Origin: an uncultured bacterium
GTDB taxonomy: Bacteria > Verrucomicrobiota > Kiritimatiellia > RFP12 > UBA1067
Direction: 5' to 3'
DNA: 64,000 nt
Assembly: GCA_902799955.1 (NCBI GenBank)
Contig: CADCCQ010000012.1
Coordinates: 1 to 64,000, forward strand
Positions 1-64,000 of this stretch are shown here, piece by piece. A program made the position numbers and the translations under genes. Each line of letters begins with the position of its first letter. Within the stretch, counting starts at the first letter, position 1. Below the pieces are notes generated by a model. That model worked only from the letters and a program-made list of their open reading frames with translations. It was not told the DNA's origin and did not search any database.

Positions 1-1
1 A

Positions 2-3000
2 ACGCATACGCTGACCGTTGTCGGCGCGGCGATCTTCAACTCGCCCGTCACGAACGAGTACGGCGCGGTGTATCTCGCGGGCGCGCCCGTGCAGCTCGGA
101 TCGTCCGGTGCAATCTGTTTCGACTGCTCTGGAATGGACGTTTCCAAGGTCTATGTGGTCACACGCTTCCAGCTGACGGGCCTGACCGACCAGAACGACG
201 GGAAGGTGACGGCCATCTTCCCGACGGACCCGGACAGGTCATACGAAATCGTCTACAACACGACGGGTTCGTGCTACGACCTCGTCGTCACGCCGCTCCA
301 CAACTACGTCGTGGCGGACAACATGGTGACGACCTCGCCGACCATGACCACGGACAACATCATCGTTGGCGCGGGTGGGCTGCACCTTGAGACGCTTTCC
401 ATCCCGGACAACGCGACAGTCCTGTACGACCCGGTCAAGACGCCGATCTACGTGTGGGGCACGACGGAGGGGGCTCTCTCCATCGGCGAAGGCGTGAAGT
501 TCAAGCTCATGCCGAACTATGCGAACATGACGCTCGGCCGCGTGATCCTCTTCGCCTACAAAACAGAGTATGTGACGGGGCTCCCGGAGAATCTCAACAC
601 GCTCCTCGACGCCACGAGCATTGCGCCTGGCGCCACCTTTACCATCACGAGCGAGGATGTGCCGGACAGCACCCCCTTCAGAAAGCAGCTCGTCCTGACG
701 GTTGGCGACTACGCGAACAACGCGAAGGAGATTCGCCTGACGTGCATCGGCGACTCCATCACGCAGGGCACGACCCCGACCATCGCCGGCGCAGCTGCCA
801 GCGGCATCGCGCAGTACCGCACGTCCATCGCGGCGCGTCTCGCGGCGAATGGCTACAGGCCGAAGATGCTCGGCATCTGGAAGTACGGCGACGCGGACGG
901 GGCGAACGTCTCGCAGCCTGAGGACTGGGTCTGGCACAGCGGCATCAGCGGCGACCGGATCAAGACGGGCGGAACGCGCGGGGGCGTTCGCGACAACCTG
1001 CACATCTACCTCGACGTCGCGGGCAAGGTCGATGCGCTCACGCTCCTCATCGGCACGAACGACCTGGGTGCAGGCGACACGGCGGAGGAGACGTATGCCG
1101 CCTACACGAACCTCGTCTTCGACATCGCGCGGCAGCGTCCGGCGACGAAGATCATCGGCTCGACGATTCTCGACCGTAACGGGGCGGAGAGCGAGAACCA
1201 CGCGAAGGTCGTCGCGTTCAACGCGCTCCTCGCGGCGGACTACGCGGCGAACAGGCTCCCCGCGAACTACGTGATGCTCGACCTCTTCGCCGAAGTGCCG
1301 CTCACGTCGGGCCCGCACGGCAACTTCAGCGACGACCTGCTGCATCCGAGCTGGATAGGACACTCCGCGATCGCCGAGTGCTTCGCGGCGGGAATCACGA
1401 ACGTGCTGCCGTTCGCGTCCTACGCGGGGCCCATCGAGGACGAGGCCACGGACGCGCCGCAGACCGCGCTTGGCGTCGCTGGCATCGCGGCGACGACGGA
1501 TGGCGCTGGACTCGCAGCCTACACGAACGGCATGGTGCACGTGTTCACGATCGATCCGGCCAGCACGAACAACACGTTCACGAGCGCGCCCTACACGGCG
1601 ACGAACACGGTGACGGCACTCAACAGGCCCGTCACGAAGGCCGGCTACTTCATGGAGCTCGTGCGGAAGGGGACAAGCCGTCACCGCTGGGTGTGGGTCG
1701 ATTTCGACGCGACGGGCAAGACGCTCGACGAGATCGACTTCCCGTGGACGGGCGCGAACGTCGATCTCGTCGTGGACGACCTCCACGTGTTCTCGAACGA
1801 TGGCTCGATCCACAACATTGCGGCGAACGCCTCCGGCGTGAAGGGTGCGATCGAGGGAACGCACTTCAACTACTCCGGTACCTACGACAACGAGAACGTC
1901 CCTGGCGACATCACGGCGGGTATCTACGGCTGGAACGACACGCTTGGATCCAGCGGTGGATACGGCAGCTTCCAGGCGCACCGCATCTTCGGTGAGGGCG
2001 AGCACTGGAATGAAGGCGAGGTCCTGTTCGCGTGGAACGCATGGGGAACGTCGCAGACAAGTGCAAATGACCAGGTCGGCATCGGCACGTTCTTCTACTC
2101 CCAGGCACTGGGAGGCGATGGCAACAGCGCCGACTACACGTTCACGTCGGGTGCGTCGAATGGCGCGGCGGACACCATCACCGCCGCCGGCTACCAGGTG
2201 GTCCACTTTGAAATCTGGGCGACGTTCGACGGCGAGCCGCGCCACGGCGTGTGGTGCGGCGCGGGCATGGACGGCGACTTCGACACCGCCGCGAACTGGG
2301 AGGACGGACGCGTCCCCGCCGCCGGCGAGAACATCGACTTCAGCGCGATTCCCGCCGCGACCACGATCTCCGTGACGGGGGCGTCCACGAACAAGATCTT
2401 CGGCACCGCGACGATGGGCTCGAGCGTCGTCACCTTCACGGGCAATGTCGCGTTCGCGGGCATCACCGACACCTCGAAGGTCGCGGTGGGCGCGGATTCG
2501 ACCGTCACGATCAACGGCGACCTTGAGTTCTCCGGGAGCGGTTACCAATACGTCGTGAATACCGTCGCAGCGGGCGGCACGTTCGTTGTGACGGGCGACG
2601 TCATCGCGAAAGCGGACTTCACGGGCTATCTCTTCCATTCCAAGATTGGTGGAGGCGGTGCGGTGCAGGCGAGGGGGCTTGTCAACAACGCGACGGGCAA
2701 CTCCGATCAGTGGGCGTTCCGTATCAACTCGGACGGCGAAGGGAAGGTGTACTGGACAATTGGCGACCATGGATTGAGCGGAAGCCGGTATTTCTGGACC
2801 AATGGCAGTCGTCCGGTCGAGATACGTCCGCTCGATTCCGGATTCACCATCTCGACGAAGGTGGGCATCAACTCCGACGTCACGTTCAACACGACGGGCT
2901 CGGACGGCAATCCCTACACGATCACGATTGGCAATGGCACGAGCGGCAATGTGGAGAGGTCCGGCACGCTGAATGTGATCGGCACTGGAACGGTGGTGGA

Positions 3001-3469
3001 CAACTTCACCGAAACTTCAAGCTATGCCATGTCGGGCACCGTCAACGTCGGGAATCAGGCGATGCTCGCCGTCAACCCCGGCAAGACGATGACGACCGGC
3101 ACGATCTCCGTATCCTCCAACGCGACGCTTCAGGTGGCGCAGTCGGGCACGTTTGCGCTCGGCGGCGGTCTGACGCTCGCGGATGGCGCGATTCTCGGTT
3201 TCAACTACACGGACAGGAACAGCGCACCGGTTCTCGACGCAACGGGCAAGACGGTGACGTTCGGCGAGCAGTCGGATGTCGTCGTCAAGGTCACGGGGGC
3301 GGTGAGGCCCAAGAAGGACGCGTATGTGCTGACGAGTGGCGGCAAGTTCACAGGCGCGAACGTCTCGCTCGCGGCCGATTCCGAGACTTGGGCGAAGGCC
3401 GTGAATGTCAACGAAGACGGCAACCTTGAGCTTCAGCTCAAGAACGTCTTTATGATACTTGTCCGGTAG
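2..3469 (+). CDS. Secreted SGNH/GDSL hydrolase with long beta-strand-rich C-terminal region (5' end missing)
   Basis: The reading frame is open to the first base of the window, so the true start lies upstream; the first in-frame start-like codon is GTG at 68. Counting from that GTG, an SGNH hydrolase domain is visible: block I GDSITQG at about residue 228, block III IGTNDLG about 100 residues later, and block V DLLHPSWIGHSA, which carries the catalytic Asp and His. SGNH enzymes usually remove acyl groups from glycans or lipids. The C-terminal ~600 residues are rich in Gly, Thr, Asn and Val with loosely repeating strands, like the passenger of autotransporter-type or PVC surface proteins. The protein ends in a short hydrophobic MILVR tail. 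It is probably an exported carbohydrate esterase or adhesin; the substrate cannot be told. An inverted repeat follows the stop. Confidence 0.75.
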   Translation, partial: THTLTVVGAAIFNSPVTNEYGAVYLAGAPVQLGSSGAICFDCSGMDVSKVYVVTRFQLTGLTDQNDGKVTAIFPTDPDRSYEIVYNTTGSCYDLVVTPLHNYVVADNMVTTSPTMTTDNIIVGAGGLHLETLSIPDNATVLYDPVKTPIYVWGTTEGALSIGEGVKFKLMPNYANMTLGRVILFAYKTEYVTGLPENLNTLLDATSIAPGATFTITSEDVPDSTPFRKQLVLTVGDYANNAKEIRLTCIGDSITQGTTPTIAGAAASGIAQYRTSIAARLAANGYRPKMLGIWKYGDADGANVSQPEDWVWHSGISGDRIKTGGTRGGVRDNLHIYLDVAGKVDALTLLIGTNDLGAGDTAEETYAAYTNLVFDIARQRPATKIIGSTILDRNGAESENHAKVVAFNALLAADYAANRLPANYVMLDLFAEVPLTSGPHGNFSDDLLHPSWIGHSAIAECFAAGITNVLPFASYAGPIEDEATDAPQTALGVAGIAATTDGAGLAAYTNGMVHVFTIDPASTNNTFTSAPYTATNTVTALNRPVTKAGYFMELVRKGTSRHRWVWVDFDATGKTLDEIDFPWTGANVDLVVDDLHVFSNDGSIHNIAANASGVKGAIEGTHFNYSGTYDNENVPGDITAGIYGWNDTLGSSGGYGSFQAHRIFGEGEHWNEGEVLFAWNAWGTSQTSANDQVGIGTFFYSQALGGDGNSADYTFTSGASNGAADTITAAGYQVVHFEIWATFDGEPRHGVWCGAGMDGDFDTAANWEDGRVPAAGENIDFSAIPAATTISVTGASTNKIFGTATMGSSVVTFTGNVAFAGITDTSKVAVGADSTVTINGDLEFSGSGYQYVVNTVAAGGTFVVTGDVIAKADFTGYLFHSKIGGGGAVQARGLVNNATGNSDQWAFRINSDGEGKVYWTIGDHGLSGSRYFWTNGSRPVEIRPLDSGFTISTKVGINSDVTFNTTGSDGNPYTITIGNGTSGNVERSGTLNVIGTGTVVDNFTETSSYAMSGTVNVGNQAMLAVNPGKTMTTGTISVSSNATLQVAQSGTFALGGGLTLADGAILGFNYTDRNSAPVLDATGKTVTFGEQSDVVVKVTGAVRPKKDAYVLTSGGKFTGANVSLAADSETWAKAVNVNEDGNLELQLKNVFMILVR

Positions 3470-3493
3470 TCCTTCCGTCTTGAGCCAAATCCT

Positions 3494-3531
3494 CGAAGAC
3501 CACAAGGCCATTGTGTGCCCTGTGGTCTTCG
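3494..3531. terminator. Inverted repeat after the SGNH gene, possible terminator or mRNA-stabilising hairpin
   Basis: CGAAGACCACA (3494-3504) pairs perfectly with TGTGGTCTTCG (3521-3531), an 11-bp stem with a 16-nt loop, starting 25 bases after the stop codon. No clear T-run follows, so intrinsic termination is uncertain. Confidence 0.45.
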
Positions 3532-3533
3532 TG

Positions 3534-3578
3534 GTTATTCCGTGTGTTTCGTGTATTCCGTGGTTTTGCAATTATCTC
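3534..3578. repeat. Dispersed 45-bp ATTCCGTG-type repeat, copy 1
   Basis: This 45-bp stretch (GTTATTCCGTG...AATTATCTC) recurs at 25450-25494 with only two mismatches. Both copies are intergenic and lie next to the 3' ends of genes. The unit is built from ATTCCGTG/TTCCGTGT-like short steps. Confidence 0.75.
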
Positions 3579-3627
3579 GGATGAGAAAAGCAAATGCGCC
3601 GCCGCGCCGGACAAGCTGAGTTTTCGA

Positions 3628-3656
3628 TTGTGCGGACGATGGGTTTCTGGTATAAT
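3628..3656 (+). promoter_or_regulatory. Promoter of the GH36 gene
   Basis: TTGTGC (3628-3633), 17-bp spacer, TATAAT (3651-3656) with the extended -10 TG at 3648-3649. Transcription should begin near 3663. Confidence 0.65.
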
Positions 3657-3749
3657 TACAAGGATATGAACAAACCAAGGCCCGTTGCCGGACAAGGCAT
3701 GGAAAGGCGTGCGGCAATGCGGCCGATTCAGAAAGAGAGGAACGTCGAC

Positions 3750-5762
3750 ATGACAGGTTTCGACATAGCGATGGCAGGGTTGCTCTCCTTTGGGCAGGTG
3801 ATACCCAGTGCACAGAGGGAGATCGTAAAGCACTCTGGTCTCCAGGTGATCCATGCGGACGGCGCGGTGACGCTCCGGCTGAAGGAGACGGGCCGGACGG
3901 AGTCCGCCATCGAGGGCGGACGTGTCGTGACCGTGAAGCTGCAGGACGAGCACTATCCCGTGTACATCACGCGGCATGTACGCACGTGGAACGACTGCGA
4001 CGCCGTGGAGACCTGGTACGAGCTGCGCCACGAGGAGCCGGGGCCGGTGAGGCTGCTCCGCGCCGACAGCTTCGCTTCGCGGATCAACTGCCGGGCCGGC
4101 GTCGTGAAGGTGCTCACGCTCACGGGCGTGTGGGCACTCGAGGGGAACATCTCGGAGGCGACCGTCGCGAACGGACAGATCGCGCAGTACCGTTCGCTCG
4201 CGGGCACGCGTGACGCCTGGGAGTCGAACGCCGCGATGATGGTGAGCTTCGGCGACGACGTGGACGAGGAACGCGGCAGGGTGCTCGGCGTGGCGCTGGA
4301 GTGGACAGGCACCACCGAGAAGCGCGTGCGGCGCAGCTGGAACGGACGCGAGACGGACGTCTTCGCCGGAATCGACATGGAGACGGGTCCGTACGTCCTC
4401 GACCCCGGCAAGACCTTCACCACGCCGCGGGCGATCATCGTGTGGTCCGAGAAGGGCAAGGGCGAGGTGTCGCGTCAGTACCACCGCTGGGCGCGCCGTC
4501 ACCTGATGCCGCACGGCGACGTTCTCCACCCCATCCTGCTCAACACGTGGGAAGGCTCGTATTTCAGCTTCACCGAGAAGACGCTCACCGACATGATGGA
4601 CGGCGTGAAGGAGATGGGCGGCGAGATGCTCGTCCTCGACGACGGCTGGTTCGGGAAGGGCAAGTACGCCCGCGACGACAAGAACCGCGACAAGGCCGGC
4701 CTCGGCGACTGGGTTGTGAACCCCGCGAAGCTGCCGCACGGCCTCGCCTGGCTCGCGGACGAGGCCGCCAAGCGCGGGCTCAAGTTCGGCCTCTGGGTGG
4801 AGCCGGAGATGTGCAACGTGAAGAGCTGGCTCGCCGAGGCGCATCCCGACTGGATCCTCCGCGAGCAGAACCGCTCGCTCCTCCTCGGGCGCGGCGGTTC
4901 GCAGGTGGTGCTCGACTACACGAACCCCGCCGTGCGCGAGAACATCTTCAACCAGCTTGACGCCGTGTACGCCCAGGTGCCCACGCTCGCCTACGTGAAG
5001 TGGGACAGCAACCAGAACATCGTCAACCCCGGCTCCACCTACCTGAAGCCCGACCGCCAGCCGAACCTCTGGTACGACTACACGATCGGCCTCTACGACC
5101 TCCTCGCGAAGCTCCAGGCGAAGCGTCCGCAGATCATGGTACAGGCATGCGCCTCCGGCGGCGGGCACATGGACTTCGGCTTCCTGCGCTATGCTGACGA
5201 GTTCTGGGCGAGCGACAACACCGACCCGTTCCGCCGCGTGTTCATCCAGTGGGGCGCGTCGCAGTTCTACCCCGCGAGCGCGATGGCCTGCCACGTCACG
5301 CGGCGCGGCTCGTCGATGAAGTACCGCTTCGACGTGGCCATGACGGGACGCATGGGCTTCGAGCTGCATCCGACGAAGCTTTCGAAGGAGGACGTCGAGT
5401 TCGCGAAGGCGGCCGTCGCGGACTACAAGCGCATCCGCCCGATCGTCCAGCGCGGCGACCTCTACCGCCTCGTCTCGCCGTACGGCGGCAGGATGTCCGC
5501 GCTCATGTTCGCGAGCGAAGACAAAAGCGGCGCGGCACTCTTCGCGCTCGGGCTCGACAAGGACATCACTGTCGAGGAGACGCTGCATCTGCGCGGGCTC
5601 GACCCGGACGCGAAGTACTCCGTGACCGAGATCAACAAGGGCGCCAAACTCCACGCCGAGCTTCCGAAGGAGCCGGTCGCAGGACGCACGCTCATGGAGA
5701 AGGGAATCGCCGTCAAGCTCTCCGGCAAGTTCGACTCCGCCTCGTTTGAGCTTAGGCGGTAG
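3750..5762 (+). CDS. Alpha-galactosidase, GH36 family
   Basis: Hydrolyses terminal alpha-galactosyl residues from oligosaccharides such as raffinose-type sugars or galactomannan side chains. The 670-residue product has the GH36 order: N-terminal beta-supersandwich, central (beta/alpha)8 barrel, C-terminal beta domain. The catalytic nucleophile is Asp419 in KWDSNQ (family KWDxNR) and the acid/base is Asp489 in ASDNTDP. The barrel stretch LVLDDGWFGKG is also typical. I chose ATG 3750 because a GAGAGG Shine-Dalgarno lies 9 bp upstream. ATG 3666 is in frame, only 9 bases after the -10, and would add 28 residues if the mRNA is leaderless. No signal peptide is visible from either start, so the enzyme is probably cytoplasmic. 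Confidence 0.93.
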   Translation: MTGFDIAMAGLLSFGQVIPSAQREIVKHSGLQVIHADGAVTLRLKETGRTESAIEGGRVVTVKLQDEHYPVYITRHVRTWNDCDAVETWYELRHEEPGPVRLLRADSFASRINCRAGVVKVLTLTGVWALEGNISEATVANGQIAQYRSLAGTRDAWESNAAMMVSFGDDVDEERGRVLGVALEWTGTTEKRVRRSWNGRETDVFAGIDMETGPYVLDPGKTFTTPRAIIVWSEKGKGEVSRQYHRWARRHLMPHGDVLHPILLNTWEGSYFSFTEKTLTDMMDGVKEMGGEMLVLDDGWFGKGKYARDDKNRDKAGLGDWVVNPAKLPHGLAWLADEAAKRGLKFGLWVEPEMCNVKSWLAEAHPDWILREQNRSLLLGRGGSQVVLDYTNPAVRENIFNQLDAVYAQVPTLAYVKWDSNQNIVNPGSTYLKPDRQPNLWYDYTIGLYDLLAKLQAKRPQIMVQACASGGGHMDFGFLRYADEFWASDNTDPFRRVFIQWGASQFYPASAMACHVTRRGSSMKYRFDVAMTGRMGFELHPTKLSKEDVEFAKAAVADYKRIRPIVQRGDLYRLVSPYGGRMSALMFASEDKSGAALFALGLDKDITVEETLHLRGLDPDAKYSVTEINKGAKLHAELPKEPVAGRTLMEKGIAVKLSGKFDSASFELRR

Positions 5763-5838
5763 AACTAAAGCCGCGCAGACGAGGAGCCAGTCAAGAAGAT
5801 GGCGTGACGGACAGACGATTCTCAAAAGGGGAGGCACA

Positions 5839-8151
5839 ATGAATGCAATGTTGACCAAATCGTGGAAGCATGTCATCGCAACCGCAGTCTTCTGCGTAGC
5901 GCTGGCGTCCTCGCCGTCGTATGCGGCTTCGCAGGTCAAGGGCGCGAAGCCCGTGGACATCGCCGTGTTCGTCGGCAACGGCGCGCGGAACATCGGCGCG
6001 TTCAGGTGGATCGAGATCGCGACGCGGGCCAAGGGCTGCACGGCGACCCTCGTCGACGGCGAGGCCGTCCGCAACGGCGCCCTCGACAAGGCGGACGTCC
6101 TCGTCGTGCCCGGCGGCTGGTCGGGCGACGAGTCAAAGGACCTTGGGGAGTCCGGGCGCGAGATGGTCCGGGCGTTCGTCCGACGCGGCGGCGGGTACAT
6201 CGGGACGTGCGCCGGATGCTGCCTGGCGATGGAGTCCGCCGGTTCCCACAAGGACATGCTGAACATGATCCCGTTCACGTTCGGCCCCGCGGGGGGCGCG
6301 GCGACCATGCCCGTCAAGTTCAACAAGAGGGCGCAGGAGCTCTGCGGCATAAAGCCGGGCGTGCAGAAGATCCGCTACCACGGCGGCCCCGTCCTGATGC
6401 CATCCAGGCCGGTCGCGGACGCCAACGTCGACGTGATCGCCGTCTACGCCGGCGACATCAACGCCTACAGCGACAAGCCGAGGCCGTCGATGGCGGGCCA
6501 GGCCGCAGTCGTGGCCGGCACCTACGGGAAAGGGCGGCTGTTCGTCAGCGCCGTCCATCCCGAAAGCGACGTCCACGACCACGAGATCCTCCGGCGCGCG
6601 TTCAGGTACGTCGCCGGCCGCGAGGTGACGTGGGACTATCCCCAGAGGAAGCGCGGCCAGCTCTCCGTCGGGTTCGTCACCGACCACTCGTTCGGCGTCG
6701 CCACGGCGAGGCTCGTCCAGCGGCTCGTCACGGAAGGCGAGTTCGACGTCGTCCCGATCAGCGCCGAGGTGATAGCTAAGAACGGCGCGCTTCGTCATCT
6801 CGACGCGGTGCTCGCCCCCGGCGGATGCCCTCCGGCGGAGGGGAAGGAGAAGCCCCCGAAGAACGGCCTCTACGGGGACAACCTGGGCCGGACGCGCGAG
6901 TTCATCGGGCGCGGCGGGCGCGTCTTCGCGTGGGGTTCCGCCGCGGAGGCGGCGAGGGCGTACTGCCCAGAGGTCGCATGCGTCAAGGACGCCGAGGCCG
7001 CGCTCGCGGCGCTTCGCGCCTTCGCGGCCGAGCCGGTCCCTCCGCCTCCGCCGCTTCCCGCCAAGGTGGCGAATCCCCTCAGGGCCGGCCTCTACCACGA
7101 CAAGAGCGGCGGCAACGGGCCGATCGCGGAGATGCTGGCGATCTCCCCCGAATACGAGCTCGTCATCCTCAGCGCGGCCGACTACGGGAACGGCGGGCTT
7201 GACGGAATCGACCTCCTCGTCCAGCCGGGCGGAAGCTGCATGGGCCAGTACAACGCGATGGGCACGAACGGAGTGGTGGCGCTCAGGAACTTCATCCTCG
7301 GCGGTGGGCGCTATTACGGAGTGTGCGCCGGCGCGTTCATGGGCACGCAGCTGACGCGGACGAAGAAGCCGCGTCTCGGGCTCGTCCCGTTCCGCGACGA
7401 CGCCCCGGCGCACTACCGCGGCGGCGGGCCGATCAAGATCGAGCTGACGAAGGAGGGCCAGGAGGTGTTCGAGGGCTCGGCGAAACATCGCGTCGTGGGG
7501 TACTTCGGCGGACCGGTGCTGGTGCCGGGCGACCCGGTCGAGAACACCGACGTGAAGGTGCTGGCGACGTACGCCGGGCGCACGATCAACAACGCGAGCA
7601 TGGAGCCCGTCGAGCCGATGAACGGCAAGGCGGCGTTCGTCGGCGGCACCGTCGGCAGGGGGCGCGTGTTCCTCTCGTGTCCGCATCCTGAGTTCACCGA
7701 GTGCACTTACGACATGGTGCGCTCCGGCATCAAGTACCTGACGGGCGTCGCGCCGTCGCCGGTGAACCGCGACAGGGTCCGCGGGGCGGTGTCGGTCCTC
7801 CTCGACCTCGCCAAGGACAACGACTCGCACCGCTACTACTACAACACGTTCATGCGCGACAGGCGCTTCGACGTCCGCACGGGCGTCAACGCCAACCAAT
7901 ACCCGCACGCCGACGCCGTCGTGTTCATGACGCCGGACGACTGCAGCATGGGTCCGTCGCTGCGCAGGTTCGTCCGCCGCGGCGGGACGCTCGTCGTCGT
8001 CGCCCGCACGGACCGCGAGCGAGAGGCCGCCGCGAAGATCGCCGGCGCGAAGGTCGTCGGCGCCCTCGCAGACATCCCAGATGCCATCCTGGGCAATCCC
8101 GCCACCCGCGTTGCGCGTGGGAAAGTAAATGAGGATAAATTGCTGAAGTAG
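5839..8151 (+). CDS. Secreted four-unit class I glutamine amidotransferase-like (BPL_N-type) protein
   Basis: ATG 5839 follows a strong AAAAGGGGAGG Shine-Dalgarno and opens a signal peptide (cleavage near SYAA-S), giving 770 residues. Four Rossmann-like units follow in tandem. Units 1 and 3 keep the nucleophile-elbow cysteine of the biotin-protein-ligase-N/GATase-like fold (GTCAGC, Cys124; GVCAGA, Cys496). Units 2 (about 280-410) and 4 (about 660-770) resemble the fold but lack the cysteine. Each full unit also has a GGP(V/I) strand and a TYGKGRLF or TVGRGRVF turn. Single BPL_N proteins are known; a duplicated active/degenerate pair in one exported chain is unusual. Function unknown, perhaps glycan binding or ThuA-like trehalose/sugar handling. 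The last residues, from GKVNEDK on, come from a dispersed intergenic repeat. Confidence 0.7.
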   Translation: MNAMLTKSWKHVIATAVFCVALASSPSYAASQVKGAKPVDIAVFVGNGARNIGAFRWIEIATRAKGCTATLVDGEAVRNGALDKADVLVVPGGWSGDESKDLGESGREMVRAFVRRGGGYIGTCAGCCLAMESAGSHKDMLNMIPFTFGPAGGAATMPVKFNKRAQELCGIKPGVQKIRYHGGPVLMPSRPVADANVDVIAVYAGDINAYSDKPRPSMAGQAAVVAGTYGKGRLFVSAVHPESDVHDHEILRRAFRYVAGREVTWDYPQRKRGQLSVGFVTDHSFGVATARLVQRLVTEGEFDVVPISAEVIAKNGALRHLDAVLAPGGCPPAEGKEKPPKNGLYGDNLGRTREFIGRGGRVFAWGSAAEAARAYCPEVACVKDAEAALAALRAFAAEPVPPPPPLPAKVANPLRAGLYHDKSGGNGPIAEMLAISPEYELVILSAADYGNGGLDGIDLLVQPGGSCMGQYNAMGTNGVVALRNFILGGGRYYGVCAGAFMGTQLTRTKKPRLGLVPFRDDAPAHYRGGGPIKIELTKEGQEVFEGSAKHRVVGYFGGPVLVPGDPVENTDVKVLATYAGRTINNASMEPVEPMNGKAAFVGGTVGRGRVFLSCPHPEFTECTYDMVRSGIKYLTGVAPSPVNRDRVRGAVSVLLDLAKDNDSHRYYYNTFMRDRRFDVRTGVNANQYPHADAVVFMTPDDCSMGPSLRRFVRRGGTLVVVARTDREREAAAKIAGAKVVGALADIPDAILGNPATRVARGKVNEDKLLK

Positions 8152-8251
8152 TATGGAAACAACATTGACAACTGTTGAGAAGAACGCCGCGTGGTTACGC
8201 GGCGCGAGAAAAAAAGTTGTTCCGGTTGTTTCCAGAAGAACTTATAGGCAA
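8119..8251. repeat. Dispersed structured element, copy 1
   Basis: The conserved parts are an AGTAAATGAGGATAA box (overlapping the upstream gene's 3' end), GGAAACAAC (8155-8163) pairing with GTTGTTTCC (8225-8233), an inner ACAACT/AGTTGT helix, an 8-bp CGCCGCGT/ACGCGGCG hairpin with a GGTT loop (8185-8204), and a trailing GAAGAACTTATAGGCAA box. Related copies lie at 40758-40926 (full) and 53144-53224 (partial). Confidence 0.75.
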
Positions 8252-8304
8252 GGGGCGGTGATGCAATCTTGTGAAGACAGACAAATGAAAAAGGAGAAAC
8301 AAAA

Positions 8305-8937
8305 ATGAAGCAAATACACATCATGGCCGCCGCTGTGGCGGCGACATTCTGCATGGCGGCCTCGTCGCCTTCCGCCGCGGCGGAGGCCGCGGAGTACTCG
8401 TGCGCGCTGCGCGTCGGCACGGCCTCCGCCGACCAGTCCACGACCAAGGACGGGGGCACGACCAAGAAGTCCGGGCGCAACAAAAAGACCTCGGTCAAGA
8501 CCAAGACGACGAGCCGCAGCCTGACGTGGCCGGTGACGGTGTCGATCACCGGCAAGTCGCGGCCGCCCGCCGACTCGGTGAAGCTGAAGTGCTACTTCAT
8601 GGGGACGACCAACGGCCGCCCCGCGCTCCTCGGCGAGAAGACCGTGTCCGTGGAGCTCGACGAGAAGGGCCTGTTCAAGACAGAAGTCACCTCGCCGTCG
8701 GAGAAGCTCGTGCACACGACGACCAGGACGAACAGCCGCGGGCGGCGAAACTACGGAGGCGGCAGAAACCGCTCTTCGTCGTTGAAGACCGAGACTACGG
8801 GCTCGCGCGTGACGGGGTGCATAATCCAGCTGGTTGTCAATGGCAAGGTCGAAAGGGCCTATACGTCCAACTCCAACTGGAGCAAGGCCGCGAGGAACCC
8901 GTCGCTCACGGAGTCCGATATCCTCGGCACGAAGTGA
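8305..8937 (+). CDS. Small basic secreted protein of unknown function
   Basis: ATG 8305 follows AAAAGGAGAAAC. The 210-residue product has a signal peptide (cleavage near AAA-EAAEY). The mature part holds two low-complexity basic stretches rich in Lys, Thr, Ser, Arg and Gly (about residues 45-75 and 145-165) separated by a predicted beta-strand region. I recognise no catalytic motif or family. It lies just downstream of the dispersed structured element and before the export operon; a link to that exporter is possible but not shown. Confidence 0.6.
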   Translation: MKQIHIMAAAVAATFCMAASSPSAAAEAAEYSCALRVGTASADQSTTKDGGTTKKSGRNKKTSVKTKTTSRSLTWPVTVSITGKSRPPADSVKLKCYFMGTTNGRPALLGEKTVSVELDEKGLFKTEVTSPSEKLVHTTTRTNSRGRRNYGGGRNRSSSLKTETTGSRVTGCIIQLVVNGKVERAYTSNSNWSKAARNPSLTESDILGTK

Positions 8938-8967
8938 CACCCGCCCCTTCATTTTTCGCCCGTCCTG

Positions 8968-8976
8968 TGGTATAAT
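8968..8976 (+). promoter_or_regulatory. Extended -10 promoter of the export operon
   Basis: TGGTATAAT with a weak TTCATT at 8948-8953. The -10 ends 7 bases before ATG 8984, so transcription should start at or one base before the start codon (leaderless mRNA). Confidence 0.7.
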
Positions 8977-8983
8977 ATCCACT

Positions 8984-10480
8984 ATGGATTCAACTGTACT
9001 TAAACTAGGCGTCGTCACGGCGATCGCCGCCGCATTGGCGGGGTGCGGGGCCGTGCGCGACGCAAAGCGGGCGCAGAGGAATGCTGCGGACGCGATGACA
9101 GGCGCGGAGGTCCCGGGCGCGGCGCTCGACCTGAAGGGGCGCACCCTGCAGGAGCTTGTGGAGTTCGCGCACAAGAGCAGGCCGTCTATGCGGTCCGCCG
9201 CGCTGGCGGTCGAGGACGCGCGTCTGCGCCTCCGCGAGATCGCGGCGGACGCCCCGCTGGCGTCGATGACGCCGTGGAACGCGCTTTCCGCGAACGCCTC
9301 GCTAGGGTACTCCGAATCGTCGAAGACCGCGCACTGGAGCGACCTCAAGGCGAAGACCCTCAAGAGCAAGGGCACGGGCGCGCTTTCGCTCGACCTGCTG
9401 ATCTGGGACTTCGGGCGGAACGCCGCGAGCGTCCGCGCGCAGACCGAGAGCATCCTGGCCGCCGAGCTCTCCCTCGAGAAGGAGGGATACACCGTCTTCG
9501 GCGACGTGTCGACGTACTACTTCGAGCTTCTCCGCAACGAGGCGCTTGTCGAGGTCGCGATCACCAACCTCCACCAGAATGCGCAGCACCTCGCGCAGGC
9601 AGAGGACCTCTACCGCGAGGGCGAGGCGCAGCAGCTCGACGTGCTTCGCGCGAGGCTGGACATGGCGCGCGCGGCGGAGGTGCTCGTCGCGGCGTCCAAC
9701 GACGTCACGGTGGCGGGCGCGAACCTGATGGCGGCGATGGGCGTAAGCGCCGACCGCGGCGACTACCTGTCCGTGCTGGGCACGAGGGTGCCTATGCTCG
9801 CCGACAAGGCGCCGCCGGCGTTCAGGAAGACGACCTACACCGTCGAGGAGGCGTTCGACTTCGCGCGCACCAACGCCCCGTCGATGCAGATAGCGAGGGC
9901 GAAGCTGAGGGCCGCGTCGGCGCAGGTGGACCGCGCGGTCGCCGACCTGTTCCCGTCGATATCCGCGTCCGTCTCGCTGAACTGGACGGACCCTGTGTGG
10001 TACTGGCGCTGGGGCGTCAGCGCGGCGCAGACGCTGTTCACGGGCGGCAGGAAGGTGACTGCGGTCGAACGCGCGGTGGTGGCGATGAAAAGCGCGGAGA
10101 GCGACGTCCACGCCGCCGAGCAGGCGCTTTCCCGCAACCTGGGCATAGCGATCGCCGAGCGCGACAACGCCATGGAGGCGCTGCGCACGGCGATCGAGAG
10201 CGTCCGCCAGGCGAGCGAGAACCTCGACACGGTGCGCTCGCGCTTCGAGGTCGGCGACGTCTCGCGTGTCGACTTCACGGACGCGGTGTCCGCCTACGCC
10301 GAGGCGCTGGCGAGCCGCGTGAAGGCATTCTACCGCGGGCAGATGGCCGAGGCGGCGCTCTTCGAGCTGACGGGCACCGAGCCGCAGTACGTCGACGCGG
10401 CCGAGTGGGCCCGGCGCAGGGCGGAGCGCGAGAGCGCCGCGAAGTCCCGCGAGAAGTCCGAATCCAAGTCTGGGAGGTGA
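8984..10480 (+). CDS. TolC-like outer-membrane efflux lipoprotein (OEP family)
   Basis: Outer-membrane channel of a tripartite export pump. The 498-residue product starts with a lipoprotein signal (lipobox LAGC, Cys21), then the two OEP repeats of long alpha-helices and short strands, for example the LLIWDFGRNAASVRAQTESI region and its partner SAAQTLFTGGRKV. The helices are Ala/Glu/Arg rich, as in TolC/NodT proteins. The C-terminal ~30 residues are charged (EKSESKSGR). The ATG is nearly the first transcribed base. The adaptor gene begins 2 bp after the stop, with GGGAGG overlapping this gene's end, so the two are co-translated. Confidence 0.85.
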   Translation: MDSTVLKLGVVTAIAAALAGCGAVRDAKRAQRNAADAMTGAEVPGAALDLKGRTLQELVEFAHKSRPSMRSAALAVEDARLRLREIAADAPLASMTPWNALSANASLGYSESSKTAHWSDLKAKTLKSKGTGALSLDLLIWDFGRNAASVRAQTESILAAELSLEKEGYTVFGDVSTYYFELLRNEALVEVAITNLHQNAQHLAQAEDLYREGEAQQLDVLRARLDMARAAEVLVAASNDVTVAGANLMAAMGVSADRGDYLSVLGTRVPMLADKAPPAFRKTTYTVEEAFDFARTNAPSMQIARAKLRAASAQVDRAVADLFPSISASVSLNWTDPVWYWRWGVSAAQTLFTGGRKVTAVERAVVAMKSAESDVHAAEQALSRNLGIAIAERDNAMEALRTAIESVRQASENLDTVRSRFEVGDVSRVDFTDAVSAYAEALASRVKAFYRGQMAEAALFELTGTEPQYVDAAEWARRRAERESAAKSREKSESKSGR

Positions 10481-10482
10481 AG

Positions 10483-11832
10483 ATGAAGAAGTTCCTGGTG
10501 TTTCTCGTTGTCGCGGCCGCCGTCGGCGGCGCGGTTTGGTGGTTCTGGCTCAGGGGCGGCGCGGGCGCCGCCGGGAAGGGCGGCGTCGTCTACCGCCTCG
10601 CGCCGATCGTGAAGATGGACATCACGCGCACCGTCGAGGCGACGGGCAGCGTCACGCCCCGCAACAGCTCAAGCGGCATCCCCGTCGGCGCGCAGGTGAA
10701 CGGCAAGATCATCAAGCTCTTCGTCGACTACAACTCGACCGTCACCAACGGGCAGGTCGTCGCGCTCATAGACCCGCTCGTCTACGAGGCCAACTACAAG
10801 AGCGCCGTCGCGCAGCTCCACGTGAACGAGGCGAACGTCGATGTGAGGAAGGCCGCGATCAGGTCCGCCGAGGCCGCGCTCAGGTCCGCCGAGGCCGAGA
10901 TGGTGAACGCGCAGAAGATATACGACAGGAAGAAGAACCTCGTCGACAGGAACAACGCGCCCGTCGCCGATCTCGACAACGCCACCGAGGCGCTCGAGCG
11001 CGCGAAGGCGTCGGTGGACAGCGCGAAGGCGTCGGTGGTTAGCGCGAAGGCGAGCCTCGCCAGCGCGAAGGCGTCCGTCGAGCAGTCCAAGGCGACCGCG
11101 GAGAAGGCGAAGACCGACCTCGGGTACTGCACGATAGTCTCGCCGGTGGACGGCGTTGTGATCGACCGCAAGGTGGAGGAGGGCCAGACGGTCGTCTCTT
11201 CCATGAACGCGGTGCCCGTGCTGACGATCGCCGAGGACCTGAAGGTCGTGTGGGTCGAGGCGACCGTGCCCGAGGCGGACGTCGGCGACGTCAAGGTCGG
11301 GCAGAAGGTGACGTTCACCGCCGACGCCTACAACAACAGGCGCTTCACGGGCGTCGTGCGCCAGGTCCGCAAGGCCGCCGTCACGACGAACAACGTCGTG
11401 ACGTTCCCTGTGATCATCGAGGCGGACAACCCGGGCGAGATGCTGTTCCCCGGGATGACGGCGACGCTTTCGATAGAGACGGCTAGCAGGACCGGCGTCG
11501 TGGCTGTCGCGGCGGCGGCGTTCCGGTTCCGCCCGAAGGAGGAGGACCGAGCACGCGTCGGGGACGTCCCGAGGGGCAAGAAGATCTGGCTCAAGCCGCG
11601 CAACGAGGGCGACCCCATGGAGTACGTCCTCGCGAAGGAGGGCGTGAGCGACAGCTCGTTCACCGAGATCCTGGCGGAGGACGCGGCGGCTCTCGAGGGC
11701 CGCGAGGCCGTCGTCGGCTACCAGGCCGTCACGTCCGCCTCGAAGCAGGGCGACGTCGCCAACCCGTTCGCCCCGAAGTTCCCGCAGCGCAACAAGAACA
11801 AGGGGACTGCGCCCGAGCCCAGGAGAAAGTAA
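10483..11832 (+). CDS. macA: Periplasmic adaptor of a MacAB-type exporter (HlyD/MacA family)
   Basis: Links the inner-membrane ABC transporter to the TolC-like channel. It has 449 residues with an N-terminal membrane anchor (about 3-24), a split biotinyl-lipoyl domain (GAQVNGKIIKLFVDYNS and SPVDGVVIDRKVEEGQTV), and between them a long Ala/Lys/Ser-rich coiled-coil hairpin (about 105-215) with repeated SAKASV units. Beta-barrel (VWVEATVPEADVGDVKVG) and membrane-proximal domains follow. The C terminus is basic. Repeated SAKAS codons could slip in replication, but the frame is intact. The gene symbol is by family and by the downstream MacB-type pair. Confidence 0.85.
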   Translation: MKKFLVFLVVAAAVGGAVWWFWLRGGAGAAGKGGVVYRLAPIVKMDITRTVEATGSVTPRNSSSGIPVGAQVNGKIIKLFVDYNSTVTNGQVVALIDPLVYEANYKSAVAQLHVNEANVDVRKAAIRSAEAALRSAEAEMVNAQKIYDRKKNLVDRNNAPVADLDNATEALERAKASVDSAKASVVSAKASLASAKASVEQSKATAEKAKTDLGYCTIVSPVDGVVIDRKVEEGQTVVSSMNAVPVLTIAEDLKVVWVEATVPEADVGDVKVGQKVTFTADAYNNRRFTGVVRQVRKAAVTTNNVVTFPVIIEADNPGEMLFPGMTATLSIETASRTGVVAVAAAAFRFRPKEEDRARVGDVPRGKKIWLKPRNEGDPMEYVLAKEGVSDSSFTEILAEDAAALEGREAVVGYQAVTSASKQGDVANPFAPKFPQRNKNKGTAPEPRRK

Positions 11833-11835
11833 AGG

Positions 11836-12711
11836 ATGGGAAAGAACAGGAACTGCGGACAATCGACAGGACGGATGTCTACGGCGGCCATGCGGCTGGC
11901 GTATGTGCTGCCATTCGTCGTCGCACTGTCGGTCATTGCCGCGGCAGGGACTGTGCCATTGCAGGAGACAGGCGTCCGAAGGAAAGCACTTGTCGAAAAC
12001 CTGATTGGCGAAACCAGTATCTTCCTTGAATGCGGGCAATCCGATTCATGGTCTGACGTGGAAGCCATGAAGCGTCGCGGCGGCTACTCCGACAAGGAGA
12101 TGGCCGAAGCCCTTTCTGAGGTTCTGGACCGCACGACTGGGGATACGAACGCCTGGCGCGGGCGCATCCGCGCAGGGGCGGCCATTGTGCTTGGCAAGTA
12201 TGGAACGGCGGAGAACCTGCCGCTTTTGCGGAAGATTGCGCTTGCAAAGGACGATCCGGCGGCAGTTTGCGCGTATCAGTCGTATCAGCGGCTCGCGCCA
12301 TTTGATGCGATTGTCGATTTGGTCGACGAGACGTATGGCGATTCCTCCGCGAAATATTACCGTAGAATACGGGGGTTGTTCTTCCGCAGCATGGAAGCCG
12401 CCGTGGATGCCGGCAACCTCACGCCCGAACAGCGACTGCGTGTAATTGAATTCGCCAAAAGGCGCGTGGCGAAGGAGGCGGACGTTCGAGACGTGTTGGA
12501 GCTGGATGGCGTACTGTCGCGTCTTGACGGCGGCTATGCATCCAGCAGGGAGCGTGCGCTAAATATAGGGCAGGCGCTCAAAAGGGACACGGCAGTCGAT
12601 GCCGTCGAGCTGCACTGCGCAGTGGAAAGACTCAAGACGGCAAGAGACCTCATACTTGACGCAGACAGAAGGACTGCCGAAGGCGCGTCCGGGAGGGGGT
12701 TGCAGAAATGA
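11836..12711 (+). CDS. Membrane-anchored HEAT-like helical-repeat protein inserted in the export operon
   Basis: A 291-residue protein starting 3 bp after the adaptor stop. It has a hydrophobic N-terminal segment (about 19-38, signal or anchor), then helical repeats. RAGAAIVLGKYGTAENLPLL resembles a HEAT/PBS-lyase repeat. Codon use and GC are visibly less extreme than in the flanking export genes. It overlaps the next gene by ATGA (12708-12711), so the two are probably translationally coupled. No enzyme motif seen. It may be a partner or immunity-type protein for the metallopeptidase that follows; that is inference. Confidence 0.6.
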   Translation: MGKNRNCGQSTGRMSTAAMRLAYVLPFVVALSVIAAAGTVPLQETGVRRKALVENLIGETSIFLECGQSDSWSDVEAMKRRGGYSDKEMAEALSEVLDRTTGDTNAWRGRIRAGAAIVLGKYGTAENLPLLRKIALAKDDPAAVCAYQSYQRLAPFDAIVDLVDETYGDSSAKYYRRIRGLFFRSMEAAVDAGNLTPEQRLRVIEFAKRRVAKEADVRDVLELDGVLSRLDGGYASSRERALNIGQALKRDTAVDAVELHCAVERLKTARDLILDADRRTAEGASGRGLQK

Positions 12712-13439
12712 ACATTCGGTTGACGCTGGCTTGTATGTCCGCGATGGCATTATGCGGCTACGCACATGCCGTGGATGTTCGCGCCTATGTCATTGCCAAG
12801 ACAAGTGGAGAGGTCGCGGCGGACATGTCACGCGTCGAGGCGTGTATCGACGATATGAATTTCGTATATGCGCAGGTCGGGCTGAGATTCGATCTTCGAG
12901 AGTGTTCTCTGGTATTCAGCAATGAACTGTATGTCGTAGTGCGCACGAACACCACGTCGTGGACGGCACTTTGCGATTATGCGCAGAACACGGGCGGGAT
13001 CGAGTTGTATTTTGTGGGCGAGATAGCCGGGGCTCATGTCAACGCCTTCTGCACGAAGGGGGGCATAGTCATCGGTCCCGACGCGACGCCAAGGGATGTT
13101 TCGCATGAAATTGGACACGCCTGCGGGTGGAAAGACATATACGAAGCTCATGCAGGTACCGATCTTGCAGTGTCAGGGCGGGCCACGGAAGAACGGCTTC
13201 AGGAGGACTGGAGTCCTTATTATCCAAGGGGAATAACACAGGCCGAGATTATTCACCGGCTGCTTATGTACGGACGGACTGGCGATGGGCACGTGGCGAT
13301 TCCGCGTGGCGATGTGTATGGCCTGTGGTATGTAAACGTTTGGAATCCAGGTGTCCGTACATGGAGCCGGGACTGGCGGCTGTCCGCCGTGCCGGTGAGC
13401 GCATGGCACGGCATGAACCGCAACCCCACAAGTGAATGA
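12708..13439 (+). CDS. Small secreted zinc metallopeptidase (HExxHxxGxxD)
   Basis: The 243-residue product has a signal peptide (cleavage near AHA-VDV). The zincin motif HEIGHACGWKD starts at His133, with His133, His137 and Asp143 as likely zinc ligands and Glu134 as general base. HExxHxxGxxD with Asp as third ligand is known from several metzincin-like and archaemetzincin-like families. The region before it (SRVEACIDDMNFVYAQVGLRF) resembles the start of such peptidase domains. It sits between adaptor and ATPase genes of a MacAB-type exporter, with ATGA overlaps on both sides. It may process or be an exported substrate; that is inference. GC is lower than in its neighbours. Confidence 0.65.
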   Translation: MNIRLTLACMSAMALCGYAHAVDVRAYVIAKTSGEVAADMSRVEACIDDMNFVYAQVGLRFDLRECSLVFSNELYVVVRTNTTSWTALCDYAQNTGGIELYFVGEIAGAHVNAFCTKGGIVIGPDATPRDVSHEIGHACGWKDIYEAHAGTDLAVSGRATEERLQEDWSPYYPRGITQAEIIHRLLMYGRTGDGHVAIPRGDVYGLWYVNVWNPGVRTWSRDWRLSAVPVSAWHGMNRNPTSE

Positions 13440-13450
13440 CAGGTTTAGAC

Positions 13451-14191
13451 ATGGCGCATCTGATCGAGATAAGGGACCTGCGAAAGACGTATGTGATCGG
13501 CGGCGAGCCGGTGCATGCGCTCGACGGCGTCTCGCTGTCGGTGGACGAAGGCGAGTTCGTGGCGATCATGGGCTCGTCCGGCTCCGGCAAGTCCACGATG
13601 CTCAACATCCTCGGATGCCTCGACACGCCCACGAGCGGGTCGTATCTCCTCGACGGGATCGAGGTCGCCGCGCGGTCGCGCTCCGAGCTGGCCCGCATCA
13701 GGTGCCGCAAGCTCGGCTTCGTGTTCCAGAACTTCAACCTCCTGCCGAGGACCAGCGCGCTTGAGAACGTGGAGCTCCCCGACCTCTACATGGGCAGGAT
13801 GTCGCGCGGCGAGCGGAGGCGGCGCGCCATGCAGCTCCTCGACCGCGTCGGCCTCGGCGGCCGCCACCTCCACACACCCGCGCAGCTCTCCGGCGGACAG
13901 CAGCAGCGCGTCGCCATAGCGCGCGCGCTCATGAACAGCCCGCCCGTCGTCTTCGCCGACGAGCCGACCGGCAACCTCGACACGAAGAGCTCCATCGAGA
14001 TCATGAACCTCTTCACGGAGCTCTCCAACGAGGGCATAACGATAGTCATGGTCACGCACGAGGACGACATCGCGTCCTACGCGAAGCGCCACGTCGTCAT
14101 GCGCGACGGGAAGGTGATGCGCGACGACGGCGGCGGGCCGAAGAAGACCCAGGACGAGGTCGCGCGCCTCGTGAAGGAGGCGCTGTCGTGA
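13451..14191 (+). CDS. macB: ABC transporter ATPase of MacAB/LolD type
   Basis: Energises the tripartite exporter. It has Walker [11 protein letters not shown]-loop VFQNFNLLP, signature LSGGQQQR, Walker B VVFADEPT and switch histidine VTHEDD. The N-terminal pattern [11 protein letters not shown] starts just after ATG 13451, which has an AGG 7 bp upstream. ATG 13436 overlaps the previous stop (ATGA) and would add five residues, so coupling is possible. The ATPase and permease are separate genes here, whereas E. coli MacB is a fusion. The next gene overlaps by GTGA at 14188-14191. Confidence 0.88.
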
Positions 14192-15414
14192 GCTTCGTTA
14201 CGATATTCAAGGTCGCGATCCGCTCGCTTGGCCGCAACCCGATCAGGTCGTTCCTCTCCTGCCTCGGCATAGGGATCGGAATCGTCGCCGTCATCCTCGC
14301 GATGGCGATCGGCGAGGGCGCGAAGTCGATGATGGTCAAGCAGATCTCCTCGATGGGCAACAACCTGATGATGGTGTTCCCCGAGAGGCGCAGCCAGGGG
14401 CCGGTCTCCGGCGGCATGGGGCAGGGCCAGACGATGACGGCGGACGACGCGGAGGCCGTCAAGAAGCAGCTCTCCCACCTCATACAGGGCGTCAGCCCGC
14501 AGGTGAGGACGAACGTCCAGATGATGTACGGCGCGAGGAACTGGGCCGGAAACGTGCAGGGCGTGTCGACTGACATCCTCCTCATCAGCAACTGGACGGT
14601 GGCGGAGGGGCGGTTCTTCACGGAGGACGAGGAGCGCCGCTCCTCCAGGGTGTGCGCGATCGGCTCGACCGTCCGCGCCAACCTCTTCGGCGAGGAGGAC
14701 CCCATCGGCAAGACGCTGAGGCTCAGGAACATGACGTTCAAGATCATCGGCGTGCTAGGCTCCAAGGGCGCGAACAACTGGGGGCAGGACCAGGACGACG
14801 TGGTCATGGCGCCGTACACGAGCGTCCAGCGCTATCTCCAGCGCTCGAAGTTCCGGACGATCAACATGATGAACCTCTCGCTCGTCTCGATGGACGACCT
14901 GGAGGAGGCGAAGCGCGAGGTCTCGGCGCTCCTCAGGCAGCGCCACCACCTCGCCGACTGGCAGGACAACGACTTCGAGACGCGCGACACGACGGAGATC
15001 ATGAACACGATCGGCTCGGTGACGGACATCGTCGGGAAGCTGCTGCTCATCTTCTCCGTGATCACGCTTGTCGTCGGCGGCATAGGCATCATGAACATCA
15101 TGCTGGTGTCGGTGACGGAGCGCATCAAGGAGATCGGGCTGAGGATGTCGATAGGCGCGACGCCGGCGAACATCCTCGTCCAGTTCTGCCTGGAGGCGAT
15201 AGTCCTCTCGACCGTGGGCGGCGCGGCAGGCGTCGCGCTCGGCGTCGGGGCCTCGCACGTTGTCGGCAAGGCGGCCGGGTGGCCCGTCCTCGTCGAGCTG
15301 TCGTCCGCCGGATACGCGTTCGCCATCTCGTCGGTCGTCGGGCTGTTCTTCGGGTTCTACCCGGCGTACCGCGCCTCGAAGCTCAACCCGATAGACTGCC
15401 TGAGGTACGAGTGA
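14188..15414 (+). CDS. macB: MacB-type permease (FtsX family)
   Basis: Inner-membrane subunit, 408 residues. One transmembrane helix lies near the N terminus (about 25-45, LGIGIGIVAVILAMAIGEGA), followed by a MacB periplasmic core domain (about 50-270), then three C-terminal helices from LLIFSVITLVVGGIGIMNIM onward, with the family motif ERIKEIGLRMSIGA. GTG start 14188 overlaps the ATPase stop. The complex drives export of macrolide-like compounds, lipids or peptides; the substrate is unknown. It ends 55 bp before the fucose genes with no terminator seen, so read-through is possible. Confidence 0.87.
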   Translation: MSFVTIFKVAIRSLGRNPIRSFLSCLGIGIGIVAVILAMAIGEGAKSMMVKQISSMGNNLMMVFPERRSQGPVSGGMGQGQTMTADDAEAVKKQLSHLIQGVSPQVRTNVQMMYGARNWAGNVQGVSTDILLISNWTVAEGRFFTEDEERRSSRVCAIGSTVRANLFGEEDPIGKTLRLRNMTFKIIGVLGSKGANNWGQDQDDVVMAPYTSVQRYLQRSKFRTINMMNLSLVSMDDLEEAKREVSALLRQRHHLADWQDNDFETRDTTEIMNTIGSVTDIVGKLLLIFSVITLVVGGIGIMNIMLVSVTERIKEIGLRMSIGATPANILVQFCLEAIVLSTVGGAAGVALGVGASHVVGKAAGWPVLVELSSAGYAFAISSVVGLFFGFYPAYRASKLNPIDCLRYE

Positions 15415-15469
15415 GACCGCCCAGGAGGAGAATCTAACCGCAAAGGGAAACGAAGGGAAGGAAGTAAAG

Positions 15470-16288
15470 ATGGACAGCAAGCTGTACATAAACCCGCCGC
15501 TCGTCAATAGGGCGTACGACTGGAAGCGGGGGCCGCAGCCGAAGACGCGCAGGGACCTGGACAGGTTCTTCAAGTCGGCGCCGATCGAGCGCGTCAAGGA
15601 GCAGATATGCGAGATGGGCCGCCGCATATACAACAAGGGCTACACCGACGGCAACGGCGGCAACATATCGGTCAGGGTCGGCGAGGACCTCATCCTCTGC
15701 ACGCCGACGCTGTGCTGCAAGGGCTTCATGCAGCCGAAGGACATCTGCCTCGTCGACATGAACGCCGGCCAGCTCTGCGGGTACCGCCCGCGCACCAGCG
15801 AGGTCAAGGTGCACATCGCGATGATGAAGGCGACAGGCATGAACGCGTGCATGCACTGCCACCCGCCGCACTGCAACGCGTTCATCTTCGCGGGGATCGT
15901 CCCGCCGAACGGCGTCAACCCCGAGGCCGACATCTTCCTGAACCAGATACCGCTCGCGCCGTACGGGACGCCCGGCACGGACGAGGTCGCGGCGAACGTC
16001 GCCGAGGCCGCGAAGAAGTCGAACGTCGTGTTCATGGAGAACCACGGCATCGTCTGCGGCGGACGCGACGTCGAGGAGGCGGAGTGGTTCGCCGAGAACG
16101 CCGACGCGTACTGCCAGGTGCTCCTGCTCGCCGCCGGGCACGGCGCACCGGTCCAGCAGGTCGGCAGGAAGTCCGTCGAGGACTTCCTCGCCATCCGCCG
16201 CGCGATGGGCCTCGCCGTCCCCGAGGGGCAGAAGCTCTACAACACAAACCGCTTCAACGGCTACACAATGAAGAAGGCCGGCAAGTAG
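15470..16288 (+). CDS. fucA: Class II aldolase, probable L-fuculose-phosphate aldolase
   Basis: Cleaves L-fuculose 1-phosphate to dihydroxyacetone phosphate and L-lactaldehyde. The 272-residue product contains the class II aldolase/adducin signatures: TDGNGGNISVR for phosphate binding, MHCHPPHCNAF with the paired zinc-binding histidines, and FMENHGIVCGG with a third histidine. It is about 55 residues longer than E. coli FucA because of an N-terminal extension, so rhamnulose-phosphate or another substrate is not excluded. The next gene is a close FucO match, which supports the fucose role. The fucose isomerase and fuculokinase genes are not in the window. GAAGGGAAGGAAG precedes ATG 15470. Confidence 0.8.
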   Translation: MDSKLYINPPLVNRAYDWKRGPQPKTRRDLDRFFKSAPIERVKEQICEMGRRIYNKGYTDGNGGNISVRVGEDLILCTPTLCCKGFMQPKDICLVDMNAGQLCGYRPRTSEVKVHIAMMKATGMNACMHCHPPHCNAFIFAGIVPPNGVNPEADIFLNQIPLAPYGTPGTDEVAANVAEAAKKSNVVFMENHGIVCGGRDVEEAEWFAENADAYCQVLLLAAGHGAPVQQVGRKSVEDFLAIRRAMGLAVPEGQKLYNTNRFNGYTMKKAGK

Positions 16289-16342
16289 CGCCGGACCGCG
16301 AATCATCAACGAACAGACAACCAAGGAAAGGACAAAAGGAAA

Positions 16343-17488
16343 ATGAACAGGATAATACTCAACGAAACGTCGTACCACGGCGCGGGCGCCATCGGCGCGA
16401 TCGCCGCGGAGCTCGCCGCGCGCGGCCTCAAGAAGCCGATCGTCTTCACCGACCCCGACCTCGTCAAGTTCGGCGTCGCGAAGAAGGTGACCGACCTCCT
16501 CGCCAAGGCCAAGGTCAAGTTCGAGATGTACACCGACATCAAGGCCAACCCGACGATCGAGAACGTCAAGAACGGCGTCAAGGCGTTCAGGAAGGCGAAG
16601 GCCGACTCCATCATCGCGATCGGCGGCGGCTCGTCGATGGACACCGCCAAGGCCGTCGGCATAATCATGGCCAACCCGAAGTTCGCCGACGTGCGCTCCC
16701 TCGAGGGCTGCGCCCCGACGACGAAGCCCTCCAAGCCGATCTTCGCCGTACCCACCACCGCCGGCACCGCCGCGGAGGTGACGATCAACTACGTCATCAC
16801 CGACGTCGAGAAGAAGCGCAAGTTCGTCTGCGTCGACCCCCACGACATCCCCGTCGTCGCGTTCGTCGACCCAGACATGATGTCCTCCATGCCCAAGGGC
16901 CTCACCGCCTTCACCGGCATGGACGCGCTCACCCATGCCATCGAGGGCTACATCACCAAGGCCGCGTGCCCGATGACGGACATGATGCACCTCGAGGCGA
17001 TCCGCCTCATCTCGCTCCACCTCCGCGACGCAGTGGCGAACAAGCCGTCCGGCCGCGAGGGCATGGCGCTCGGCCAGTACATCGCCGGCATGGGCTTCTC
17101 CAACGTCGGCCTCGGCATCGACCACTCGATGGCGCACGGGCTCTCCGCGCTCTACGACATGCCGCACGGCAAGGCGTGCGCGATACTCCTGCCGACGGCC
17201 ATGAAGTTCAACGCCACGAAGACCGGCGACAAGTACCGCAAGATCGCAATCGCGATGGGCGTGAAGGGCGCCGACAAGATGCCCCTCGCCGAGGCGCGCA
17301 AGGCGGCGATCGCGGCGGTCGAGAAGCTCTCCAAGGACGTCGGGATCCCGCCGGACCTGAAGGGCGTGCTGAAGGCCGAGGACGTGCAGTTCCTCTCCGA
17401 GAGCGCGTACGCCGACGCATGCCGCCCGGGCAACCCGCGCGACTGCACGGTCAAGGACATCGCGAAGCTCTACAAGTCGCTCATGTAG
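16343..17488 (+). CDS. fucO: Lactaldehyde reductase (iron-dependent alcohol dehydrogenase)
   Basis: Reduces L-lactaldehyde from the aldolase to 1,2-propanediol with NADH, recycling NAD under anaerobic conditions. The 381 residues match E. coli FucO in length and nearly block for block from memory: start MNRIILNET, AIGGGSSMDTAKA for the nucleotide, PTTAGTAAEVTINYVITD, FVCVDPHDIP, and the iron ligands Asp194, His198, His261 and His275, each shifted by two from the E. coli numbers. The Shine-Dalgarno AGGAAAGGACAAAAGG is strong. It lies 54 bp after the aldolase and 30 bp before the fucosidase, as expected for one operon. Confidence 0.93.
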   Translation: MNRIILNETSYHGAGAIGAIAAELAARGLKKPIVFTDPDLVKFGVAKKVTDLLAKAKVKFEMYTDIKANPTIENVKNGVKAFRKAKADSIIAIGGGSSMDTAKAVGIIMANPKFADVRSLEGCAPTTKPSKPIFAVPTTAGTAAEVTINYVITDVEKKRKFVCVDPHDIPVVAFVDPDMMSSMPKGLTAFTGMDALTHAIEGYITKAACPMTDMMHLEAIRLISLHLRDAVANKPSGREGMALGQYIAGMGFSNVGLGIDHSMAHGLSALYDMPHGKACAILLPTAMKFNATKTGDKYRKIAIAMGVKGADKMPLAEARKAAIAAVEKLSKDVGIPPDLKGVLKAEDVQFLSESAYADACRPGNPRDCTVKDIAKLYKSLM

Positions 17489-17518
17489 TCCCGCGTTCCG
17501 GGAATGGAGGTGGAAGAG

Positions 17519-18934
17519 ATGAACAAGTGCCTGGCAATGTGCGCAGCGGGCGCGGTCGCGGCATGCACCGCGTCCGCCCTCGCGGCGAAGGACGGAATCA
17601 AGGACGGCGTCCACGGCTACACGCCGAAGGGGTACGTCCAGCCGAAGGAGCCCGAGGTCCGCGAACGCCTCGAGTGGTTCAAGGACCAGAAGCTCGCGCT
17701 CATGATGCACTTCGGCCTTTATTCCACCATCGGCCTGACGGAGTCGTGGCCGCTGAGCGACGGCGACGCCAGATGGTCGCGCCGCGAGGTCGACTGGACG
17801 AAGGACTCCGACGAGTTCAAGCGCCAGTACATGGGCCTCGCCAGGGCCTTCAACCCGGTCCGGTTCGAACCCGCGAAGTGGGCGAAGGCCGCCAGGGAGG
17901 ACGGCTTCAGGTACGTCATCTTCACGACCAAGCACCACGACGGGTTCTGCCTCTTCGACTCGAAGTACTCGAACTTCAAGGTGACGTCGCCCGAGTGCCC
18001 GTTCTCGAAGGACGCGCGCGCGGACATCGTGAAGGGCGTCTTCGACGCGTTCCGCGCCGAGGGCCTCGGCATCGCGGCGTACTTCTCCAAGCCCGACTGG
18101 CACAACGAGGACTACTGGGAGGGCTTCGGCATCGGCCGCACCGTCAACCGCCGCCCGACGTACGACGTGAAGAAGAACCCCGAGAAGTGGGCGCGCTTCC
18201 GCGAGTACACAAAGAACCAGATCGTCGAAATCGTGCGCGACTACGGCAAGATCGACATCATCTGGCTCGACGGCGGGCAGGTCCAGCGCAGGGCCGGGCT
18301 CGACATCAACATCGAGGACATCATCGCCGAGGCGCGCAAGTACAACCCCGCGCTCATCTCCGCCGACCGCTGCGCCGGCGGCGCGTGCGAGAACGTCATC
18401 ACGCCGGAGCAGTCGATCCCGAAGAATCCCATCGCCGTCCCGTGGGAGAGCTGCATCACGATCGGCAAATCCTGGGGCTACCACTTCGAGGACGAGTACA
18501 AGCCGGTGCGCAAGATCGTCCACATGCTCATCGACGTCGTCGCGAAGGGCGGCAACCTCGCTCTCAACGTCGGGCCGCAGCCCGACGGACGCCTCCCGCA
18601 CCAGGCGCTCGAGCGCATGGCGGCGCTCGGCGCGTGGCTGAAGGTCAACGGCGAGGCGATCTACGACACGCGTCCGATGCCTCCGTTCAGGAAGGGCGAC
18701 TGGGCGTTCACCCGCAACAGGAAGACCGGCGCGGAGTACGCGATCCGCCTCTGGAAGGAAGGCGAGTCGCAGACCGGCCGCCAGACGGTTCCGGGCGTTG
18801 AGGCGGCGAAGGTCGTCCACCTCGGCACCGGGCGCGAGGCGCAGTGCGCGAAGCAGGCGGACGGCGTCGCGTTCGACATCCCCGAGGGCTTCAAGGCCGA
18901 CGAGGACGCGGATGTGTTCAAGATCGTGCGATAG
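17519..18934 (+). CDS. Secreted alpha-L-fucosidase, GH29
   Basis: Releases L-fucose from host or algal glycans; the adjacent aldolase and FucO would use it. ATG 17519 (GGAGG 9 bp upstream) gives 471 residues with a signal peptide (cleavage near ALA-AKD). GH29 features: LALMMHFGLYS, YVIFTTKHHDGF, the nucleophile Asp251 in IIWLDGG, and VVAKGGNLALNVGPQPDG near the C-terminal beta-sandwich. In-frame ATG 17504 lies inside the Shine-Dalgarno region and is unlikely. The export signal places hydrolysis in the periplasm or outside. It ends 6 bp before the next gene. Confidence 0.92.
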   Translation: MNKCLAMCAAGAVAACTASALAAKDGIKDGVHGYTPKGYVQPKEPEVRERLEWFKDQKLALMMHFGLYSTIGLTESWPLSDGDARWSRREVDWTKDSDEFKRQYMGLARAFNPVRFEPAKWAKAAREDGFRYVIFTTKHHDGFCLFDSKYSNFKVTSPECPFSKDARADIVKGVFDAFRAEGLGIAAYFSKPDWHNEDYWEGFGIGRTVNRRPTYDVKKNPEKWARFREYTKNQIVEIVRDYGKIDIIWLDGGQVQRRAGLDINIEDIIAEARKYNPALISADRCAGGACENVITPEQSIPKNPIAVPWESCITIGKSWGYHFEDEYKPVRKIVHMLIDVVAKGGNLALNVGPQPDGRLPHQALERMAALGAWLKVNGEAIYDTRPMPPFRKGDWAFTRNRKTGAEYAIRLWKEGESQTGRQTVPGVEAAKVVHLGTGREAQCAKQADGVAFDIPEGFKADEDADVFKIVR

Positions 18935-18940
18935 AATCAT

Positions 18941-20944
18941 ATGAGGACGAAAGCGATTACAGGTGCCATGCTATGCGCGACGACGCTGGCCTCGTTCGGC
19001 GCGGACGTGCCGTTCAGCGCGATAAGGCTCCGCAAGCCCCACACCGACCGTGCGGAGGTGTGGAACGGGCTGCGCGAGCAGTTCGCGAAGTACCGCGCCG
19101 GCGTCGACGAGGTGTGGTTCTCCACGGGCATCAGCTTCCCGAAGATGGGGGAGCACCGCGCCGCCGCCAAGCGGCTCGCGAAGGCGGCGGACGACCTGCG
19201 CAAGCTCGGCATCCTGCCGTCGCTCCAGATACAGGCGACGATCGGACACGGCGACGCCTTCCTTCGCTATGCGGACAACTCTGGCATGACGTGGCAGGGG
19301 TTCACGTCGGCGAACGGGGCTGTGGCGAAGGGTTGCAACTGCTTCCGCGCGCCGGGATTCCTCGCTTACATGAAGGAGATGTCCGCGCTCTATGCCGCCG
19401 CGATGCGCCCGTATTCCGCGTGGATCGACGACGACATCCGCATAGTCAACCACGGTGGCCCTGGCTGGGGCTGCCACTGCGAATACTGTTTGGGGAAGTT
19501 CGCCGAGAAGGAAGGCAAGGCGCGCACGCGCAGGCAGCTGGTCGAGGAAATGAAGACCGACGCCGCGCTCGCCGCCCGCTGGCGCGCGTTCGCGTTCGAG
19601 GGCGAGGCCGAGCTTGTGCGCGTGATCGCCGAGGCCGTCCACGCGGCGTCCCCCGAAACGCGGATGTGCCAGCAGCAGCCGGGGCGCTGCTTCCCCGAAC
19701 ACCGCCTTCTCTACGAGGCGCACCATGCGGCGACGGGCCTGCCCGTGGGGATGCGTCCCGGCGCGGGCGCGTACTTCGACAGCGATCCGCGCGACCAGAT
19801 CGAGAAGGCGTATACGCTTGCGCTCCAGATCGACACGATCGGGCCCTTGCCGTTCATCGACAGAATCTGCCCCGAGATCGAGTCGTGTCCGCGCTCCTTC
19901 GCCTGCCGCACTGGCCAGGGCGTTCTCCTTGAGGCGCTTGAGGCGCTCTCGCAGGGCATGAACTCCATCTCCGCGCTGGTGATGGACGCCGGATTCGAGA
20001 CGCCGGAATGGTACGGCGGCGAGATCCTCGCGCCGCTCGCGCGCAACGCGGCGATGATGAAGCGCTACGTGGCGCTGAACGAAGGCGCGGTGCGGTGCGG
20101 TTATGGTTTTGCGGGCGATCCGCCCGTACAGCTTCTGACCGGTTCCCTGCCCCTTAAGCCGCTATTGCGTGGCGCGCGTTCGGACCTCGCGCGCATCGTC
20201 ACCACGACTGCGGCGAAGGAGGCCGTCGCCGCGGGCAAGGACGCCGTGGCGCGGCTTCTCGCCGAAGATCTGCTGATCGACGGCGCGGCGGCGGAAGCCC
20301 TCTTCAAGGCCGGGTACGGAGCGGAGATCGGGATCGCGGGCCTCGTCCCCGCCAACGGGAACCTGCGCGAGCGGTTCCTGCCAGTGCCCGTGAACGAAGG
20401 CTTCAAGGCGCGCGAAACGCCGGTGTCGGGCCAGACGCTCTTCCTCAAGCCCGCGCCGGGGGCCGTCGCAATTTCCGAATACTACAGCGACGCGAACAAC
20501 GAGCCGCTGAACCTGCCGGGGTACGCGGCGGTGATGTTCGAGACTAAGGAGGGGCGCCGCCGCGTGGTGTTTGGGACCCATGCGTTCACGGCGGGGCTTT
20601 CGAAGGCGTCCGGCGACCGCGTGATGCAGCTGCACAGGCTCTGCGACTGGGCTTCGCACGGCAAGTCGCCAGTTCTCCTGGAGACGCCGACGCGCTCGTT
20701 CGTCCAGCCGCGCGTGCGCAGGGACGGCACGCTCGCCTCGGTCGTCTTCGTGAACACGTCGATCGGCGAGACGTGGCCCGTGCGCCTCCGCCTCCGCGGC
20801 GTGCCGGCGGGCGCGAAGTCCGCCGTCTGGTCCGCGCTCGGCGCGGACGACGTCCCGCTCGAGGTCGTACGCGACGGGGCGGACGCCCTCGTCACCCTGC
20901 CGAAGGTTTCCGCATGGAATGGAGGGTACGTGTTCTTCAGGTAG
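18941..20944 (+). CDS. Secreted TIM-barrel glycoside hydrolase-like protein
   Basis: A 667-residue protein with an N-terminal signal peptide (near SFG-ADV). The first ~350 residues look like a (beta/alpha)8 barrel of the beta-galactosidase/GH42-like superfamily (WIDDDIRIVNHGG, then a CxxC-type CHCEYCLGKF). A Rossmann-like middle region and a C-terminal beta-sandwich (VVFVNTSIGETWPVRLRL) follow, the three-part order of GH42 proteins. I cannot place it in a numbered family or name the catalytic residues with certainty. Its position 6 bp after the GH29 gene suggests it attacks the same fucosylated or galactosylated glycan. Confidence 0.6.
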   Translation: MRTKAITGAMLCATTLASFGADVPFSAIRLRKPHTDRAEVWNGLREQFAKYRAGVDEVWFSTGISFPKMGEHRAAAKRLAKAADDLRKLGILPSLQIQATIGHGDAFLRYADNSGMTWQGFTSANGAVAKGCNCFRAPGFLAYMKEMSALYAAAMRPYSAWIDDDIRIVNHGGPGWGCHCEYCLGKFAEKEGKARTRRQLVEEMKTDAALAARWRAFAFEGEAELVRVIAEAVHAASPETRMCQQQPGRCFPEHRLLYEAHHAATGLPVGMRPGAGAYFDSDPRDQIEKAYTLALQIDTIGPLPFIDRICPEIESCPRSFACRTGQGVLLEALEALSQGMNSISALVMDAGFETPEWYGGEILAPLARNAAMMKRYVALNEGAVRCGYGFAGDPPVQLLTGSLPLKPLLRGARSDLARIVTTTAAKEAVAAGKDAVARLLAEDLLIDGAAAEALFKAGYGAEIGIAGLVPANGNLRERFLPVPVNEGFKARETPVSGQTLFLKPAPGAVAISEYYSDANNEPLNLPGYAAVMFETKEGRRRVVFGTHAFTAGLSKASGDRVMQLHRLCDWASHGKSPVLLETPTRSFVQPRVRRDGTLASVVFVNTSIGETWPVRLRLRGVPAGAKSAVWSALGADDVPLEVVRDGADALVTLPKVSAWNGGYVFFR

Positions 20945-21037
20945 CGTTCGCAGACGCTCGAGACGATGTGGATCTAATGTGGCCGGACATGTGTCCGCCA
21001 AGTAACAGAAAACAAAGAGAGAAAGGAAAAGACAAAG

Positions 21038-21271
21038 ATGAAATCGTTCCTGCTGGCAAACGTGCCGCTGAGCATTGTGCACTTCGTGTGCTTCATATTC
21101 TTCACCGGGATAAGGGATGTCCTCGGGCAGCCGGGGTTCATCCTGACGAAAGCGCTCGGCGCCTCCACAGAAGGGGCGATTTGGTGGGCGCTGATGATCC
21201 TCAACTCCCTCATCTGGGGCGCGGTGCTGTCGCTCATAGTGTTCCCGCTCATTCGCAAGATACTCAAGTGA
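21038..21271 (+). CDS. Small two-helix membrane protein of unknown function
   Basis: Seventy-seven residues with two hydrophobic segments (about 6-24 and 47-70) and a short basic end (IRKILK). AAAGGAAAAG precedes ATG 21038. No family recognised. Codon use is compatible with the neighbours and the frame is free of oddities. Confidence 0.6.
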   Translation: MKSFLLANVPLSIVHFVCFIFFTGIRDVLGQPGFILTKALGASTEGAIWWALMILNSLIWGAVLSLIVFPLIRKILK

Positions 21272-21291
21272 CGGACGCGCTGGTCGCGGAC

Positions 21292-21336
21292 GTGCCCGGC
21301 GCGGGTCCTGCAATGTCATTGGACCGCCCCGGGCAC
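21292..21336 (+). promoter_or_regulatory. Stem-loop in the leader of the NYN-nuclease gene
   Basis: GTGCCCGG (21292-21299) pairs with CCGGGCAC (21329-21336), and inside it GGTCC (21304-21308) pairs with GGACC (21321-21325). It ends 8 bases before ATG 21345, which has no good Shine-Dalgarno. It may be a terminator without T-run or a translation-control hairpin. Confidence 0.35.
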
Positions 21337-21344
21337 GACGGTAG

Positions 21345-21857
21345 ATGAAGGCACAGGATGTGATCCTCGGGGCGCGTGTCGCCCACGTGAGGGAGCTGAA
21401 GGCGGAAATCGCCCGGCTGAAGGCGGAGGTCGCCCGGCTTGGCGCGGAGAACGAGGAGCTTCGCACCCACTTCTCGCTTGCGCTGCTCGCGGCGGAGGAC
21501 ATGCGTCGGCTCCCCGAGGGCGGGCGTCTCGTCGTCGTCGACGGGTGGAACCTCGTCCTTGCCGCCGACAGGGAGGCGGGCGACAGGGACGACCTTGTGC
21601 GGCAGATGCGCGCCTACCTCGCGGACCATCCCCTCGACTTCGTGTGGATTGTGTTCGACGGCAGCCACGAGAGTTCCACCGTGGAGGGACGGCTCCGCGT
21701 CTCCTACACGGGGGGAGAGGGGCCGCAGCGCGCGGACAGGATGATCTGCGACTTCCTGCGGATGGCGCGCTTCTCCGGCGACATCTCCCGCATAGACGTC
21801 CGCACCCACGACAAGGGGCTTCTGAAGGCGGTGGGCAAGCTGAAATCACAAAACTGA
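21345..21857 (+). CDS. NYN/YacP-like (PIN-fold) RNase with N-terminal coiled coil
   Basis: A 170-residue protein. Residues 10-45 form a Leu/Glu/Lys heptad coiled coil (ELKAEIARLKAEVARL). Residues ~58-165 match the YacP/NYN nuclease pattern: VVVDGWNLVLA with the first acidic residue, IVFDGSHES, GEGPQRADRMI and VRTHDKGLL. YacP (Rae1) in Firmicutes cleaves ribosome-bound mRNA; in this protein the coiled coil is an addition that probably drives oligomerisation. Cytoplasmic. Confidence 0.7.
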   Translation: MKAQDVILGARVAHVRELKAEIARLKAEVARLGAENEELRTHFSLALLAAEDMRRLPEGGRLVVVDGWNLVLAADREAGDRDDLVRQMRAYLADHPLDFVWIVFDGSHESSTVEGRLRVSYTGGEGPQRADRMICDFLRMARFSGDISRIDVRTHDKGLLKAVGKLKSQN

Positions 21858-21877
21858 GGGTGACGGCAGGGGATTTA

Positions 21878-21886
21878 TGATATAAT
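21878..21886 (+). promoter_or_regulatory. Extended -10 promoter of the SIS-domain gene
   Basis: TGATATAAT, 55 bp upstream of ATG 21942, with a leader that contains a GAAAGGA Shine-Dalgarno. Confidence 0.6.
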
Positions 21887-21941
21887 AGTACATCTGCCCG
21901 GCAGAGGAGGCCGGGGCAACATCGAAAGGAATGCGCATAAA

Positions 21942-23735
21942 ATGAAAAATACGATATGCCTGTCTGCGCTGGCGGCGTCCGCAATGTTCGCGACGTCTCT
22001 CTGCGCCTTTGAGTGCTCTGAAGCGGCGAAGGCGAAGGCGCGCGACTTCATCGACAACGAAAAGCAGTTCCACCTGGGCTTCCTGCCCACGGAGCAGTCC
22101 AACCCGATCACGGCGACGCTGGAGGAGGACTTCAAGCGCTCCACGCTCGCGGGCGTGCAGTGCCTCCAGCGCGGCGACCGGCAGATCCCGATCACCATGC
22201 GCCACGTGTTCGCCGGCGAGAAGTACAGGAAGCTCGTCGACTCGATGGTTGAGACCCTGAACGCGCCGAAGGGGCGCATCATCTTCTCCGGCTGCGGCGC
22301 GACCGGGCGCCTGTCGATCCTGCTCGAGTCGATGTGGCGCGACTTCTTCCACCGCCGCGCGGCGGAGCTGACGCCCGCAGAGCGCGCGCTCGCCGACCGC
22401 TCCGCGTCCATCATGACCGGCGGCGACTTCGCGCTCATCAGGTCCGTAGAGTTCTTCGAGGACTTCGCGGAGGGGGGCCGCCGCCAGGCCGCCGCGCTCG
22501 ACGTCGGCGAGGGCGACACGTTCGTCGCCATCACGGAGGGCGGCGAGACGTCGTCCGTCCTCGGCACGCTGCAGTACGCGGCGGAGCACGGCGCGAAGTG
22601 CTTCCTCGTCTTCAACAACCCGGCCGACCTCCTTCGCGGGCACCTCGACCGCTGCCGCGAGGCGATAGACAACCCGAAGGTGACGGTGCTGGACATCTAC
22701 TGCGGCTCGATGTCGCTCGCCGGCTCCACGCGCATGCAGGCGACGAGCTCCGAGCAGCTTCTCGGCTCGTGCGCCCTCGAGGCCGCGCTCTGCCGCGTCC
22801 TGCCGCGTTTCGCCAAGGAGACCGCCCCCGACTACACCGTCGCATTCGAGTCGCTCCTCGCCGGGCTCGAGTCACCCGGCGGACGCGCCGGCCTCGTCAA
22901 GGCGATAGAGTTCGAGAAGGGCGTCTACGAGAGACACGGGCGCATCACCTACCTCGCCGACAAGTGCATGCTCGACCTCTTCACCGACAACACCGAGCGC
23001 AGCCCGACGTTCATGCTGCCTCCGCTCCGCTCCCGCCGCGACAGGCACCTCGCCCAGTCGTGGGCGTTCGTCAAGAACCCGCTCCACCCGACCGTCGAGT
23101 GCTGGAACGAGATGATGCGCCGCCATCCGCGCTGCCTTGAGTTCACCAGCGAGGACGCCCGCTCGCTCAAGATGCCCCAGCGCTTCATCGACTCCCCGCC
23201 GCTAATCAAGTACTCCGACCTCGTCACCTACATGATCGGCAACGAGCCCGCGCCCGAGCGCATCAATGGCTACGAGCGCGCCGCCGCTGTGATGCTCACC
23301 GTCGGCGACAAGCCCGCCGCGTACATGTTCGCCGCGAAACGCCTCGCCGCCGACTGGCCCGAGAGGATCGAGTTCCACATCGGCCCCCAGCCCACGGACG
23401 GCATCTGGGTCAACATGAAGATCGCCGACTCGCCGCTCGAGATATGGAAGCACCTTGCCGTCAAGCTCGCGTTCAACTGCCTCTCCACCGGCACGATGGC
23501 GGCGAGCGGGCGCGTCGCCGGCAACTGGATGAGCTGGGTCTCCATATCCAACAAGAAGCTCATCGACCGCGGAATCCGCCTCCTCGTCGAGTTGGGCGGC
23601 ATCTCCTACGAGGAGGCGGCGCAGCGTCTCTTCGCTGCCGAGGAGTGGGTCGCTTCGCAGGACTGGACCGGCAAGGAGGAGCCCTGCGCCGTCCAGGTCG
23701 CCCTCGCCAGGCTCAGGCGTGAGAAGGGGCGGTAG
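21942..23735 (+). CDS. SIS-domain protein (MurQ/glucokinase-regulator-like) with a signal peptide
   Basis: A 597-residue protein. After a convincing signal sequence (residues 1-22, SLCAF) comes LPTEQSNPIT, the MurQ/GKRP-type entry motif, then IIFSGCGATGRLS and AITEGGETSSVLGTLQYA, the sugar-phosphate-binding loops of the first SIS domain. A second SIS-like half follows, giving the ~600-residue length of two-domain GKRP-type proteins rather than ~300-residue MurQ. Family members bind or cleave sugar phosphates such as N-acetylmuramate 6-phosphate in the cytoplasm, so an export signal is unexpected. The substrate is unknown. It is followed closely by the decarboxylase gene. Confidence 0.7.
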   Translation: MKNTICLSALAASAMFATSLCAFECSEAAKAKARDFIDNEKQFHLGFLPTEQSNPITATLEEDFKRSTLAGVQCLQRGDRQIPITMRHVFAGEKYRKLVDSMVETLNAPKGRIIFSGCGATGRLSILLESMWRDFFHRRAAELTPAERALADRSASIMTGGDFALIRSVEFFEDFAEGGRRQAAALDVGEGDTFVAITEGGETSSVLGTLQYAAEHGAKCFLVFNNPADLLRGHLDRCREAIDNPKVTVLDIYCGSMSLAGSTRMQATSSEQLLGSCALEAALCRVLPRFAKETAPDYTVAFESLLAGLESPGGRAGLVKAIEFEKGVYERHGRITYLADKCMLDLFTDNTERSPTFMLPPLRSRRDRHLAQSWAFVKNPLHPTVECWNEMMRRHPRCLEFTSEDARSLKMPQRFIDSPPLIKYSDLVTYMIGNEPAPERINGYERAAAVMLTVGDKPAAYMFAAKRLAADWPERIEFHIGPQPTDGIWVNMKIADSPLEIWKHLAVKLAFNCLSTGTMAASGRVAGNWMSWVSISNKKLIDRGIRLLVELGGISYEEAAQRLFAAEEWVASQDWTGKEEPCAVQVALARLRREKGR

Positions 23736-23744
23736 GGCACGGTG

Positions 23745-25019
23745 ATGAGAAAGCTTCCGTTTGACAGGGCCAAGCTGGAGGAGATCTCCGCCAAGTGGCC
23801 GACGCCGTTCCACGTCTACGACGCCCGTGCGATCCGCGAGAACGCAAAGCGCCTGAAGAAGGCGTTCTCCTGGAACAAGGGCTTCAGGGAGTACTTCGCC
23901 GTCAAGGCCACTCCCAACCCGTACATAATGAAGCTGCTGCGCGAGTTCGACTTCGGCTCCGACTGCTCGTCAATGGCCGAGCTGGAGCTCGCCCAGCGCG
24001 TCGGCAACGTCGGCGAGAGCGTGATGTTCACGTCGAACGACACCCCCGCCGAGGAGTTCCGCCGCGCCTGGGAGCTCGGCGCGATCATAAACCTCGACGA
24101 CATCACCCACTGGGACTTCCTATACGAGGCCATCTCCGGCTTCGCGGCGAAGGTGCGCGACGAGGCCGACACCCGCGTGTTCTGCTGCCGCTACAACCCC
24201 GGCCCGCTGAAGGGCGGCAACGCCATAATCGGCAAGCCCGAGGAGGCGAAGTACGGCTTCACCCGCGAACAGCTCCTGGAGTGCTACGCGAAGATGAGGG
24301 ACGCCGGCGTGAAGCGCTTCGGCCTCCACACGATGGTCGCCTCGAACGAACTCGACCCCAACTACATCATAGACACCGCCAAGATGCTCTTCTCCCTCGC
24401 CGGGGAGATCCACGACGAGCTCGGCATTGACTTCGAGTTCGTCAACATCGGCGGCGGCATAGGAATCCCATACCGTCCGGAGCAGAAGGCGATGGACCTC
24501 CAGTTCCTGGGCGACGGCATCCGCGCCGCGTACGAGGAGCTCGTCACGGGGAAGGGGCTTGGCGCGATAAGGCTCTACATGGAGTGCGGACGCTGCATCA
24601 CCGGGCCCTACGGCTACCTTGTCGCGAAGGTCCGCCACGTGAAGAACACGTACCGTCTCTACGCCGGGCTGGACGCCTGCATGTCGAACCTCATGCGCCC
24701 CGCGCTGTACGGCGCCTACCACGAGATCGTCGTGCCGGGCAAGGAGGACTCCCCCGTCACCAGCGTCTACGACGTCACCGGGTCGCTCTGCGAGAACAAC
24801 GACAAGTTCGCCGTGCAGCGCGTCCTGCCGCTCCTCGAACGCGGCGACTTCGTCGTCATCTGCGACGCCGGCGCCCACGGACACGCCATGGGCTTCCAGT
24901 ACAACGGCAAGCTGCGCAGCGCGGAGCTGCTTCTGGAGGAGGACGGCTCCGTCACGGAGATCCGCCGCGCCGAGACGCTCGACGACTACTTCGCCACGCT
25001 GGACTTCTCCTCACTGTGA
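23745..25019 (+). CDS. lysA: Diaminopimelate decarboxylase (fold-type III PLP enzyme)
   Basis: Makes L-lysine from meso-diaminopimelate. The 424-residue product has the PLP lysine Lys54 in FAVKATPNP, FGSDCSSMAEL, the glycine loop VNIGGGIGIPY, MECGRCITGPYGYL where most relatives have EPGR, the substrate cysteine motif GSLCENNDKFA and the end GAHGHAMGFQYNGKLR. The closest overall look is to the shorter-looped LysA-like enzymes of Bacteroidota/PVC; a related carboxynorspermidine or arginine decarboxylase role is less likely. ATG 23745 is preferred over GTG 23742. It ends in strong hairpins. Confidence 0.85.
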   Translation: MRKLPFDRAKLEEISAKWPTPFHVYDARAIRENAKRLKKAFSWNKGFREYFAVKATPNPYIMKLLREFDFGSDCSSMAELELAQRVGNVGESVMFTSNDTPAEEFRRAWELGAIINLDDITHWDFLYEAISGFAAKVRDEADTRVFCCRYNPGPLKGGNAIIGKPEEAKYGFTREQLLECYAKMRDAGVKRFGLHTMVASNELDPNYIIDTAKMLFSLAGEIHDELGIDFEFVNIGGGIGIPYRPEQKAMDLQFLGDGIRAAYEELVTGKGLGAIRLYMECGRCITGPYGYLVAKVRHVKNTYRLYAGLDACMSNLMRPALYGAYHEIVVPGKEDSPVTSVYDVTGSLCENNDKFAVQRVLPLLERGDFVVICDAGAHGHAMGFQYNGKLRSAELLLEEDGSVTEIRRAETLDDYFATLDFSSL

Positions 25020-25023
25020 ACAT

Positions 25024-25098
25024 CGCGGCGGCCTGTGCCGCCGCGGATGGATCGTAAAAACAGTCAGGGCGCGGAACTCTCCGCGCCCTGTAGTTTTT
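25024..25098 (+). terminator. Double hairpin with intrinsic terminator after lysA
   Basis: First hairpin GCGGCGGC/GCCGCCGC around 25025-25044 with a CTGT loop. The second is an 11-bp perfect stem CAGGGCGCGGA (25065-25075)/TCCGCGCCCTG (25080-25090) with an ACTC loop, followed by TAGTTTTTAA, a classic intrinsic terminator. Confidence 0.85.
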
Positions 25099-25135
25099 AA
25101 TTCCCAAATCTCTCAATTCCGCTATTCCTGATTCG

Positions 25136-25183
25136 TCATGCGACACGTGTCATGCGACACGCGGCATGCGACACGCGGCATGC
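25136..25183. repeat. 14-bp direct repeat, 3.4 copies
   Basis: The unit (T/G)CATGCGACACG(T/C)G starts at 25136, 25150 and 25164, with a 6-bp remnant at 25178. There is no spacer between units, so it is not a CRISPR array. Confidence 0.8.
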
Positions 25184-25198
25184 TGGGGTCGGATACAA

Positions 25199-25494
25199 CA
25201 ATTCCGCTATTCCGCTATTCCACAATTCCATAATTCCACAATTCCACAATTCCATATCTCCGCACATGCTCTTTTTAACCACTTAACCACGGAATACACT
25301 GAATACACAGAATGGGAGGCTAGTTATTCCGTGTGTTCCGTGTATTCCACAATTCCACAATTCCATAATTCCATAATTCCATAATTCCATATCTCCGCAC
25401 ATGCTCTTTTTAACCACGGAATACACTGAATACACAGAATGGGAGGCTAGTTATTCCGTGTGTTCCGTGTATTCCGTGGTTTAGCAATTATCTC
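25199..25494. repeat. ATTCC octamer tracts and two copies of a ~95-bp repeat between lysA and the FadL-type gene
   Basis: An 8-bp microsatellite (ATTCCGCT, ATTCCACA, ATTCCATA) at 25199-25255 and again at about 25343-25390 alternates with two copies of a longer unit (25249-25348 and 25384-25475) that differ mainly by an extra TTAACCAC in the first. The second unit carries a perfect 15-bp inverted repeat AACCACGGAATACAC (25412-25426)/GTGTATTCCGTGGTT (25467-25481). The tail 25450-25494 matches 3534-3578. I see no gene in this 488-base gap. Confidence 0.85.
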
Positions 25495-25507
25495 ATGATT
25501 CCAAGAT

Positions 25508-26779
25508 TCAGAACGAGTAGGTGAGCGACGCCGAGACGAGGTGCGAGAACGAGTTGCTCGCGGAGAACTTGTGCGTCTCCTCCGCTCCCGACATCTGCCT
25601 GAGGTGGATCGTCCTGTCCGAGTCCTCCATCATGATGAAGTTGTAGCCCAGGTCGAGGCGCAGGTTCTCCGTCAGCTTGAATCCCGTGCCGAGGCCGATG
25701 ATGTGGCGATCGCCGGCGGGGAGCATCGTCGTGCCGTTGTTGCACGGGTCGCGGTCGTACACATAGCCTGTGCGCACGGTCATCCAGTCAAGGAGGTCGT
25801 ACTCGCCGCCGAGGCCGAAGCGCCAGGCGTTGTGCCACTTGAGGTTTTCGCTGTACCCGTACTTGGGGATGCGGAAGCGGATCGTCTCGACGCTGCTCCA
25901 CTCGGTCCAGGTGACCGCCGTGCCGAAGCGGAGCTTCTGGGTGGCATCCCAGTTGCCGCCGAAGGTGACGGACTGCGGGAGCGTGAGCTTCGCGCCGGCG
26001 TGCAGGTCCTCGTGCTGCGAGACGCGCCCGAGCGGGGTGTCGACTCCGCCGCGGAGGTTGAAGTCGCCCTTGATGTTGTGGCGGATGCGCGAGCGGTACA
26101 CGACGCCGACCGAGAGGTTGGTCGCGATCTTCACGGACGTCGCGAGGTTGTAGCCGAAGTCCCAGTCGTCGCCCTTCAGGTGGCTCTTGAGGTGGTAGGC
26201 GTTGGGGAACTGCGGAAGGGCCATCCCCACTGCGTCGTAGTAGAAGTTCTCGCCGTGGTGCGGCTCCTTGAAGTTCTCGAACTGGATGTAGCTCATGCGG
26301 AAGCCCGCCGCGACGCTCCACCAGTCAAGCGGCTTCCAGGCGAGGTTGGGGTTGAAGGTGTACTGCTTCATCGTCGTCTCGAGCGTGTCGCCGGCGAGGT
26401 CCCAGTGGCGGCCGTACTTCGTCCCGAGCCCGAATTCCGAGTAGTTGCCCCAGCCGAAGGCGAAGTCGAGCGGAAGCGGCACGGAGGCGTAGAACGTGGG
26501 CGCCACGAACCAGCCGGGGTTCATCTTCGTCTGCGGGTGCCCGTCGACGTCGACGTCGCAGAACGGGTTTATGAACGTCGCGCCGACTACAACTGACATG
26601 TTCGTCAAATCAGTCAAGTTTGCGGGGTTGAAGTAGTTTGCCGATGCGTCGCCTGTCGAGCCGACAAGCGCTCCGCCCAGGACATTGCCCCGCGCAGATG
26701 CCTCATACAAGCCAAATCCGGCCGACATCGCGGCCGTGGCCATTGTTGCTGAGACGAGAAGAACCAGTATTTTTTTCAT
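25508..26779 (-). CDS. FadL/OmpP1-type outer-membrane transport protein
   Basis: A 423-residue outer-membrane beta-barrel that in its family takes up long-chain fatty acids or other hydrophobic compounds. It has a signal peptide (MKKILVLLV, cleavage near MSA-GFG), the N-terminal FadL hatch-like region GLYEASARGNVLGGALVGS and FNPANLTDLTNMSV, then alternating amphipathic strands, and a terminal Phe (TYSF) as the BAM recognition signal. It converges on lysA across the repeat-rich region and has its own minus-strand promoter. An enterobacterial-type hydrocarbon role cannot be assumed. Confidence 0.88.
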   Translation of the reverse strand: MKKILVLLVSATMATAAMSAGFGLYEASARGNVLGGALVGSTGDASANYFNPANLTDLTNMSVVVGATFINPFCDVDVDGHPQTKMNPGWFVAPTFYASVPLPLDFAFGWGNYSEFGLGTKYGRHWDLAGDTLETTMKQYTFNPNLAWKPLDWWSVAAGFRMSYIQFENFKEPHHGENFYYDAVGMALPQFPNAYHLKSHLKGDDWDFGYNLATSVKIATNLSVGVVYRSRIRHNIKGDFNLRGGVDTPLGRVSQHEDLHAGAKLTLPQSVTFGGNWDATQKLRFGTAVTWTEWSSVETIRFRIPKYGYSENLKWHNAWRFGLGGEYDLLDWMTVRTGYVYDRDPCNNGTTMLPAGDRHIIGLGTGFKLTENLRLDLGYNFIMMEDSDRTIHLRQMSGAEETHKFSASNSFSHLVSASLTYSF

Positions 26780-26814
26780 CTGACATTTTCCTTGTTTTTG
26801 TCAAGTTGCGCAAT

Positions 26815-26843
26815 AGTCTATCACAAGCTTCCCATAAATGCAA
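26815..26843 (-). promoter_or_regulatory. Promoter of the FadL-type gene
   Basis: On the minus strand TTGCAT (26838-26843), 17-bp spacer, TAGACT (26815-26820) with TG one base upstream of the -10. It lies 35 bp upstream of the start codon. Confidence 0.6.
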
Positions 26844-26937
26844 GCGGAAATATTGAAAAAATTCATCATGTCATCAATTCGAATCTTGTCATAGAGTCAT
26901 TCAAACATCGAGTTTATTTTTTTGTAAAAATTTACTA

Positions 26938-26967
26938 TTGCAATTGTAATGTAGACTATGGTATAAT
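26938..26967 (+). promoter_or_regulatory. Promoter of the restriction-modification island
   Basis: TTGCAA (26938-26943), 18-bp spacer, TATAAT (26962-26967) preceded by TGG, in an AT-rich stretch unlike the surrounding chromosome. Confidence 0.7.
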
Positions 26968-27001
26968 ATAAGGTGTCAAGTCAAGAAAGGTAAAAAGGTA
27001 A

Positions 27002-28780
27002 GTGGATAAGACAGTTCAAGAGAAAGAAAGCATTGCGTGGCGGCTCATGGACTTTGAGCGGGGTTATTCAAGTAAGCCATTTGCATCTGTCGCAGGGGCA
27101 TACGCTCTTTTACTTGCGCAGAAGAATCCTGGCATGACAAAACTTCCCCAGATTCTCAAGGCTGGCCGTGCGTCCAAATCGGTGGCAACCTTTGTCATTG
27201 AATGTATTGGCGACCATTGGGAAAAGTATCTTCCCATGCTGACCACGTACTCACTGGATGTTTTAGCGGCAATAATTCCCTTGATGGTTGAGGGTACATT
27301 TCAGAGCGCAGGGAAAGGCATGTCTAGCTCGTCATCGCAACCCATAGCAGAATTGTGTACGAAGATTCTTGCGCTCAAGCCGGGAGACAAGGTGTGTGAC
27401 CTAGGCTGTGCCGCAGGTGATTTTCTGCGCAAGGCCTATTATGCAACCAAGACCGATGACGATGACAACTTCGTGACCGGCGTGGAGATTTCTTCCGATT
27501 TGGCGGCCGTCGCCGAAATCATCTCCGCTGTATCAGATGTAAAGATGCGAGTTCTTAATATGTCGATGTTTGACGAACGGCTCGACACAGAACGTTTCGA
27601 CAAGGTCATGTGCGACCCTCCACTTGCGGTCAGGGGACTTACAAAAGATGTCAATGTAATAAGGATGCTGGGCAAGTTTTTTCCCGACTTCCCTGAAGTT
27701 CGCGAGAGCATTACTGGTGATTGGCTTTTCGCAGCTAGGGCTGTTGCGGCACTGAAGAAGGATGGCAAGGCCATCTCTCTCTTTTGTCCGTCTGCAATGA
27801 TTGACGACCGGAATGCTGCTATCCGCAGGTTTTTTGTCAGTCGGAACCTTATTGAAGCAGTGATAGAGCTGCCGCCGAATCTCCTTCAGAACACGGCGAT
27901 CCAAACATACCTTGTTCTTTTCAGTGAAGGCAATGAAACTGTCAAGATGATCCGTGCGGAGGAATTGTGCTATTCCAAACGCAGGAAGAATGTGATGGGG
28001 AAGGCCCATATCGACGTCATCGCCGCATGTCTCGGAATCTCGGCTTCGGCTGACGCCAAGACAGTCGAGAGGTATATGACGGTTGCAGACAAGGGTTCAC
28101 TCTTGCAGGGTGGCACGGAACTTGCAGTTAAGCGTTACTTTGCGGATCCCGTTGCCGTGAAGGATGGTATTCGTCTTGGCGAGGTCATCGAGATTGCGCG
28201 GTGCGGAGCCGTGTTCACGAGCGATATGCTCGACCGCTACACGTGCAAAGAGGATTCCCCCTATCAGTATCTGACAACGAAAGACATCGTTGAGGGATTT
28301 GTTTCGCCTGAGCTTACCAATCTACGCGAAATTCCTGAACGAGCTCGTCCGTCTTGCGCGGAAACAGGCGATATTCTTATCTCGCGCATCAACACCAATG
28401 AGGGCGCGTTCCGTGTGGCCGTACTGGAGGTTCCTGACGGCAAGACGATTATACCGAATGCGAACCTGTTGGTCATTCGCGTGGACAAAAGCAAGTGTGA
28501 TCCCTATTTCATCAAGGCCTGCCTCGATAATCAGTATGCGCAGCGCTATCTTGATTGCCATGCTACCGGAGGCACACTTAGGACTCTGAGCTATCGTGAC
28601 CTCGAGTCGCTGCCCATTCCGAACCTGTCGCTTGAAAGGCAGCGCGAAATCGGCCTCAAGTGCCACGAACGAGTACAAAAAGTCCTCGCTCTCAAGACGG
28701 AACTTGCGGCGGCGAGGGGGAGCCTTGCAAGTGTCTTTGACGAAATGGCGTTCAACACGCTTGTGAGGAACGTGAAATGA
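27002..28780 (+). CDS. Type I-like methyltransferase/specificity fusion with altered catalytic motif
   Basis: GTG start behind AAAGGTAAAAAGG. The 592-residue protein has three parts: an N-terminal ~105-residue region of unknown fold; an N6-adenine methylase core with SAM motif VCDLGCAAGDFL (about 134-145); and a C-terminal HsdS-like half (about 395-585) with one target-recognition domain and helix (TLSYRDLESLPIPNLSLERQ). The catalytic motif IV reads DPPL (Asp205) where active enzymes have (N/D)PP(F/Y/W), so methylation may be lost or changed. A complete HsdM follows 29 bp downstream. It could be an accessory modification subunit, a target-binding regulator or a decaying type IIG-like enzyme. 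Confidence 0.72.
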   Translation: MDKTVQEKESIAWRLMDFERGYSSKPFASVAGAYALLLAQKNPGMTKLPQILKAGRASKSVATFVIECIGDHWEKYLPMLTTYSLDVLAAIIPLMVEGTFQSAGKGMSSSSSQPIAELCTKILALKPGDKVCDLGCAAGDFLRKAYYATKTDDDDNFVTGVEISSDLAAVAEIISAVSDVKMRVLNMSMFDERLDTERFDKVMCDPPLAVRGLTKDVNVIRMLGKFFPDFPEVRESITGDWLFAARAVAALKKDGKAISLFCPSAMIDDRNAAIRRFFVSRNLIEAVIELPPNLLQNTAIQTYLVLFSEGNETVKMIRAEELCYSKRRKNVMGKAHIDVIAACLGISASADAKTVERYMTVADKGSLLQGGTELAVKRYFADPVAVKDGIRLGEVIEIARCGAVFTSDMLDRYTCKEDSPYQYLTTKDIVEGFVSPELTNLREIPERARPSCAETGDILISRINTNEGAFRVAVLEVPDGKTIIPNANLLVIRVDKSKCDPYFIKACLDNQYAQRYLDCHATGGTLRTLSYRDLESLPIPNLSLERQREIGLKCHERVQKVLALKTELAAARGSLASVFDEMAFNTLVRNVK

Positions 28781-28809
28781 TGAGTTTTGAACGGTAAGGA
28801 GAAAAGAAG

Positions 28810-31161
28810 ATGGCCATCAAGAAGAACGACATGGATGCATCGCTGTACAAGCTCTGCGATGAGCTTCGAGGCGGCATGGACCCGAGCCAGTACAAGGATT
28901 ATGTTCTCACGCTCGTGTTCGTGAAGTACATCTCGGACAAGTTCAAAGGGCGCAAATACGCCCCAGTCGTCTTGCCGGAGGGGTGCAGCTTCGACGATTT
29001 CAAGGATTTCCGCAACAAACAGGACATCGGCGAGAGGATCGACATCGCCCTTGCCGCGCTCGCCGGAGCGAACCCGAAGCTGAGCGGCATGTTCAAGGAC
29101 GTCCATTTCAACGACGATGCCAAGATCGGCAAGGGCGAGGAGATGGTCAAGAAGCTCTCGAAGCTCATCAACATCTTCTGCCGCCCCGAATTCGACTTCA
29201 GGAAGAACAAGGCTTCCGGCGACGATATCCTCGGCGACGTTTACGAAAACCTCATGAAGCGATTTGCCGTCGACAGCGGCAAGTCCAAAGGCCAGTTCTA
29301 CACCCCCGCCGAGCCGTCCCGCGCCATTGCGGGCATTCTCGGCATTAACGAAATAGAGCCGCGCGACGAAGGCTGGAGCGTCTATGACGCCGCCTGCGGC
29401 TCGGGCTCGCTGCTCATCCGCTGCGCCAACGACGCCGGGTGCAGGGTCAACATCTACGGACAGGAAGAAAATCAGACGACGGCGGGCCTCTGCAACATGA
29501 ACATGGTCATTCACGGCTATGCGACTGCCGACATCAGGACCGGCAACACGTTCTCCGATCCCCAGTTCCTCCATAACGAAGATGGCGAGCAGGTGCTCGA
29601 CAAGTTCGACTTCGCCGTGCTGAATCCACCGTTCTCACTCAAGAACTGGACGTCCGGCTACAAGGACTACGGGCGCAGCGAGGGTTACGGCGCCATGCCG
29701 CCGGAGAAGAACGGCGACTATGCCTGGGTGATGCATATCTTGAAGTCGCTCAAGAGCGAGGGACGCGCGGCGATCATTCTGCCCCTCGGCGTCCTTTCAC
29801 GCGGCAACGCCGAGGCGACGATACGGAAAACGCTGATTGACAAGCATCTGATCGAAGGCGTCGTCTCATTCCCTCCCAACATCTTCTTCGGAACCGGCAT
29901 CGCCGCCTGCGTGATGGTGATTTCAAAGGCCGGAACGGAATCGCGCAAGGGAATCTTCATGATCGACGCCTCGCGCGGGTTCGTGAAGGACGGCAACAAG
30001 AACCGGCTCCGGGAACGCGACATCGAGAAGATCATTTCCACGTATCGCGCGCGAAAGGAAGAGCCGCACTATTCCCGCTTTGTTGAATGGAAGGAGATCG
30101 TGGAGACCAATGACTCCAACCTCAGCATGTCGCGCTACATCGATTCGGGCGTCCGCGAGGATGTGCAGGATGTCGAGGCGCATCTCAAGGGGGGCATTCC
30201 GTCAGAGGATGTCGAGGCTCTGGATGCATACTGGACGGCATTGCCCGGAATGCGGCAAGCCTTGTTCAAGCCTCTTCGCAAGGGCTACGAAGCGCTCGCC
30301 GTGGAGCCGACGCAGGTGCGCGAGACCATTCATGCGGAGGCCGCCTTCGCGATGTACTCAGACAGGGTTTCCAAGGCGTTCAAGGCGTGGGCTCGGGAGC
30401 AATGGCCGGTATTTGACTACATTGACGACCGCACGGACGCGAAGCGCTTCATCGCCGCACCCGCCGCAGTCCTCATGGAGCGTTTCTCCAGTCTCAAGCT
30501 CTTCGATCCGTTTGATGTTTACGAAGTGCTGCTCAAGTACTGGACGGATTCCATGAACGACGACGTCTATCTCATTGTCGATTCGGGATGGGAGGTCGGG
30601 CGCGAAACTGAGAAGTTCTACAAGGAGACCGAAAACAAGAAGACGGGCAAGATCAAGACAACCGAAGTCGGCTGGGACGGTCTGCTTATACCGCGCACGC
30701 TGCTCGATGCCCGCTACTTCGGCACGGAAGCGCAGGCGGTGGCATCGGCCGAGGCGGCGCTTGAAGCCGCCAAAGCAGAACTCGACGAGTTTCTTGAATC
30801 GGTAACGGAGGAGGACGACGAGGCTGAGGTGTCGGCGAAGACGGACGAACTCGAAAAGAAGAAGAAAGCCGCCGCTAAAGCGCTGAAAGACGCCAAGACG
30901 AAGCTCGAATCCCTGGAGCTGGCGAAGTACCCGCAGCTTACCATCGACGAAATAAAGGCGCTGGTGATTGACGACAAGTGGTTTGCCACGGTCTGGCGCG
31001 GCATCGACGAACTGTTCCGTTCGATCTCCGTCGCGCTCACGGAGCGCGTCTCGACCCTCGCCGAGCGTTACGGCAGGTCGCTGCCGGAGATTGAGGCGGA
31101 AAGCGAAGCCTCGGAACAGAAAGTTTCTGAGATTCTGTCGGCAATCGGATATGGCGAATGA
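28810..31161 (+). CDS. hsdM: Type I restriction-modification DNA methyltransferase subunit
   Basis: Methylates adenine in the host recognition site and joins HsdS and HsdR. The 783 residues comprise an HsdM N-terminal helical domain (DASLYKLCDELRGGMDPSQYKDYVL), the methylase core with KGQFYTP, SAM motif DAACGSGSLL and an intact catalytic NPPF at Asn272-Phe275, then a long C-terminal extension with a Glu/Lys coiled coil (about 640-705). It is about 250 residues longer than E. coli HsdM, a length seen in other type I systems. Shine-Dalgarno AAGGAG. Codons are less GC-rich than those of chromosomal neighbours. Confidence 0.92.
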   Translation: MAIKKNDMDASLYKLCDELRGGMDPSQYKDYVLTLVFVKYISDKFKGRKYAPVVLPEGCSFDDFKDFRNKQDIGERIDIALAALAGANPKLSGMFKDVHFNDDAKIGKGEEMVKKLSKLINIFCRPEFDFRKNKASGDDILGDVYENLMKRFAVDSGKSKGQFYTPAEPSRAIAGILGINEIEPRDEGWSVYDAACGSGSLLIRCANDAGCRVNIYGQEENQTTAGLCNMNMVIHGYATADIRTGNTFSDPQFLHNEDGEQVLDKFDFAVLNPPFSLKNWTSGYKDYGRSEGYGAMPPEKNGDYAWVMHILKSLKSEGRAAIILPLGVLSRGNAEATIRKTLIDKHLIEGVVSFPPNIFFGTGIAACVMVISKAGTESRKGIFMIDASRGFVKDGNKNRLRERDIEKIISTYRARKEEPHYSRFVEWKEIVETNDSNLSMSRYIDSGVREDVQDVEAHLKGGIPSEDVEALDAYWTALPGMRQALFKPLRKGYEALAVEPTQVRETIHAEAAFAMYSDRVSKAFKAWAREQWPVFDYIDDRTDAKRFIAAPAAVLMERFSSLKLFDPFDVYEVLLKYWTDSMNDDVYLIVDSGWEVGRETEKFYKETENKKTGKIKTTEVGWDGLLIPRTLLDARYFGTEAQAVASAEAALEAAKAELDEFLESVTEEDDEAEVSAKTDELEKKKKAAAKALKDAKTKLESLELAKYPQLTIDEIKALVIDDKWFATVWRGIDELFRSISVALTERVSTLAERYGRSLPEIEAESEASEQKVSEILSAIGYGE

Positions 31162-31179
31162 GGAATAGGAGGTAGAGCT

Positions 31180-32724
31180 ATGGTCACGAAGGCTGAACTG
31201 AAGAAACTTCTCGTCTCACTGGAGACATATCGCATCGAACGGACCAAGTCAACGACGGACAAGGACAAGTTCGGCGAGGCCGTATGCGCATTCGCGAACG
31301 ACATGCCGGACACCGGCAAGCCCGGATACCTGCTCATTGGCGCCAACAATGACGGCAGCCTAAGCGGACTGAAGGCGACAGACGAGCTTTTGCAGAAATT
31401 CGCCGCCCTCCGTTCCGACGGCAACATCCTGCCGATCCCCGCGATTGCCGTTGAGTCGTTCTCGTTTCCGGAAGGCGATGTGATCGCCGTCGAGGTGCAG
31501 CCATCCGATCAGCCGCCCGTCCGCTACCGCGGGCGCACGTGGATTCGTATCGGGCCGCGTCGTGACATCGCCTCGCCGGCCGAGGAGACGATTCTCGCCG
31601 AGCGCAAGGCCCGCCACTTCACGACGTTTGACGCGCGCCCGTGCTTTGGCGCGTCCATGGAGGACATCGACCTCGACTTGTTTCAGCACGACTATCTGCC
31701 TAAGGCCGTCGATCCGGAAGTCCTCGCGTCCGACGACCGTCCACTCGAACGCAAGATGGAGTCGCTCAGGTTTTTCAATAGCGCGTACGGACTGCCAACA
31801 AACGCCGCCGTGCTTCTTTTCGGAAAGAATCCGCGCTACTTCTTCCCCGGCGCGGCTGTGCAATATGTCAGTTTCGGCGGATTGGACAAAGGAACGGAAA
31901 TTCTCAACGAGCATCTTTTCAAAGGGCCGATCATGAAAATGCTTCCGCAGATCGACCTGTTCATCGAAACGACAATCGCACGGAAACGACCTGTCTTGGT
32001 GACGGCTCTGCGCGAAGAGATGCGCGTCGATTACCCCAAGGCGGCCATACGCGAGCTCGTCATGAACGCCATCATGCACCGCGACTATCAGGGCAATGCT
32101 CCGATTCATTTCTACCAATATTCCGACCGCATTGAAGTCGTCAATCACGGTGGTCTGTACGGGCGCGCACGGCCGGAGAACTTCCCCAACATCAGCGATT
32201 ACCGCAATCCCATTGTCGCCGAGGCAATGAAGGTGCTCGGCTATGTGAACTGCTACAATCGCGGAATAGCTGATGTACAAAGGGAACTCGCCGCAAATGG
32301 CAACGGAAGTGCAGAATTCTCATTCAGGCTGATTACGGCATTTGAAGCCAAGGTTGCCAAGGCAGGGCTGCAGCAAGAACTTGATCAGTCCTCACGGAAT
32401 AGTAACCTGAATAGTAACCTGAAAAGTAGCATGAAAAGTAGCTTGAAAGGTGATAAGGGCGTGGAAATATTGCCTCATGAGGCGATAAATGCGGCGAAAA
32501 ATGGCGATTTAGCGTCTCATGAGACTGTAAATGAGACTGTAAATGAGACTGTAAAACGCCTGATTCAAAACCATCCGGGCATTAGTAGCATTAAACTGAT
32601 TGCCGCAACTGGGAAAAGTCGTGCTTCAGTAATGCGGGCAATAGCAAGCTTGAAAGCGGAAGGTGTAATAGAACATCGTGGTAGTGACAAGACCGGTGGA
32701 TACTATCCAAAGGATGTAGAATGA
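31180..32724 (+). CDS. AlbA_2 (Schlafen-type)/HATPase/winged-helix protein in the restriction locus
   Basis: A 514-residue protein behind a perfect AGGAGGT. It has an AlbA_2 DNA-binding domain (about 12-130, YLLIGANNDGSLSGL), a GHKL-like ATP-binding C-terminal domain of the RecG-related AAA_4/HATPase_c_4 kind (AIRELVMNAIMHRDY, then IEVVNHGGL), then low-complexity 4-residue repeats (NSNL/KSSM, about 398-412; ETVN three times, about 448-459) and a winged helix (about 465-510). Such proteins are often found inside type I systems and act as regulators or auxiliary defence factors. Both repeats come from 12-bp DNA units, so length may vary without a frameshift. Confidence 0.75.
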   Translation: MVTKAELKKLLVSLETYRIERTKSTTDKDKFGEAVCAFANDMPDTGKPGYLLIGANNDGSLSGLKATDELLQKFAALRSDGNILPIPAIAVESFSFPEGDVIAVEVQPSDQPPVRYRGRTWIRIGPRRDIASPAEETILAERKARHFTTFDARPCFGASMEDIDLDLFQHDYLPKAVDPEVLASDDRPLERKMESLRFFNSAYGLPTNAAVLLFGKNPRYFFPGAAVQYVSFGGLDKGTEILNEHLFKGPIMKMLPQIDLFIETTIARKRPVLVTALREEMRVDYPKAAIRELVMNAIMHRDYQGNAPIHFYQYSDRIEVVNHGGLYGRARPENFPNISDYRNPIVAEAMKVLGYVNCYNRGIADVQRELAANGNGSAEFSFRLITAFEAKVAKAGLQQELDQSSRNSNLNSNLKSSMKSSLKGDKGVEILPHEAINAAKNGDLASHETVNETVNETVKRLIQNHPGISSIKLIAATGKSRASVMRAIASLKAEGVIEHRGSDKTGGYYPKDVE

Positions 32725-32734
32725 GGAGCGCGAA

Positions 32735-34000
32735 ATGAATACCGCAGAATTCAAAGATTCGCCCCTCGGCCCCATCCCGCAGGATTGGGAGGTGAAGCGG
32801 CTGGGGGAGATAGCGCCTTTACAAAGAGGTTTTGACCTGCCGACAAAGGATCTGCAGGATGGGCCATTCCCCGTTGTCTACAGCAATGGCATTTGTAACT
32901 ACCATGTAGAAGCAATGTGTGACGCTCCTGGACTTGTTACTGGACGTTCAGGCACCATTGGGCATTTTACCTTTATTGAATCAGGTAGATATTGGCCGCA
33001 CAATACGGCTCTATGGGTTACAAGTTTCAAAGGTAATGATCCTTTATACATCAAGTATCTTTACGAGACGCTTCACTTTGAGAATTTCGCTACCGGTTCT
33101 GGCGTGCCAACTCTAAATAGGAATGCCATTCACGAATTTGAAGTTGCGTTACCATCAAAGATCGATGAACAGCAGCGCATAGCGGAGGCGCTGGGCGAGG
33201 TCGACAAACTAATCGAAAGCCTTGACGCGCAGATAGAGAAGAAGCGCAGGATCGCGCAAGGCCTCGCCCACGATTTGCTGGGAATGAGGAATGAGGAATG
33301 CGGAATGCGGAATGAGGAATGCGGAATGAGGAATGAACCCATCCGCCGCTTCCCCGGCTTCAAGGGGGAGTGGGAGAGAAAGGCACTCGATTCGGTTATC
33401 GATTTTGTCACGGCCCCCATTGCAACATCAAAGATTGATGTGGAAAAGTACATAAGTACAGATAATATGGTTCCCAATTTAGGTGGCGTAGAGCCAAACG
33501 CAAGCGCGGTACCTTATGCGAGCATCCGCGAATATAAAACTGGTGACATATTGCTTTCTAACATTAGGCCATATCTAAAAAAGATGTGGAGGGCTAATTG
33601 GGATGCTGGGTGCTCGTCCGATGTTCTTGTTCTCCGCCTTGTGACTGATTCTGTTGATAGTAGATTTTTATACCATACACTCTCTAGAGACGAATTCTTT
33701 GATTTCGTATCGTCCAAAGCGGTTGGTACTAAAATGCCGCGTGGAGATAAGAGGGTTATAGCTTCATTTAAAATTCAGGTTCCCACTATCGCCGAGCAGG
33801 AGGCGATAGCCGATGTGCTTGCGGCGGCAGATTCGGAGATCGCGGGGCTTGAGGCAAAGAAGCGCAAGTACGAGCAAATCAAATCCGGCATGATGCACGA
33901 CCTGCTCACTGGCAAGGTGAGGGTGAATGAGGAATGCGGAATGGGGAATGCGGAATGGGGAATGCGGAATGGGGAATGCGGAATGAGGAATGAGGAATGA
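32735..34000 (+). CDS. hsdS: Type I restriction-modification specificity subunit with repeat-bearing central spacer
   Basis: Sets the DNA target. The 421 residues hold two target-recognition domains, each followed by a conserved helix (DEQQRIAEALGEVDKLIESLD at about 145-165, and AEQEAIADVLAAADSEIAGLE near 350-370). Between the first helix and the second domain is a 7-residue tandem repeat (GMRNEEC, about residues 183-201) and the C-terminal tail repeats it as GMGNAEW and GMRNGEC. The DNA shows the same GGAATG(A/C) units. In EcoR124-type systems a repeat number change in this spacer alters the gap in the target. The next gene overlaps by ATGA. Confidence 0.88.
   Translation: MNTAEFKDSPLGPIPQDWEVKRLGEIAPLQRGFDLPTKDLQDGPFPVVYSNGICNYHVEAMCDAPGLVTGRSGTIGHFTFIESGRYWPHNTALWVTSFKGNDPLYIKYLYETLHFENFATGSGVPTLNRNAIHEFEVALPSKIDEQQRIAEALGEVDKLIESLDAQIEKKRRIAQGLAHDLLGMRNEECGMRNEECGMRNEPIRRFPGFKGEWERKALDSVIDFVTAPIATSKIDVEKYISTDNMVPNLGGVEPNASAVPYASIREYKTGDILLSNIRPYLKKMWRANWDAGCSSDVLVLRLVTDSVDSRFLYHTLSRDEFFDFVSSKAVGTKMPRGDKRVIASFKIQVPTIAEQEAIADVLAAADSEIAGLEAKKRKYEQIKSGMMHDLLTGKVRVNEECGMGNAEWGMRNGECGMRNEE
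33281..33337 (+). repeat. 21-bp tandem repeat inside hsdS (2.7 copies)
   Basis: Units start at 33281, 33302 and 33323 (the last is 15 bp). Each begins GGAATG(A/C)GGAATGAG and encodes GMRNEEC in frame. Confidence 0.9.
33924..34000 (+). repeat. GGAATG(A/C/G) microsatellite at the 3' end of hsdS
   Basis: About ten GGAATGN-type 7-bp steps encode the last ~25 residues of HsdS and supply the start codon of the next gene. Confidence 0.85.
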
Positions 34001-34344
34001 AGACGAACGAAAACATTGTTGTTGTAAAAAGTAAGCGGTTTGCACTAGAAGTGATAGCCACCTACAAGAAACTCGTGTCCGAACGAAAGGAATATGTCCT
34101 TTCTAAGCAGTTTTTGCGTAGCGGCACAAGTATTGGCGCGAATATCCGTGAAGCACAACGCGGGCAATCAAAGGCTGATTTTATCGCCAAAATGTCCATT
34201 TCACTGAAAGAGGCAGATGAATCGGCATACTGGCTTGAATTGCTCCATGAAAGCGGCTACCTTGACCCTCAGGAGTTTAAGATGCTGTATGCACTCTGCG
34301 ATGAATTGATTCGCATCTTGGTATCAATAACTAAACATTGTTGA
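33997..34344 (+). CDS. Four-helix-bundle protein (S23/IVP-like)
   Basis: A 115-residue protein of the family first seen in 23S rRNA intervening sequences, related in fold to the Avd accessory protein of diversity-generating retroelements. It shows the signature SKQFLRSGTSIGANIREAQRGQS and KMSISLKEADESAYWLELL. ATG 33997 overlaps the HsdS stop (ATGA). The gene is bordered by GGAATG repeats upstream and by their reverse complement at 34375-34410, so it may have entered as a unit. No reverse transcriptase is nearby. Confidence 0.85.
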   Translation: MKTNENIVVVKSKRFALEVIATYKKLVSERKEYVLSKQFLRSGTSIGANIREAQRGQSKADFIAKMSISLKEADESAYWLELLHESGYLDPQEFKMLYALCDELIRILVSITKHC

Positions 34345-34358
34345 AAGGGAATACAGTC

Positions 34359-37300
34359 ATGCAAAATCCATCCATAATTCCGCATTCCTCATTCCTCATT
34401 CCGCATTCATCTTCTGTCGGAGCGCCCGAAAGGGCCACGCAGGCCCGGCTCATCGAGATGTTCGAGCTCAACATGGGCTATACCTTCCTCGGCAATAAAA
34501 CAGACGAGGATAACCACAACATCATCCCCGAGCTCCTGGAGGCGAATCTGCTGAAGCGCGGCTACTCGAAGCGCGTCGTGCAGGCGGCGATTTCAACGTT
34601 TCAATCCGATGCCCAGGCCCTCGTGAACGGCAATCTCTACAACGCCAACAAAGCGGTTTATGCCGACATCAAGTACGGCGTGAAGGTGGCCGATGCCAAG
34701 GGCAACATCGTTACGGTCAGGGTGGTTGACTTTGATCCGGAAAAGATCGACGACAACGACTTCCAAATCGCGGAGGAAGTTTCAGTTGCCGGTCTTTACG
34801 ACAAGCGCCCCGACCTCGTCATCTATGTGAACGGCATTGCGCTCGGGGTGATTGAGCTCAAGCGCTCCAGTGTTTCCGTCATGAAGGGCATCTGCCAGAA
34901 CATCGCCAACCAGAAGGAGATGTTCATTAAGCCGTTTTTCACGACGATGCAGCTCGTCACGGCGGGCAACTCGAGCGAAGGGCTCAGGTACGGCACGATC
35001 GAGACGCCTGCAAAGCAATACCTCGAATGGCGTCACGATGGGTTTGCCGATTGCCCTGACGAGCGCGATCCAGCCGATGTGCAGCTCGAGGGCGAATCCG
35101 CGCAATACGATGAGAAGCTCGACGCGCAGGTTTACGAGATGTTCAACAAGAGGAGGTTCCTGCACCTCATCCGCGATTTCATCGTGTTTGACAGGGGCAA
35201 GAAGAAGGTTGCACGGTACAGCCAGTATTACGGCACGATGCGTGCGCTTGCGCGCACCGCCAAGGGCAAAGGCGGAATCATCTGGCATTCGCAGGGTTCG
35301 GGAAAGTCGATCGAGATGGTTGTTCTTTCCAAGCTTCTTGTCGAGCGAGATCCCGACGGACGCGTGTTGATCGTCACCGACCGCGATGAACTCGACGAGC
35401 AGATCGAAAAACTATTCAAGGGAGTGGACGAGGAAATCATCCGCACGAAGAGCGGCAGGGATCTCGTCAATCGCATCAACGACACGGCCGGCGGCAGGTT
35501 CCTTTGCTCGCTTGTCCACAAGTTCGGGCATCGCGGCGGGGGCGAAGGCGAGGATGACGACATCCTCGACGAAAAGGCCATGCAGGAATACATTGCCGAA
35601 ATCAAGGCGGCACTGCCGCCCGGTTTCTCCGTGAAGGGCAACTTCACCGTTTTTGTGGACGAATGCCACAGGACGCAGTCCGGCAAGCTTCATCAAGCCA
35701 TGAAGGCCATCATGCCGAATGCAGTTTTTGTGGGCTTCACGGGAACGCCGCTCCTCAAAAAGGACAAGAAGACGTCGCAAGAAGTATTTGGCGAATACAT
35801 CCACACCTACAAGTTCCCTGAGGCTGTGCGCGACCATGTCGTTCTCGACCTCCGCTACGAGGCGCGCGACATACCGCAGGATGTCACGGAACAGGAGAAG
35901 ATCGACGAGTGGTTTGAGGCAAAGACGCAAGGGCTTACGCCCAAGGCAAAGGCCACGCTCAAGCAGAAGTGGGCGACGATGCAGAACGTCGTCTCGTCCA
36001 AGTCGCGTCTTGCCAAGATCGTACAGGACATCATCTTCGACTTCGAGACGAAGCCGCGCCTGATGGACGGCGCGGGCAACGCGCTGCTTGTTGCAGGGGA
36101 TATTCTCACGGCCTGCAAGTTCTACAACCTCTTTCTCGACCATGAGTTTCAAGGGTGTGCGATAATATCATCGTATCTGCCCGTTCCCGGCGAGGTGAAC
36201 ACCTCGGCCGTCAGCCTTTCACAACGTACCGACGACGAGGTGAAGTACGAAACCTATTGCAAGATGATCGGCGTCACACCCGGCGACAAGGTCGATTCCA
36301 TCAAGAAGAAGATTGAGGACTTCGAAACGGAGGCCAAACGCCAGTTCGTGGAAGAACCGGCAAAGATGAAGCTCCTCATCGTCGTCGACAAGCTCCTTAC
36401 GGGCTTTGACGCGCCCCCTTGCACGTATCTTTACATCGACAAGCACATGCAGGACCACGGGCTTTTCCAGGCGATCTGTCGCGTGAACAGGCTCGACGAT
36501 GAATCAAAGGAGTTTGGCTACGTAATCGACTACCAGAAACTATTTGGAGACCTCAAAGAATCGTTGGAGATGTATTCAAGCGAATCCGCGTTTCCCGGAT
36601 ACGATGCCAAGGACGTGGACGGATTCGTCAAGAACGTGGTCAAGGATGCGACGTGCGATTTCAAGAGCATTCTCGCTGCGCTAGATGCTCTTTGCGAGGG
36701 CGTGGAGGCACCGGCAGATGGCCCCGCCTACCGCAAGTACTTCGGGTGCCAGGGCGCGGAAACGCCGGAAGAGGAAGAGATGTTTGCGCAGCGCAGGGAG
36801 CGGCTCTATCGGCTTGTCGGATCGCTTGTGCGCGCGTACGCCGTGCTTGCGCCGAGAATGAAGGAGGCAAAGGTGGACGCAAGCGACCAGGCGCATTACG
36901 AGGCAAGGGTGAAGTTCTATCTTGAGCTGCGCAAGGACATCGGACAGGCAAGCGGCGACTTCCTCGATCTCAAGCCGTATGAGCCGGATATGCGCTATCT
37001 CATCGACACATACATTGCCGCCGGCGAGAGCGAAAGGCTCAATGTCCTTGATTCCTTCACGCTACTTGACTTCATTGACGAGAAGAGCGCTGAAAACAAT
37101 GAGAAGCCAGCGAGTAAGGAGGAGCAGGACAGCGCATCCGAGGCAATCGAGAACAACACGGAGAAAGAACTGGTGCAAAAGAAGCTCGTCAACCCCGTGT
37201 TCTACGAGCGGATGTCCCAAGTCCTCAAGAAGCTCATCGAGGACAGGAAGGCGGGCGTAATCGAATACAGGAAACTTCTTGAGGAATATAAACATCTAGC

Positions 37301-37565
37301 CGAACAGATAAAGAACCCCGCGCTCACGGGGCACTATCCGCCATCTATCGCCTCGTCGCCGATCAAGCAGGCGCTCTACGACAACCTCCACGATGACGAG
37401 AAGCTTGCTCTCGCCCTATACAAGGCATTCATCTCCGTGCCGCATCAGGGGTTCAAGCACGACAGCGCCAAGCAGCTCGAGCTCAAGGGCGCATTATGGG
37501 ACATCCTCAAGGACGACGACCTCATCGAGAAAGTGTATTCCATTCTTGAGGCACAGGAGCTGTAG
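34359..37565 (+). CDS. hsdR: Type I restriction endonuclease subunit
   Basis: ATP-driven DNA translocase and nuclease that cuts unmethylated DNA, 1068 residues. N-terminal PD-(D/E)xK nuclease: PDLVIYV then IELK (Glu166, Lys168). Helicase: Walker A GSGKS from Gly313, DEAD-like VDECHR, motif III GFTGTPLL, and the second RecA domain with LLIVVDKLLTGFDAP and CRVNRLD. A C-terminal helical domain assembles with HsdM. ATG 34359 has GAAAGGGA upstream; an earlier TTG at 34338 is less likely. The first ~18 residues (IIPHSSFLIPHSS) are encoded by the ATTCC repeat and look like an acquired extension. Confidence 0.93.
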   Translation: MQNPSIIPHSSFLIPHSSSVGAPERATQARLIEMFELNMGYTFLGNKTDEDNHNIIPELLEANLLKRGYSKRVVQAAISTFQSDAQALVNGNLYNANKAVYADIKYGVKVADAKGNIVTVRVVDFDPEKIDDNDFQIAEEVSVAGLYDKRPDLVIYVNGIALGVIELKRSSVSVMKGICQNIANQKEMFIKPFFTTMQLVTAGNSSEGLRYGTIETPAKQYLEWRHDGFADCPDERDPADVQLEGESAQYDEKLDAQVYEMFNKRRFLHLIRDFIVFDRGKKKVARYSQYYGTMRALARTAKGKGGIIWHSQGSGKSIEMVVLSKLLVERDPDGRVLIVTDRDELDEQIEKLFKGVDEEIIRTKSGRDLVNRINDTAGGRFLCSLVHKFGHRGGGEGEDDDILDEKAMQEYIAEIKAALPPGFSVKGNFTVFVDECHRTQSGKLHQAMKAIMPNAVFVGFTGTPLLKKDKKTSQEVFGEYIHTYKFPEAVRDHVVLDLRYEARDIPQDVTEQEKIDEWFEAKTQGLTPKAKATLKQKWATMQNVVSSKSRLAKIVQDIIFDFETKPRLMDGAGNALLVAGDILTACKFYNLFLDHEFQGCAIISSYLPVPGEVNTSAVSLSQRTDDEVKYETYCKMIGVTPGDKVDSIKKKIEDFETEAKRQFVEEPAKMKLLIVVDKLLTGFDAPPCTYLYIDKHMQDHGLFQAICRVNRLDDESKEFGYVIDYQKLFGDLKESLEMYSSESAFPGYDAKDVDGFVKNVVKDATCDFKSILAALDALCEGVEAPADGPAYRKYFGCQGAETPEEEEMFAQRRERLYRLVGSLVRAYAVLAPRMKEAKVDASDQAHYEARVKFYLELRKDIGQASGDFLDLKPYEPDMRYLIDTYIAAGESERLNVLDSFTLLDFIDEKSAENNEKPASKEEQDSASEAIENNTEKELVQKKLVNPVFYERMSQVLKKLIEDRKAGVIEYRKLLEEYKHLAEQIKNPALTGHYPPSIASSPIKQALYDNLHDDEKLALALYKAFISVPHQGFKHDSAKQLELKGALWDILKDDDLIEKVYSILEAQEL
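34375..34410. repeat. Inverted copy of the GGAATG microsatellite at the start of hsdR
   Basis: Steps of ATTCCGC/ATTCCTC in the opposite orientation to the units in hsdS; they encode the N terminus of HsdR. Confidence 0.8.
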
Positions 37566-37585
37566 ATTTTAATGAGGAATGTGAA

Positions 37586-38320
37586 ATGAGAAAAGAGGAA
37601 CTGAAAGTTGGAGATGTGCCTGTTGCCGTCCGCCGAAAGGCAATCAAGCACTTGCATCTGTATGTGCAGCCTCCTGACGGAAAGGTGCTCGTGAGTGCGC
37701 CCGACGGCGCTTCGGATGAATCCGTGCTTTCATTTGTGCGTGAGAACTTCGGATGGGTGTTGAAGAAGCGCACCGACATGGGCGAGCAGCGCAGGCAGAC
37801 AAAACGTAAGTACGTTTCGGGCGAGACGCATTACATTTGGGGCGAGCAGCGGTTCCTTGAAGTCAAAAAGCAGGACGGATGGGGCGGGATCAAGATGTCG
37901 GGAAATCGTCTCGTCATGCTGGCGCCTCACGAATCGACGGAGAAGTCCCGCGGGATGTACATGCAGGAATGGGAACGTGCGCTTCTTTCGGATGCAATCC
38001 AGGCGACGTTGCCGGGATGGGAGGCAAGGACGGGGTTTTATATTAGAAGGTGGTCGATAATGAACATGAGGCGCAGCTGGGGCAAGTGCAGCCCGGAAAA
38101 GGAGCGCATCATTTTTAATCTCCAGCTCGTTCGCAAGCCGAGAGAGGCGCTGGACTACATCATCCTTCACGAACTCTGCCATCTGAAAACTCGCACCCAC
38201 GGCAAGGAGTTCATCGTCCTCATGGATCGCCACATGCCGGATTGGAGGAACATCCGCAAGCGCCTGAACGAAGCCCCGCTCGATTTCATAGCGGACCACA
38301 ATATAGTAGATATTGAATAG
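37586..38320 (+). CDS. YgjP-like (DUF45) metallopeptidase in the restriction locus
   Basis: A 244-residue protein of the YgjP/DUF45 family, distantly related to SprT and WLM metallopeptidases. The zinc site is HELCHLKTRTH: His195, Glu196, His199, with a third ligand in the following HGKEF. The motif before it (RRSWGKCSPEKERIIFNLQL) is typical. Family members are frequent passengers of type I loci. Protease activity has not been shown for most. GAGGAA precedes ATG 37586. It is the last gene of the island. Confidence 0.8.
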   Translation: MRKEELKVGDVPVAVRRKAIKHLHLYVQPPDGKVLVSAPDGASDESVLSFVRENFGWVLKKRTDMGEQRRQTKRKYVSGETHYIWGEQRFLEVKKQDGWGGIKMSGNRLVMLAPHESTEKSRGMYMQEWERALLSDAIQATLPGWEARTGFYIRRWSIMNMRRSWGKCSPEKERIIFNLQLVRKPREALDYIILHELCHLKTRTHGKEFIVLMDRHMPDWRNIRKRLNEAPLDFIADHNIVDIE

Positions 38321-38384
38321 ATGATAATGCATGAGAGTCCTCAGGACGATGCCGACTGATGGGAGGTACGCTTCCAAAAGACCT

Positions 38385-38412
38385 TTGACGAGCGATTCAT
38401 TTGTGTTATACT
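38385..38412 (+). promoter_or_regulatory. Promoter of glf
   Basis: TTGACG (38385-38390), 16-bp spacer, TATACT (38407-38412) with TG at 38404-38405. Confidence 0.65.
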
Positions 38413-38464
38413 ATTCACATGTCGCAGGGAACTGAAAAAGGCAACGTAGCGGATTGGAGCAGAA

Positions 38465-39553
38465 ATGACAGTTGACGCAGTAGTCGCAGGCGCGGGCGTC
38501 TGGGGGTGCACCGTCGCCCGCCGCCTGGCGGAGTCCGGCAGAAGGGTGCTCGTCCTCGAGCGCCGCCATGCCGTCGGGGGGAACGTGAGGTGCGAGACCG
38601 ATGCCGAGACCGGCATCGAAGTCCACACCTACGGCTCCCACATCTTCCACACCCACATACCGGAGGTCTGGGAGTTCGTGAACCGTTTCGTGAAGTTCAA
38701 CGGCTACCAGCACAAGGTCCTCGCCCGCTACCGCGGGAAGACGTATTTCCTGCCGCTGGGCCTCGCGCTCATCGAGAAGTTCTTCGGCGTGGAGCTGAAG
38801 CCCTGCGAGGCCGACGCGTTCCTGCGCGACGAGGCGCGCTCGAAGGCGGTGTTCGACGCCTTCTTCCGCGGATACACCTCGAAGCAGTGGGGGCGTCCGC
38901 CGGAGGAGATCGACCCGTCCATAATCAAGCGCGTGCCCGTGCGCACCAGCTACGACGTCAACTACTTCAACGACTACAACCAGGGGATTCCGCTCTCCGG
39001 CTACAACTCGCTCTTCGAGAGGCTTCTCGACCATCCCGGGATAGAGGTCCGCTGCAACGCCGCCGTGCGGCTGGAGGGCGGCGCGTTCTGGGTCGGCGGC
39101 GACGCGCTGCCGTGCGTCCCCGTCTACTACTCGGGCCCGGTCGACGAGCTCTTCGGCTACAGGTTCGGGCACCTCCCGTGGCGGACGCTCCGCTTCGAGA
39201 CGGAGCGCCTCGACGTGCGCGACTACCAGGGGACGTCCGTCGTCAACTACACCGAGGCCGAGGTCCCCTACACGCGCATCCACGAGTTCAAGCACTACCA
39301 CCCGGAGGACGCCGCCGTGATGAACGCGCCGAAGACGGTCATCATGCGCGAGTACCCCGCAGCCTGGAAGCCGGGCGACGAGCCGTACTACCCGATCGAC
39401 ACAACGGAGTCTCGCGCGCTCCTCGCAAGGTACATGGAGGAGGCGGCGAAGCTGCCGGGCCTCGTCGTCGGCGGCCGCCTCGGCGGGTACAAGTACTACG
39501 ACATCGACAAATCCGTCGAGGCCGCTCTCTCGCTACGGCTGCTCGGGCAGTAG
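38465..39553 (+). CDS. glf: UDP-galactopyranose mutase
   Basis: Converts UDP-galactopyranose to UDP-galactofuranose with reduced FAD, supplying Galf for surface glycans. The 362 residues contain the FAD motif GAGVWGCTVARRL, LERRHAVGGNV, the histidine loop YGSHIFHTHIPEVW, the active-site helix FFRGYTSKQWG, the substrate arginine region RTSYDVNYFNDYNQGIP and the C-terminal GGRLGGYKYYDIDKSV. Length is normal. The last 21 bp overlap the convergent peptidase gene. Confidence 0.95.
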   Translation: MTVDAVVAGAGVWGCTVARRLAESGRRVLVLERRHAVGGNVRCETDAETGIEVHTYGSHIFHTHIPEVWEFVNRFVKFNGYQHKVLARYRGKTYFLPLGLALIEKFFGVELKPCEADAFLRDEARSKAVFDAFFRGYTSKQWGRPPEEIDPSIIKRVPVRTSYDVNYFNDYNQGIPLSGYNSLFERLLDHPGIEVRCNAAVRLEGGAFWVGGDALPCVPVYYSGPVDELFGYRFGHLPWRTLRFETERLDVRDYQGTSVVNYTEAEVPYTRIHEFKHYHPEDAAVMNAPKTVIMREYPAAWKPGDEPYYPIDTTESRALLARYMEEAAKLPGLVVGGRLGGYKYYDIDKSVEAALSLRLLGQ

Positions 39554-40618
39554 CGGGAACGAGTCGTCGAGCGACCCGATCCCCTTCGCCGCGAGCGCGA
39601 CCGTCGCGGCGACGTCCCTGAGGTCCAGGACCTCCACAGGGGAGTGCATGTACCTGAGCGGGATGGAGAGCTGCGCGACGGCCGCGCCGCCGCGCTCGAG
39701 CCTCATCGCCCACGCGCACGTCCCGGTCCCGCGCGGCGTCCCCTTGGTCTGGTGGGGGATCCCCTCCGCCTCCGCGACTGCGAGGAAGCGGTCCGCGAGG
39801 CCGCGGTGGTACGTGGGCCCGATGCCGACGGTGACGCCGTCGCCGAGGCGGATGTCGCCGACCTTGCGGCGGTCGTCCTTGTGCACGTCGGTCGCGAAGC
39901 CCACGTCGCAGCACACGCCGATCGCGGGCGCGACGTCGTATGCCGCCGTCTTCCCGCCGACGAGCCCGACCTCCTCCTGCACGCTGGCGACGTAGTGCAC
40001 GTTGCATCCGCATCCGCCGCCCCTGGCGATTTCTATGAACGCCTCGCACATCGCGAACGTCCCCACGCGGTTGTCGAACCCCCTGCACGAGACGCGCGAG
40101 CCGGCGAGCGGACGCCACCCCGAGTCAACGACGCCCTCGTCGCCGATCGCAATCAGCGAAAGCGCCTCCTCGCGCGAAGACGCCCCTATGTCGCACGGCA
40201 TGCTGCGCAGGTCGTCCTTCGCGACGGACTTCTTCTCCTCCGCGTTCATCAGGTGCGGCGGACGCGTCCCGATGACGCCGTTGACCGGGCCGTTGCGGCC
40301 CGCGATCACCACGCGCTCCGCCGCGCACAGCGGCGCCGTCACTCCGCCGAGCGCCCCGAGGTACACCATCCCGTCGTCGTCGACGTGGACGACCATGAAG
40401 CCGATCTCGTCGCAGTGCCCCTCCATCATCACCGTCCGCTTCGCGCCGCGGTCAAGCACGCAGTGCAGGTTCCCGTGGATGTCGATGGACGGCTCGAGGC
40501 CCGTCGCGGCCTTCAGCCTCCTGCCAAGCAGCATCATTCCGGCGTGCTCGCTGCCGGTCGGCGTCGGCAGCGACACCAGTTCCTTGAGAAACCCCACTTG
40601 CTCATTCGAAAGTTCCAT
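39533..40618 (-). CDS. M42-family dinuclear-metal aminopeptidase
   Basis: Cytoplasmic TET-type aminopeptidase that trims N-terminal residues from peptides. The 361 residues show the full metal set: His in MEGHCDEIGF, the bridging Asp in RGFDNRVG, catalytic Glu pair VQEEVG, Asp in CCDVGFATD and the last His in RYMHSPVEV. Start ATG 40618 follows AAAGGAG. The 3' end overlaps glf by 21 bp, so the two transcripts converge and form antisense ends. Confidence 0.9.
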   Translation of the reverse strand: MELSNEQVGFLKELVSLPTPTGSEHAGMMLLGRRLKAATGLEPSIDIHGNLHCVLDRGAKRTVMMEGHCDEIGFMVVHVDDDGMVYLGALGGVTAPLCAAERVVIAGRNGPVNGVIGTRPPHLMNAEEKKSVAKDDLRSMPCDIGASSREEALSLIAIGDEGVVDSGWRPLAGSRVSCRGFDNRVGTFAMCEAFIEIARGGGCGCNVHYVASVQEEVGLVGGKTAAYDVAPAIGVCCDVGFATDVHKDDRRKVGDIRLGDGVTVGIGPTYHRGLADRFLAVAEAEGIPHQTKGTPRGTGTCAWAMRLERGGAAVAQLSIPLRYMHSPVEVLDLRDVAATVALAAKGIGSLDDSFPLLPEQP

Positions 40619-40670
40619 CTCTTTTTCTCCTTTGCCTTTCCTTTTCCTCCGCCTTCCCGGCGGAGCTAAT

Positions 40671-40679
40671 ATTATACCA
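40671..40679 (-). promoter_or_regulatory. Extended -10 promoter of the M42 peptidase gene
   Basis: TGGTATAAT on the minus strand, 53 bp upstream of the start. It is divergent from the promoter at 40715. Confidence 0.6.
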
Positions 40680-40714
40680 CATCCGTGGTTTTTAATGTCG
40701 CGTCTTTCGCTTTG

Positions 40715-40723
40715 TGATATAAT
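40715..40723 (+). promoter_or_regulatory. Extended -10 promoter upstream of the GH51 gene
   Basis: TGATATAAT. The resulting leader of about 230 bases contains the structured element 40758-40926. Confidence 0.6.
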
Positions 40724-40757
40724 AGTAAAAAACCCACCGTCCGCGCTCGCTGCGCAC

Positions 40758-40926
40758 GGGAATGTAAAGGAGGATAAGTTTCAATGACGAGGAAACAACT
40801 ATGACAACTGATAAAAACAACTCTTGCCATCCGGGCGCAACTCGGCACCCGCTTTCAAGAGCGCCGCGCGGTTACGCGGCGCGAGAAAAAGTTGTTCCGG
40901 TTGTTTCCTGAAGAACTTATAGGCAA
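40758..40926. repeat. Dispersed structured element, copy 2
   Basis: Box AATGTAAAGGAGGATAA, GGAAACAAC (40791-40799) pairing with GTTGTTTCC (40900-40908), ACAACT (40804-40809) pairing with AGTTGT (40890-40895), hairpin CGCCGCG/CGCGGCG (40862-40881) and tail GAAGAACTTATAGGCAA. It is 39 bases longer than copy 1 between the inner helix and the hairpin. Confidence 0.75.
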
Positions 40927-40958
40927 TGAAAGAACAGGAACGCAAAGGAGCGGCATCA

Positions 40959-42503
40959 ATGAAAACTAACATGAAGACAATTGCAATGGCGGTCGCGTGC
41001 GTGTGCGCATGCGCAATGGCGCGGGGCGCGGACGACGCGGAGGCATCCGTCGCGCCGGTCGCGGGAGCGAAGGCGCTCAAGTACAGCCCGATGATCTTCG
41101 GGCACTTCATCGAACACTTCGACACCCAGGTCTACGGAGGGCTCTTCTGGCCGGGGCATGCGCTCTCGGACGAGGACGGCTTCCGCAAGGACGTGATCGA
41201 GGCGCTCAGGGAGATCAAGTGCCCCATCGTGCGCTGGCCGGGCGGGTGCTACGTCTCCGACTACCACTGGAAGTGCGGCGTGGGCCCCAACCGCCAGCCG
41301 ATGTGGAACAAGGCGTGGGCCGTCGAGGACCCCAACACCTTCGGCACGGACGAGTACGTCAAGTGGTGCCGCAAGGTCGGCTGCGAGCCGTACATCTGCA
41401 CCAACGCCGGAACCGGCAACGAGGAGGAGATGAGCGACTGGGTCGAGTACTGCAACCTCAACAGCGGCAAGTGGGGGCGCCAGCGCATCGCGAACGGCTA
41501 TCCGAAGCCGCACGACGTCATCTACTGGAGCGTGGGCAACGAGAACTGGGGCGGACACGAGATCGGCGCGAAAACCGTCGAGCAGTGGGGCCCGCTCGTG
41601 CGCGAAAGCGCCAAGATGATGCGCGGCGCCGACCGCCGCATCAAGCTCCTCGCCGCCGCGCTCCCGGCCGAAGGCTGGACCCTGCCGCTCCTCAAGGCGG
41701 CCGGTCGCTTTCTCAACTACGTGAGCGTGCACGGCTACTACGTGTGGGGCAAGGGCGACACGCCCTACCTTACGTGCATGATGCGCACCGAGCGTCCCGA
41801 GGCCGACATCCAGCGCACCATCAGGACGCTTGAGAAGGCCGGCTTCGGCGGCGGCCGGATCGCAATCGCCTTCGACGAGTGGAACCTGCGCGGCTGGTAT
41901 CATCCCGGCCTCGGCAACTTCAAGCGTGGCGCGGTGATGGACTACGCGGCGCGCCGCCAGAACGACGTGGCGTCGTACTACACGATGGCGGACGCGCTCT
42001 TCTCCGCGTGCTTCCTCAACACGTGCCTGCGCCACTGCGACATCGTGAAGATGGCGAACTTCTCGCCGGTCGTCAACACGCGCGGCGCGGTGTTCGTGCA
42101 CGACAAGGGTATCTTGAAGCGCACCACCTACCACGTCTTCTGGATGTACACGCACCTCCTGGAGCCGAACTTCGCGCCCGTGAAGGTGGACTGCGGAAAG
42201 CTCTCGGACGGCAAGGCGAGCGTGCCCGTGCTGGACGCCGTGCTGACGGTCTCCGACGACGGCGCGCGCCGCGTCCTCGCGGTCGTGAACAAGTCGCCGG
42301 ACAAGGCCGTCTCGCTCGACGTCTCCGCGCTTGGCGCGAAGTCCGCGTCGCTCGCGGCCACGGTCCTCTCCGGCGCGTCGCCTGACGACTACAACGACAT
42401 CGGCGCGGAGAACCGCGTCGTGCCCGTGAAGACGACGCTTGCGGTGAAGGGCGGCAAGGTGGAGCTCGCGCCGCACTCCCTCAGCTGCATAGCGCTGGAC
42501 TGA
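40959..42503 (+). CDS. Secreted alpha-L-arabinofuranosidase, GH51
   Basis: Removes arabinofuranosyl side chains from arabinan or arabinoxylan. ATG 40959 (AAAGGAG upstream) gives 514 residues with a signal peptide (cleavage near ARG-ADD). GH51 marks: FGHFIEHFDTQVYGGLFW at the N terminus, RWPGGCYVSDYHWK, acid/base Glu195 in VGNENW and nucleophile Glu307 in FDEWN, then a C-terminal beta-sandwich. An earlier in-frame ATG at 40926 lies at the end of the structured element and lacks a ribosome site. The signal peptide differs from most cytoplasmic GH51 enzymes. Confidence 0.92.
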   Translation: MKTNMKTIAMAVACVCACAMARGADDAEASVAPVAGAKALKYSPMIFGHFIEHFDTQVYGGLFWPGHALSDEDGFRKDVIEALREIKCPIVRWPGGCYVSDYHWKCGVGPNRQPMWNKAWAVEDPNTFGTDEYVKWCRKVGCEPYICTNAGTGNEEEMSDWVEYCNLNSGKWGRQRIANGYPKPHDVIYWSVGNENWGGHEIGAKTVEQWGPLVRESAKMMRGADRRIKLLAAALPAEGWTLPLLKAAGRFLNYVSVHGYYVWGKGDTPYLTCMMRTERPEADIQRTIRTLEKAGFGGGRIAIAFDEWNLRGWYHPGLGNFKRGAVMDYAARRQNDVASYYTMADALFSACFLNTCLRHCDIVKMANFSPVVNTRGAVFVHDKGILKRTTYHVFWMYTHLLEPNFAPVKVDCGKLSDGKASVPVLDAVLTVSDDGARRVLAVVNKSPDKAVSLDVSALGAKSASLAATVLSGASPDDYNDIGAENRVVPVKTTLAVKGGKVELAPHSLSCIALD

Positions 42504-42542
42504 TGCGTATGGGTCCTTGTTGGGAGATGGGTGATTCCGGGA

Positions 42543-42619
42543 TGGTGGGCGATTCGGGATTCGAACCCAAGACCCCTACCGTGTGAAGGTAGTGCTCTAA
42601 CCAACTGAGCTAATCGCCC
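42543..42619 (-). tRNA. tRNA-Val(CAC)
   Basis: Read on the minus strand: acceptor GGGCGAT, D-arm GCTC/GAGC, anticodon stem CTACC/GGTAG with loop TTCACAC (anticodon CAC, Val codon GTG), T-loop GGTTCGAATCC. The CCA end is encoded (42543-42545), giving 77 nt. Confidence 0.95.
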
Positions 42620-42635
42620 GGAAAAGAATGCGCAT

Positions 42636-42665
42636 ATTATACCACAAATCGCCTTGTCATTTCAA
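42636..42665 (-). promoter_or_regulatory. Promoter of tRNA-Val
   Basis: On the minus strand TTGAAA (42660-42665), 18-bp spacer, TATAAT (42636-42641) with TGG before it. Confidence 0.75.
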
Positions 42666-42704
42666 CAGGAAATTGACGGAGGCCGTTCAAGAAGGAAAAG
42701 AGTG

Positions 42705-43622
42705 ATGAAAAAGACGATGATACGCATTGCGCTTGCGGCGGCCGCGCTGGCAGGCGGAATGTGCCGCGCGAACTGGCGCGAGGACATGTGGACGCGCCCC
42801 GTGGCGCTGCGCGAGGGGGTGTCGGTGAAGGCGCTGGCGCTGGAGAAGCCGCGCCTCATGAAGGCGTACATCGCCAGGGTGGACCTGTCCACGCCCGGCA
42901 TCGGGTTCACCGCCACCGACCGCGCCGAGAACTGGGGCGAGACGATGCCCGACTACACGAACCGCACGGTCCTGATCGACACGAAGCGCGAGACGACTGC
43001 CGCGTTCATGGCGCGGCGCAGGGCGCATGGCCTCGACGTCGAGCTCGCGGTGAACACGGCGCCGTGGGGCCCGTGGGTCCCGCCCTTCACCCACACGTAT
43101 GGCTCCTTCAGGGGATGGAACGTCTCCGGCGGCGTCGAGCTGTCCCACGGGAAGAACCCCAAGAAGGGGGCGTTCATTGTCGTGCGCAAGGACGGCAGGG
43201 TGGACGCCACGCCGCGCGTCCCCGTGGCGGAGACGAACTCGGTCGCCATCGCGATGTGTGGGTTCGGCATGATCATGACGAACGGCGTCCCGACGTTCGC
43301 CGTCGCGCATCCAAGGCCGGCGCAGCTCGCGCCCCGCACGGCGCTGGGCGTCACCGCGGACCGCAAGACCCTCGTCGTCCTCGTCGTCGACGGCCGCCAG
43401 CCTGGATACAGCCTGGGCGCCGACATCGAGGACCTGTACAACATCCTCAGGAAGGAGGGCGTGACCGACGCCGTGAACATGGACGGCGGCGGCTCCTCGT
43501 CGCTCGTCGTGTACGACCGCGCCGCCGGCAGGCCGCTGATGATCAACCACCAGCCGCGCGGAACGGAGCGCAAGAACGCCCTCAACTTCGGAATCTTCTT
43601 CGCGCCGGATTTGCAGAAGTAG
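42705..43622 (+). CDS. Secreted phosphodiester glycosidase (NAGPA/DUF2233 family)
   Basis: Family members remove a sugar from a phosphodiester, as the uncovering enzyme of mannose-6-phosphate does in animals; bacterial ones act on exopolysaccharide or wall glycans. The 305 residues start with a signal peptide (near CRA-NWR) and show RTALGVTADRKTLVVLVVDGR and the glycine-rich VNMDGGGSSSLVV, the core of the NAGPA domain. GAAGGAAAAGAG precedes ATG 42705. No promoter was recognised in the short gap after the divergent tRNA. Confidence 0.85.
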   Translation: MKKTMIRIALAAAALAGGMCRANWREDMWTRPVALREGVSVKALALEKPRLMKAYIARVDLSTPGIGFTATDRAENWGETMPDYTNRTVLIDTKRETTAAFMARRRAHGLDVELAVNTAPWGPWVPPFTHTYGSFRGWNVSGGVELSHGKNPKKGAFIVVRKDGRVDATPRVPVAETNSVAIAMCGFGMIMTNGVPTFAVAHPRPAQLAPRTALGVTADRKTLVVLVVDGRQPGYSLGADIEDLYNILRKEGVTDAVNMDGGGSSSLVVYDRAAGRPLMINHQPRGTERKNALNFGIFFAPDLQK

Positions 43623-43631
43623 TGCCGTTTG

Positions 43632-43640
43632 TGGTATAAT
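43632..43640 (+). promoter_or_regulatory. Extended -10 promoter of the M50 protease gene
   Basis: TGGTATAAT ending 11 bases before ATG 43652, so the leader should be about 5 nt. Confidence 0.65.
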
Positions 43641-43651
43641 CTACAGACATC

Positions 43652-44515
43652 ATGCCACAGTTCATGTCGAGAATCAGGCTCTGCGAGATGTTCGGGATAC
43701 CCGTGTACCTGGACTTGTCTCTCATTGTGCTGTTGTTCATGTTCGCGCTCAACGGCGGGATTCAGTCCGGCCTTGTCTGCGCGGCGCTTCTGCTTGCCTC
43801 GATAACGGCGCACGAACTTGGCCACGCGCTGACGGCGCGCGCGTTCGGGTACCAGACGCGCGACATCACGCTCTCGCTCCTCGGCGGGTGCGCGTCGCTG
43901 ATCGCGCTGCCGCGCAAGGCGTCGCAGGAGTTCCTCACGGCGCTCGCGGGGCCGGCGGTGAGCGTCGTGCTTTCCGTCCTGGGGATGTGCGGGCTATGGG
44001 CCATTGCGGCGGAGGGCGGCTTTTTGGACGCTGGGGGCCTTGTGCTTGCGGAGAGCCTCGAGTCGTTCGGGCTAGACGTCAGCCTGGGCGACGGGATAGC
44101 GGTTCCCCGCTCGATGATGCCGATTGCCGGCGTGTTCATCTACCTCGCGGTGATGAACCTGATGCTTGCGATATTCAACCTCCTGCCGGGGTTCCCGATG
44201 GACGGCGGGCGCGTGTTCAGGAGCGCGATACGGCCGTTCATGTCCCGCGTCAAGGCGACCTACATCGCGATGGTGGTCGGGCGCGTCGTCGCGGTCGGGA
44301 TCGGCCTCAGGGGCCTGTGGCGGGTCCTCTACGGCGGAGGCTGGGGCTACATCACGATCCTCATCGCGTGGATGATATGGAGGGAAGGCTACCGCGAGTA
44401 CCTGCTCGCGAAGGCGGAGTCGCAGTGGGACGGCTTCGACTACCGCGCGAGGGTGTCCCCGCCGCCGTACGGAGGCGACGAGGAGGAGAGCGACGTGAGG
44501 GGATGGAGGAGCTGA
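43652..44515 (+). CDS. M50-family intramembrane (site-2) metalloprotease
   Basis: A 287-residue polytopic membrane protein. Zinc motif HELGH (His54, Glu55, His58) lies within a transmembrane helix, and the third ligand Asp184 sits in LLPGFPMDGGRVF, both typical of SpoIVFB-like S2P peptidases without CBS or PDZ domains. Roughly six hydrophobic segments can be seen. Such proteases cut membrane-bound regulators. The C-terminal ~45 residues are charged and cytoplasmic. The near-leaderless start lacks a Shine-Dalgarno. Confidence 0.85.
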   Translation: MPQFMSRIRLCEMFGIPVYLDLSLIVLLFMFALNGGIQSGLVCAALLLASITAHELGHALTARAFGYQTRDITLSLLGGCASLIALPRKASQEFLTALAGPAVSVVLSVLGMCGLWAIAAEGGFLDAGGLVLAESLESFGLDVSLGDGIAVPRSMMPIAGVFIYLAVMNLMLAIFNLLPGFPMDGGRVFRSAIRPFMSRVKATYIAMVVGRVVAVGIGLRGLWRVLYGGGWGYITILIAWMIWREGYREYLLAKAESQWDGFDYRARVSPPPYGGDEEESDVRGWRS

Positions 44516-44549
44516 CCGGCCGCGGCCGGCGAAAGGAGCTACGGAAGAG

Positions 44550-45191
44550 ATGGACATGGTGAAGACGCTAGGTGACGCCGGGATCGTCCCGGTGATCGTG
44601 GTGGAGGACGTCGAGAAGGCGGTCCCCCTGGCGAAGGCGCTTGTGGCCGGCGGGCTGCCGGTCCTCGAGGTGACGTTCCGCACGGCGTGCGCGGCGGAGG
44701 CGATCGCGCGCATGAAGGCGCAGGTCTCCGGCGCGACGCTCATCGCCGGCACGGTGCTCACGCCTAGGCAGCTCGTCGCCGCGAGGGACGCGGGGGCGGA
44801 GGCATGCGTCGCGCCCGGCTTCGACCCGGAGGTCGTCAGGACGGCGAACGCGATCGGGATGCCGTTCTGCCCCGGCGTGGCCACGGCGTCCGAGCTCAGC
44901 CAGGCGCTCGCGCTCGGATGCCGGATGGTGAAGTTCTTCCCGGCGGAGTCCGCCGGCGGGGTGAAGTACATAAAGGACCTCCTCGGGGCGTTCCGCTGGA
45001 CTGGCGTGAAGTTCATGCCGACCGGCGGCGTCAACCTCTCCAACGTCGAGCAGTACCTCGCCGTCCCGGAGATCGTCTGCTGCGGCGGGACGTGGGTCGC
45101 GCCGAAGGCGGCGGTCGCCGAGGGGCGCTGGGACGAGATAGAGGCCCTGGCGGCGGACGCCTCGGCGCTCGTCAGGCGCGTCAGGGGGTGA
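44550..45191 (+). CDS. eda: 2-keto-3-deoxy-6-phosphogluconate (KDPG/KHG) aldolase
   Basis: Splits KDPG into pyruvate and glyceraldehyde 3-phosphate, as in the Entner-Doudoroff or uronate pathway. 213 residues: the Glu of VLEVTFRT near residue 41, GTVLTP, the Schiff-base Lys128 in RMVKFFPAE, and PTGGVNLSNVEQYL for the phosphate. An alternative substrate is KHG. It follows the protease gene by 34 bp with a GAAAGGAG site. Confidence 0.9.
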   Translation: MDMVKTLGDAGIVPVIVVEDVEKAVPLAKALVAGGLPVLEVTFRTACAAEAIARMKAQVSGATLIAGTVLTPRQLVAARDAGAEACVAPGFDPEVVRTANAIGMPFCPGVATASELSQALALGCRMVKFFPAESAGGVKYIKDLLGAFRWTGVKFMPTGGVNLSNVEQYLAVPEIVCCGGTWVAPKAAVAEGRWDEIEALAADASALVRRVRG

Positions 45192-45281
45192 CCGGCCCGG
45201 GCCGGCGGGAAGGCACACGGAAAGCTTCAACGGAAGGCAAGTCAAAAACGTCAACAACTAAGGAAAGGCAAGACAGTAGAA

Positions 45282-46241
45282 ATGAACGATGACTTCATGG
45301 TGTTCTCGGGAACGGCGAACCCCGCGCTCGCGGAGAAGGTCGCCAACTACCTCGGGCGTCCGCTCGACAAGATCGACATCAAGCACTTCCCCGACGGGGA
45401 GACGTTCTGTCAGGTGATCGACAGCGTGCGCGGGCGCGACGTGTTCGTGATACAGTCCGGCAGCCCCAGGCCCAACGAGGCGTACATGGAGCTGTTCATC
45501 ATCATGGACGCGCTCAAGCGCGGGTCTGCCGCGCGCATCACGGCGATCCTCCCGTACTACGGCTACGCGCGCCAGGACCGCAAGGACCAGCCGCGCGTGC
45601 CGATCACGGCGCGCCTCATCGCGAACCTCCTCCAGAAGGCGGGCGCGGACCGCGTGATCGCGATGGACCTGCACGCGAACCAGATCCAGGGCTTCTTCGA
45701 CATTCCGCTCGACCACCTCAAGGCCGAGCCGGTGATTCTCAAGTACATCCGCGACCAGCACTGGGCGAGCCCCATCGTCGTCGCGCCCGACACCGGCGGG
45801 GCGAAGACCGCGTACGGCTACAGCCGCAAGCTGAAGTGCGGCCTCGCGATCGTCGCGAAGCAGCGCACGGGCGGCGACACGGTCGACGCGTTCTCCGTCG
45901 TCGGCGACGTGAAGGGCCACGACGTCATAATGATTGACGACATGACCGCGACCGGCGGCACGCTCTCCGCGGCCGCGAAGATGTGCCGCGAAAACGGCGC
46001 GAAGTCCGTCCACGCCTTCGTCTCGCACTTCCCGCTCACCGCGAAGGGAGTCGAGCGCCTGATGGACGAGGTGCAGCTCGACGAGCTGGTCGTCACCGAC
46101 TCCATTCCGCTTCGCGAGGGCTTCGACCCGGCGAAGCTGCCGTTCAAGCTGACGCAGCTCTCGGTCGCGCCGCTCATCGGCGAGGCAATCAAGCGCACCC
46201 ACGCCAACGAGTCCATCAACGACCTCTTCAACCACGAATGA
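45282..46241 (+). CDS. prs: Ribose-phosphate pyrophosphokinase
   Basis: Makes PRPP from ribose 5-phosphate and ATP for nucleotide, His and Trp synthesis. 319 residues with SGTANPALAEKVANYLG, the ATP-binding PYYGYARQDRK, DLHANQIQGFFDIPLDHL and the PRPP loop IDDMTATGGT. The usual form of the loop is VDDxxDTGGT, so Asp-to-Ala in the middle (DMTA) is a small deviation. It is followed by a secreted protease gene overlapping at ATGA. Confidence 0.93.
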   Translation: MNDDFMVFSGTANPALAEKVANYLGRPLDKIDIKHFPDGETFCQVIDSVRGRDVFVIQSGSPRPNEAYMELFIIMDALKRGSAARITAILPYYGYARQDRKDQPRVPITARLIANLLQKAGADRVIAMDLHANQIQGFFDIPLDHLKAEPVILKYIRDQHWASPIVVAPDTGGAKTAYGYSRKLKCGLAIVAKQRTGGDTVDAFSVVGDVKGHDVIMIDDMTATGGTLSAAAKMCRENGAKSVHAFVSHFPLTAKGVERLMDEVQLDELVVTDSIPLREGFDPAKLPFKLTQLSVAPLIGEAIKRTHANESINDLFNHE

Positions 46242-48574
46242 CAATGAAAAACCCGATTATCAAGACCTGCGCCGCCGCGATGCTCGCGGCCTGCGCGATG
46301 CTTGCGGCCTTTGCCGCGCGCCCCCGCGTCAACAACGACGTGCGCCTGTACGGCGTCAACCCCAGGATGACAGCATCGAACTTCGGCCCCGTGCGGACGA
46401 AGCCCGTGTTCACCGGCCCGTTCCAGGTCGACCTCGTGCTGGTTGGCTTCCCGGACTGCGTCGTGCCCGAGATCGCCGAGGTCGAGCAGGCCGTGAACAA
46501 GCCCGACGGCTACACGATAAAGGAGTACTACGACGAGTACACCCAGGGCATCGCGTACCCCGTCCTCAACGTCTACCCCGTCGTGTACATGGCGCCGCAG
46601 CCGCTCGGCTACTACTGCCGGCACGACAAGATGGACAACAGGATCGGCTACGAGGACGAGGCGGAGGGGAACAAGCGCGGCGCGAAGCTCAAGGCCGACG
46701 CCCTCGCCTTCGCGAGGAAGTCCTCCAGTTCGCGCAAGCCTGGCTCGGTGACGTGCCACGTCTACTGCAGGCAGCTCGACCCGGAGCAGGTGGAGCGTCA
46801 TCTGCGCGTGCACTACCCGAAGCCGAAGGAGGAGTGGGAGGAGGACCCCCTGAAGATGTACGACCCCAAGATCCTGTGGGCGGACCCGCTGTGGCCCAAC
46901 TCGAGCGTCCAGATGACGTACCCCACCGGCGGTTCGCTCATCCACGAGCTCGGGCACGTCATTGGTGCGCCCGACTACTACCACGCGACCGAGGAGTACG
47001 ACGGCGTCGAGGGCGACCCGACCCTGCCGTGGGCGTGGGGCCCCACCGGCCCGGCCTACTGCCGCTACATCTACCAGGCGCTGGTGCCCAAGGCGTGCTA
47101 CCCGACGTTCACCACGGAGGGCGAGTACACCCTCGACCCGCGCTCGTCGCCCGTCCCCCGCGACGGGGCGTCGGCGATGCCGGTCCTCGGCTGCTTCATC
47201 CCGTCGGTGCACCCGAACTACCTGTTCTGCGTGGAATACGCGCACGGCGAGCGCGCCCCCATCGGGTCGCCGAGCAACGAGGGCCTGCTCATTAGCGTGG
47301 TCAACGTCACGATGACCCTGCCCCTGATGGGCCCGCCCGACATGTACTACACCTACAGGCGCGGCGACATCTACATGAAGGGGGTCGAGCAGGGCAGCCC
47401 GTTCCTGCGCACGGGCGACAGCTTCACCCTGAAGAGCGACCCCGCCGCGAGGATCCCCCCGCTCATCCCGGCCGGAATCGAGATCACCGACATCCGCGAG
47501 GAGGGCGGGAAGTGCAAGTTCCACCTCTCCTTCCCGAAGACCGAGCAGACCCCGAAGTCGCTGAAGGACGCGCTTCTGCCCAAGATCAGGCTCGTCGGCG
47601 TCGACGAGGTGATGCCGACGTCCATGCGCGCGACGTGCGACGTCCTGTACCGCGGCGAGCCGCTTCTCGACGAGTACGGCTTCGTCTGGGGGACGACCCC
47701 GAAGCCGACTGTCGCCGGGCAGCGCTTCCCGCTCTTCCACCGCGACCGCTTCGACACGCGCATCCTCGGGCTGAAGCCCGGCACGAAGTACTACGTGCGC
47801 GCCTACGTGAAGAACTCCGCCGGGCTGACGTACTCCAAGCGCGAGATCGAGGTGACCACCCCCGCGAAGCCGCCGGAGGAGCTGCCGCTGCTGCTCACCA
47901 CCGACCACTACTCCGGCAACTTCCACATTCTCCAGGACTACCTCGGAAAGGCGTACTCGGGGAAGGAGGGCGCGTACTTCCTGTCCGCGAACGCGGCCAT
48001 AACGCTCATGTCCATGGGCGTCTACTACGGCGAGGCGCCGGGCGGGGCGGTGAAGGGCACGACGAAGGGCGGCAGGCGCTTTGACCTCCGCCGCGTACAC
48101 ACCTACCCGTCGAAGACGCGCCCGCCTTTCCGTCTCGAGGAGTACGACGTGTACTTCGAGGCGATGAAGAAGGTCGCGGAGGCCTCCGGCCTGGCGGACG
48201 AGGTGTTCGGCAAGCAGCAGGACTGGTGCAAGAAGTGCGCTCGCGCCCTGAAGGTCAAGGACCCGAACAAGGTGTTCGTCCGCGTCGCGAGCGCGGGCGA
48301 GCTCGACGCGCGGCGCGCGGACGTCAGGGCGGCCCTCGAGAGGTCGCAGCCCGTCCTTCTGATCCGCCAGAACGACTTCATGCCCGGCGAGACCGAGGCG
48401 AAGTTCCCGCTGGACACCGCCATAATCGACGGTATCAGGGGCGACGAATGGCATGCCGTGTTCCCGTACGGACGCGACCGCGTCAAGGGGTCGGAGAGCG
48501 GCTGGTGCTCGTCCGACCAGCTGATGACGGCGGTCGTCGACGCCTGCCTGTTCTTCTACGCCCCCGCGAAATAG
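46238..48574 (+). CDS. Secreted M6-like metalloprotease with a C39-like (probably inactive) C-terminal domain
   Basis: 778 residues with a signal peptide (near AFA-ARP). The zincin motif HELGHVIGAPDYY begins near residue 236, with the HExxHxxGxxD form of M6 immune-inhibitor-A peptidases. A fibronectin III-like domain with the LKPGTKYYVRAYVKNSAG pattern follows at about 450-550. The last ~220 residues resemble a papain-like C39_2 domain (AAITLMSMGVYYG and DEWHAVFPYGRD), but the expected catalytic Cys position shows no Cys. ATG 46238 overlaps the prs stop; ATG 46244 is an alternative. Confidence 0.7.
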   Translation: MTMKNPIIKTCAAAMLAACAMLAAFAARPRVNNDVRLYGVNPRMTASNFGPVRTKPVFTGPFQVDLVLVGFPDCVVPEIAEVEQAVNKPDGYTIKEYYDEYTQGIAYPVLNVYPVVYMAPQPLGYYCRHDKMDNRIGYEDEAEGNKRGAKLKADALAFARKSSSSRKPGSVTCHVYCRQLDPEQVERHLRVHYPKPKEEWEEDPLKMYDPKILWADPLWPNSSVQMTYPTGGSLIHELGHVIGAPDYYHATEEYDGVEGDPTLPWAWGPTGPAYCRYIYQALVPKACYPTFTTEGEYTLDPRSSPVPRDGASAMPVLGCFIPSVHPNYLFCVEYAHGERAPIGSPSNEGLLISVVNVTMTLPLMGPPDMYYTYRRGDIYMKGVEQGSPFLRTGDSFTLKSDPAARIPPLIPAGIEITDIREEGGKCKFHLSFPKTEQTPKSLKDALLPKIRLVGVDEVMPTSMRATCDVLYRGEPLLDEYGFVWGTTPKPTVAGQRFPLFHRDRFDTRILGLKPGTKYYVRAYVKNSAGLTYSKREIEVTTPAKPPEELPLLLTTDHYSGNFHILQDYLGKAYSGKEGAYFLSANAAITLMSMGVYYGEAPGGAVKGTTKGGRRFDLRRVHTYPSKTRPPFRLEEYDVYFEAMKKVAEASGLADEVFGKQQDWCKKCARALKVKDPNKVFVRVASAGELDARRADVRAALERSQPVLLIRQNDFMPGETEAKFPLDTAIIDGIRGDEWHAVFPYGRDRVKGSESGWCSSDQLMTAVVDACLFFYAPAK

Positions 48575-48608
48575 TATCACATTCTGCTAGACTAAAAGGC
48601 ATGGTTTG

Positions 48609-48617
48609 TGGTATAAT
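48609..48617 (+). promoter_or_regulatory. Extended -10 promoter of secDF
   Basis: TGGTATAAT, 46 bp upstream of ATG 48664. Confidence 0.65.
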
Positions 48618-48663
48618 TATCCTTCACAGCTAAAAAAGCACACTAGAAAACAGAGGATAGAAC

Positions 48664-51540
48664 ATGGCCAAGGAATCTGTCGCCCAGAACAACATCTGGA
48701 AGTGGTTGGTATTCGCCGCCGTCACCATCGGTGCCGTGTGGCTTGCGTATCCGCCGAGGGAGAAGATCCGCCTCGGGCTCGACCTGAAGGGCGGAAACTC
48801 GTTCACGCTCGGCGTGGACTACGCCAGGCTCCACGACAAGATAATAGAGAGCAAGCCCGAGCTCGCTAACGACCCTGAGGCCCTTGAGGCCGAGGTCAAG
48901 CGCACGCTCGAGAGCAAGGACTTCGACGACCGGATGATCGAGATCATCCGCCGCCGCGTCGACGCGATGGGCACGAACGAGCCGCTCATCCAGTCGGTCA
49001 AGGGCAAGCACCAGATCGTCGTGCAGCTGCCCGGCGCCGACCAGAAGACGGGCGACGAGGCCCGCGAGCGCCTGCAGAAGATGGCGTACCTCGAGTTCCG
49101 CTTCGTGCCCGAGAACGAGGAGGAGCTCCTCCGCAAGATCCCGGCCAACGCCTGCCCGCCCGGATTCGTGGCGTCCGGCGACGGCTATATCAAGGCGAAG
49201 GACTGGAAGACCGTCTCCACGAACGCCAACTACCTCACGCGCCTTTCCTCGTTCGGCACGACCGACAGGAGCGTCAGGTTCATCCTCGAGCCCGTAAAGG
49301 ACGCGAAGACCGGCAGGTTCTCGTACTACAAGGGAAGGTACGTCGAGAAGAAGGTTCAGCTCACGGGCGACAGCCTCGCCCTCGCGACGCCCGACTCCAA
49401 CCACGGCAGCTTCAAGGGCGGCTACTGCGTGAGCTTCGAGCTCAAGCGCGAGGCGGCGGCCAGGTTCTCCGAGCTCACCGCCACCCACATCGGCCGCCAG
49501 CTCGCGATCATCCTCGACGACGAGCTCGTCTCCTCGCCCGTCATCCAGAGCGAGATCGGCCGCAACGGGCAGATCACCGGCAGCTTCACGCTCGAGGAGG
49601 CCAAGGCTCTCGCCTCCGACCTCAACGCGGGCGCGCTTCCGGCGCCTCTCAAGATCGACTCCGAGTCCAAGGTCGACCCCACCGTCGGCCGCGACGCCAT
49701 CAGCTCCGGCATTCAGGCCGCGATCATCGGCTTCGTGCTGGTCGCGCTCTTCATGATCTTCTACTACTGGTACCTGGGCGTGATCGCCAACGTGGCGCTC
49801 CTCCTCGACGTGATCCTGCTGCCGACGGCGCTCTTCCTCGTCGCGCACATCCTCGGCGCGTTCGTCGAGGACCCGTCGATGGCCGGCGCGAAGGTGCAGC
49901 TGCCCGTCCTGACGATGCCCGGTATCGCGGGCCTCGTGCTGACGCTCGGCATGGCGGTCGACGCGAACGTGCTGATCTTCGAGCGCATCCGCGAGGAGTT
50001 CCAGCGCGGCGCGGCGGTCGGCAAGGCTGTCGAGAACGGCTATGCGCGCGCCTTCACCGCGATCTTCGACTCCAACATCACGACGATCATCACCGGATGC
50101 ATCCTCTACTCCGTCGGCACCGGCCCGGTGCGCGGCTTCGCGATCATGCTCACCGGCGGCGTCATCATCTCGATGTTCACGGCGATTGTCGTCACGAGGC
50201 TCATAATCGACCACACGACGACGCCCGAGAGCGGCAAGCCGTTCAGGATGCGCCAGTTCTTCAAGGCGCCCAGCATCAACTTCATGGCCATGGGCCGCAA
50301 GACGGTCATCGCCTCCTCGGTGATCATCCTCGTCTCCCTCGCCATCTTCGGCATCAGGCTCAAGACCAACCCGGGCAGCGTCCTCGCGGTTGACCTCACG
50401 GGCGGCACGTCGATCATCTACGGCATGGAGGGCGACAAGGCCACCATCGAGAACGACAGCCTCCTCAAGACGCTCCGCAGCGTCCTGGAGCCGATCGACA
50501 ACGCCATGGTCATCCAGCGCCAGGGCGGCGACCTCTTCCTGAAGACGGGCCTCGCGTCCGACCCGGGCACGACCGTCGTCTTCGACATCGCCTCCGGCGC
50601 AGACAAGTTCAGCGCGAAGAACACGAAGGCCGAGCTCGCCAAGTTCGACCCGAACGGCATGGTGTTCGTCTCCGACTTCGCGACCAAGGTCGAGGGCGGC
50701 AAGACCAACTCCGTCGGCGTCGTGAAGGTCAAGGTGTCCGAGACGTCCGCCTCCCAGAAGGGCAGGACGCTCGCGGCGTCGGGCTCCAGCGTCGTCAAGG
50801 AGGTCGAGAGGATCGTCACCAGCTGCAACCCGGGCGCGAAGTTCGCCGTCGTGGCGGACAAGGGCTCCGAGACGATCGGCGTCGAGTCCAGGATCGAAGA
50901 GGCCCTCAACGGCGACAAGCGCCTCGGCGGCGTCAAGTTCACCGTCAAGTCCGCCGAGATCGTCGGGCCGTCCGTCGGCGCGGACCTCCGCGAGTCCGGC
51001 ACGAAGGCCGTGCTGCTCTCGCTCGTGGCGATCCTGATCTACGTCGGCTTCCGCTTCCGCTTCGGCTTCGGCCTCGGCGGCCTGGTCGCCCTCGCGCACG
51101 ACGCGCTCATCTCGCTCGGCCTGTTCTCGCTGTGCGGCCGCCAGGTGTCGCTCATCGTGATCACCGCGCTCTTGACGATCATCGGCTACTCGATCAACGA
51201 CACGGTCGTCGTGTTCGACCGCATCCGCGAGCTTCTCCAGCGCGAGAAGAGGCTCTCCTTCGCCGAGGTCTGCAACAAGGCGATCAACGAGTGCCTGTCG
51301 CGCACGGTCATCACGTCGGTGACGACGTTCTTCGCGGTCGCCGCGCTCTTCATCTTCGGCGACGGGTCGATCTACGACTTCGCGCTCACGATGCTCATCG
51401 GCGTCGTCGCGGGAACGTACTCCTCCATGTTCATCGCGACCCCGGTCATGTTCTGGTGGTACCGCGGCAGGCGCCCCGACGTCGAGGAGGAGAAGGAGGG
51501 CGAGCAGAAGCCCGCCATCCGCGCCCGCGAGCAGCACTGA
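48664..51540 (+). CDS. secDF: Fused protein-export membrane proteins SecD and SecF
   Basis: Uses the proton gradient to pull preproteins through SecYEG. 958 residues: SecD half with first helix (about 12-30), LGLDLKGGNSF (the DLxGG motif), periplasmic P1 domain, then helices around 355-520 with IAGLVLTLGMAVDANVLIFERIREE. The SecF half starts near 530, with AVDLTGGTSIIY, its own periplasmic domain and helices ending at 940 with TIIGYSINDTVVVFDRIRE. A SecD-SecF fusion is known in Bacillus and in several PVC and Bacteroidota lineages. AGAGGAT precedes the ATG. Confidence 0.95.
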   Translation: MAKESVAQNNIWKWLVFAAVTIGAVWLAYPPREKIRLGLDLKGGNSFTLGVDYARLHDKIIESKPELANDPEALEAEVKRTLESKDFDDRMIEIIRRRVDAMGTNEPLIQSVKGKHQIVVQLPGADQKTGDEARERLQKMAYLEFRFVPENEEELLRKIPANACPPGFVASGDGYIKAKDWKTVSTNANYLTRLSSFGTTDRSVRFILEPVKDAKTGRFSYYKGRYVEKKVQLTGDSLALATPDSNHGSFKGGYCVSFELKREAAARFSELTATHIGRQLAIILDDELVSSPVIQSEIGRNGQITGSFTLEEAKALASDLNAGALPAPLKIDSESKVDPTVGRDAISSGIQAAIIGFVLVALFMIFYYWYLGVIANVALLLDVILLPTALFLVAHILGAFVEDPSMAGAKVQLPVLTMPGIAGLVLTLGMAVDANVLIFERIREEFQRGAAVGKAVENGYARAFTAIFDSNITTIITGCILYSVGTGPVRGFAIMLTGGVIISMFTAIVVTRLIIDHTTTPESGKPFRMRQFFKAPSINFMAMGRKTVIASSVIILVSLAIFGIRLKTNPGSVLAVDLTGGTSIIYGMEGDKATIENDSLLKTLRSVLEPIDNAMVIQRQGGDLFLKTGLASDPGTTVVFDIASGADKFSAKNTKAELAKFDPNGMVFVSDFATKVEGGKTNSVGVVKVKVSETSASQKGRTLAASGSSVVKEVERIVTSCNPGAKFAVVADKGSETIGVESRIEEALNGDKRLGGVKFTVKSAEIVGPSVGADLRESGTKAVLLSLVAILIYVGFRFRFGFGLGGLVALAHDALISLGLFSLCGRQVSLIVITALLTIIGYSINDTVVVFDRIRELLQREKRLSFAEVCNKAINECLSRTVITSVTTFFAVAALFIFGDGSIYDFALTMLIGVVAGTYSSMFIATPVMFWWYRGRRPDVEEEKEGEQKPAIRAREQH

Positions 51541-51572
51541 CGCAATGCCGGCATATCGTCGGCGTCATAAGA

Positions 51573-51608
51573 AAGGCGGCGCGTCCATCACGACGCGCCG
51601 CCTTCTTT
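51573..51608 (+). terminator. Intrinsic terminator after secDF
   Basis: A 12-bp perfect stem AAGGCGGCGCGT (51573-51584)/ACGCGCCGCCTT (51593-51604) with an 8-nt loop, followed by CTTTG. The T-run is short. Confidence 0.75.
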
Positions 51609-51640
51609 GTCTAAACTGCCGTGGCGTAGATGGTTTCGTC

Positions 51641-51750
51641 CGCCAACTGACAAAGTGAAAACACGCCAACTGACAAAGTGAAAACGCGCCAACTGACAAA
51701 GTGAAAACGCGCCAACTGACAAAGTGAAAACACGCCAACTGACAAAGTGC
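51641..51750. repeat. Five tandem 23-bp direct repeats upstream of the DUF4143 ATPase
   Basis: Units CGCCAACTGACAAAGTGAAA plus three bases start at 51641, 51664, 51687, 51710 and 51733; the fifth breaks off after CAAAGTG and runs straight into the TTGACA of the promoter. 23 bp is about two helical turns, as expected of operator or iteron arrays. Confidence 0.9.
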
Positions 51751-51751
51751 A

Positions 51752-51780
51752 TTGACAAAACCAAGGAAATCTGGTATAAT
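51752..51780 (+). promoter_or_regulatory. Strong promoter of the DUF4143 ATPase gene
   Basis: TTGACA (51752-51757), 17-bp spacer, TATAAT (51775-51780) with extended TG: full consensus. The -10 ends 10 bases before ATG 51791. Confidence 0.85.
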
Positions 51781-51790
51781 CACGTGTGCT

Positions 51791-53071
51791 ATGGCAGAAT
51801 ATAGAAAAAGAGTCGCCGATGGCATTCTGATGGAGAAATTGGAAGCTACCGGAGCGGTGATTGTCGAAGGTCCAAAGTGGTGTGGTAAAACCACCACGGC
51901 GGAGCGTGTCGCCAAAAGCGTCATCTACATGGCGGATCCAAAGAAGCGGGAGCGGAACCTCCTGTATGCACGGCTCGAACCGGAGAAGATTCTCGACGGA
52001 GAATGTCCTAGGTTGGTGGACGAGTGGCAGATCGCGCCCATCCTGTGGGATGCGATTCGCCACAGGGTTGACCATGAGGACGTTTGTGGAAGGTTCATAT
52101 TGACGGGTTCCGCAGTGCCCGCGAAGCGCGACGACATGAAGCACACGGGGACGGGCAGGTTCTCGTGGCTCAAGATGCGTCCGATGTCGCTGTGGGAGTC
52201 CGGCGACTCCCTTGGAAGTGTTTCCCTTGAGAGGCTGTTCGATGGGAATGTCCTGCGTATTGCGGACGCTGCAGACCACAAGCTCGACGACATCGCCTTT
52301 TTCGTTTGTCGCGGCGGATGGCCCAAGGCCGTGCAGTTCTCGAAGCGGCGACCTGCGCTAGAGCAGGCGTTCAACTATGTGGATGCTGTCGCCGAGTCGG
52401 ACATCTCAAGGGTGGATGACGTATTGCGGAACCCGGACAGAACAAGGAGAATCATGAAGTCATATGCCCGGCTTCAGGGAAGCCAGGCCACGGCGGCTGT
52501 CATAAAGGCGGACATGGGTGCCAACGAGGATTCCAGTTTCACGGACGTGACGCTTCATTCCTACTTGAACGCCCTGCGGAAGATATTTGTGGTCGAGGAC
52601 ATGCCGGCGTGGAATCCGAACCTTCGCTCGAAAGTCGCCATAAGGACGTCTGACACTCGGTACTTCGTCGATCCATCTATAGCGACCGCCGTGATGGGGC
52701 TCGGGCCGTCCGCGCTTATGGACGAGCTGCCCACGTTCGGACTTCTCTTTGAGGCGCTGGTTATGCGCGATTTGCGCGTGTATGCCGCCGTCCCACACGG
52801 GGAGGTCAGGCACTACCGCGACAAGAACGGCCTTGAGTGCGATGCCGTAATCCACTTGAGGGATGGGAGATATGGGCTGGTGGAGGTCAAGATGGGTGGT
52901 GAGGCACTGGTGGAGGAGGGGGCCCGGGTCCTCAATGAACTCGCCTCCCTTATCGACACGAAGCGGATGAAAAAACCATCGTTCAAGATGGTCGTGACGG
53001 CGGTTGGTGATTGCGCATACGCCCGCGAAGATGGCGTTCTTGTTTGTCCGATTGGATCGCTGAAGCCGTAA
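51791..53071 (+). CDS. AAA_14/DUF4143 ATPase
   Basis: 426 residues. Walker A EGPKWCGKTTTAE (about 24-36), Walker B-like PRLVDEWQIAP, sensor LTGSAVP, then the DUF4143 C-terminal domain with FGLLFEALVMRDLRVYA and a PD-(D/E)xK-like end (HYRDKNGLECDAVI, GLVEVKMG). The family is abundant and often duplicated in gut bacteria; its role is unknown, with nuclease or defence-related ideas. Codons are less GC-rich than those of the flanks. No Shine-Dalgarno; the start lies about 4 nt after the predicted transcription start. Confidence 0.85.
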   Translation: MAEYRKRVADGILMEKLEATGAVIVEGPKWCGKTTTAERVAKSVIYMADPKKRERNLLYARLEPEKILDGECPRLVDEWQIAPILWDAIRHRVDHEDVCGRFILTGSAVPAKRDDMKHTGTGRFSWLKMRPMSLWESGDSLGSVSLERLFDGNVLRIADAADHKLDDIAFFVCRGGWPKAVQFSKRRPALEQAFNYVDAVAESDISRVDDVLRNPDRTRRIMKSYARLQGSQATAAVIKADMGANEDSSFTDVTLHSYLNALRKIFVVEDMPAWNPNLRSKVAIRTSDTRYFVDPSIATAVMGLGPSALMDELPTFGLLFEALVMRDLRVYAAVPHGEVRHYRDKNGLECDAVIHLRDGRYGLVEVKMGGEALVEEGARVLNELASLIDTKRMKKPSFKMVVTAVGDCAYAREDGVLVCPIGSLKP

Positions 53072-53143
53072 CCGCTGCGCGTTTTATTCGTCGCTTGGGT
53101 TTGGGTGCATCTGTATAATTAACCACAACATCCTCTAATGATG

Positions 53144-53224
53144 GGAAACAACTTGTCTGAAACAACTTCCCTTTGCGGCGGGCAACCGCCCGCCGATTCA
53201 AGAACGCCGCGTAGTTACGCGGCG
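53144..53224. repeat. Dispersed structured element, partial copy 3
   Basis: GGAAACAAC (53144-53152), AACAACTT, an added 8-bp hairpin CGGCGGGC/GCCCGCCG (53176-53195, loop AACC), then TTCAAGAA and the conserved hairpin CGCCGCGT/ACGCGGCG (53205-53224). The 3' GTTGTTTCC arm is missing. A possible -10 TATAAT lies at 53114-53119. Confidence 0.7.
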
Positions 53225-53279
53225 AGGCGCCCCTTGGGTTTAATCCATGAAAATTGGAAGCGCAAAAGCGCGGAAATTG

Positions 53280-53288
53280 TGATATAAT
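53280..53288 (+). promoter_or_regulatory. Extended -10 promoter of the HIT gene
   Basis: TGATATAAT ending 7 bases before ATG 53296; the message should be leaderless. Confidence 0.7.
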
Positions 53289-53295
53289 ATACGCT

Positions 53296-53697
53296 ATGAA
53301 AAACAACTGCCTGTTCTGCGCGATCACTGCGGGGGAGATCCCCTCCTTCAAGGTCTACGAAGACGACGTGGTGCTCGCGTACCTAGACATAAACCCGTTC
53401 TCCGAGGGCCACACCCTCGTCGTGCCGAAGGCGCACTCCGCAGGGCTCCTCGACACCGACGACGCCACGCTCGCCGCGGTGGTCGCGCGCGTCAGGAAAG
53501 TCGCCGCGCACCTGAAGGACGTCCTCGGCTGCGACGGCTTCAACATCATGCAGAACAACGGCGAGGCGGCCGGGCAGACCGTCATGCATCTCCATTTCCA
53601 CATCATCCCGCGCTACGCCGGTAAGGCGTTCTCCTTCGCCGGAGAGAAGGGCGACATGGACAAGCTGAAGGCGCTCGCCGAGCGCATCGCGTTCTGA
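53296..53697 (+). CDS. HIT-family nucleotide-binding protein
   Basis: A 133-residue Hint-type hydrolase or transferase acting on purine nucleotide phosphoramidates or dinucleotides. The histidine triad HLHFHIIP is at His98, His100, His102, with CLFCAITAGEIPS (CxxC zinc site) at the N terminus and GHTLVVPKAH in the middle. Length is standard. The stop overlaps the next ATG by one base (53697). No Shine-Dalgarno precedes the start. Confidence 0.92.
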   Translation: MKNNCLFCAITAGEIPSFKVYEDDVVLAYLDINPFSEGHTLVVPKAHSAGLLDTDDATLAAVVARVRKVAAHLKDVLGCDGFNIMQNNGEAAGQTVMHLHFHIIPRYAGKAFSFAGEKGDMDKLKALAERIAF

Positions 53698-56600
53698 TGA
53701 GGCCCGCGCCGTCCATAGCCCTCGCGGCGGCGCTCCTCGCGGCGCCCGCGTTCGCGGCGAGCGACGTCCTCTCCCAGGCGTCCCGCGCCGACAAGGGGAT
53801 CCTCGTCCTCCAGGTCGGCAGCGACTGGTGCGTCAGCGGCGAGGACGTCCGCAAGGCGTTCGAGAGCGACGCGTTCCGCCGCGCCGTGGGCTCGAAGTTC
53901 GTCCTGGCGGTCCACGACGAGAAGGAGAGGATGGACGACGCGACCAAGGCCGCCAACAAGCTCGTCGCCCCCGCGCTCGTCAAGACGAAGCGCTTCCCAG
54001 CGCTCACGCTCGTGACGCCCCAGCCGTTCCGCTTCTACGCGCAGATCGAGAACATCCCGAGCACCGTGACGGGCGAGAAGCTCGCCGCCGCCGTGAAGAT
54101 GCTGACGAAGCGCAAGGACGAGGCGGAGGCGCTGTTCAAGAAGGGCGCGTCGCTGGCTGCCGCCCGCAAGGACTCCGAGGCCGCAGACGCGTACGGCGCG
54201 GCGTTCGACATCCTTGAGCGCCAGGTGGGCGACTTCAACGCGGCGCAGCTCAGGAAGGGTTCGCTCGCGTACGCATACGAGTGGAAGGCGCTCTCGGACC
54301 TCGACGCCGGCGACAGGTTCGGATGGGTCAAGCACTTCGAGCTGGATGTCTACAAGACCGTCGCGCTCGTCGAGAAGCTCACCGCGGCGAAGTCCGACGG
54401 GTCGGGCGGCGCAAAGGAGATGGTTCAGAACATGAAGGCGATCCCCGACGCCCATTTCTCGCCGAACCAGAGGCAGTTCGTCAAGGTCCTGGAGTACGCG
54501 CTGACCTCCGAGGGGACGGACAAGCCGCTCTCCCCGCACGAGAAGGATCTGATGAAGGAGGCGTTCGCCATGGGGCGCGACACCTTCTGGGGGCAGTTCG
54601 CCATGGGGCGGCTGATGATGGACGGCGAGAAGATCGAGTCGAAGGGCCTCAAAAGGGCGGCGGTGCGCCCGAGGCCCACGACAAACCCCGCCTCCGTGCC
54701 CGCCTTCGCGCTGGACAAGACGAAGACCGCGCTCTCCGGCATAAAGCCGGGCGCGAAGCTGAACGAGCAGCAGAAGCTGGCCGCCGCGAGATACGCCGTT
54801 CTGCGGCTCATCGGGCAGAAGGGCTGGCACGAGCTCGCCGGCCGCCCCGGCAGCACCCAGTTCATCAAGGCTTTCATGAACGACAGGGAGTGGCTCGAGG
54901 ACTTCGCCTGGAGCGGGCCGTTCGCGTCCGGCAAGTCGGGGCCGGGCGACGGGGCGAAGGCGGTGCTCGCGCTTGAGTCGCTCGTATATCAGGACGCAGG
55001 CCGGTGGGTTCCGTTCGCTGGCGACAGATACGCGGACAACGAGGGGCGCCGGTGCATGACGGCGCTGGCGCTGGTGTATCCCGAGAAGGACGAGGCGTGG
55101 CTCGCGGATGTGCTCGACGCCTACAGGTCCACCGCGCTCGCGGGGCGTCTCAACAAGGCGGCGTACACGCAGCCGACGTGGCTGTGGCGCTTCGCGGTGA
55201 ACCACGGGCGCGGATCGTCCGGGACGGACAACATGGCCGCGCAGCAGCGGCACCTCGACAAGTTCGTGAACCTCCCGTCCCGAGCCTACGGCGGGACGTG
55301 CTGGATGATTTGCTACCGCCTGAAGAACTGCTTCGGCGACTCGGTGCACGGGCCGTTCTACTACAAGCCGTGGGCGACCGCCGGCGAGTGGCCCAAGCGC
55401 AGGTACACGCAGATCGTCGGCGGCGTGTGCGGCGAGCTCTCCAAGTTCGGCAGCGCCACCGCCAACGCGCATGGGCTACCCTCGACCACCGTCGGACAGC
55501 CCGGGCACTGCGCCTACACGCGCCGCCTGGCCAACGGACGCTGGGAGCTCAACTACAGCGTCACCGGACACTCCCAGATGCACCTCTGCTTCTGGAACAG
55601 GCACGAGTGGCAGTACACCTCCGTCATCGAGTCGACATTCTCCGCGGACCGCGAAAAGCGGCTCGCCGCCGAGAGGATGCTCGCGCTCGCCGCCCTCGCC
55701 GAGGAGTCCGGCCGCGACGCGAAGTCCGTCGAGATGTACTATCGCTACGCGTGTGCCGCGCACATCACGAACTTCGACGCCTGGACGGCGTACGGCGACT
55801 GGCTCGCCCGCGCCGGCAAGCCGGACCTCGACAAGCAGCGCGTATGGGTCCGGGGATGCGCGCGCGGGCTGAAGTCCGGCCGCCAGCCGGTCTGGAACTT
55901 CCTTACGCCCTATTTCGCGCGCGTCGCAAAGGACAAGGGCGCGAAGGCGCTGGCGGAGGACCTCGTCGCGTTCGCCCCCAACCTCCGCCAGTGCGACGCG
56001 AGGATCCAGGAGGAGTCCGACTTCAGGAAGGCGCTTGAGACCTGGACGAAGCCGCTGGAGCGCGAACCCCAGCTCTGCTACGACGTGCTCAAGGCGATGC
56101 TCGACGCGCAGTACGGCACGTCCGACTACTTCTCGCAGACACTCGGCTGGGGTTCCGACGTGTTCATGAAGTCGTCCGACGGGCTTCAGACCTTCATCAA
56201 GTGCATCGGCGAGGTCTTGAAGGAGAGGGCGAGCGCAGGCGAGAAGCCGACCCTCGACTTCAAGCCTCTGATCCTCGGCGCCAGCCAGGCCGGGAACCTC
56301 GAGGCGTTCCGGCAGATGGCCGACCTCCAGGCCAGGATATCACCTGAGAAGACAAAGGGCGAACGCTATTCCAAGAACGACTTCGGAGGCACTCTCCTGA
56401 GCGAGGACGGGCTTCTCCGGACCTCGACGACGAGCCAGTGGGACACCCCGGCGCGCTACGCCTACGTCATCGACTCCAGCCCGGCGCGCGGCAACGGCTT
56501 CCACACGGCGAAGGAAAAGGCGCCCTGGGCGGAGGTCATGCTGCCCGGCCCGTCTTCGGTCCTGGGGCTTGTCATAGAGAACAGGAGCGGCGGGCACAAC

Positions 56601-56816
56601 GCCACGCGCCAGGTGCCGATCTACGTCGACGTCTCCGAGGACGGCACGTCATGGCAGAGGGTGTTCACGCAGGAGCAGGTCAAGGACACCTTCCGCGTCG
56701 ACCTCCGCAAGGCACCTCCGCGCGCCCGCCATGTGCGCGTCGGGCGCGTCGCCGACGCCAAGGAGGACGTCTTCCACCTCGGCAAGGTCTTGGTCTACGG
56801 AAAAAAACTTTACTAG
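53697..56816 (+). CDS. Large secreted transglutaminase-like protein with discoidin-type C terminus
   Basis: 1039 residues. Signal peptide (near AFA-ASD). A thioredoxin-like region with DWCVSGEDVRKAF follows (about 22-140), lacking a CxxC. A helical stretch comes next, then a transglutaminase-like cysteine-protease core near residues 570-610: VGGVCGELSKFGSATANAHG with the Cys, and GQPGHCAY with the His; the third residue may lie in the ELNYSVTGHS stretch. The last ~150 residues look like an F5/8-type C (discoidin) sugar-binding domain. Likely acts on cell-surface or host proteins; function unknown. It is co-translated with the HIT gene. Confidence 0.65.
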   Translation: MRPAPSIALAAALLAAPAFAASDVLSQASRADKGILVLQVGSDWCVSGEDVRKAFESDAFRRAVGSKFVLAVHDEKERMDDATKAANKLVAPALVKTKRFPALTLVTPQPFRFYAQIENIPSTVTGEKLAAAVKMLTKRKDEAEALFKKGASLAAARKDSEAADAYGAAFDILERQVGDFNAAQLRKGSLAYAYEWKALSDLDAGDRFGWVKHFELDVYKTVALVEKLTAAKSDGSGGAKEMVQNMKAIPDAHFSPNQRQFVKVLEYALTSEGTDKPLSPHEKDLMKEAFAMGRDTFWGQFAMGRLMMDGEKIESKGLKRAAVRPRPTTNPASVPAFALDKTKTALSGIKPGAKLNEQQKLAAARYAVLRLIGQKGWHELAGRPGSTQFIKAFMNDREWLEDFAWSGPFASGKSGPGDGAKAVLALESLVYQDAGRWVPFAGDRYADNEGRRCMTALALVYPEKDEAWLADVLDAYRSTALAGRLNKAAYTQPTWLWRFAVNHGRGSSGTDNMAAQQRHLDKFVNLPSRAYGGTCWMICYRLKNCFGDSVHGPFYYKPWATAGEWPKRRYTQIVGGVCGELSKFGSATANAHGLPSTTVGQPGHCAYTRRLANGRWELNYSVTGHSQMHLCFWNRHEWQYTSVIESTFSADREKRLAAERMLALAALAEESGRDAKSVEMYYRYACAAHITNFDAWTAYGDWLARAGKPDLDKQRVWVRGCARGLKSGRQPVWNFLTPYFARVAKDKGAKALAEDLVAFAPNLRQCDARIQEESDFRKALETWTKPLEREPQLCYDVLKAMLDAQYGTSDYFSQTLGWGSDVFMKSSDGLQTFIKCIGEVLKERASAGEKPTLDFKPLILGASQAGNLEAFRQMADLQARISPEKTKGERYSKNDFGGTLLSEDGLLRTSTTSQWDTPARYAYVIDSSPARGNGFHTAKEKAPWAEVMLPGPSSVLGLVIENRSGGHNATRQVPIYVDVSEDGTSWQRVFTQEQVKDTFRVDLRKAPPRARHVRVGRVADAKEDVFHLGKVLVYGKKLY

Positions 56817-56903
56817 GAGGCAAAATATTTTGTCAGTAATTGGGGTCGAGTGACCCTAACACAACATAACCGCGAGGAAGCGGAGAAAGAGAAGGTAAAA
56901 AAA

Positions 56904-57341
56904 ATGAAAAGCAAAGCTACAAAGATAATGATACTGGCGGTAGCGTCCGTGGTCTGCGCGGGAACTTGCCTTGCACGTCCGCATGGCGGGCGCGGGTTCG
57001 GCGGTGGCTATCATCATCACCACCACCACAGCGGATGGGGACGCGGCGGGCGTAACTTCTGGCCCGGTTTCGTCGGCGGCATCGTCGGCGGCGCTCTCTA
57101 CGATGCGGTCGTGTCTCCCGCTCCCGTGGTCGCCCCGGCGCCCGTGGTGGTGACGCCCGCACCGGTGGTGGTCAACCCCGCCCCCGTCGTGGTCAATCAG
57201 CCTGCGGTTGTCACGCCTCCTCCGGTGGTCGTCGCCCCGCAGCCCACGACCGTCTGGGTCGAGGGCCGGTACGTCGAGCAGGTTCAGGCCAACGGAGCGG
57301 TCATCCGCGTCTGGCAGCCAGGGCACTACGAGCAGCGCTAA
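56904..57341 (+). CDS. Small secreted His/Gly-rich protein with Pro-Val repeats
   Basis: 145 residues; GAGAAGG precedes ATG 56904. A signal peptide (near CLA-RPH), then a His/Gly-rich stretch with six consecutive His, a glycine-zipper-like GFVGGIVGGALYDAVV, a run of about nine (A/N/T)P(A)PVVV units (about 75-110), and a C-terminal WVEGRYVEQVQANG/WQPGHYEQR pattern like the YXXXD/DUF-type bacterial SH3-like ends. Possibly a metal-binding envelope protein. The DNA repeats here could expand or contract. Confidence 0.6.
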   Translation: MKSKATKIMILAVASVVCAGTCLARPHGGRGFGGGYHHHHHHSGWGRGGRNFWPGFVGGIVGGALYDAVVSPAPVVAPAPVVVTPAPVVVNPAPVVVNQPAVVTPPPVVVAPQPTTVWVEGRYVEQVQANGAVIRVWQPGHYEQR

Positions 57342-57369
57342 GCTGTCCGGGCAGCCCGCTGTAAAACCC

Positions 57370-57474
57370 GGCAGGGCGGCGTCATCGATGCCGCCCTGCC
57401 AAATGTTATATCGACGAGGGGCATTTTCAACAGCCCCTTGATGGAGGCTCTGTGGGGACACTCCCCGCAGAGCC
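57370..57474 (+). terminator. Three consecutive hairpins after the His-rich protein gene
   Basis: GGCAGGGCGGC (57370-57380)/GCCGCCCTGCC (57390-57400); AGGGGC (57417-57422)/GCCCCT (57433-57438); GGCTCTGTGGGGA (57446-57458)/TCCCCGCAGAGCC (57462-57474) with one G-T pair. None has a clear T-run. I see no gene in 57342-57612. Confidence 0.5.
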
Positions 57475-57594
57475 TTGCGCTATATTGACTTATTGGCATT
57501 GTATCTCTCAATTTTTTGCGAAGATTTCAGGCACCTAGAATTTTCCGCATTGAATTCTCATTTTCTTTTTTGCGTTCAAATTTCTGCTCGTTTG

Positions 57595-57603
57595 TGATAT
57601 ACT
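57595..57603 (+). promoter_or_regulatory. Extended -10 promoter of coaD
   Basis: TGATATACT ending 9 bases before ATG 57613 (leader of about 3 nt). Confidence 0.65.
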
Positions 57604-57612
57604 ATATGACCT

Positions 57613-58113
57613 ATGGCAGAGACTACGGCAGTGTATCCGGGCACGTTCGACCCGATGACGAAGGGCCACTTCGACCTGATTGCAAGGGCGTCGCGGCTCT
57701 ATGACAGGCTTGTCGTCGCGGTGGCGGCGACGAGTTCGAAGGACCGGGCGATGTTCTCGTGCGAGGAACGCCTGGGGATGATCCGCGAGGACGTCGCCAA
57801 GGCGGGGCTCGCGAACGTAGAGGTGAAGGTGCTCGACTCGCTTCTCGTCGACTTCTGCCGCCGCGAGGGCGCGAAGGTCGTCATCCGCGGCGTCAGGGTC
57901 TACAGCGACTTCGAGTACGAGTTCCAGATGGCGCTGACCAATAGGAGGCTCGCGCCCGAGATCGAGACGCTGTTCATGATGCCGAGCGAGAGCCTGGCGT
58001 ACGTGACGGCGTCGACCGTCCGCGAGATCGCCAGCTACGGCGGCGACACCGCGCCGTTCGTGACGGAGGCCGTGGAGAGGCATTTGCAGAAAAGAAAAGA
58101 GGAGAGAAAATGA
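57613..58113 (+). CDS. coaD: Phosphopantetheine adenylyltransferase
   Basis: Transfers AMP to 4'-phosphopantetheine, the penultimate step of coenzyme A synthesis. 166 residues with the nucleotidyltransferase motif YPGTFDPMTKGHFDLI (TxGH), SSKDRAMFSCEERLGM, VIRGVRVYSDFEYEFQMALTNR and MPSESLAYVTASTVRE. Length is normal. The stop overlaps the next ATG (58110-58113). No Shine-Dalgarno precedes the start. Confidence 0.95.
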   Translation: MAETTAVYPGTFDPMTKGHFDLIARASRLYDRLVVAVAATSSKDRAMFSCEERLGMIREDVAKAGLANVEVKVLDSLLVDFCRREGAKVVIRGVRVYSDFEYEFQMALTNRRLAPEIETLFMMPSESLAYVTASTVREIASYGGDTAPFVTEAVERHLQKRKEERK

Positions 58114-59273
58114 AGCTATCATGCGACATCGCGTACGTAGGCGTCGACGACCACGACGTCGACCTGTTCGAGGGGCAGTTCGAGGTCCCGCTCGGGATGG
58201 CCTACAATTCATACGTAGTGAAGGGCGAGAAGGTCGCCGTCATGGACACCGTGGACGTCCGCTTCGGCGACAAATGGCTTGAGAACGTGTCCGCCGCGAC
58301 GGACAGGGTCGACTACCTCGTGGTCCAGCACATGGAGCCGGACCACTCGGCGAACATCGCCCGCTTCGCCGCCGCGTACCCGGACGCGAAGATCGTGTCG
58401 TCCATGCCGGCGTTCGCGATGATGAAGAACTACTTCGGGACGGACTTCGCCGACCGCCGCGTCGTCGTCAAGGAGGGCGACTCGCTCGACCTCGGCGGGC
58501 GCTCGCTCGCGTTCGTCGGCGCTCCGATGGTCCACTGGCCCGAGGTGATCGTCACGTACGACGCGGCCACCAAGACGCTCTTCTCCGCCGACGGCTTCGG
58601 CAAGTTCGGCGCGAACGACGTCGAGGACCCGGAGGGGTGGGACTGCGAGGCGCGCCGCTACTACTTCGGCATCGTCGGCAAGTTCGGCGCGCAGGTGCAG
58701 GCGCTCCTCAAGAAGGCGGCGACGCTCGACATCGCCCGCATCTGCCCGCTCCACGGCCCGGCGCTCGAGACCCCGGAGGAGATCGCGCACGTCCTGAAGC
58801 AGTACCAGACGTGGAGCTCCTACGGCGTCGAGACCGACGGCGTCTGCGTCGCCTACACGTCCGTCTACGGCCACACCAAGGCCGTCGTCGAGAAATTCTG
58901 CGAGATCCTGAAGGCGAAGGGCTGCCCGAAGGTGGCGTGCGCCGACCTCGCCCGCGACGACATGTACGAGACGATCGAGGACGGCTTCAGGTACGGCCGC
59001 CTGGTCCTCGCGACGACGACCTACAACACGGGCGTGTTCCCGAAGATGGAGGAGTACATCCGCCACCTCCTGCGCCGCAACTACCAGGGGCGCAGGGTCG
59101 GCTTCATCGAGAACGGGACGTGGGCGCCTGCCGCGGCCAAGGGCATGAAGGCTCTTCTGGAGACCGCCAAGGACCTCTCGTTCTGCGGCAACGTCGTGAC
59201 GGTGAGGGGGTCGATGACCGACGAGACGGTCGCGAAGCTCGAGGCCCTCGCCGACGAGATCCTCGCCGGCTGA
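58110..59273 (+). CDS. Flavodiiron protein (oxygen or nitric oxide reductase)
   Basis: Reduces O2 to water or NO to N2O to protect an anaerobe. 387 residues: a metallo-beta-lactamase-like domain with HMEPDH (His74, Glu76, Asp78, His79), a further His in PMVHWPE, Asp in SADGFGKFG and His in CPLHGP as diiron ligands; then a flavodoxin domain from about 250 (YTSVYGHTKAVVE as FMN loop). There is no extra rubredoxin domain. ATGA overlap with coaD. Confidence 0.93.
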   Translation: MKLSCDIAYVGVDDHDVDLFEGQFEVPLGMAYNSYVVKGEKVAVMDTVDVRFGDKWLENVSAATDRVDYLVVQHMEPDHSANIARFAAAYPDAKIVSSMPAFAMMKNYFGTDFADRRVVVKEGDSLDLGGRSLAFVGAPMVHWPEVIVTYDAATKTLFSADGFGKFGANDVEDPEGWDCEARRYYFGIVGKFGAQVQALLKKAATLDIARICPLHGPALETPEEIAHVLKQYQTWSSYGVETDGVCVAYTSVYGHTKAVVEKFCEILKAKGCPKVACADLARDDMYETIEDGFRYGRLVLATTTYNTGVFPKMEEYIRHLLRRNYQGRRVGFIENGTWAPAAAKGMKALLETAKDLSFCGNVVTVRGSMTDETVAKLEALADEILAG

Positions 59274-59296
59274 AGGACGATTGACGCGAGGCGGCA

Positions 59297-60475
59297 GTGG
59301 CGAGGGAGAGGATAGCAAGGCACGTCGCGGAGCTTCCCAAGAGCGGAATCAGGAAGTTCTTCGACATCGTCGCGCAGTCGAAGGACGTGGTGTCCCTCGG
59401 CGTGGGCGAGCCCGACTTCGACACGCCGTGGCACATCTCCCGCGCCGCCGTCACCTGCCTTGAGAACGGTGGCACGCACTACACCTCCAACCTCGGCACC
59501 CCGCAGCTCAGGCAGGCGATATCCCGCTACCTCTCGCGTCGCTTCGGCGCGGAGTTCGCCTGGGAGAGCGAGATCCTCGCGACCGTCGGCGTGTCGGAGG
59601 CGATAGACCTGGCGATCCGCGCCCTCTGCTCGCCGGGCGACGAGGTGCTGTACCACGAGCCGTGCTTCGTCAGCTACCCGGCGACCGTTCGCCTCGCGCA
59701 TGCCGTCCCAGTGGCAGTCGAGACGTCCGCGGACGACGCCTTCCGCCTGACCGCCGCCGCGCTCGAGCGCCGCGTCACCGGCAGGACGAAGGCCGTCCTC
59801 CTCAACTTCCCGTGCAACCCGACGGGCGCGACGCTGGAGCCGGACGAGATGCGCGCCATCCTGGAGGTCTGCGAACGGCACGACCTCGTCCTGCTGACGG
59901 ACGAGGTCTACTCCGAGCTCGTCTACGACAGGGACGAGGAGGAAGTGGCGAAGAAGAAGCTGACGTCCTTCGCGTCGTTCCCCGAGTTCCGCGACAGGGT
60001 GGTCCTCCTCAACGGCTTCTCGAAGAGCTGGGCGATGACCGGGTACCGCCTCGGCTACGCATGCGGCCCGGCGGACGTCATCGACGCGATGATGAAGATC
60101 CACCAGTACGGGATAATGTCCGCCCCGACACTCGCCCAGGCCGCAGGCGTGGAGGCGATGGACCACGGCGACGCGGACGTCGCCAGGATGCGCCGCGAAT
60201 ACCGCCGCCGCCGCGACTTCCTCGCCGCCTCGCTCAACCGCATCGGCCTTCCGACGATCGTCCCGAAGGGCGCGTTCTACATGTTTCCGTCGATACGCCC
60301 CACGGGGATGACGAGCGAGGAGTTCGCGATTTCGCTTCTCAAGGGCCACGGCGTCGCGTGCGTGCCGGGCACCGCCTTCGGAAAGTGCGGCGAGGGGTTC
60401 GTCAGAATGAGCTACGCCACGTCCATGGACAAGCTGGCGGTCGCCGTCAGGCGCATCGGGGAGATGCTGTCGTGA
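59297..60475 (+). CDS. Class I/II PLP-dependent aminotransferase
   Basis: 392 residues from GTG 59297. SLGVGEPDFDTP, HYTSNLGTPQLR, FPCNPTGATL and the PLP-lysine region NGFSKSWAMTGYRLGYA (Lys in FSKSW) place it in the AspC/PatA-like subgroup. Substrate not determinable; aspartate, N-acetyl-LL-diaminopimelate or aromatic amino acids are candidates. Downstream pth overlaps by GTGA at 60472-60475. Confidence 0.88.
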   Translation: MARERIARHVAELPKSGIRKFFDIVAQSKDVVSLGVGEPDFDTPWHISRAAVTCLENGGTHYTSNLGTPQLRQAISRYLSRRFGAEFAWESEILATVGVSEAIDLAIRALCSPGDEVLYHEPCFVSYPATVRLAHAVPVAVETSADDAFRLTAAALERRVTGRTKAVLLNFPCNPTGATLEPDEMRAILEVCERHDLVLLTDEVYSELVYDRDEEEVAKKKLTSFASFPEFRDRVVLLNGFSKSWAMTGYRLGYACGPADVIDAMMKIHQYGIMSAPTLAQAAGVEAMDHGDADVARMRREYRRRRDFLAASLNRIGLPTIVPKGAFYMFPSIRPTGMTSEEFAISLLKGHGVACVPGTAFGKCGEGFVRMSYATSMDKLAVAVRRIGEMLS

Positions 60476-61041
60476 AGGTCATCGCGGGACTTGGCAACCC
60501 CGGCGCGGAGTATGCCGGGACGCCCCACAACGCCGGCTTCGACGTCGTGGACCTCATCGCGTCGCGCATCGGCGCGACGTGGGAGGCGAAGCGCGCCTTC
60601 AAGTGCCTCATGGCGCGTGGCACGCTCGCAGGCGTGCCCGTGATCCTCGTGAAGCCGCAGACGTACATGAACCTTTCCGGCGACTCCGTCGCGCCCGTCG
60701 TCAGGTACCACAACGCCACAATCGCCGATCTCGTCGTGGTGCAGGACGACATCGACCTTCCGCTGGGCAGGATCCGCGTCAGAAAGAGCGGGTCCTCCGG
60801 CGGGCACAACGGGCTGAAGAGCATCATCGAGCGCGTCGGATCCTGCGGCTTCGCGCGCGTCAAGGTCGGCGTCGGCAAGGACAGGGAGAACGTCGTCGCC
60901 CACGTCCTCGGCAAGTTCGGCCCGGAGGAGCGCAAGGTCATGGACGCCTCCGTCGCCGCCGCGGCGGACGCCGTCGCCGCCGTCGTCTCGCAGGGGCCGG
61001 ATGCCGCGATGAACGCCTTCAATGGATGGACGGCAGGCTGA
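60472..61041 (+). CDS. pth: Peptidyl-tRNA hydrolase
   Basis: Releases tRNA from drop-off peptidyl-tRNA. 189 residues from GTG 60472, overlapping the previous stop. GLGNPGAEYAGTPHNAGFDVVD carries the catalytic His and the Asn of GLGNPG; KPQTYMNLSG, VVQDDIDLPLG and SGGHNGLKSI complete the active site. Length is typical. Confidence 0.95.
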   Translation: MKVIAGLGNPGAEYAGTPHNAGFDVVDLIASRIGATWEAKRAFKCLMARGTLAGVPVILVKPQTYMNLSGDSVAPVVRYHNATIADLVVVQDDIDLPLGRIRVRKSGSSGGHNGLKSIIERVGSCGFARVKVGVGKDRENVVAHVLGKFGPEERKVMDASVAAAADAVAAVVSQGPDAAMNAFNGWTAG

Positions 61042-61042
61042 C

Positions 61043-62233
61043 ATGGCGGAGATGAACCAGACCCCGGACGGCATGAGGACGCGCATCGCGTTCTTCGGGC
61101 GGCGCAATGCCGGCAAGTCGTCGCTTATCAACGCGCTCACCGGGCAGAATCTCGCAATCGTCTCCGACGTCCCCGGAACCACTACCGACCCGGTCTCCAA
61201 GGCGATGGAGATACTGCCCCTCGGCCCGTGCCTCGTGACGGACACCGCGGGGCTCGACGACGAAGGGGAGCTTGGCGCGATGCGCGTCGCGAAGACGCTT
61301 TCCATCCTCGAAGTCGCGGACATCGCGGTGGTCGTGATTCCATGTGGCGAATTGCCGGACGAGGCGGAGCGGAGGCTTCTCGCGGAATGCGAAAGGCGTG
61401 GCGTCAAGTCGATCATCGTCAGGAGCAAGCGCGACCTGGCGCCGGAGGTGCCTGTCGCGGAAGGGGAGATCCCCGTCTCCGCCGCGACTGGCGAGGGCGT
61501 AGAGGCCCTCCGCGTCAGCCTCTCCCGTGTGTCAGTGAAGGAGCCCGACCTCCCGCTCTTGGCAGATCTCGTCTCCCGCGGCGACATCGTGGTCTGCGTG
61601 TGCCCGATCGACGCATCCGCGCCGAAGGGGCGGCTCATCCTGCCGCAGCAGCAGGTCGTGCGCGAGCTCCTCGACCTCGGCTGCGTCGCCGTCGTCTGCC
61701 AGCCAGCGGAGCTGCCTGGAGTCTTTGCGCGCATCGGCGAGGGGAACGTCCGATTCGTCGTCACCGACTCCCAGGCGTTCAAGGAGGTTGACGCCGCGAC
61801 GCCGAAGGGCGTGCCGCTCACGTCGTTCTCGATTCTGTTCGCGAGGCGCAAGGGCGATCTCCGCGCGCTGTGCGCCGGCGCGGCGGCCATGAAGTCCCTC
61901 AGGGACGGCGACAGGGTGCTGATCGCCGAGGGCTGCACGCACCACCGCCAGTGCGGCGACATCGGGACTGTGAAGCTCCCTCGGTGGATTTCGAAGTACA
62001 CCGGGCGGAGGCTCGCGTTCGAGTTCTCTTCCGGCGGGACGTTCCCCCTCGACGAGGCGGACCTCCCCGCGCTCGTGGTTCACTGCGGCGGGTGCATGCT
62101 CACGCGCCGCGCGGTCATGGCGCGGATCGCCCGGTGCGAGGCCGCCGGCGTCCCGATCGTCAACTACGGCGTCGCCATCGCGCTTATGCACGGCATGTCC
62201 GCGAAGCCCGGCTCCTGCATGGTGGAGAGGTGA
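61043..62233 (+). CDS. hydF: [FeFe]-hydrogenase maturation GTPase
   Basis: Scaffold on which the 2Fe subcluster of [FeFe] hydrogenase is built. 396 residues: GTPase G1 GRRNAGKSSLIN, switch PGTTTDPV, G3 DTAGLDD, G4-like RSKRDL; a dimerisation domain; and the cluster domain with EGCTHHRQCGDIG and HCGGCMLTRR, fitting the CxH...HCxxC ligand pattern. ATG 61043 starts 1 bp after the pth stop; ATG 61022 overlaps pth. HydE, HydG and the hydrogenase are not in the window. Shows a hydrogen-metabolising anaerobe. Confidence 0.93.
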   Translation: MAEMNQTPDGMRTRIAFFGRRNAGKSSLINALTGQNLAIVSDVPGTTTDPVSKAMEILPLGPCLVTDTAGLDDEGELGAMRVAKTLSILEVADIAVVVIPCGELPDEAERRLLAECERRGVKSIIVRSKRDLAPEVPVAEGEIPVSAATGEGVEALRVSLSRVSVKEPDLPLLADLVSRGDIVVCVCPIDASAPKGRLILPQQQVVRELLDLGCVAVVCQPAELPGVFARIGEGNVRFVVTDSQAFKEVDAATPKGVPLTSFSILFARRKGDLRALCAGAAAMKSLRDGDRVLIAEGCTHHRQCGDIGTVKLPRWISKYTGRRLAFEFSSGGTFPLDEADLPALVVHCGGCMLTRRAVMARIARCEAAGVPIVNYGVAIALMHGMSAKPGSCMVER

Positions 62234-62235
62234 CC

Positions 62236-63024
62236 ATGACGAACTACCACACCCACACCATCTGGTGCGATGGCGCGGACTCTCCGGAGAAGGTCGTGCT
62301 CTCCGCAATCGAAAAGGGATTTTCCGAAATCGGCTTCTCGTCGCACGCCATGCTCCCCGGCTCGCTTCTCGACTGGGCGCTCGACGCCGGGCGCGCCGTC
62401 GCATACGCGGCGGAGATACGCGCCCTCGCCGAAAAGCACGCCGGGCGCATCCGCGTCCTCTGCGGCGTCGAGGCCGACTATGTCCAGGGAATCTCCGACC
62501 CCGACCGCTCGACGTATGCGTTCATCGCGCCCGACTACATCATCGGCTCCGTCCATTTCGTGACGGCGCCGGACGGCGGACATGTCTGCGTAGACGAGTC
62601 GCCCAAGTCGCTTGCCGACGGGATCCGCGACCACTTCGGCGGAGACGTCGAGGCGTACATACGCGCCTACTTCCGGCAGCAGTGCGAGATGGCCGAGAAG
62701 TTCGACTTCGATGTCGTCGGGCACCTCGACCTCGTGAGGAAGTTCAACGCGAAGCATCCGTATTTCGACGAGAACGCCGCATGGTATCGGGAGACGCTTG
62801 AGGGCGTCGCGGACTCGATTGCCGCGACGGGGAAGATCGTCGAGGTCAACACCGGTGCGATTTCGCGTGGCTGGATGGACGACGCGTATCCATCCGCCGA
62901 CCTTCGCGGAATGCTCCGCGAGCGTGGCGTCCGGTTCGTCCTTTCCGCCGACGCGCATTCCGCGGCGGCGATCGACTGCGCGTTCGACCGCTTCTCCTCC
63001 GCCGAGCGCTATGTGACGCTCTAG
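62236..63024 (+). CDS. PHP-domain phosphatase, probable histidinol-phosphatase
   Basis: 262 residues. NYHTHTIWCDGADSPEKVV is the first PHP metal motif (HTHT), GFSSHAML the second His, GVEADYV the bridging Glu, DYIIGSVHFV and VGHLDLVRKF further ligands, and SADAHSA the last Asp-His. This is the HisK-type order of histidinol-phosphate phosphatases. The start follows the hydF stop by 2 bp. Substrate is family-based only. Confidence 0.85.
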   Translation: MTNYHTHTIWCDGADSPEKVVLSAIEKGFSEIGFSSHAMLPGSLLDWALDAGRAVAYAAEIRALAEKHAGRIRVLCGVEADYVQGISDPDRSTYAFIAPDYIIGSVHFVTAPDGGHVCVDESPKSLADGIRDHFGGDVEAYIRAYFRQQCEMAEKFDFDVVGHLDLVRKFNAKHPYFDENAAWYRETLEGVADSIAATGKIVEVNTGAISRGWMDDAYPSADLRGMLRERGVRFVLSADAHSAAAIDCAFDRFSSAERYVTL

Positions 63025-63025
63025 G

Positions 63026-63045
63026 CCCGACCGAAGGGCTTTTTC
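63026..63045 (+). terminator. Possible weak intrinsic terminator after the PHP gene
   Basis: GCCC (63027-63030)/GGGC with a 7-nt loop, followed by TTTTTC. The stem is short, so the strength is doubtful. Confidence 0.4.
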
Positions 63046-63075
63046 AACTTTTCAACTTCTCTCTTCGCTTGTTTG

Positions 63076-63084
63076 TGGTAGAAT
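63076..63084 (+). promoter_or_regulatory. Extended -10 promoter of the 3'-truncated secreted protein gene
   Basis: TGGTAGAAT ending 6 bases before ATG 63091; the mRNA should start at the A of the start codon. Confidence 0.6.
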
Positions 63085-63090
63085 GTAGTC

Positions 63091-64000
63091 ATGAAACAGA
63101 TCAAGAAGATTCACCTGTTGTTTGTCGCGCTGGCGTCAGTCGCGGCCTGTGCTGACTTCGCGCCGGATGGCGTGCCGTTCGTAGTGGCGGAGAAGGAGTG
63201 GCCGGCGGACGGCCTCGGCAACCACCGCGCCGTCGTGCGCGTGAACGAGCCCGTCAGGGTGGCGCGCGCCGTGCTGAAGTGGCGGCGCGTCGATCCGCAG
63301 CCGGAGATCAAGCGCGTCATCGTGCGTGACGCCGCGACGGGGAAGGACGCCGCGCATGTCGTCGCCCGCGACGTGACGGCGGAGCGCGGGGAGGTGCTCT
63401 TCAACCCGACCTCCGGCCCCGGCATATACTTCATCTACTATATGCCCTACCGCGAGCGGAAGGGGTCGAGCGAGGGAAGGCACCAGCCGCTGTGGAACGA
63501 CTACTTCCCGCCGGACTACTCGGAAGGCAGGAAGTGGCTTGATTCATTCGACGCGTTCCGTCCGCCGGTCGAGGCGGATGTCCTGCGTTTCGAGAGCCGC
63601 ACGACTTTCGAGGCGTGGACGCCGATGGGACTTCGCGCGACGGCGGCGGAGACGGACGCCCTGCGCCGCGCGCATCCGGAGAACCCCGTTGTCTTCACCG
63701 AAGACCGCGCAAATCCAATCCATCCCGCGTCGTGGCTTCCGGCGAAGTGGGCGAAGGGCGCGGAGGCGCGCGATTCATTCAGCGGCACTGCGCTGAAGGA
63801 CGAGTACTACGTGTGGCAGATTGCGCTCTGGACGCCCGGCGGCGCGCTGGAGGGCGTGAAGGCGGAGTTTTCGGACCTTGCAGGTCCCGGAGGCGCGAAC
63901 ATCCCGGCTTCGGGGATTACCTGCTTCAACACGGAGGGCGTGAATTGGGACGGAAGGCCGATGGAGATAACGCTCGACGTTCCCGCGAACCGCGTGCAGC
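63091..64000 (+). CDS. Secreted GH123-like protein, N-terminal part (runs off the window)
   Basis: The frame is open from ATG 63091 to the window end (303 residues). A signal peptide (near ACA-DFA) is followed by a beta-sandwich-looking region with YYVWQIALWTP and, near the end, ITCFNTEGVNWDGRP, a pattern I associate with the N-terminal domains of GH123/DUF4091-type hexosaminidase-like proteins. The catalytic barrel, if present, lies beyond the window. Probably another glycan-degrading enzyme; the family call is tentative. Leaderless start without Shine-Dalgarno. Confidence 0.55.
   Translation, partial: MKQIKKIHLLFVALASVAACADFAPDGVPFVVAEKEWPADGLGNHRAVVRVNEPVRVARAVLKWRRVDPQPEIKRVIVRDAATGKDAAHVVARDVTAERGEVLFNPTSGPGIYFIYYMPYRERKGSSEGRHQPLWNDYFPPDYSEGRKWLDSFDAFRPPVEADVLRFESRTTFEAWTPMGLRATAAETDALRRAHPENPVVFTEDRANPIHPASWLPAKWAKGAEARDSFSGTALKDEYYVWQIALWTPGGALEGVKAEFSDLAGPGGANIPASGITCFNTEGVNWDGRPMEITLDVPANRVQ

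Follow-up and report, generated by a model that had tools for sequence, protein, structure and literature searches.

Short palindromic repeats shape the intergenic DNA of many bacteria, and, to our knowledge, the origin of composite palindromic repeats is poorly known. The BOX elements of Streptococcus pneumoniae have conserved ends around a variable interior, the interiors being copies of one boxB module, and IS110 elements that target REPs are also known.

GTAG REPs have been described in the PVC superphylum and in Opitutus (PMC3733652), and REP dimers lie within longer palindromes in Anabaena variabilis and Halothiobacillus neapolitanus (PMC3733652). Members of the IS200/IS605 group insert into the lagging-strand template (PMC6006769). 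ISKra4 is a member of the Mutator-like p-MULT 4 group (PMC3942029); 8-9 bp repeats are reported for elements of this kind, as is, for some members of the ISKra4 group, insertion upstream of sigma-A promoters with a constant spacing (PMC3942029).

We analysed the repeats found in a window of 64,000 nucleotides, corresponding to positions 1-64000 of contig C12 of a draft genome of 3.8 Mb. These are real, multi-copy, lineage-restricted, composite non-coding mobile elements, in which a palindromic cassette, GGAAACAAC..GTTGTTTCC, occurs in two outer elements: frame A, which is REP/IS200-IS605-like, and frame B, which is a MITE of the ISKra4 type. The unusual point is the frame-and-cassette organisation, within otherwise known kinds of element. 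Compared by description alone, frame A resembles the BOX elements in its conserved ends and variable interior, but its interiors are unrelated modules. The Anabaena and Halothiobacillus repeats likewise place a palindrome inside a palindrome, but in those cases one repeat occupies one host palindrome, whereas here several cassettes occur in one frame and one cassette occurs in two frames (PMC3733652).

Results

Repeat copies in the window

The initial annotation described three copies of one element, the third of them partial. All of the parts that it named in copies 1 and 2 are present where it placed them, and copy 3 is indeed incomplete, since it carries GGAAACAAC, the inner hairpins and GTTACGCGGCG without the GTAAATGAGGATAA box, GTTGTTTCC and GAAGAACTTATAGGCAA. 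However, the assignment to a single element gave way to two mobile frames with a common inner cassette, as copies 1 and 2 differ from copy 3 in the outer element (Table 1). Copies 1 and 2 also reach further left than positions 8119 and 40758, where an extra GC-rich hairpin is located. The left end of frame A, at window positions 8096-8151, supplies the C-terminus and the stop codon of the upstream ORF 5746-8151.

Table 1. Positions of the repeat copies and their parts in the 64,000-nucleotide window
Feature	Positions	Strand	Remarks
Copy 1, frame A + GGAAACAAC cassette	8096..8252	+	left end overlaps 3' end of upstream ORF 5746-8151
Copy 1, frame A left-end hairpin CCCGCGTTGCGCGTGGG	8105..8121	+	from the sequence and the consensus in relatives
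Copy 1, frame A left box GGGAAAGTAAATGAGGATAA	8119..8138	+	
Copy 1, inner palindromic cassette GGAAACAAC..GTTGTTTCC	8155..8233	+	hairpin CGCCGCGTGGTTACGCGGCG at 8185-8204; without second hairpin
Copy 1, frame A right end AACTTATAGGCAAG	8239..8252	+	
Copy 2, frame A + GGAAACAAC cassette	40734..40926	+	leader of arabinofuranosidase-like gene 40926/40958-42503
Copy 2, frame A left-end hairpin	40741..40759	+	
Copy 2, frame A left box GGGAATGTAAAGGAGGATAA	40758..40777	+	
Copy 2, inner palindromic cassette	40791..40908	+	two hairpins, CGGGCGCAACTCGGCACCCG (40832-40851) and CGCCGCGCGGTTACGCGGCG (40862-40881)
Copy 2, frame A right end AACTTATAGGCAA	40914..40926	+	
Copy 3, left 9-bp target duplication CTTGGGTTT	53094..53102	n/a	
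Copy 3, frame B (ISKra4-type MITE) + left half of cassette	53103..53232	+	internal deletion; right end cut to GGCGCCC (53226-53232)
Copy 3, right 9-bp target duplication CTTGGGTTT	53233..53241	n/a	
-10-like TATAAT	53283..53288	+	begins 51 bases past copy 3 end; precedes HIT-family ORF, ATG 53296

The left box and the inner hairpin gave two and three matches in the window, respectively, against 0.00 in dinucleotide shuffles, which rules out chance. Further copies in the genome, whose absence would have spoken against a repeat family, are present: the tail GAAGAACTTATAGGCAA was found at 14 genomic places with at most two mismatches (0 for the reversed control), and a 168-nt consensus gave 47 matches in the 3.8-Mb genome, ranging from full-length copies at 97% down to fragments.

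Frame A and its insertion point

In copies 1 and 2, frame A is made up of a short GC-rich hairpin, GGGAATGTAAATGAGGATAA, an interior and AACTTATAGGCAAG. In relatives, the same GC-rich hairpin and GGAATGTAAATGAGGATAA also occur where the GGAAACAAC part is missing; other sequence comes next, and A(C/G)TTATAGGCAAG after it. Since the left part recurs in this way, we defined frame A as a unit of its own, which begins directly after a (T/G)TAG and consists of CCCGCCGCCCGCGCTTCGCACGGGAATGTAAATGAGGATAACTT, the interior and AAGTTATAGGCAAG. The minimal frame A gave no folding signal (z 0.1), and its left hairpin and right stem are predicted. The left box was detected in 35 of the 162 genomes of the order, and the controls gave no match. 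When one genome per GTDB species was searched, exact matches to this box were almost confined to rumen Kiritimatiellae records, and the approximately five matches outside them are probably due to chance. Some of the rumen Kiritimatiellae records with such matches are titled Lentisphaerae or Verrucomicrobia.

The left flank of 97 frame A elements was TTAG in 34, GTAG in 16, AAAG in nine, CTAG in six and CAAG in five, with others making up the remainder, while the right flank is free sequence. In repetitive surroundings, when frame A was removed together with one AG, the host repeat was restored in 5 of 56 loci, and only along the predicted join, as judged by a strict 16-mer test (mean 0.32 and maximum 2 in 200 mismatched controls), and a few more such loci were recognised by eye. 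Frame A ends in CAAG, and its tandem copies abut exactly, as CAAG/CCCGCC, with the slash marking the join. In several loci, frame A is inserted precisely 3' of (T/G)TAG. A check for target-site duplications, proposed in the initial annotation, had a divided outcome, in that copy 3 and frame B gave a 9-bp duplication, whereas for frame A no duplication longer than the ambiguous AG was found.

Frame A also exists in a second version, which has the box GGAACGTTCATCTYGATAAC and the right end GTTATAGGTAAG and lies head-to-tail with the ordinary one (L157, 1468; L159, 1728; L170, minus strand, 1832). At another locus (L074/L307, G039:C93:5346-6088), the start of an IS110-family transposase gene (PF01548, 38 bits, cut-off 29) lies within the frame A loop, about 300 bases in, and the IS110 element there looks as if frame A had served as its target, as REPs do for known IS110 elements. 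IS110 was rejected as the mover of frame A: one IS110 copy lies in an A loop, but the other IS110 loci read do not. An integron attC site was likewise rejected, because the right end GTTATAG/CTTATAG, inspected by eye, does not fit GTTRRRY.

Interiors and the inner cassette

The interiors of 76 frame A elements fell into 13 clusters or singletons, in addition to short loops. Six of these interiors are strong inverted repeats (fold z -5 to -9) that are long, mutually unrelated and shared between genomes, namely the GGAAACAAC cassette (15 elements), TTGCTTTCGCT..AGCGAAAGCAA (12), TTGTTCACAAAT (6), AATGTTGCCAATG (6), CAGGATTACAGGATT (5) and ACACAGAGACACAGAGG (1), and the remaining ones are mostly low-complexity words. 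At four loci frame A is nearly empty, with the loop TGATGT. The palindromic cassette GGAAACAAC...GTTGTTTCC is the part common to all three copies in the window, its right arm being deleted in copy 3, and in other genera it is also found within frame B in either orientation (L345-L347). Since one frame A is located inside a TTGC cassette (L147), the nesting is mutual. These data establish the frame/cassette architecture.

A third level of nesting was also observed, in which the cassette's inner CGCCGCG hairpin holds a hairpin-rich segment of 60-150 nt, GGGAATACGCCTGTCGCGAAGCGATCAGG..CGCAAGGCCCCGTGCGCGGC, in its loop (L009, C6:~471-704; L033/L036, C3:17964-18217; L098).

Frame B

Copy 3 carries the frame B ends GGGCGCATCTG, as do other copies of the same core, and is flanked on both sides by the exact 9-bp CTTGGGTTT. 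An internal deletion has cost it the right arm of the core; the left end and the final seven bases at the right are still in place. In a test for target-site duplications, six of nine two-ended frame B elements scored at least 8, compared with 0 of 300 mismatched pairs, and three further elements have exact 9-bp duplications. Matches to the frame B ends numbered 33 in the own genome, 155 in G091 and 240 in G092, with controls near zero. In G089, a full-length IS (L341) has the frame B ends around a 438-aa ORF; the best NCBIfam match of this ORF was the ISKra4 transposase (148.8 bits, E 2.5e-43), below the curated cut-off of 205. No ISKra4-like gene was found in the draft genome of the window itself. 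Furthermore, a -10-like hexamer begins 49-54 bases beyond 25 of 69 frame B ends, most often at 51, whereas shuffles would lead one to expect about 0.9 such ends. These results demonstrate that frame B is a promoter-targeted MITE of the ISKra4 type, and the location of copy 3 before the HIT-family gene is explained by this target choice. Frame B shares with the ISKra4-type ISs and MITEs the 8-9 bp duplications, the long inverted ends, the fixed promoter spacing and a full-length relative with a putative ISKra4-like transposase, but differs from them in being non-autonomous, with a large copy number and unrelated palindromic cores, and in that the transposase scores under the NCBIfam cut-off and is absent from the window's draft genome (PMC3942029).

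Discussion

We consider it probable that the repeats are non-autonomous mobile DNA, with frame B as an ISKra4-like MITE, frame A as a separate TAG-inserting element moved by single-strand transposition, and the GGAAACAAC..GTTGTTTCC cassette lodged in both. In this scheme, an ISKra4-like transposase would act in trans on the GGGCGCATCTG inverted ends of frame B, which would land a fixed distance upstream of promoters and duplicate 9 bp there. Frame A, a short separate element, would be placed precisely 3' of (T/G)TAG with no target duplication beyond the ambiguous AG, most likely by single-strand transposition of the IS200/IS605/REP kind through a putative enzyme. The palindromic module, seated in the frame A loop and in the middle of frame B, would travel with both, having presumably entered the frames by insertion. 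We infer that these repeats have no required host function.

The initial annotation had left open whether the repeat is a cis-regulatory RNA or a short non-autonomous mobile element, and only the mobile part of this statement was borne out, by the exact 9-bp duplication at copy 3, the ends shared with a full-length IS of a relative, the restoration of host repeats upon removal of frame A at several loci and the occurrence at dozens of unrelated sites. If frame A and its interior were instead a family of regulatory RNAs, acting as leaders or attenuators of the downstream genes with the variable interior as an unconstrained apical loop, one could readily account for the finding that, between tandem flanking genes, the copies are co-oriented with these genes by 52 to 11 and often lie just before a start codon, and also for folding that is better than in shuffles (z -5.0 for copy 1 and -3.5 for copy 2). 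At one stem position of frame A, moreover, 38 of 56 elements have C-G and 13 have G-C, although this switch may reflect two subfamilies. However, in 13 related frame-A-plus-cassette copies, a sample of limited power, almost no stem pair covaries: two-sided changes were seen in just 2 of 26 pairs, the covariation term was -0.92 kcal/mol, and the majority of stem columns do not vary, a pattern that fits recognition ends rather than a structure under selection. The genes downstream bear no relation to one another (arabinofuranosidase-like, sugar kinase-like, MFS-like, methionine-synthase-like and others), the element is missing in front of three orthologues of the copy-2 gene, and a search of Rfam gave no match at the gathering score. 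The position of copy 3 before a promoter is, in turn, accounted for by ISKra4-type targeting. As for the sense bias, the orientation of frame A follows the regional coding strand by 29 to 9 (38 cases, up to 20 kb of context) and positive GC skew in 27 of the 38, and in regions running antisense the two local orientations are balanced (3 to 3). IS200/IS605 elements insert into the lagging-strand template, and such insertion would yield this strand bias, the coding and replication strands being not fully separable here, whereas insertion behind TAG stop codons was rejected as its source, since just 5 of 59 xTAG sites end an ORF of more than 100 codons. The little covariation, the orthologous downstream genes without the element and the regional strand polarity thus argue for mobile DNA, and a regulatory RNA appears very improbable. 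A comparison of orthologous loci, which the annotation had also suggested, gave no clean empty site: orthologues of the gene downstream of copy 2 are not syntenic within the genus, and in the only close genome pair compared, the candidate empty site in G139 for a frame A copy of G138 proved to be a deletion with a remnant.

Given mobile DNA, frame A could be an ordinary REP moved by a canonical RAYT (REP-associated Y1 transposase). Frame A and the REP/RAYT systems are alike in their intergenic, multi-copy nature, in the (T/G)TAG in front, which is GTAG in 16 of 97 elements, and in the GC-rich hairpin near the left end, but frame A is longer, has a fixed right end and an exchangeable interior, which are not REP features, adjoins no RAYT, is preceded by TTAG more often than by GTAG, and has its tag several bases off the hairpin foot, whereas the GTAG or GTGG tag of REPs lies at 0-2 nt from it (PMC3733652, PMC6006769). 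Y1 transposases (PF01797) were detected in 11 of 14 genomes, but the left box of frame A was present at none of the 30 loci read, and no PF01797 gene was found in G138, which is rich in frame A. Nor was an enzyme for frame A, or a PF01797 gene between or beside its ends, found in these searches, and movement by a canonical RAYT seems unlikely to us. Non-autonomous elements of the IS200/IS605 type resemble frame A in their insertion 3' of a tetranucleotide without clear duplication, their defined last tetranucleotide (here CAAG) and their left-end hairpin, which is predicted in frame A, and the strand bias of frame A is compatible with a lagging-strand template as in this type; the differences are that no TnpA was found, that the right-end stem is open to large inserts and that guide sequences were not recognised. 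The interiors, in turn, might not have been inserted but have arisen locally, by slippage, template switching or recombination among low-complexity words of the intergenic DNA, with the ends on either side maintained for some other reason. Several interiors are in fact low-complexity words that are also common outside frame A (CAACTTTTCAAC, GTCTGAAGTC and CCACCCAACC), but the six long, unrelated inverted-repeat interiors shared between genomes and the presence of the GGAAACAAC cassette in frame B in both orientations make us doubt a local origin, which we nevertheless regard as a possible minority explanation.

On the reading of frames and cassettes as mobile DNA, we tentatively propose, as a possibility that we would not yet favour, that frame A may belong to a new class of elements that are mobilised as single strands and have an open docking site in the right-end stem. 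Its loop might take up unrelated palindromic elements without halting movement, so that frame A would capture, carry and spread other non-coding repeats, including the GGAAACAAC cassette shared with the ISKra4-type MITE. The same ends, nearly empty or with about a dozen interiors, together with one interior in two unrelated frames, provide a natural series with which hairpin loops can be tested as landing sites for mobile palindromes. A further gain is a family of ISKra4-type MITEs whose promoter spacing is clear, and the analysis accounts for look-alike "leaders" on many rumen Kiritimatiellae genes, which are probably not riboswitches.

Additional observations

Two tandem frame-A-plus-cassette units lie directly before a methionine-synthase-like ORF at C14:36704-36931 (L029/L031) and have, at first sight, the look of a tandem riboswitch. 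A small conserved peptide encoded in the element (reading MTTDTTTLAIRAQLGARF...LIGK) was considered and rejected, as near-identical copies differ in length in ways that break the reading frame. The intergenic space is full of short-period word repeats (ATTCCACA, GGAATGAG, TTAGTCG and CAACTTTT), seen in the window at 3534-3578, 25184-25494 and 33266-34029 and in the flanks of many loci, and one stretch of 66 nt recurs exactly, at 25283 and 25410. Such words are a frequent landing place of frame A. Finally, a tandem array with the 23-bp unit CGCCAACTGACAAAGTGAAAACG occupies window positions 51641-51755, before an AAA_14/DUF4143 ORF (51752-53071).
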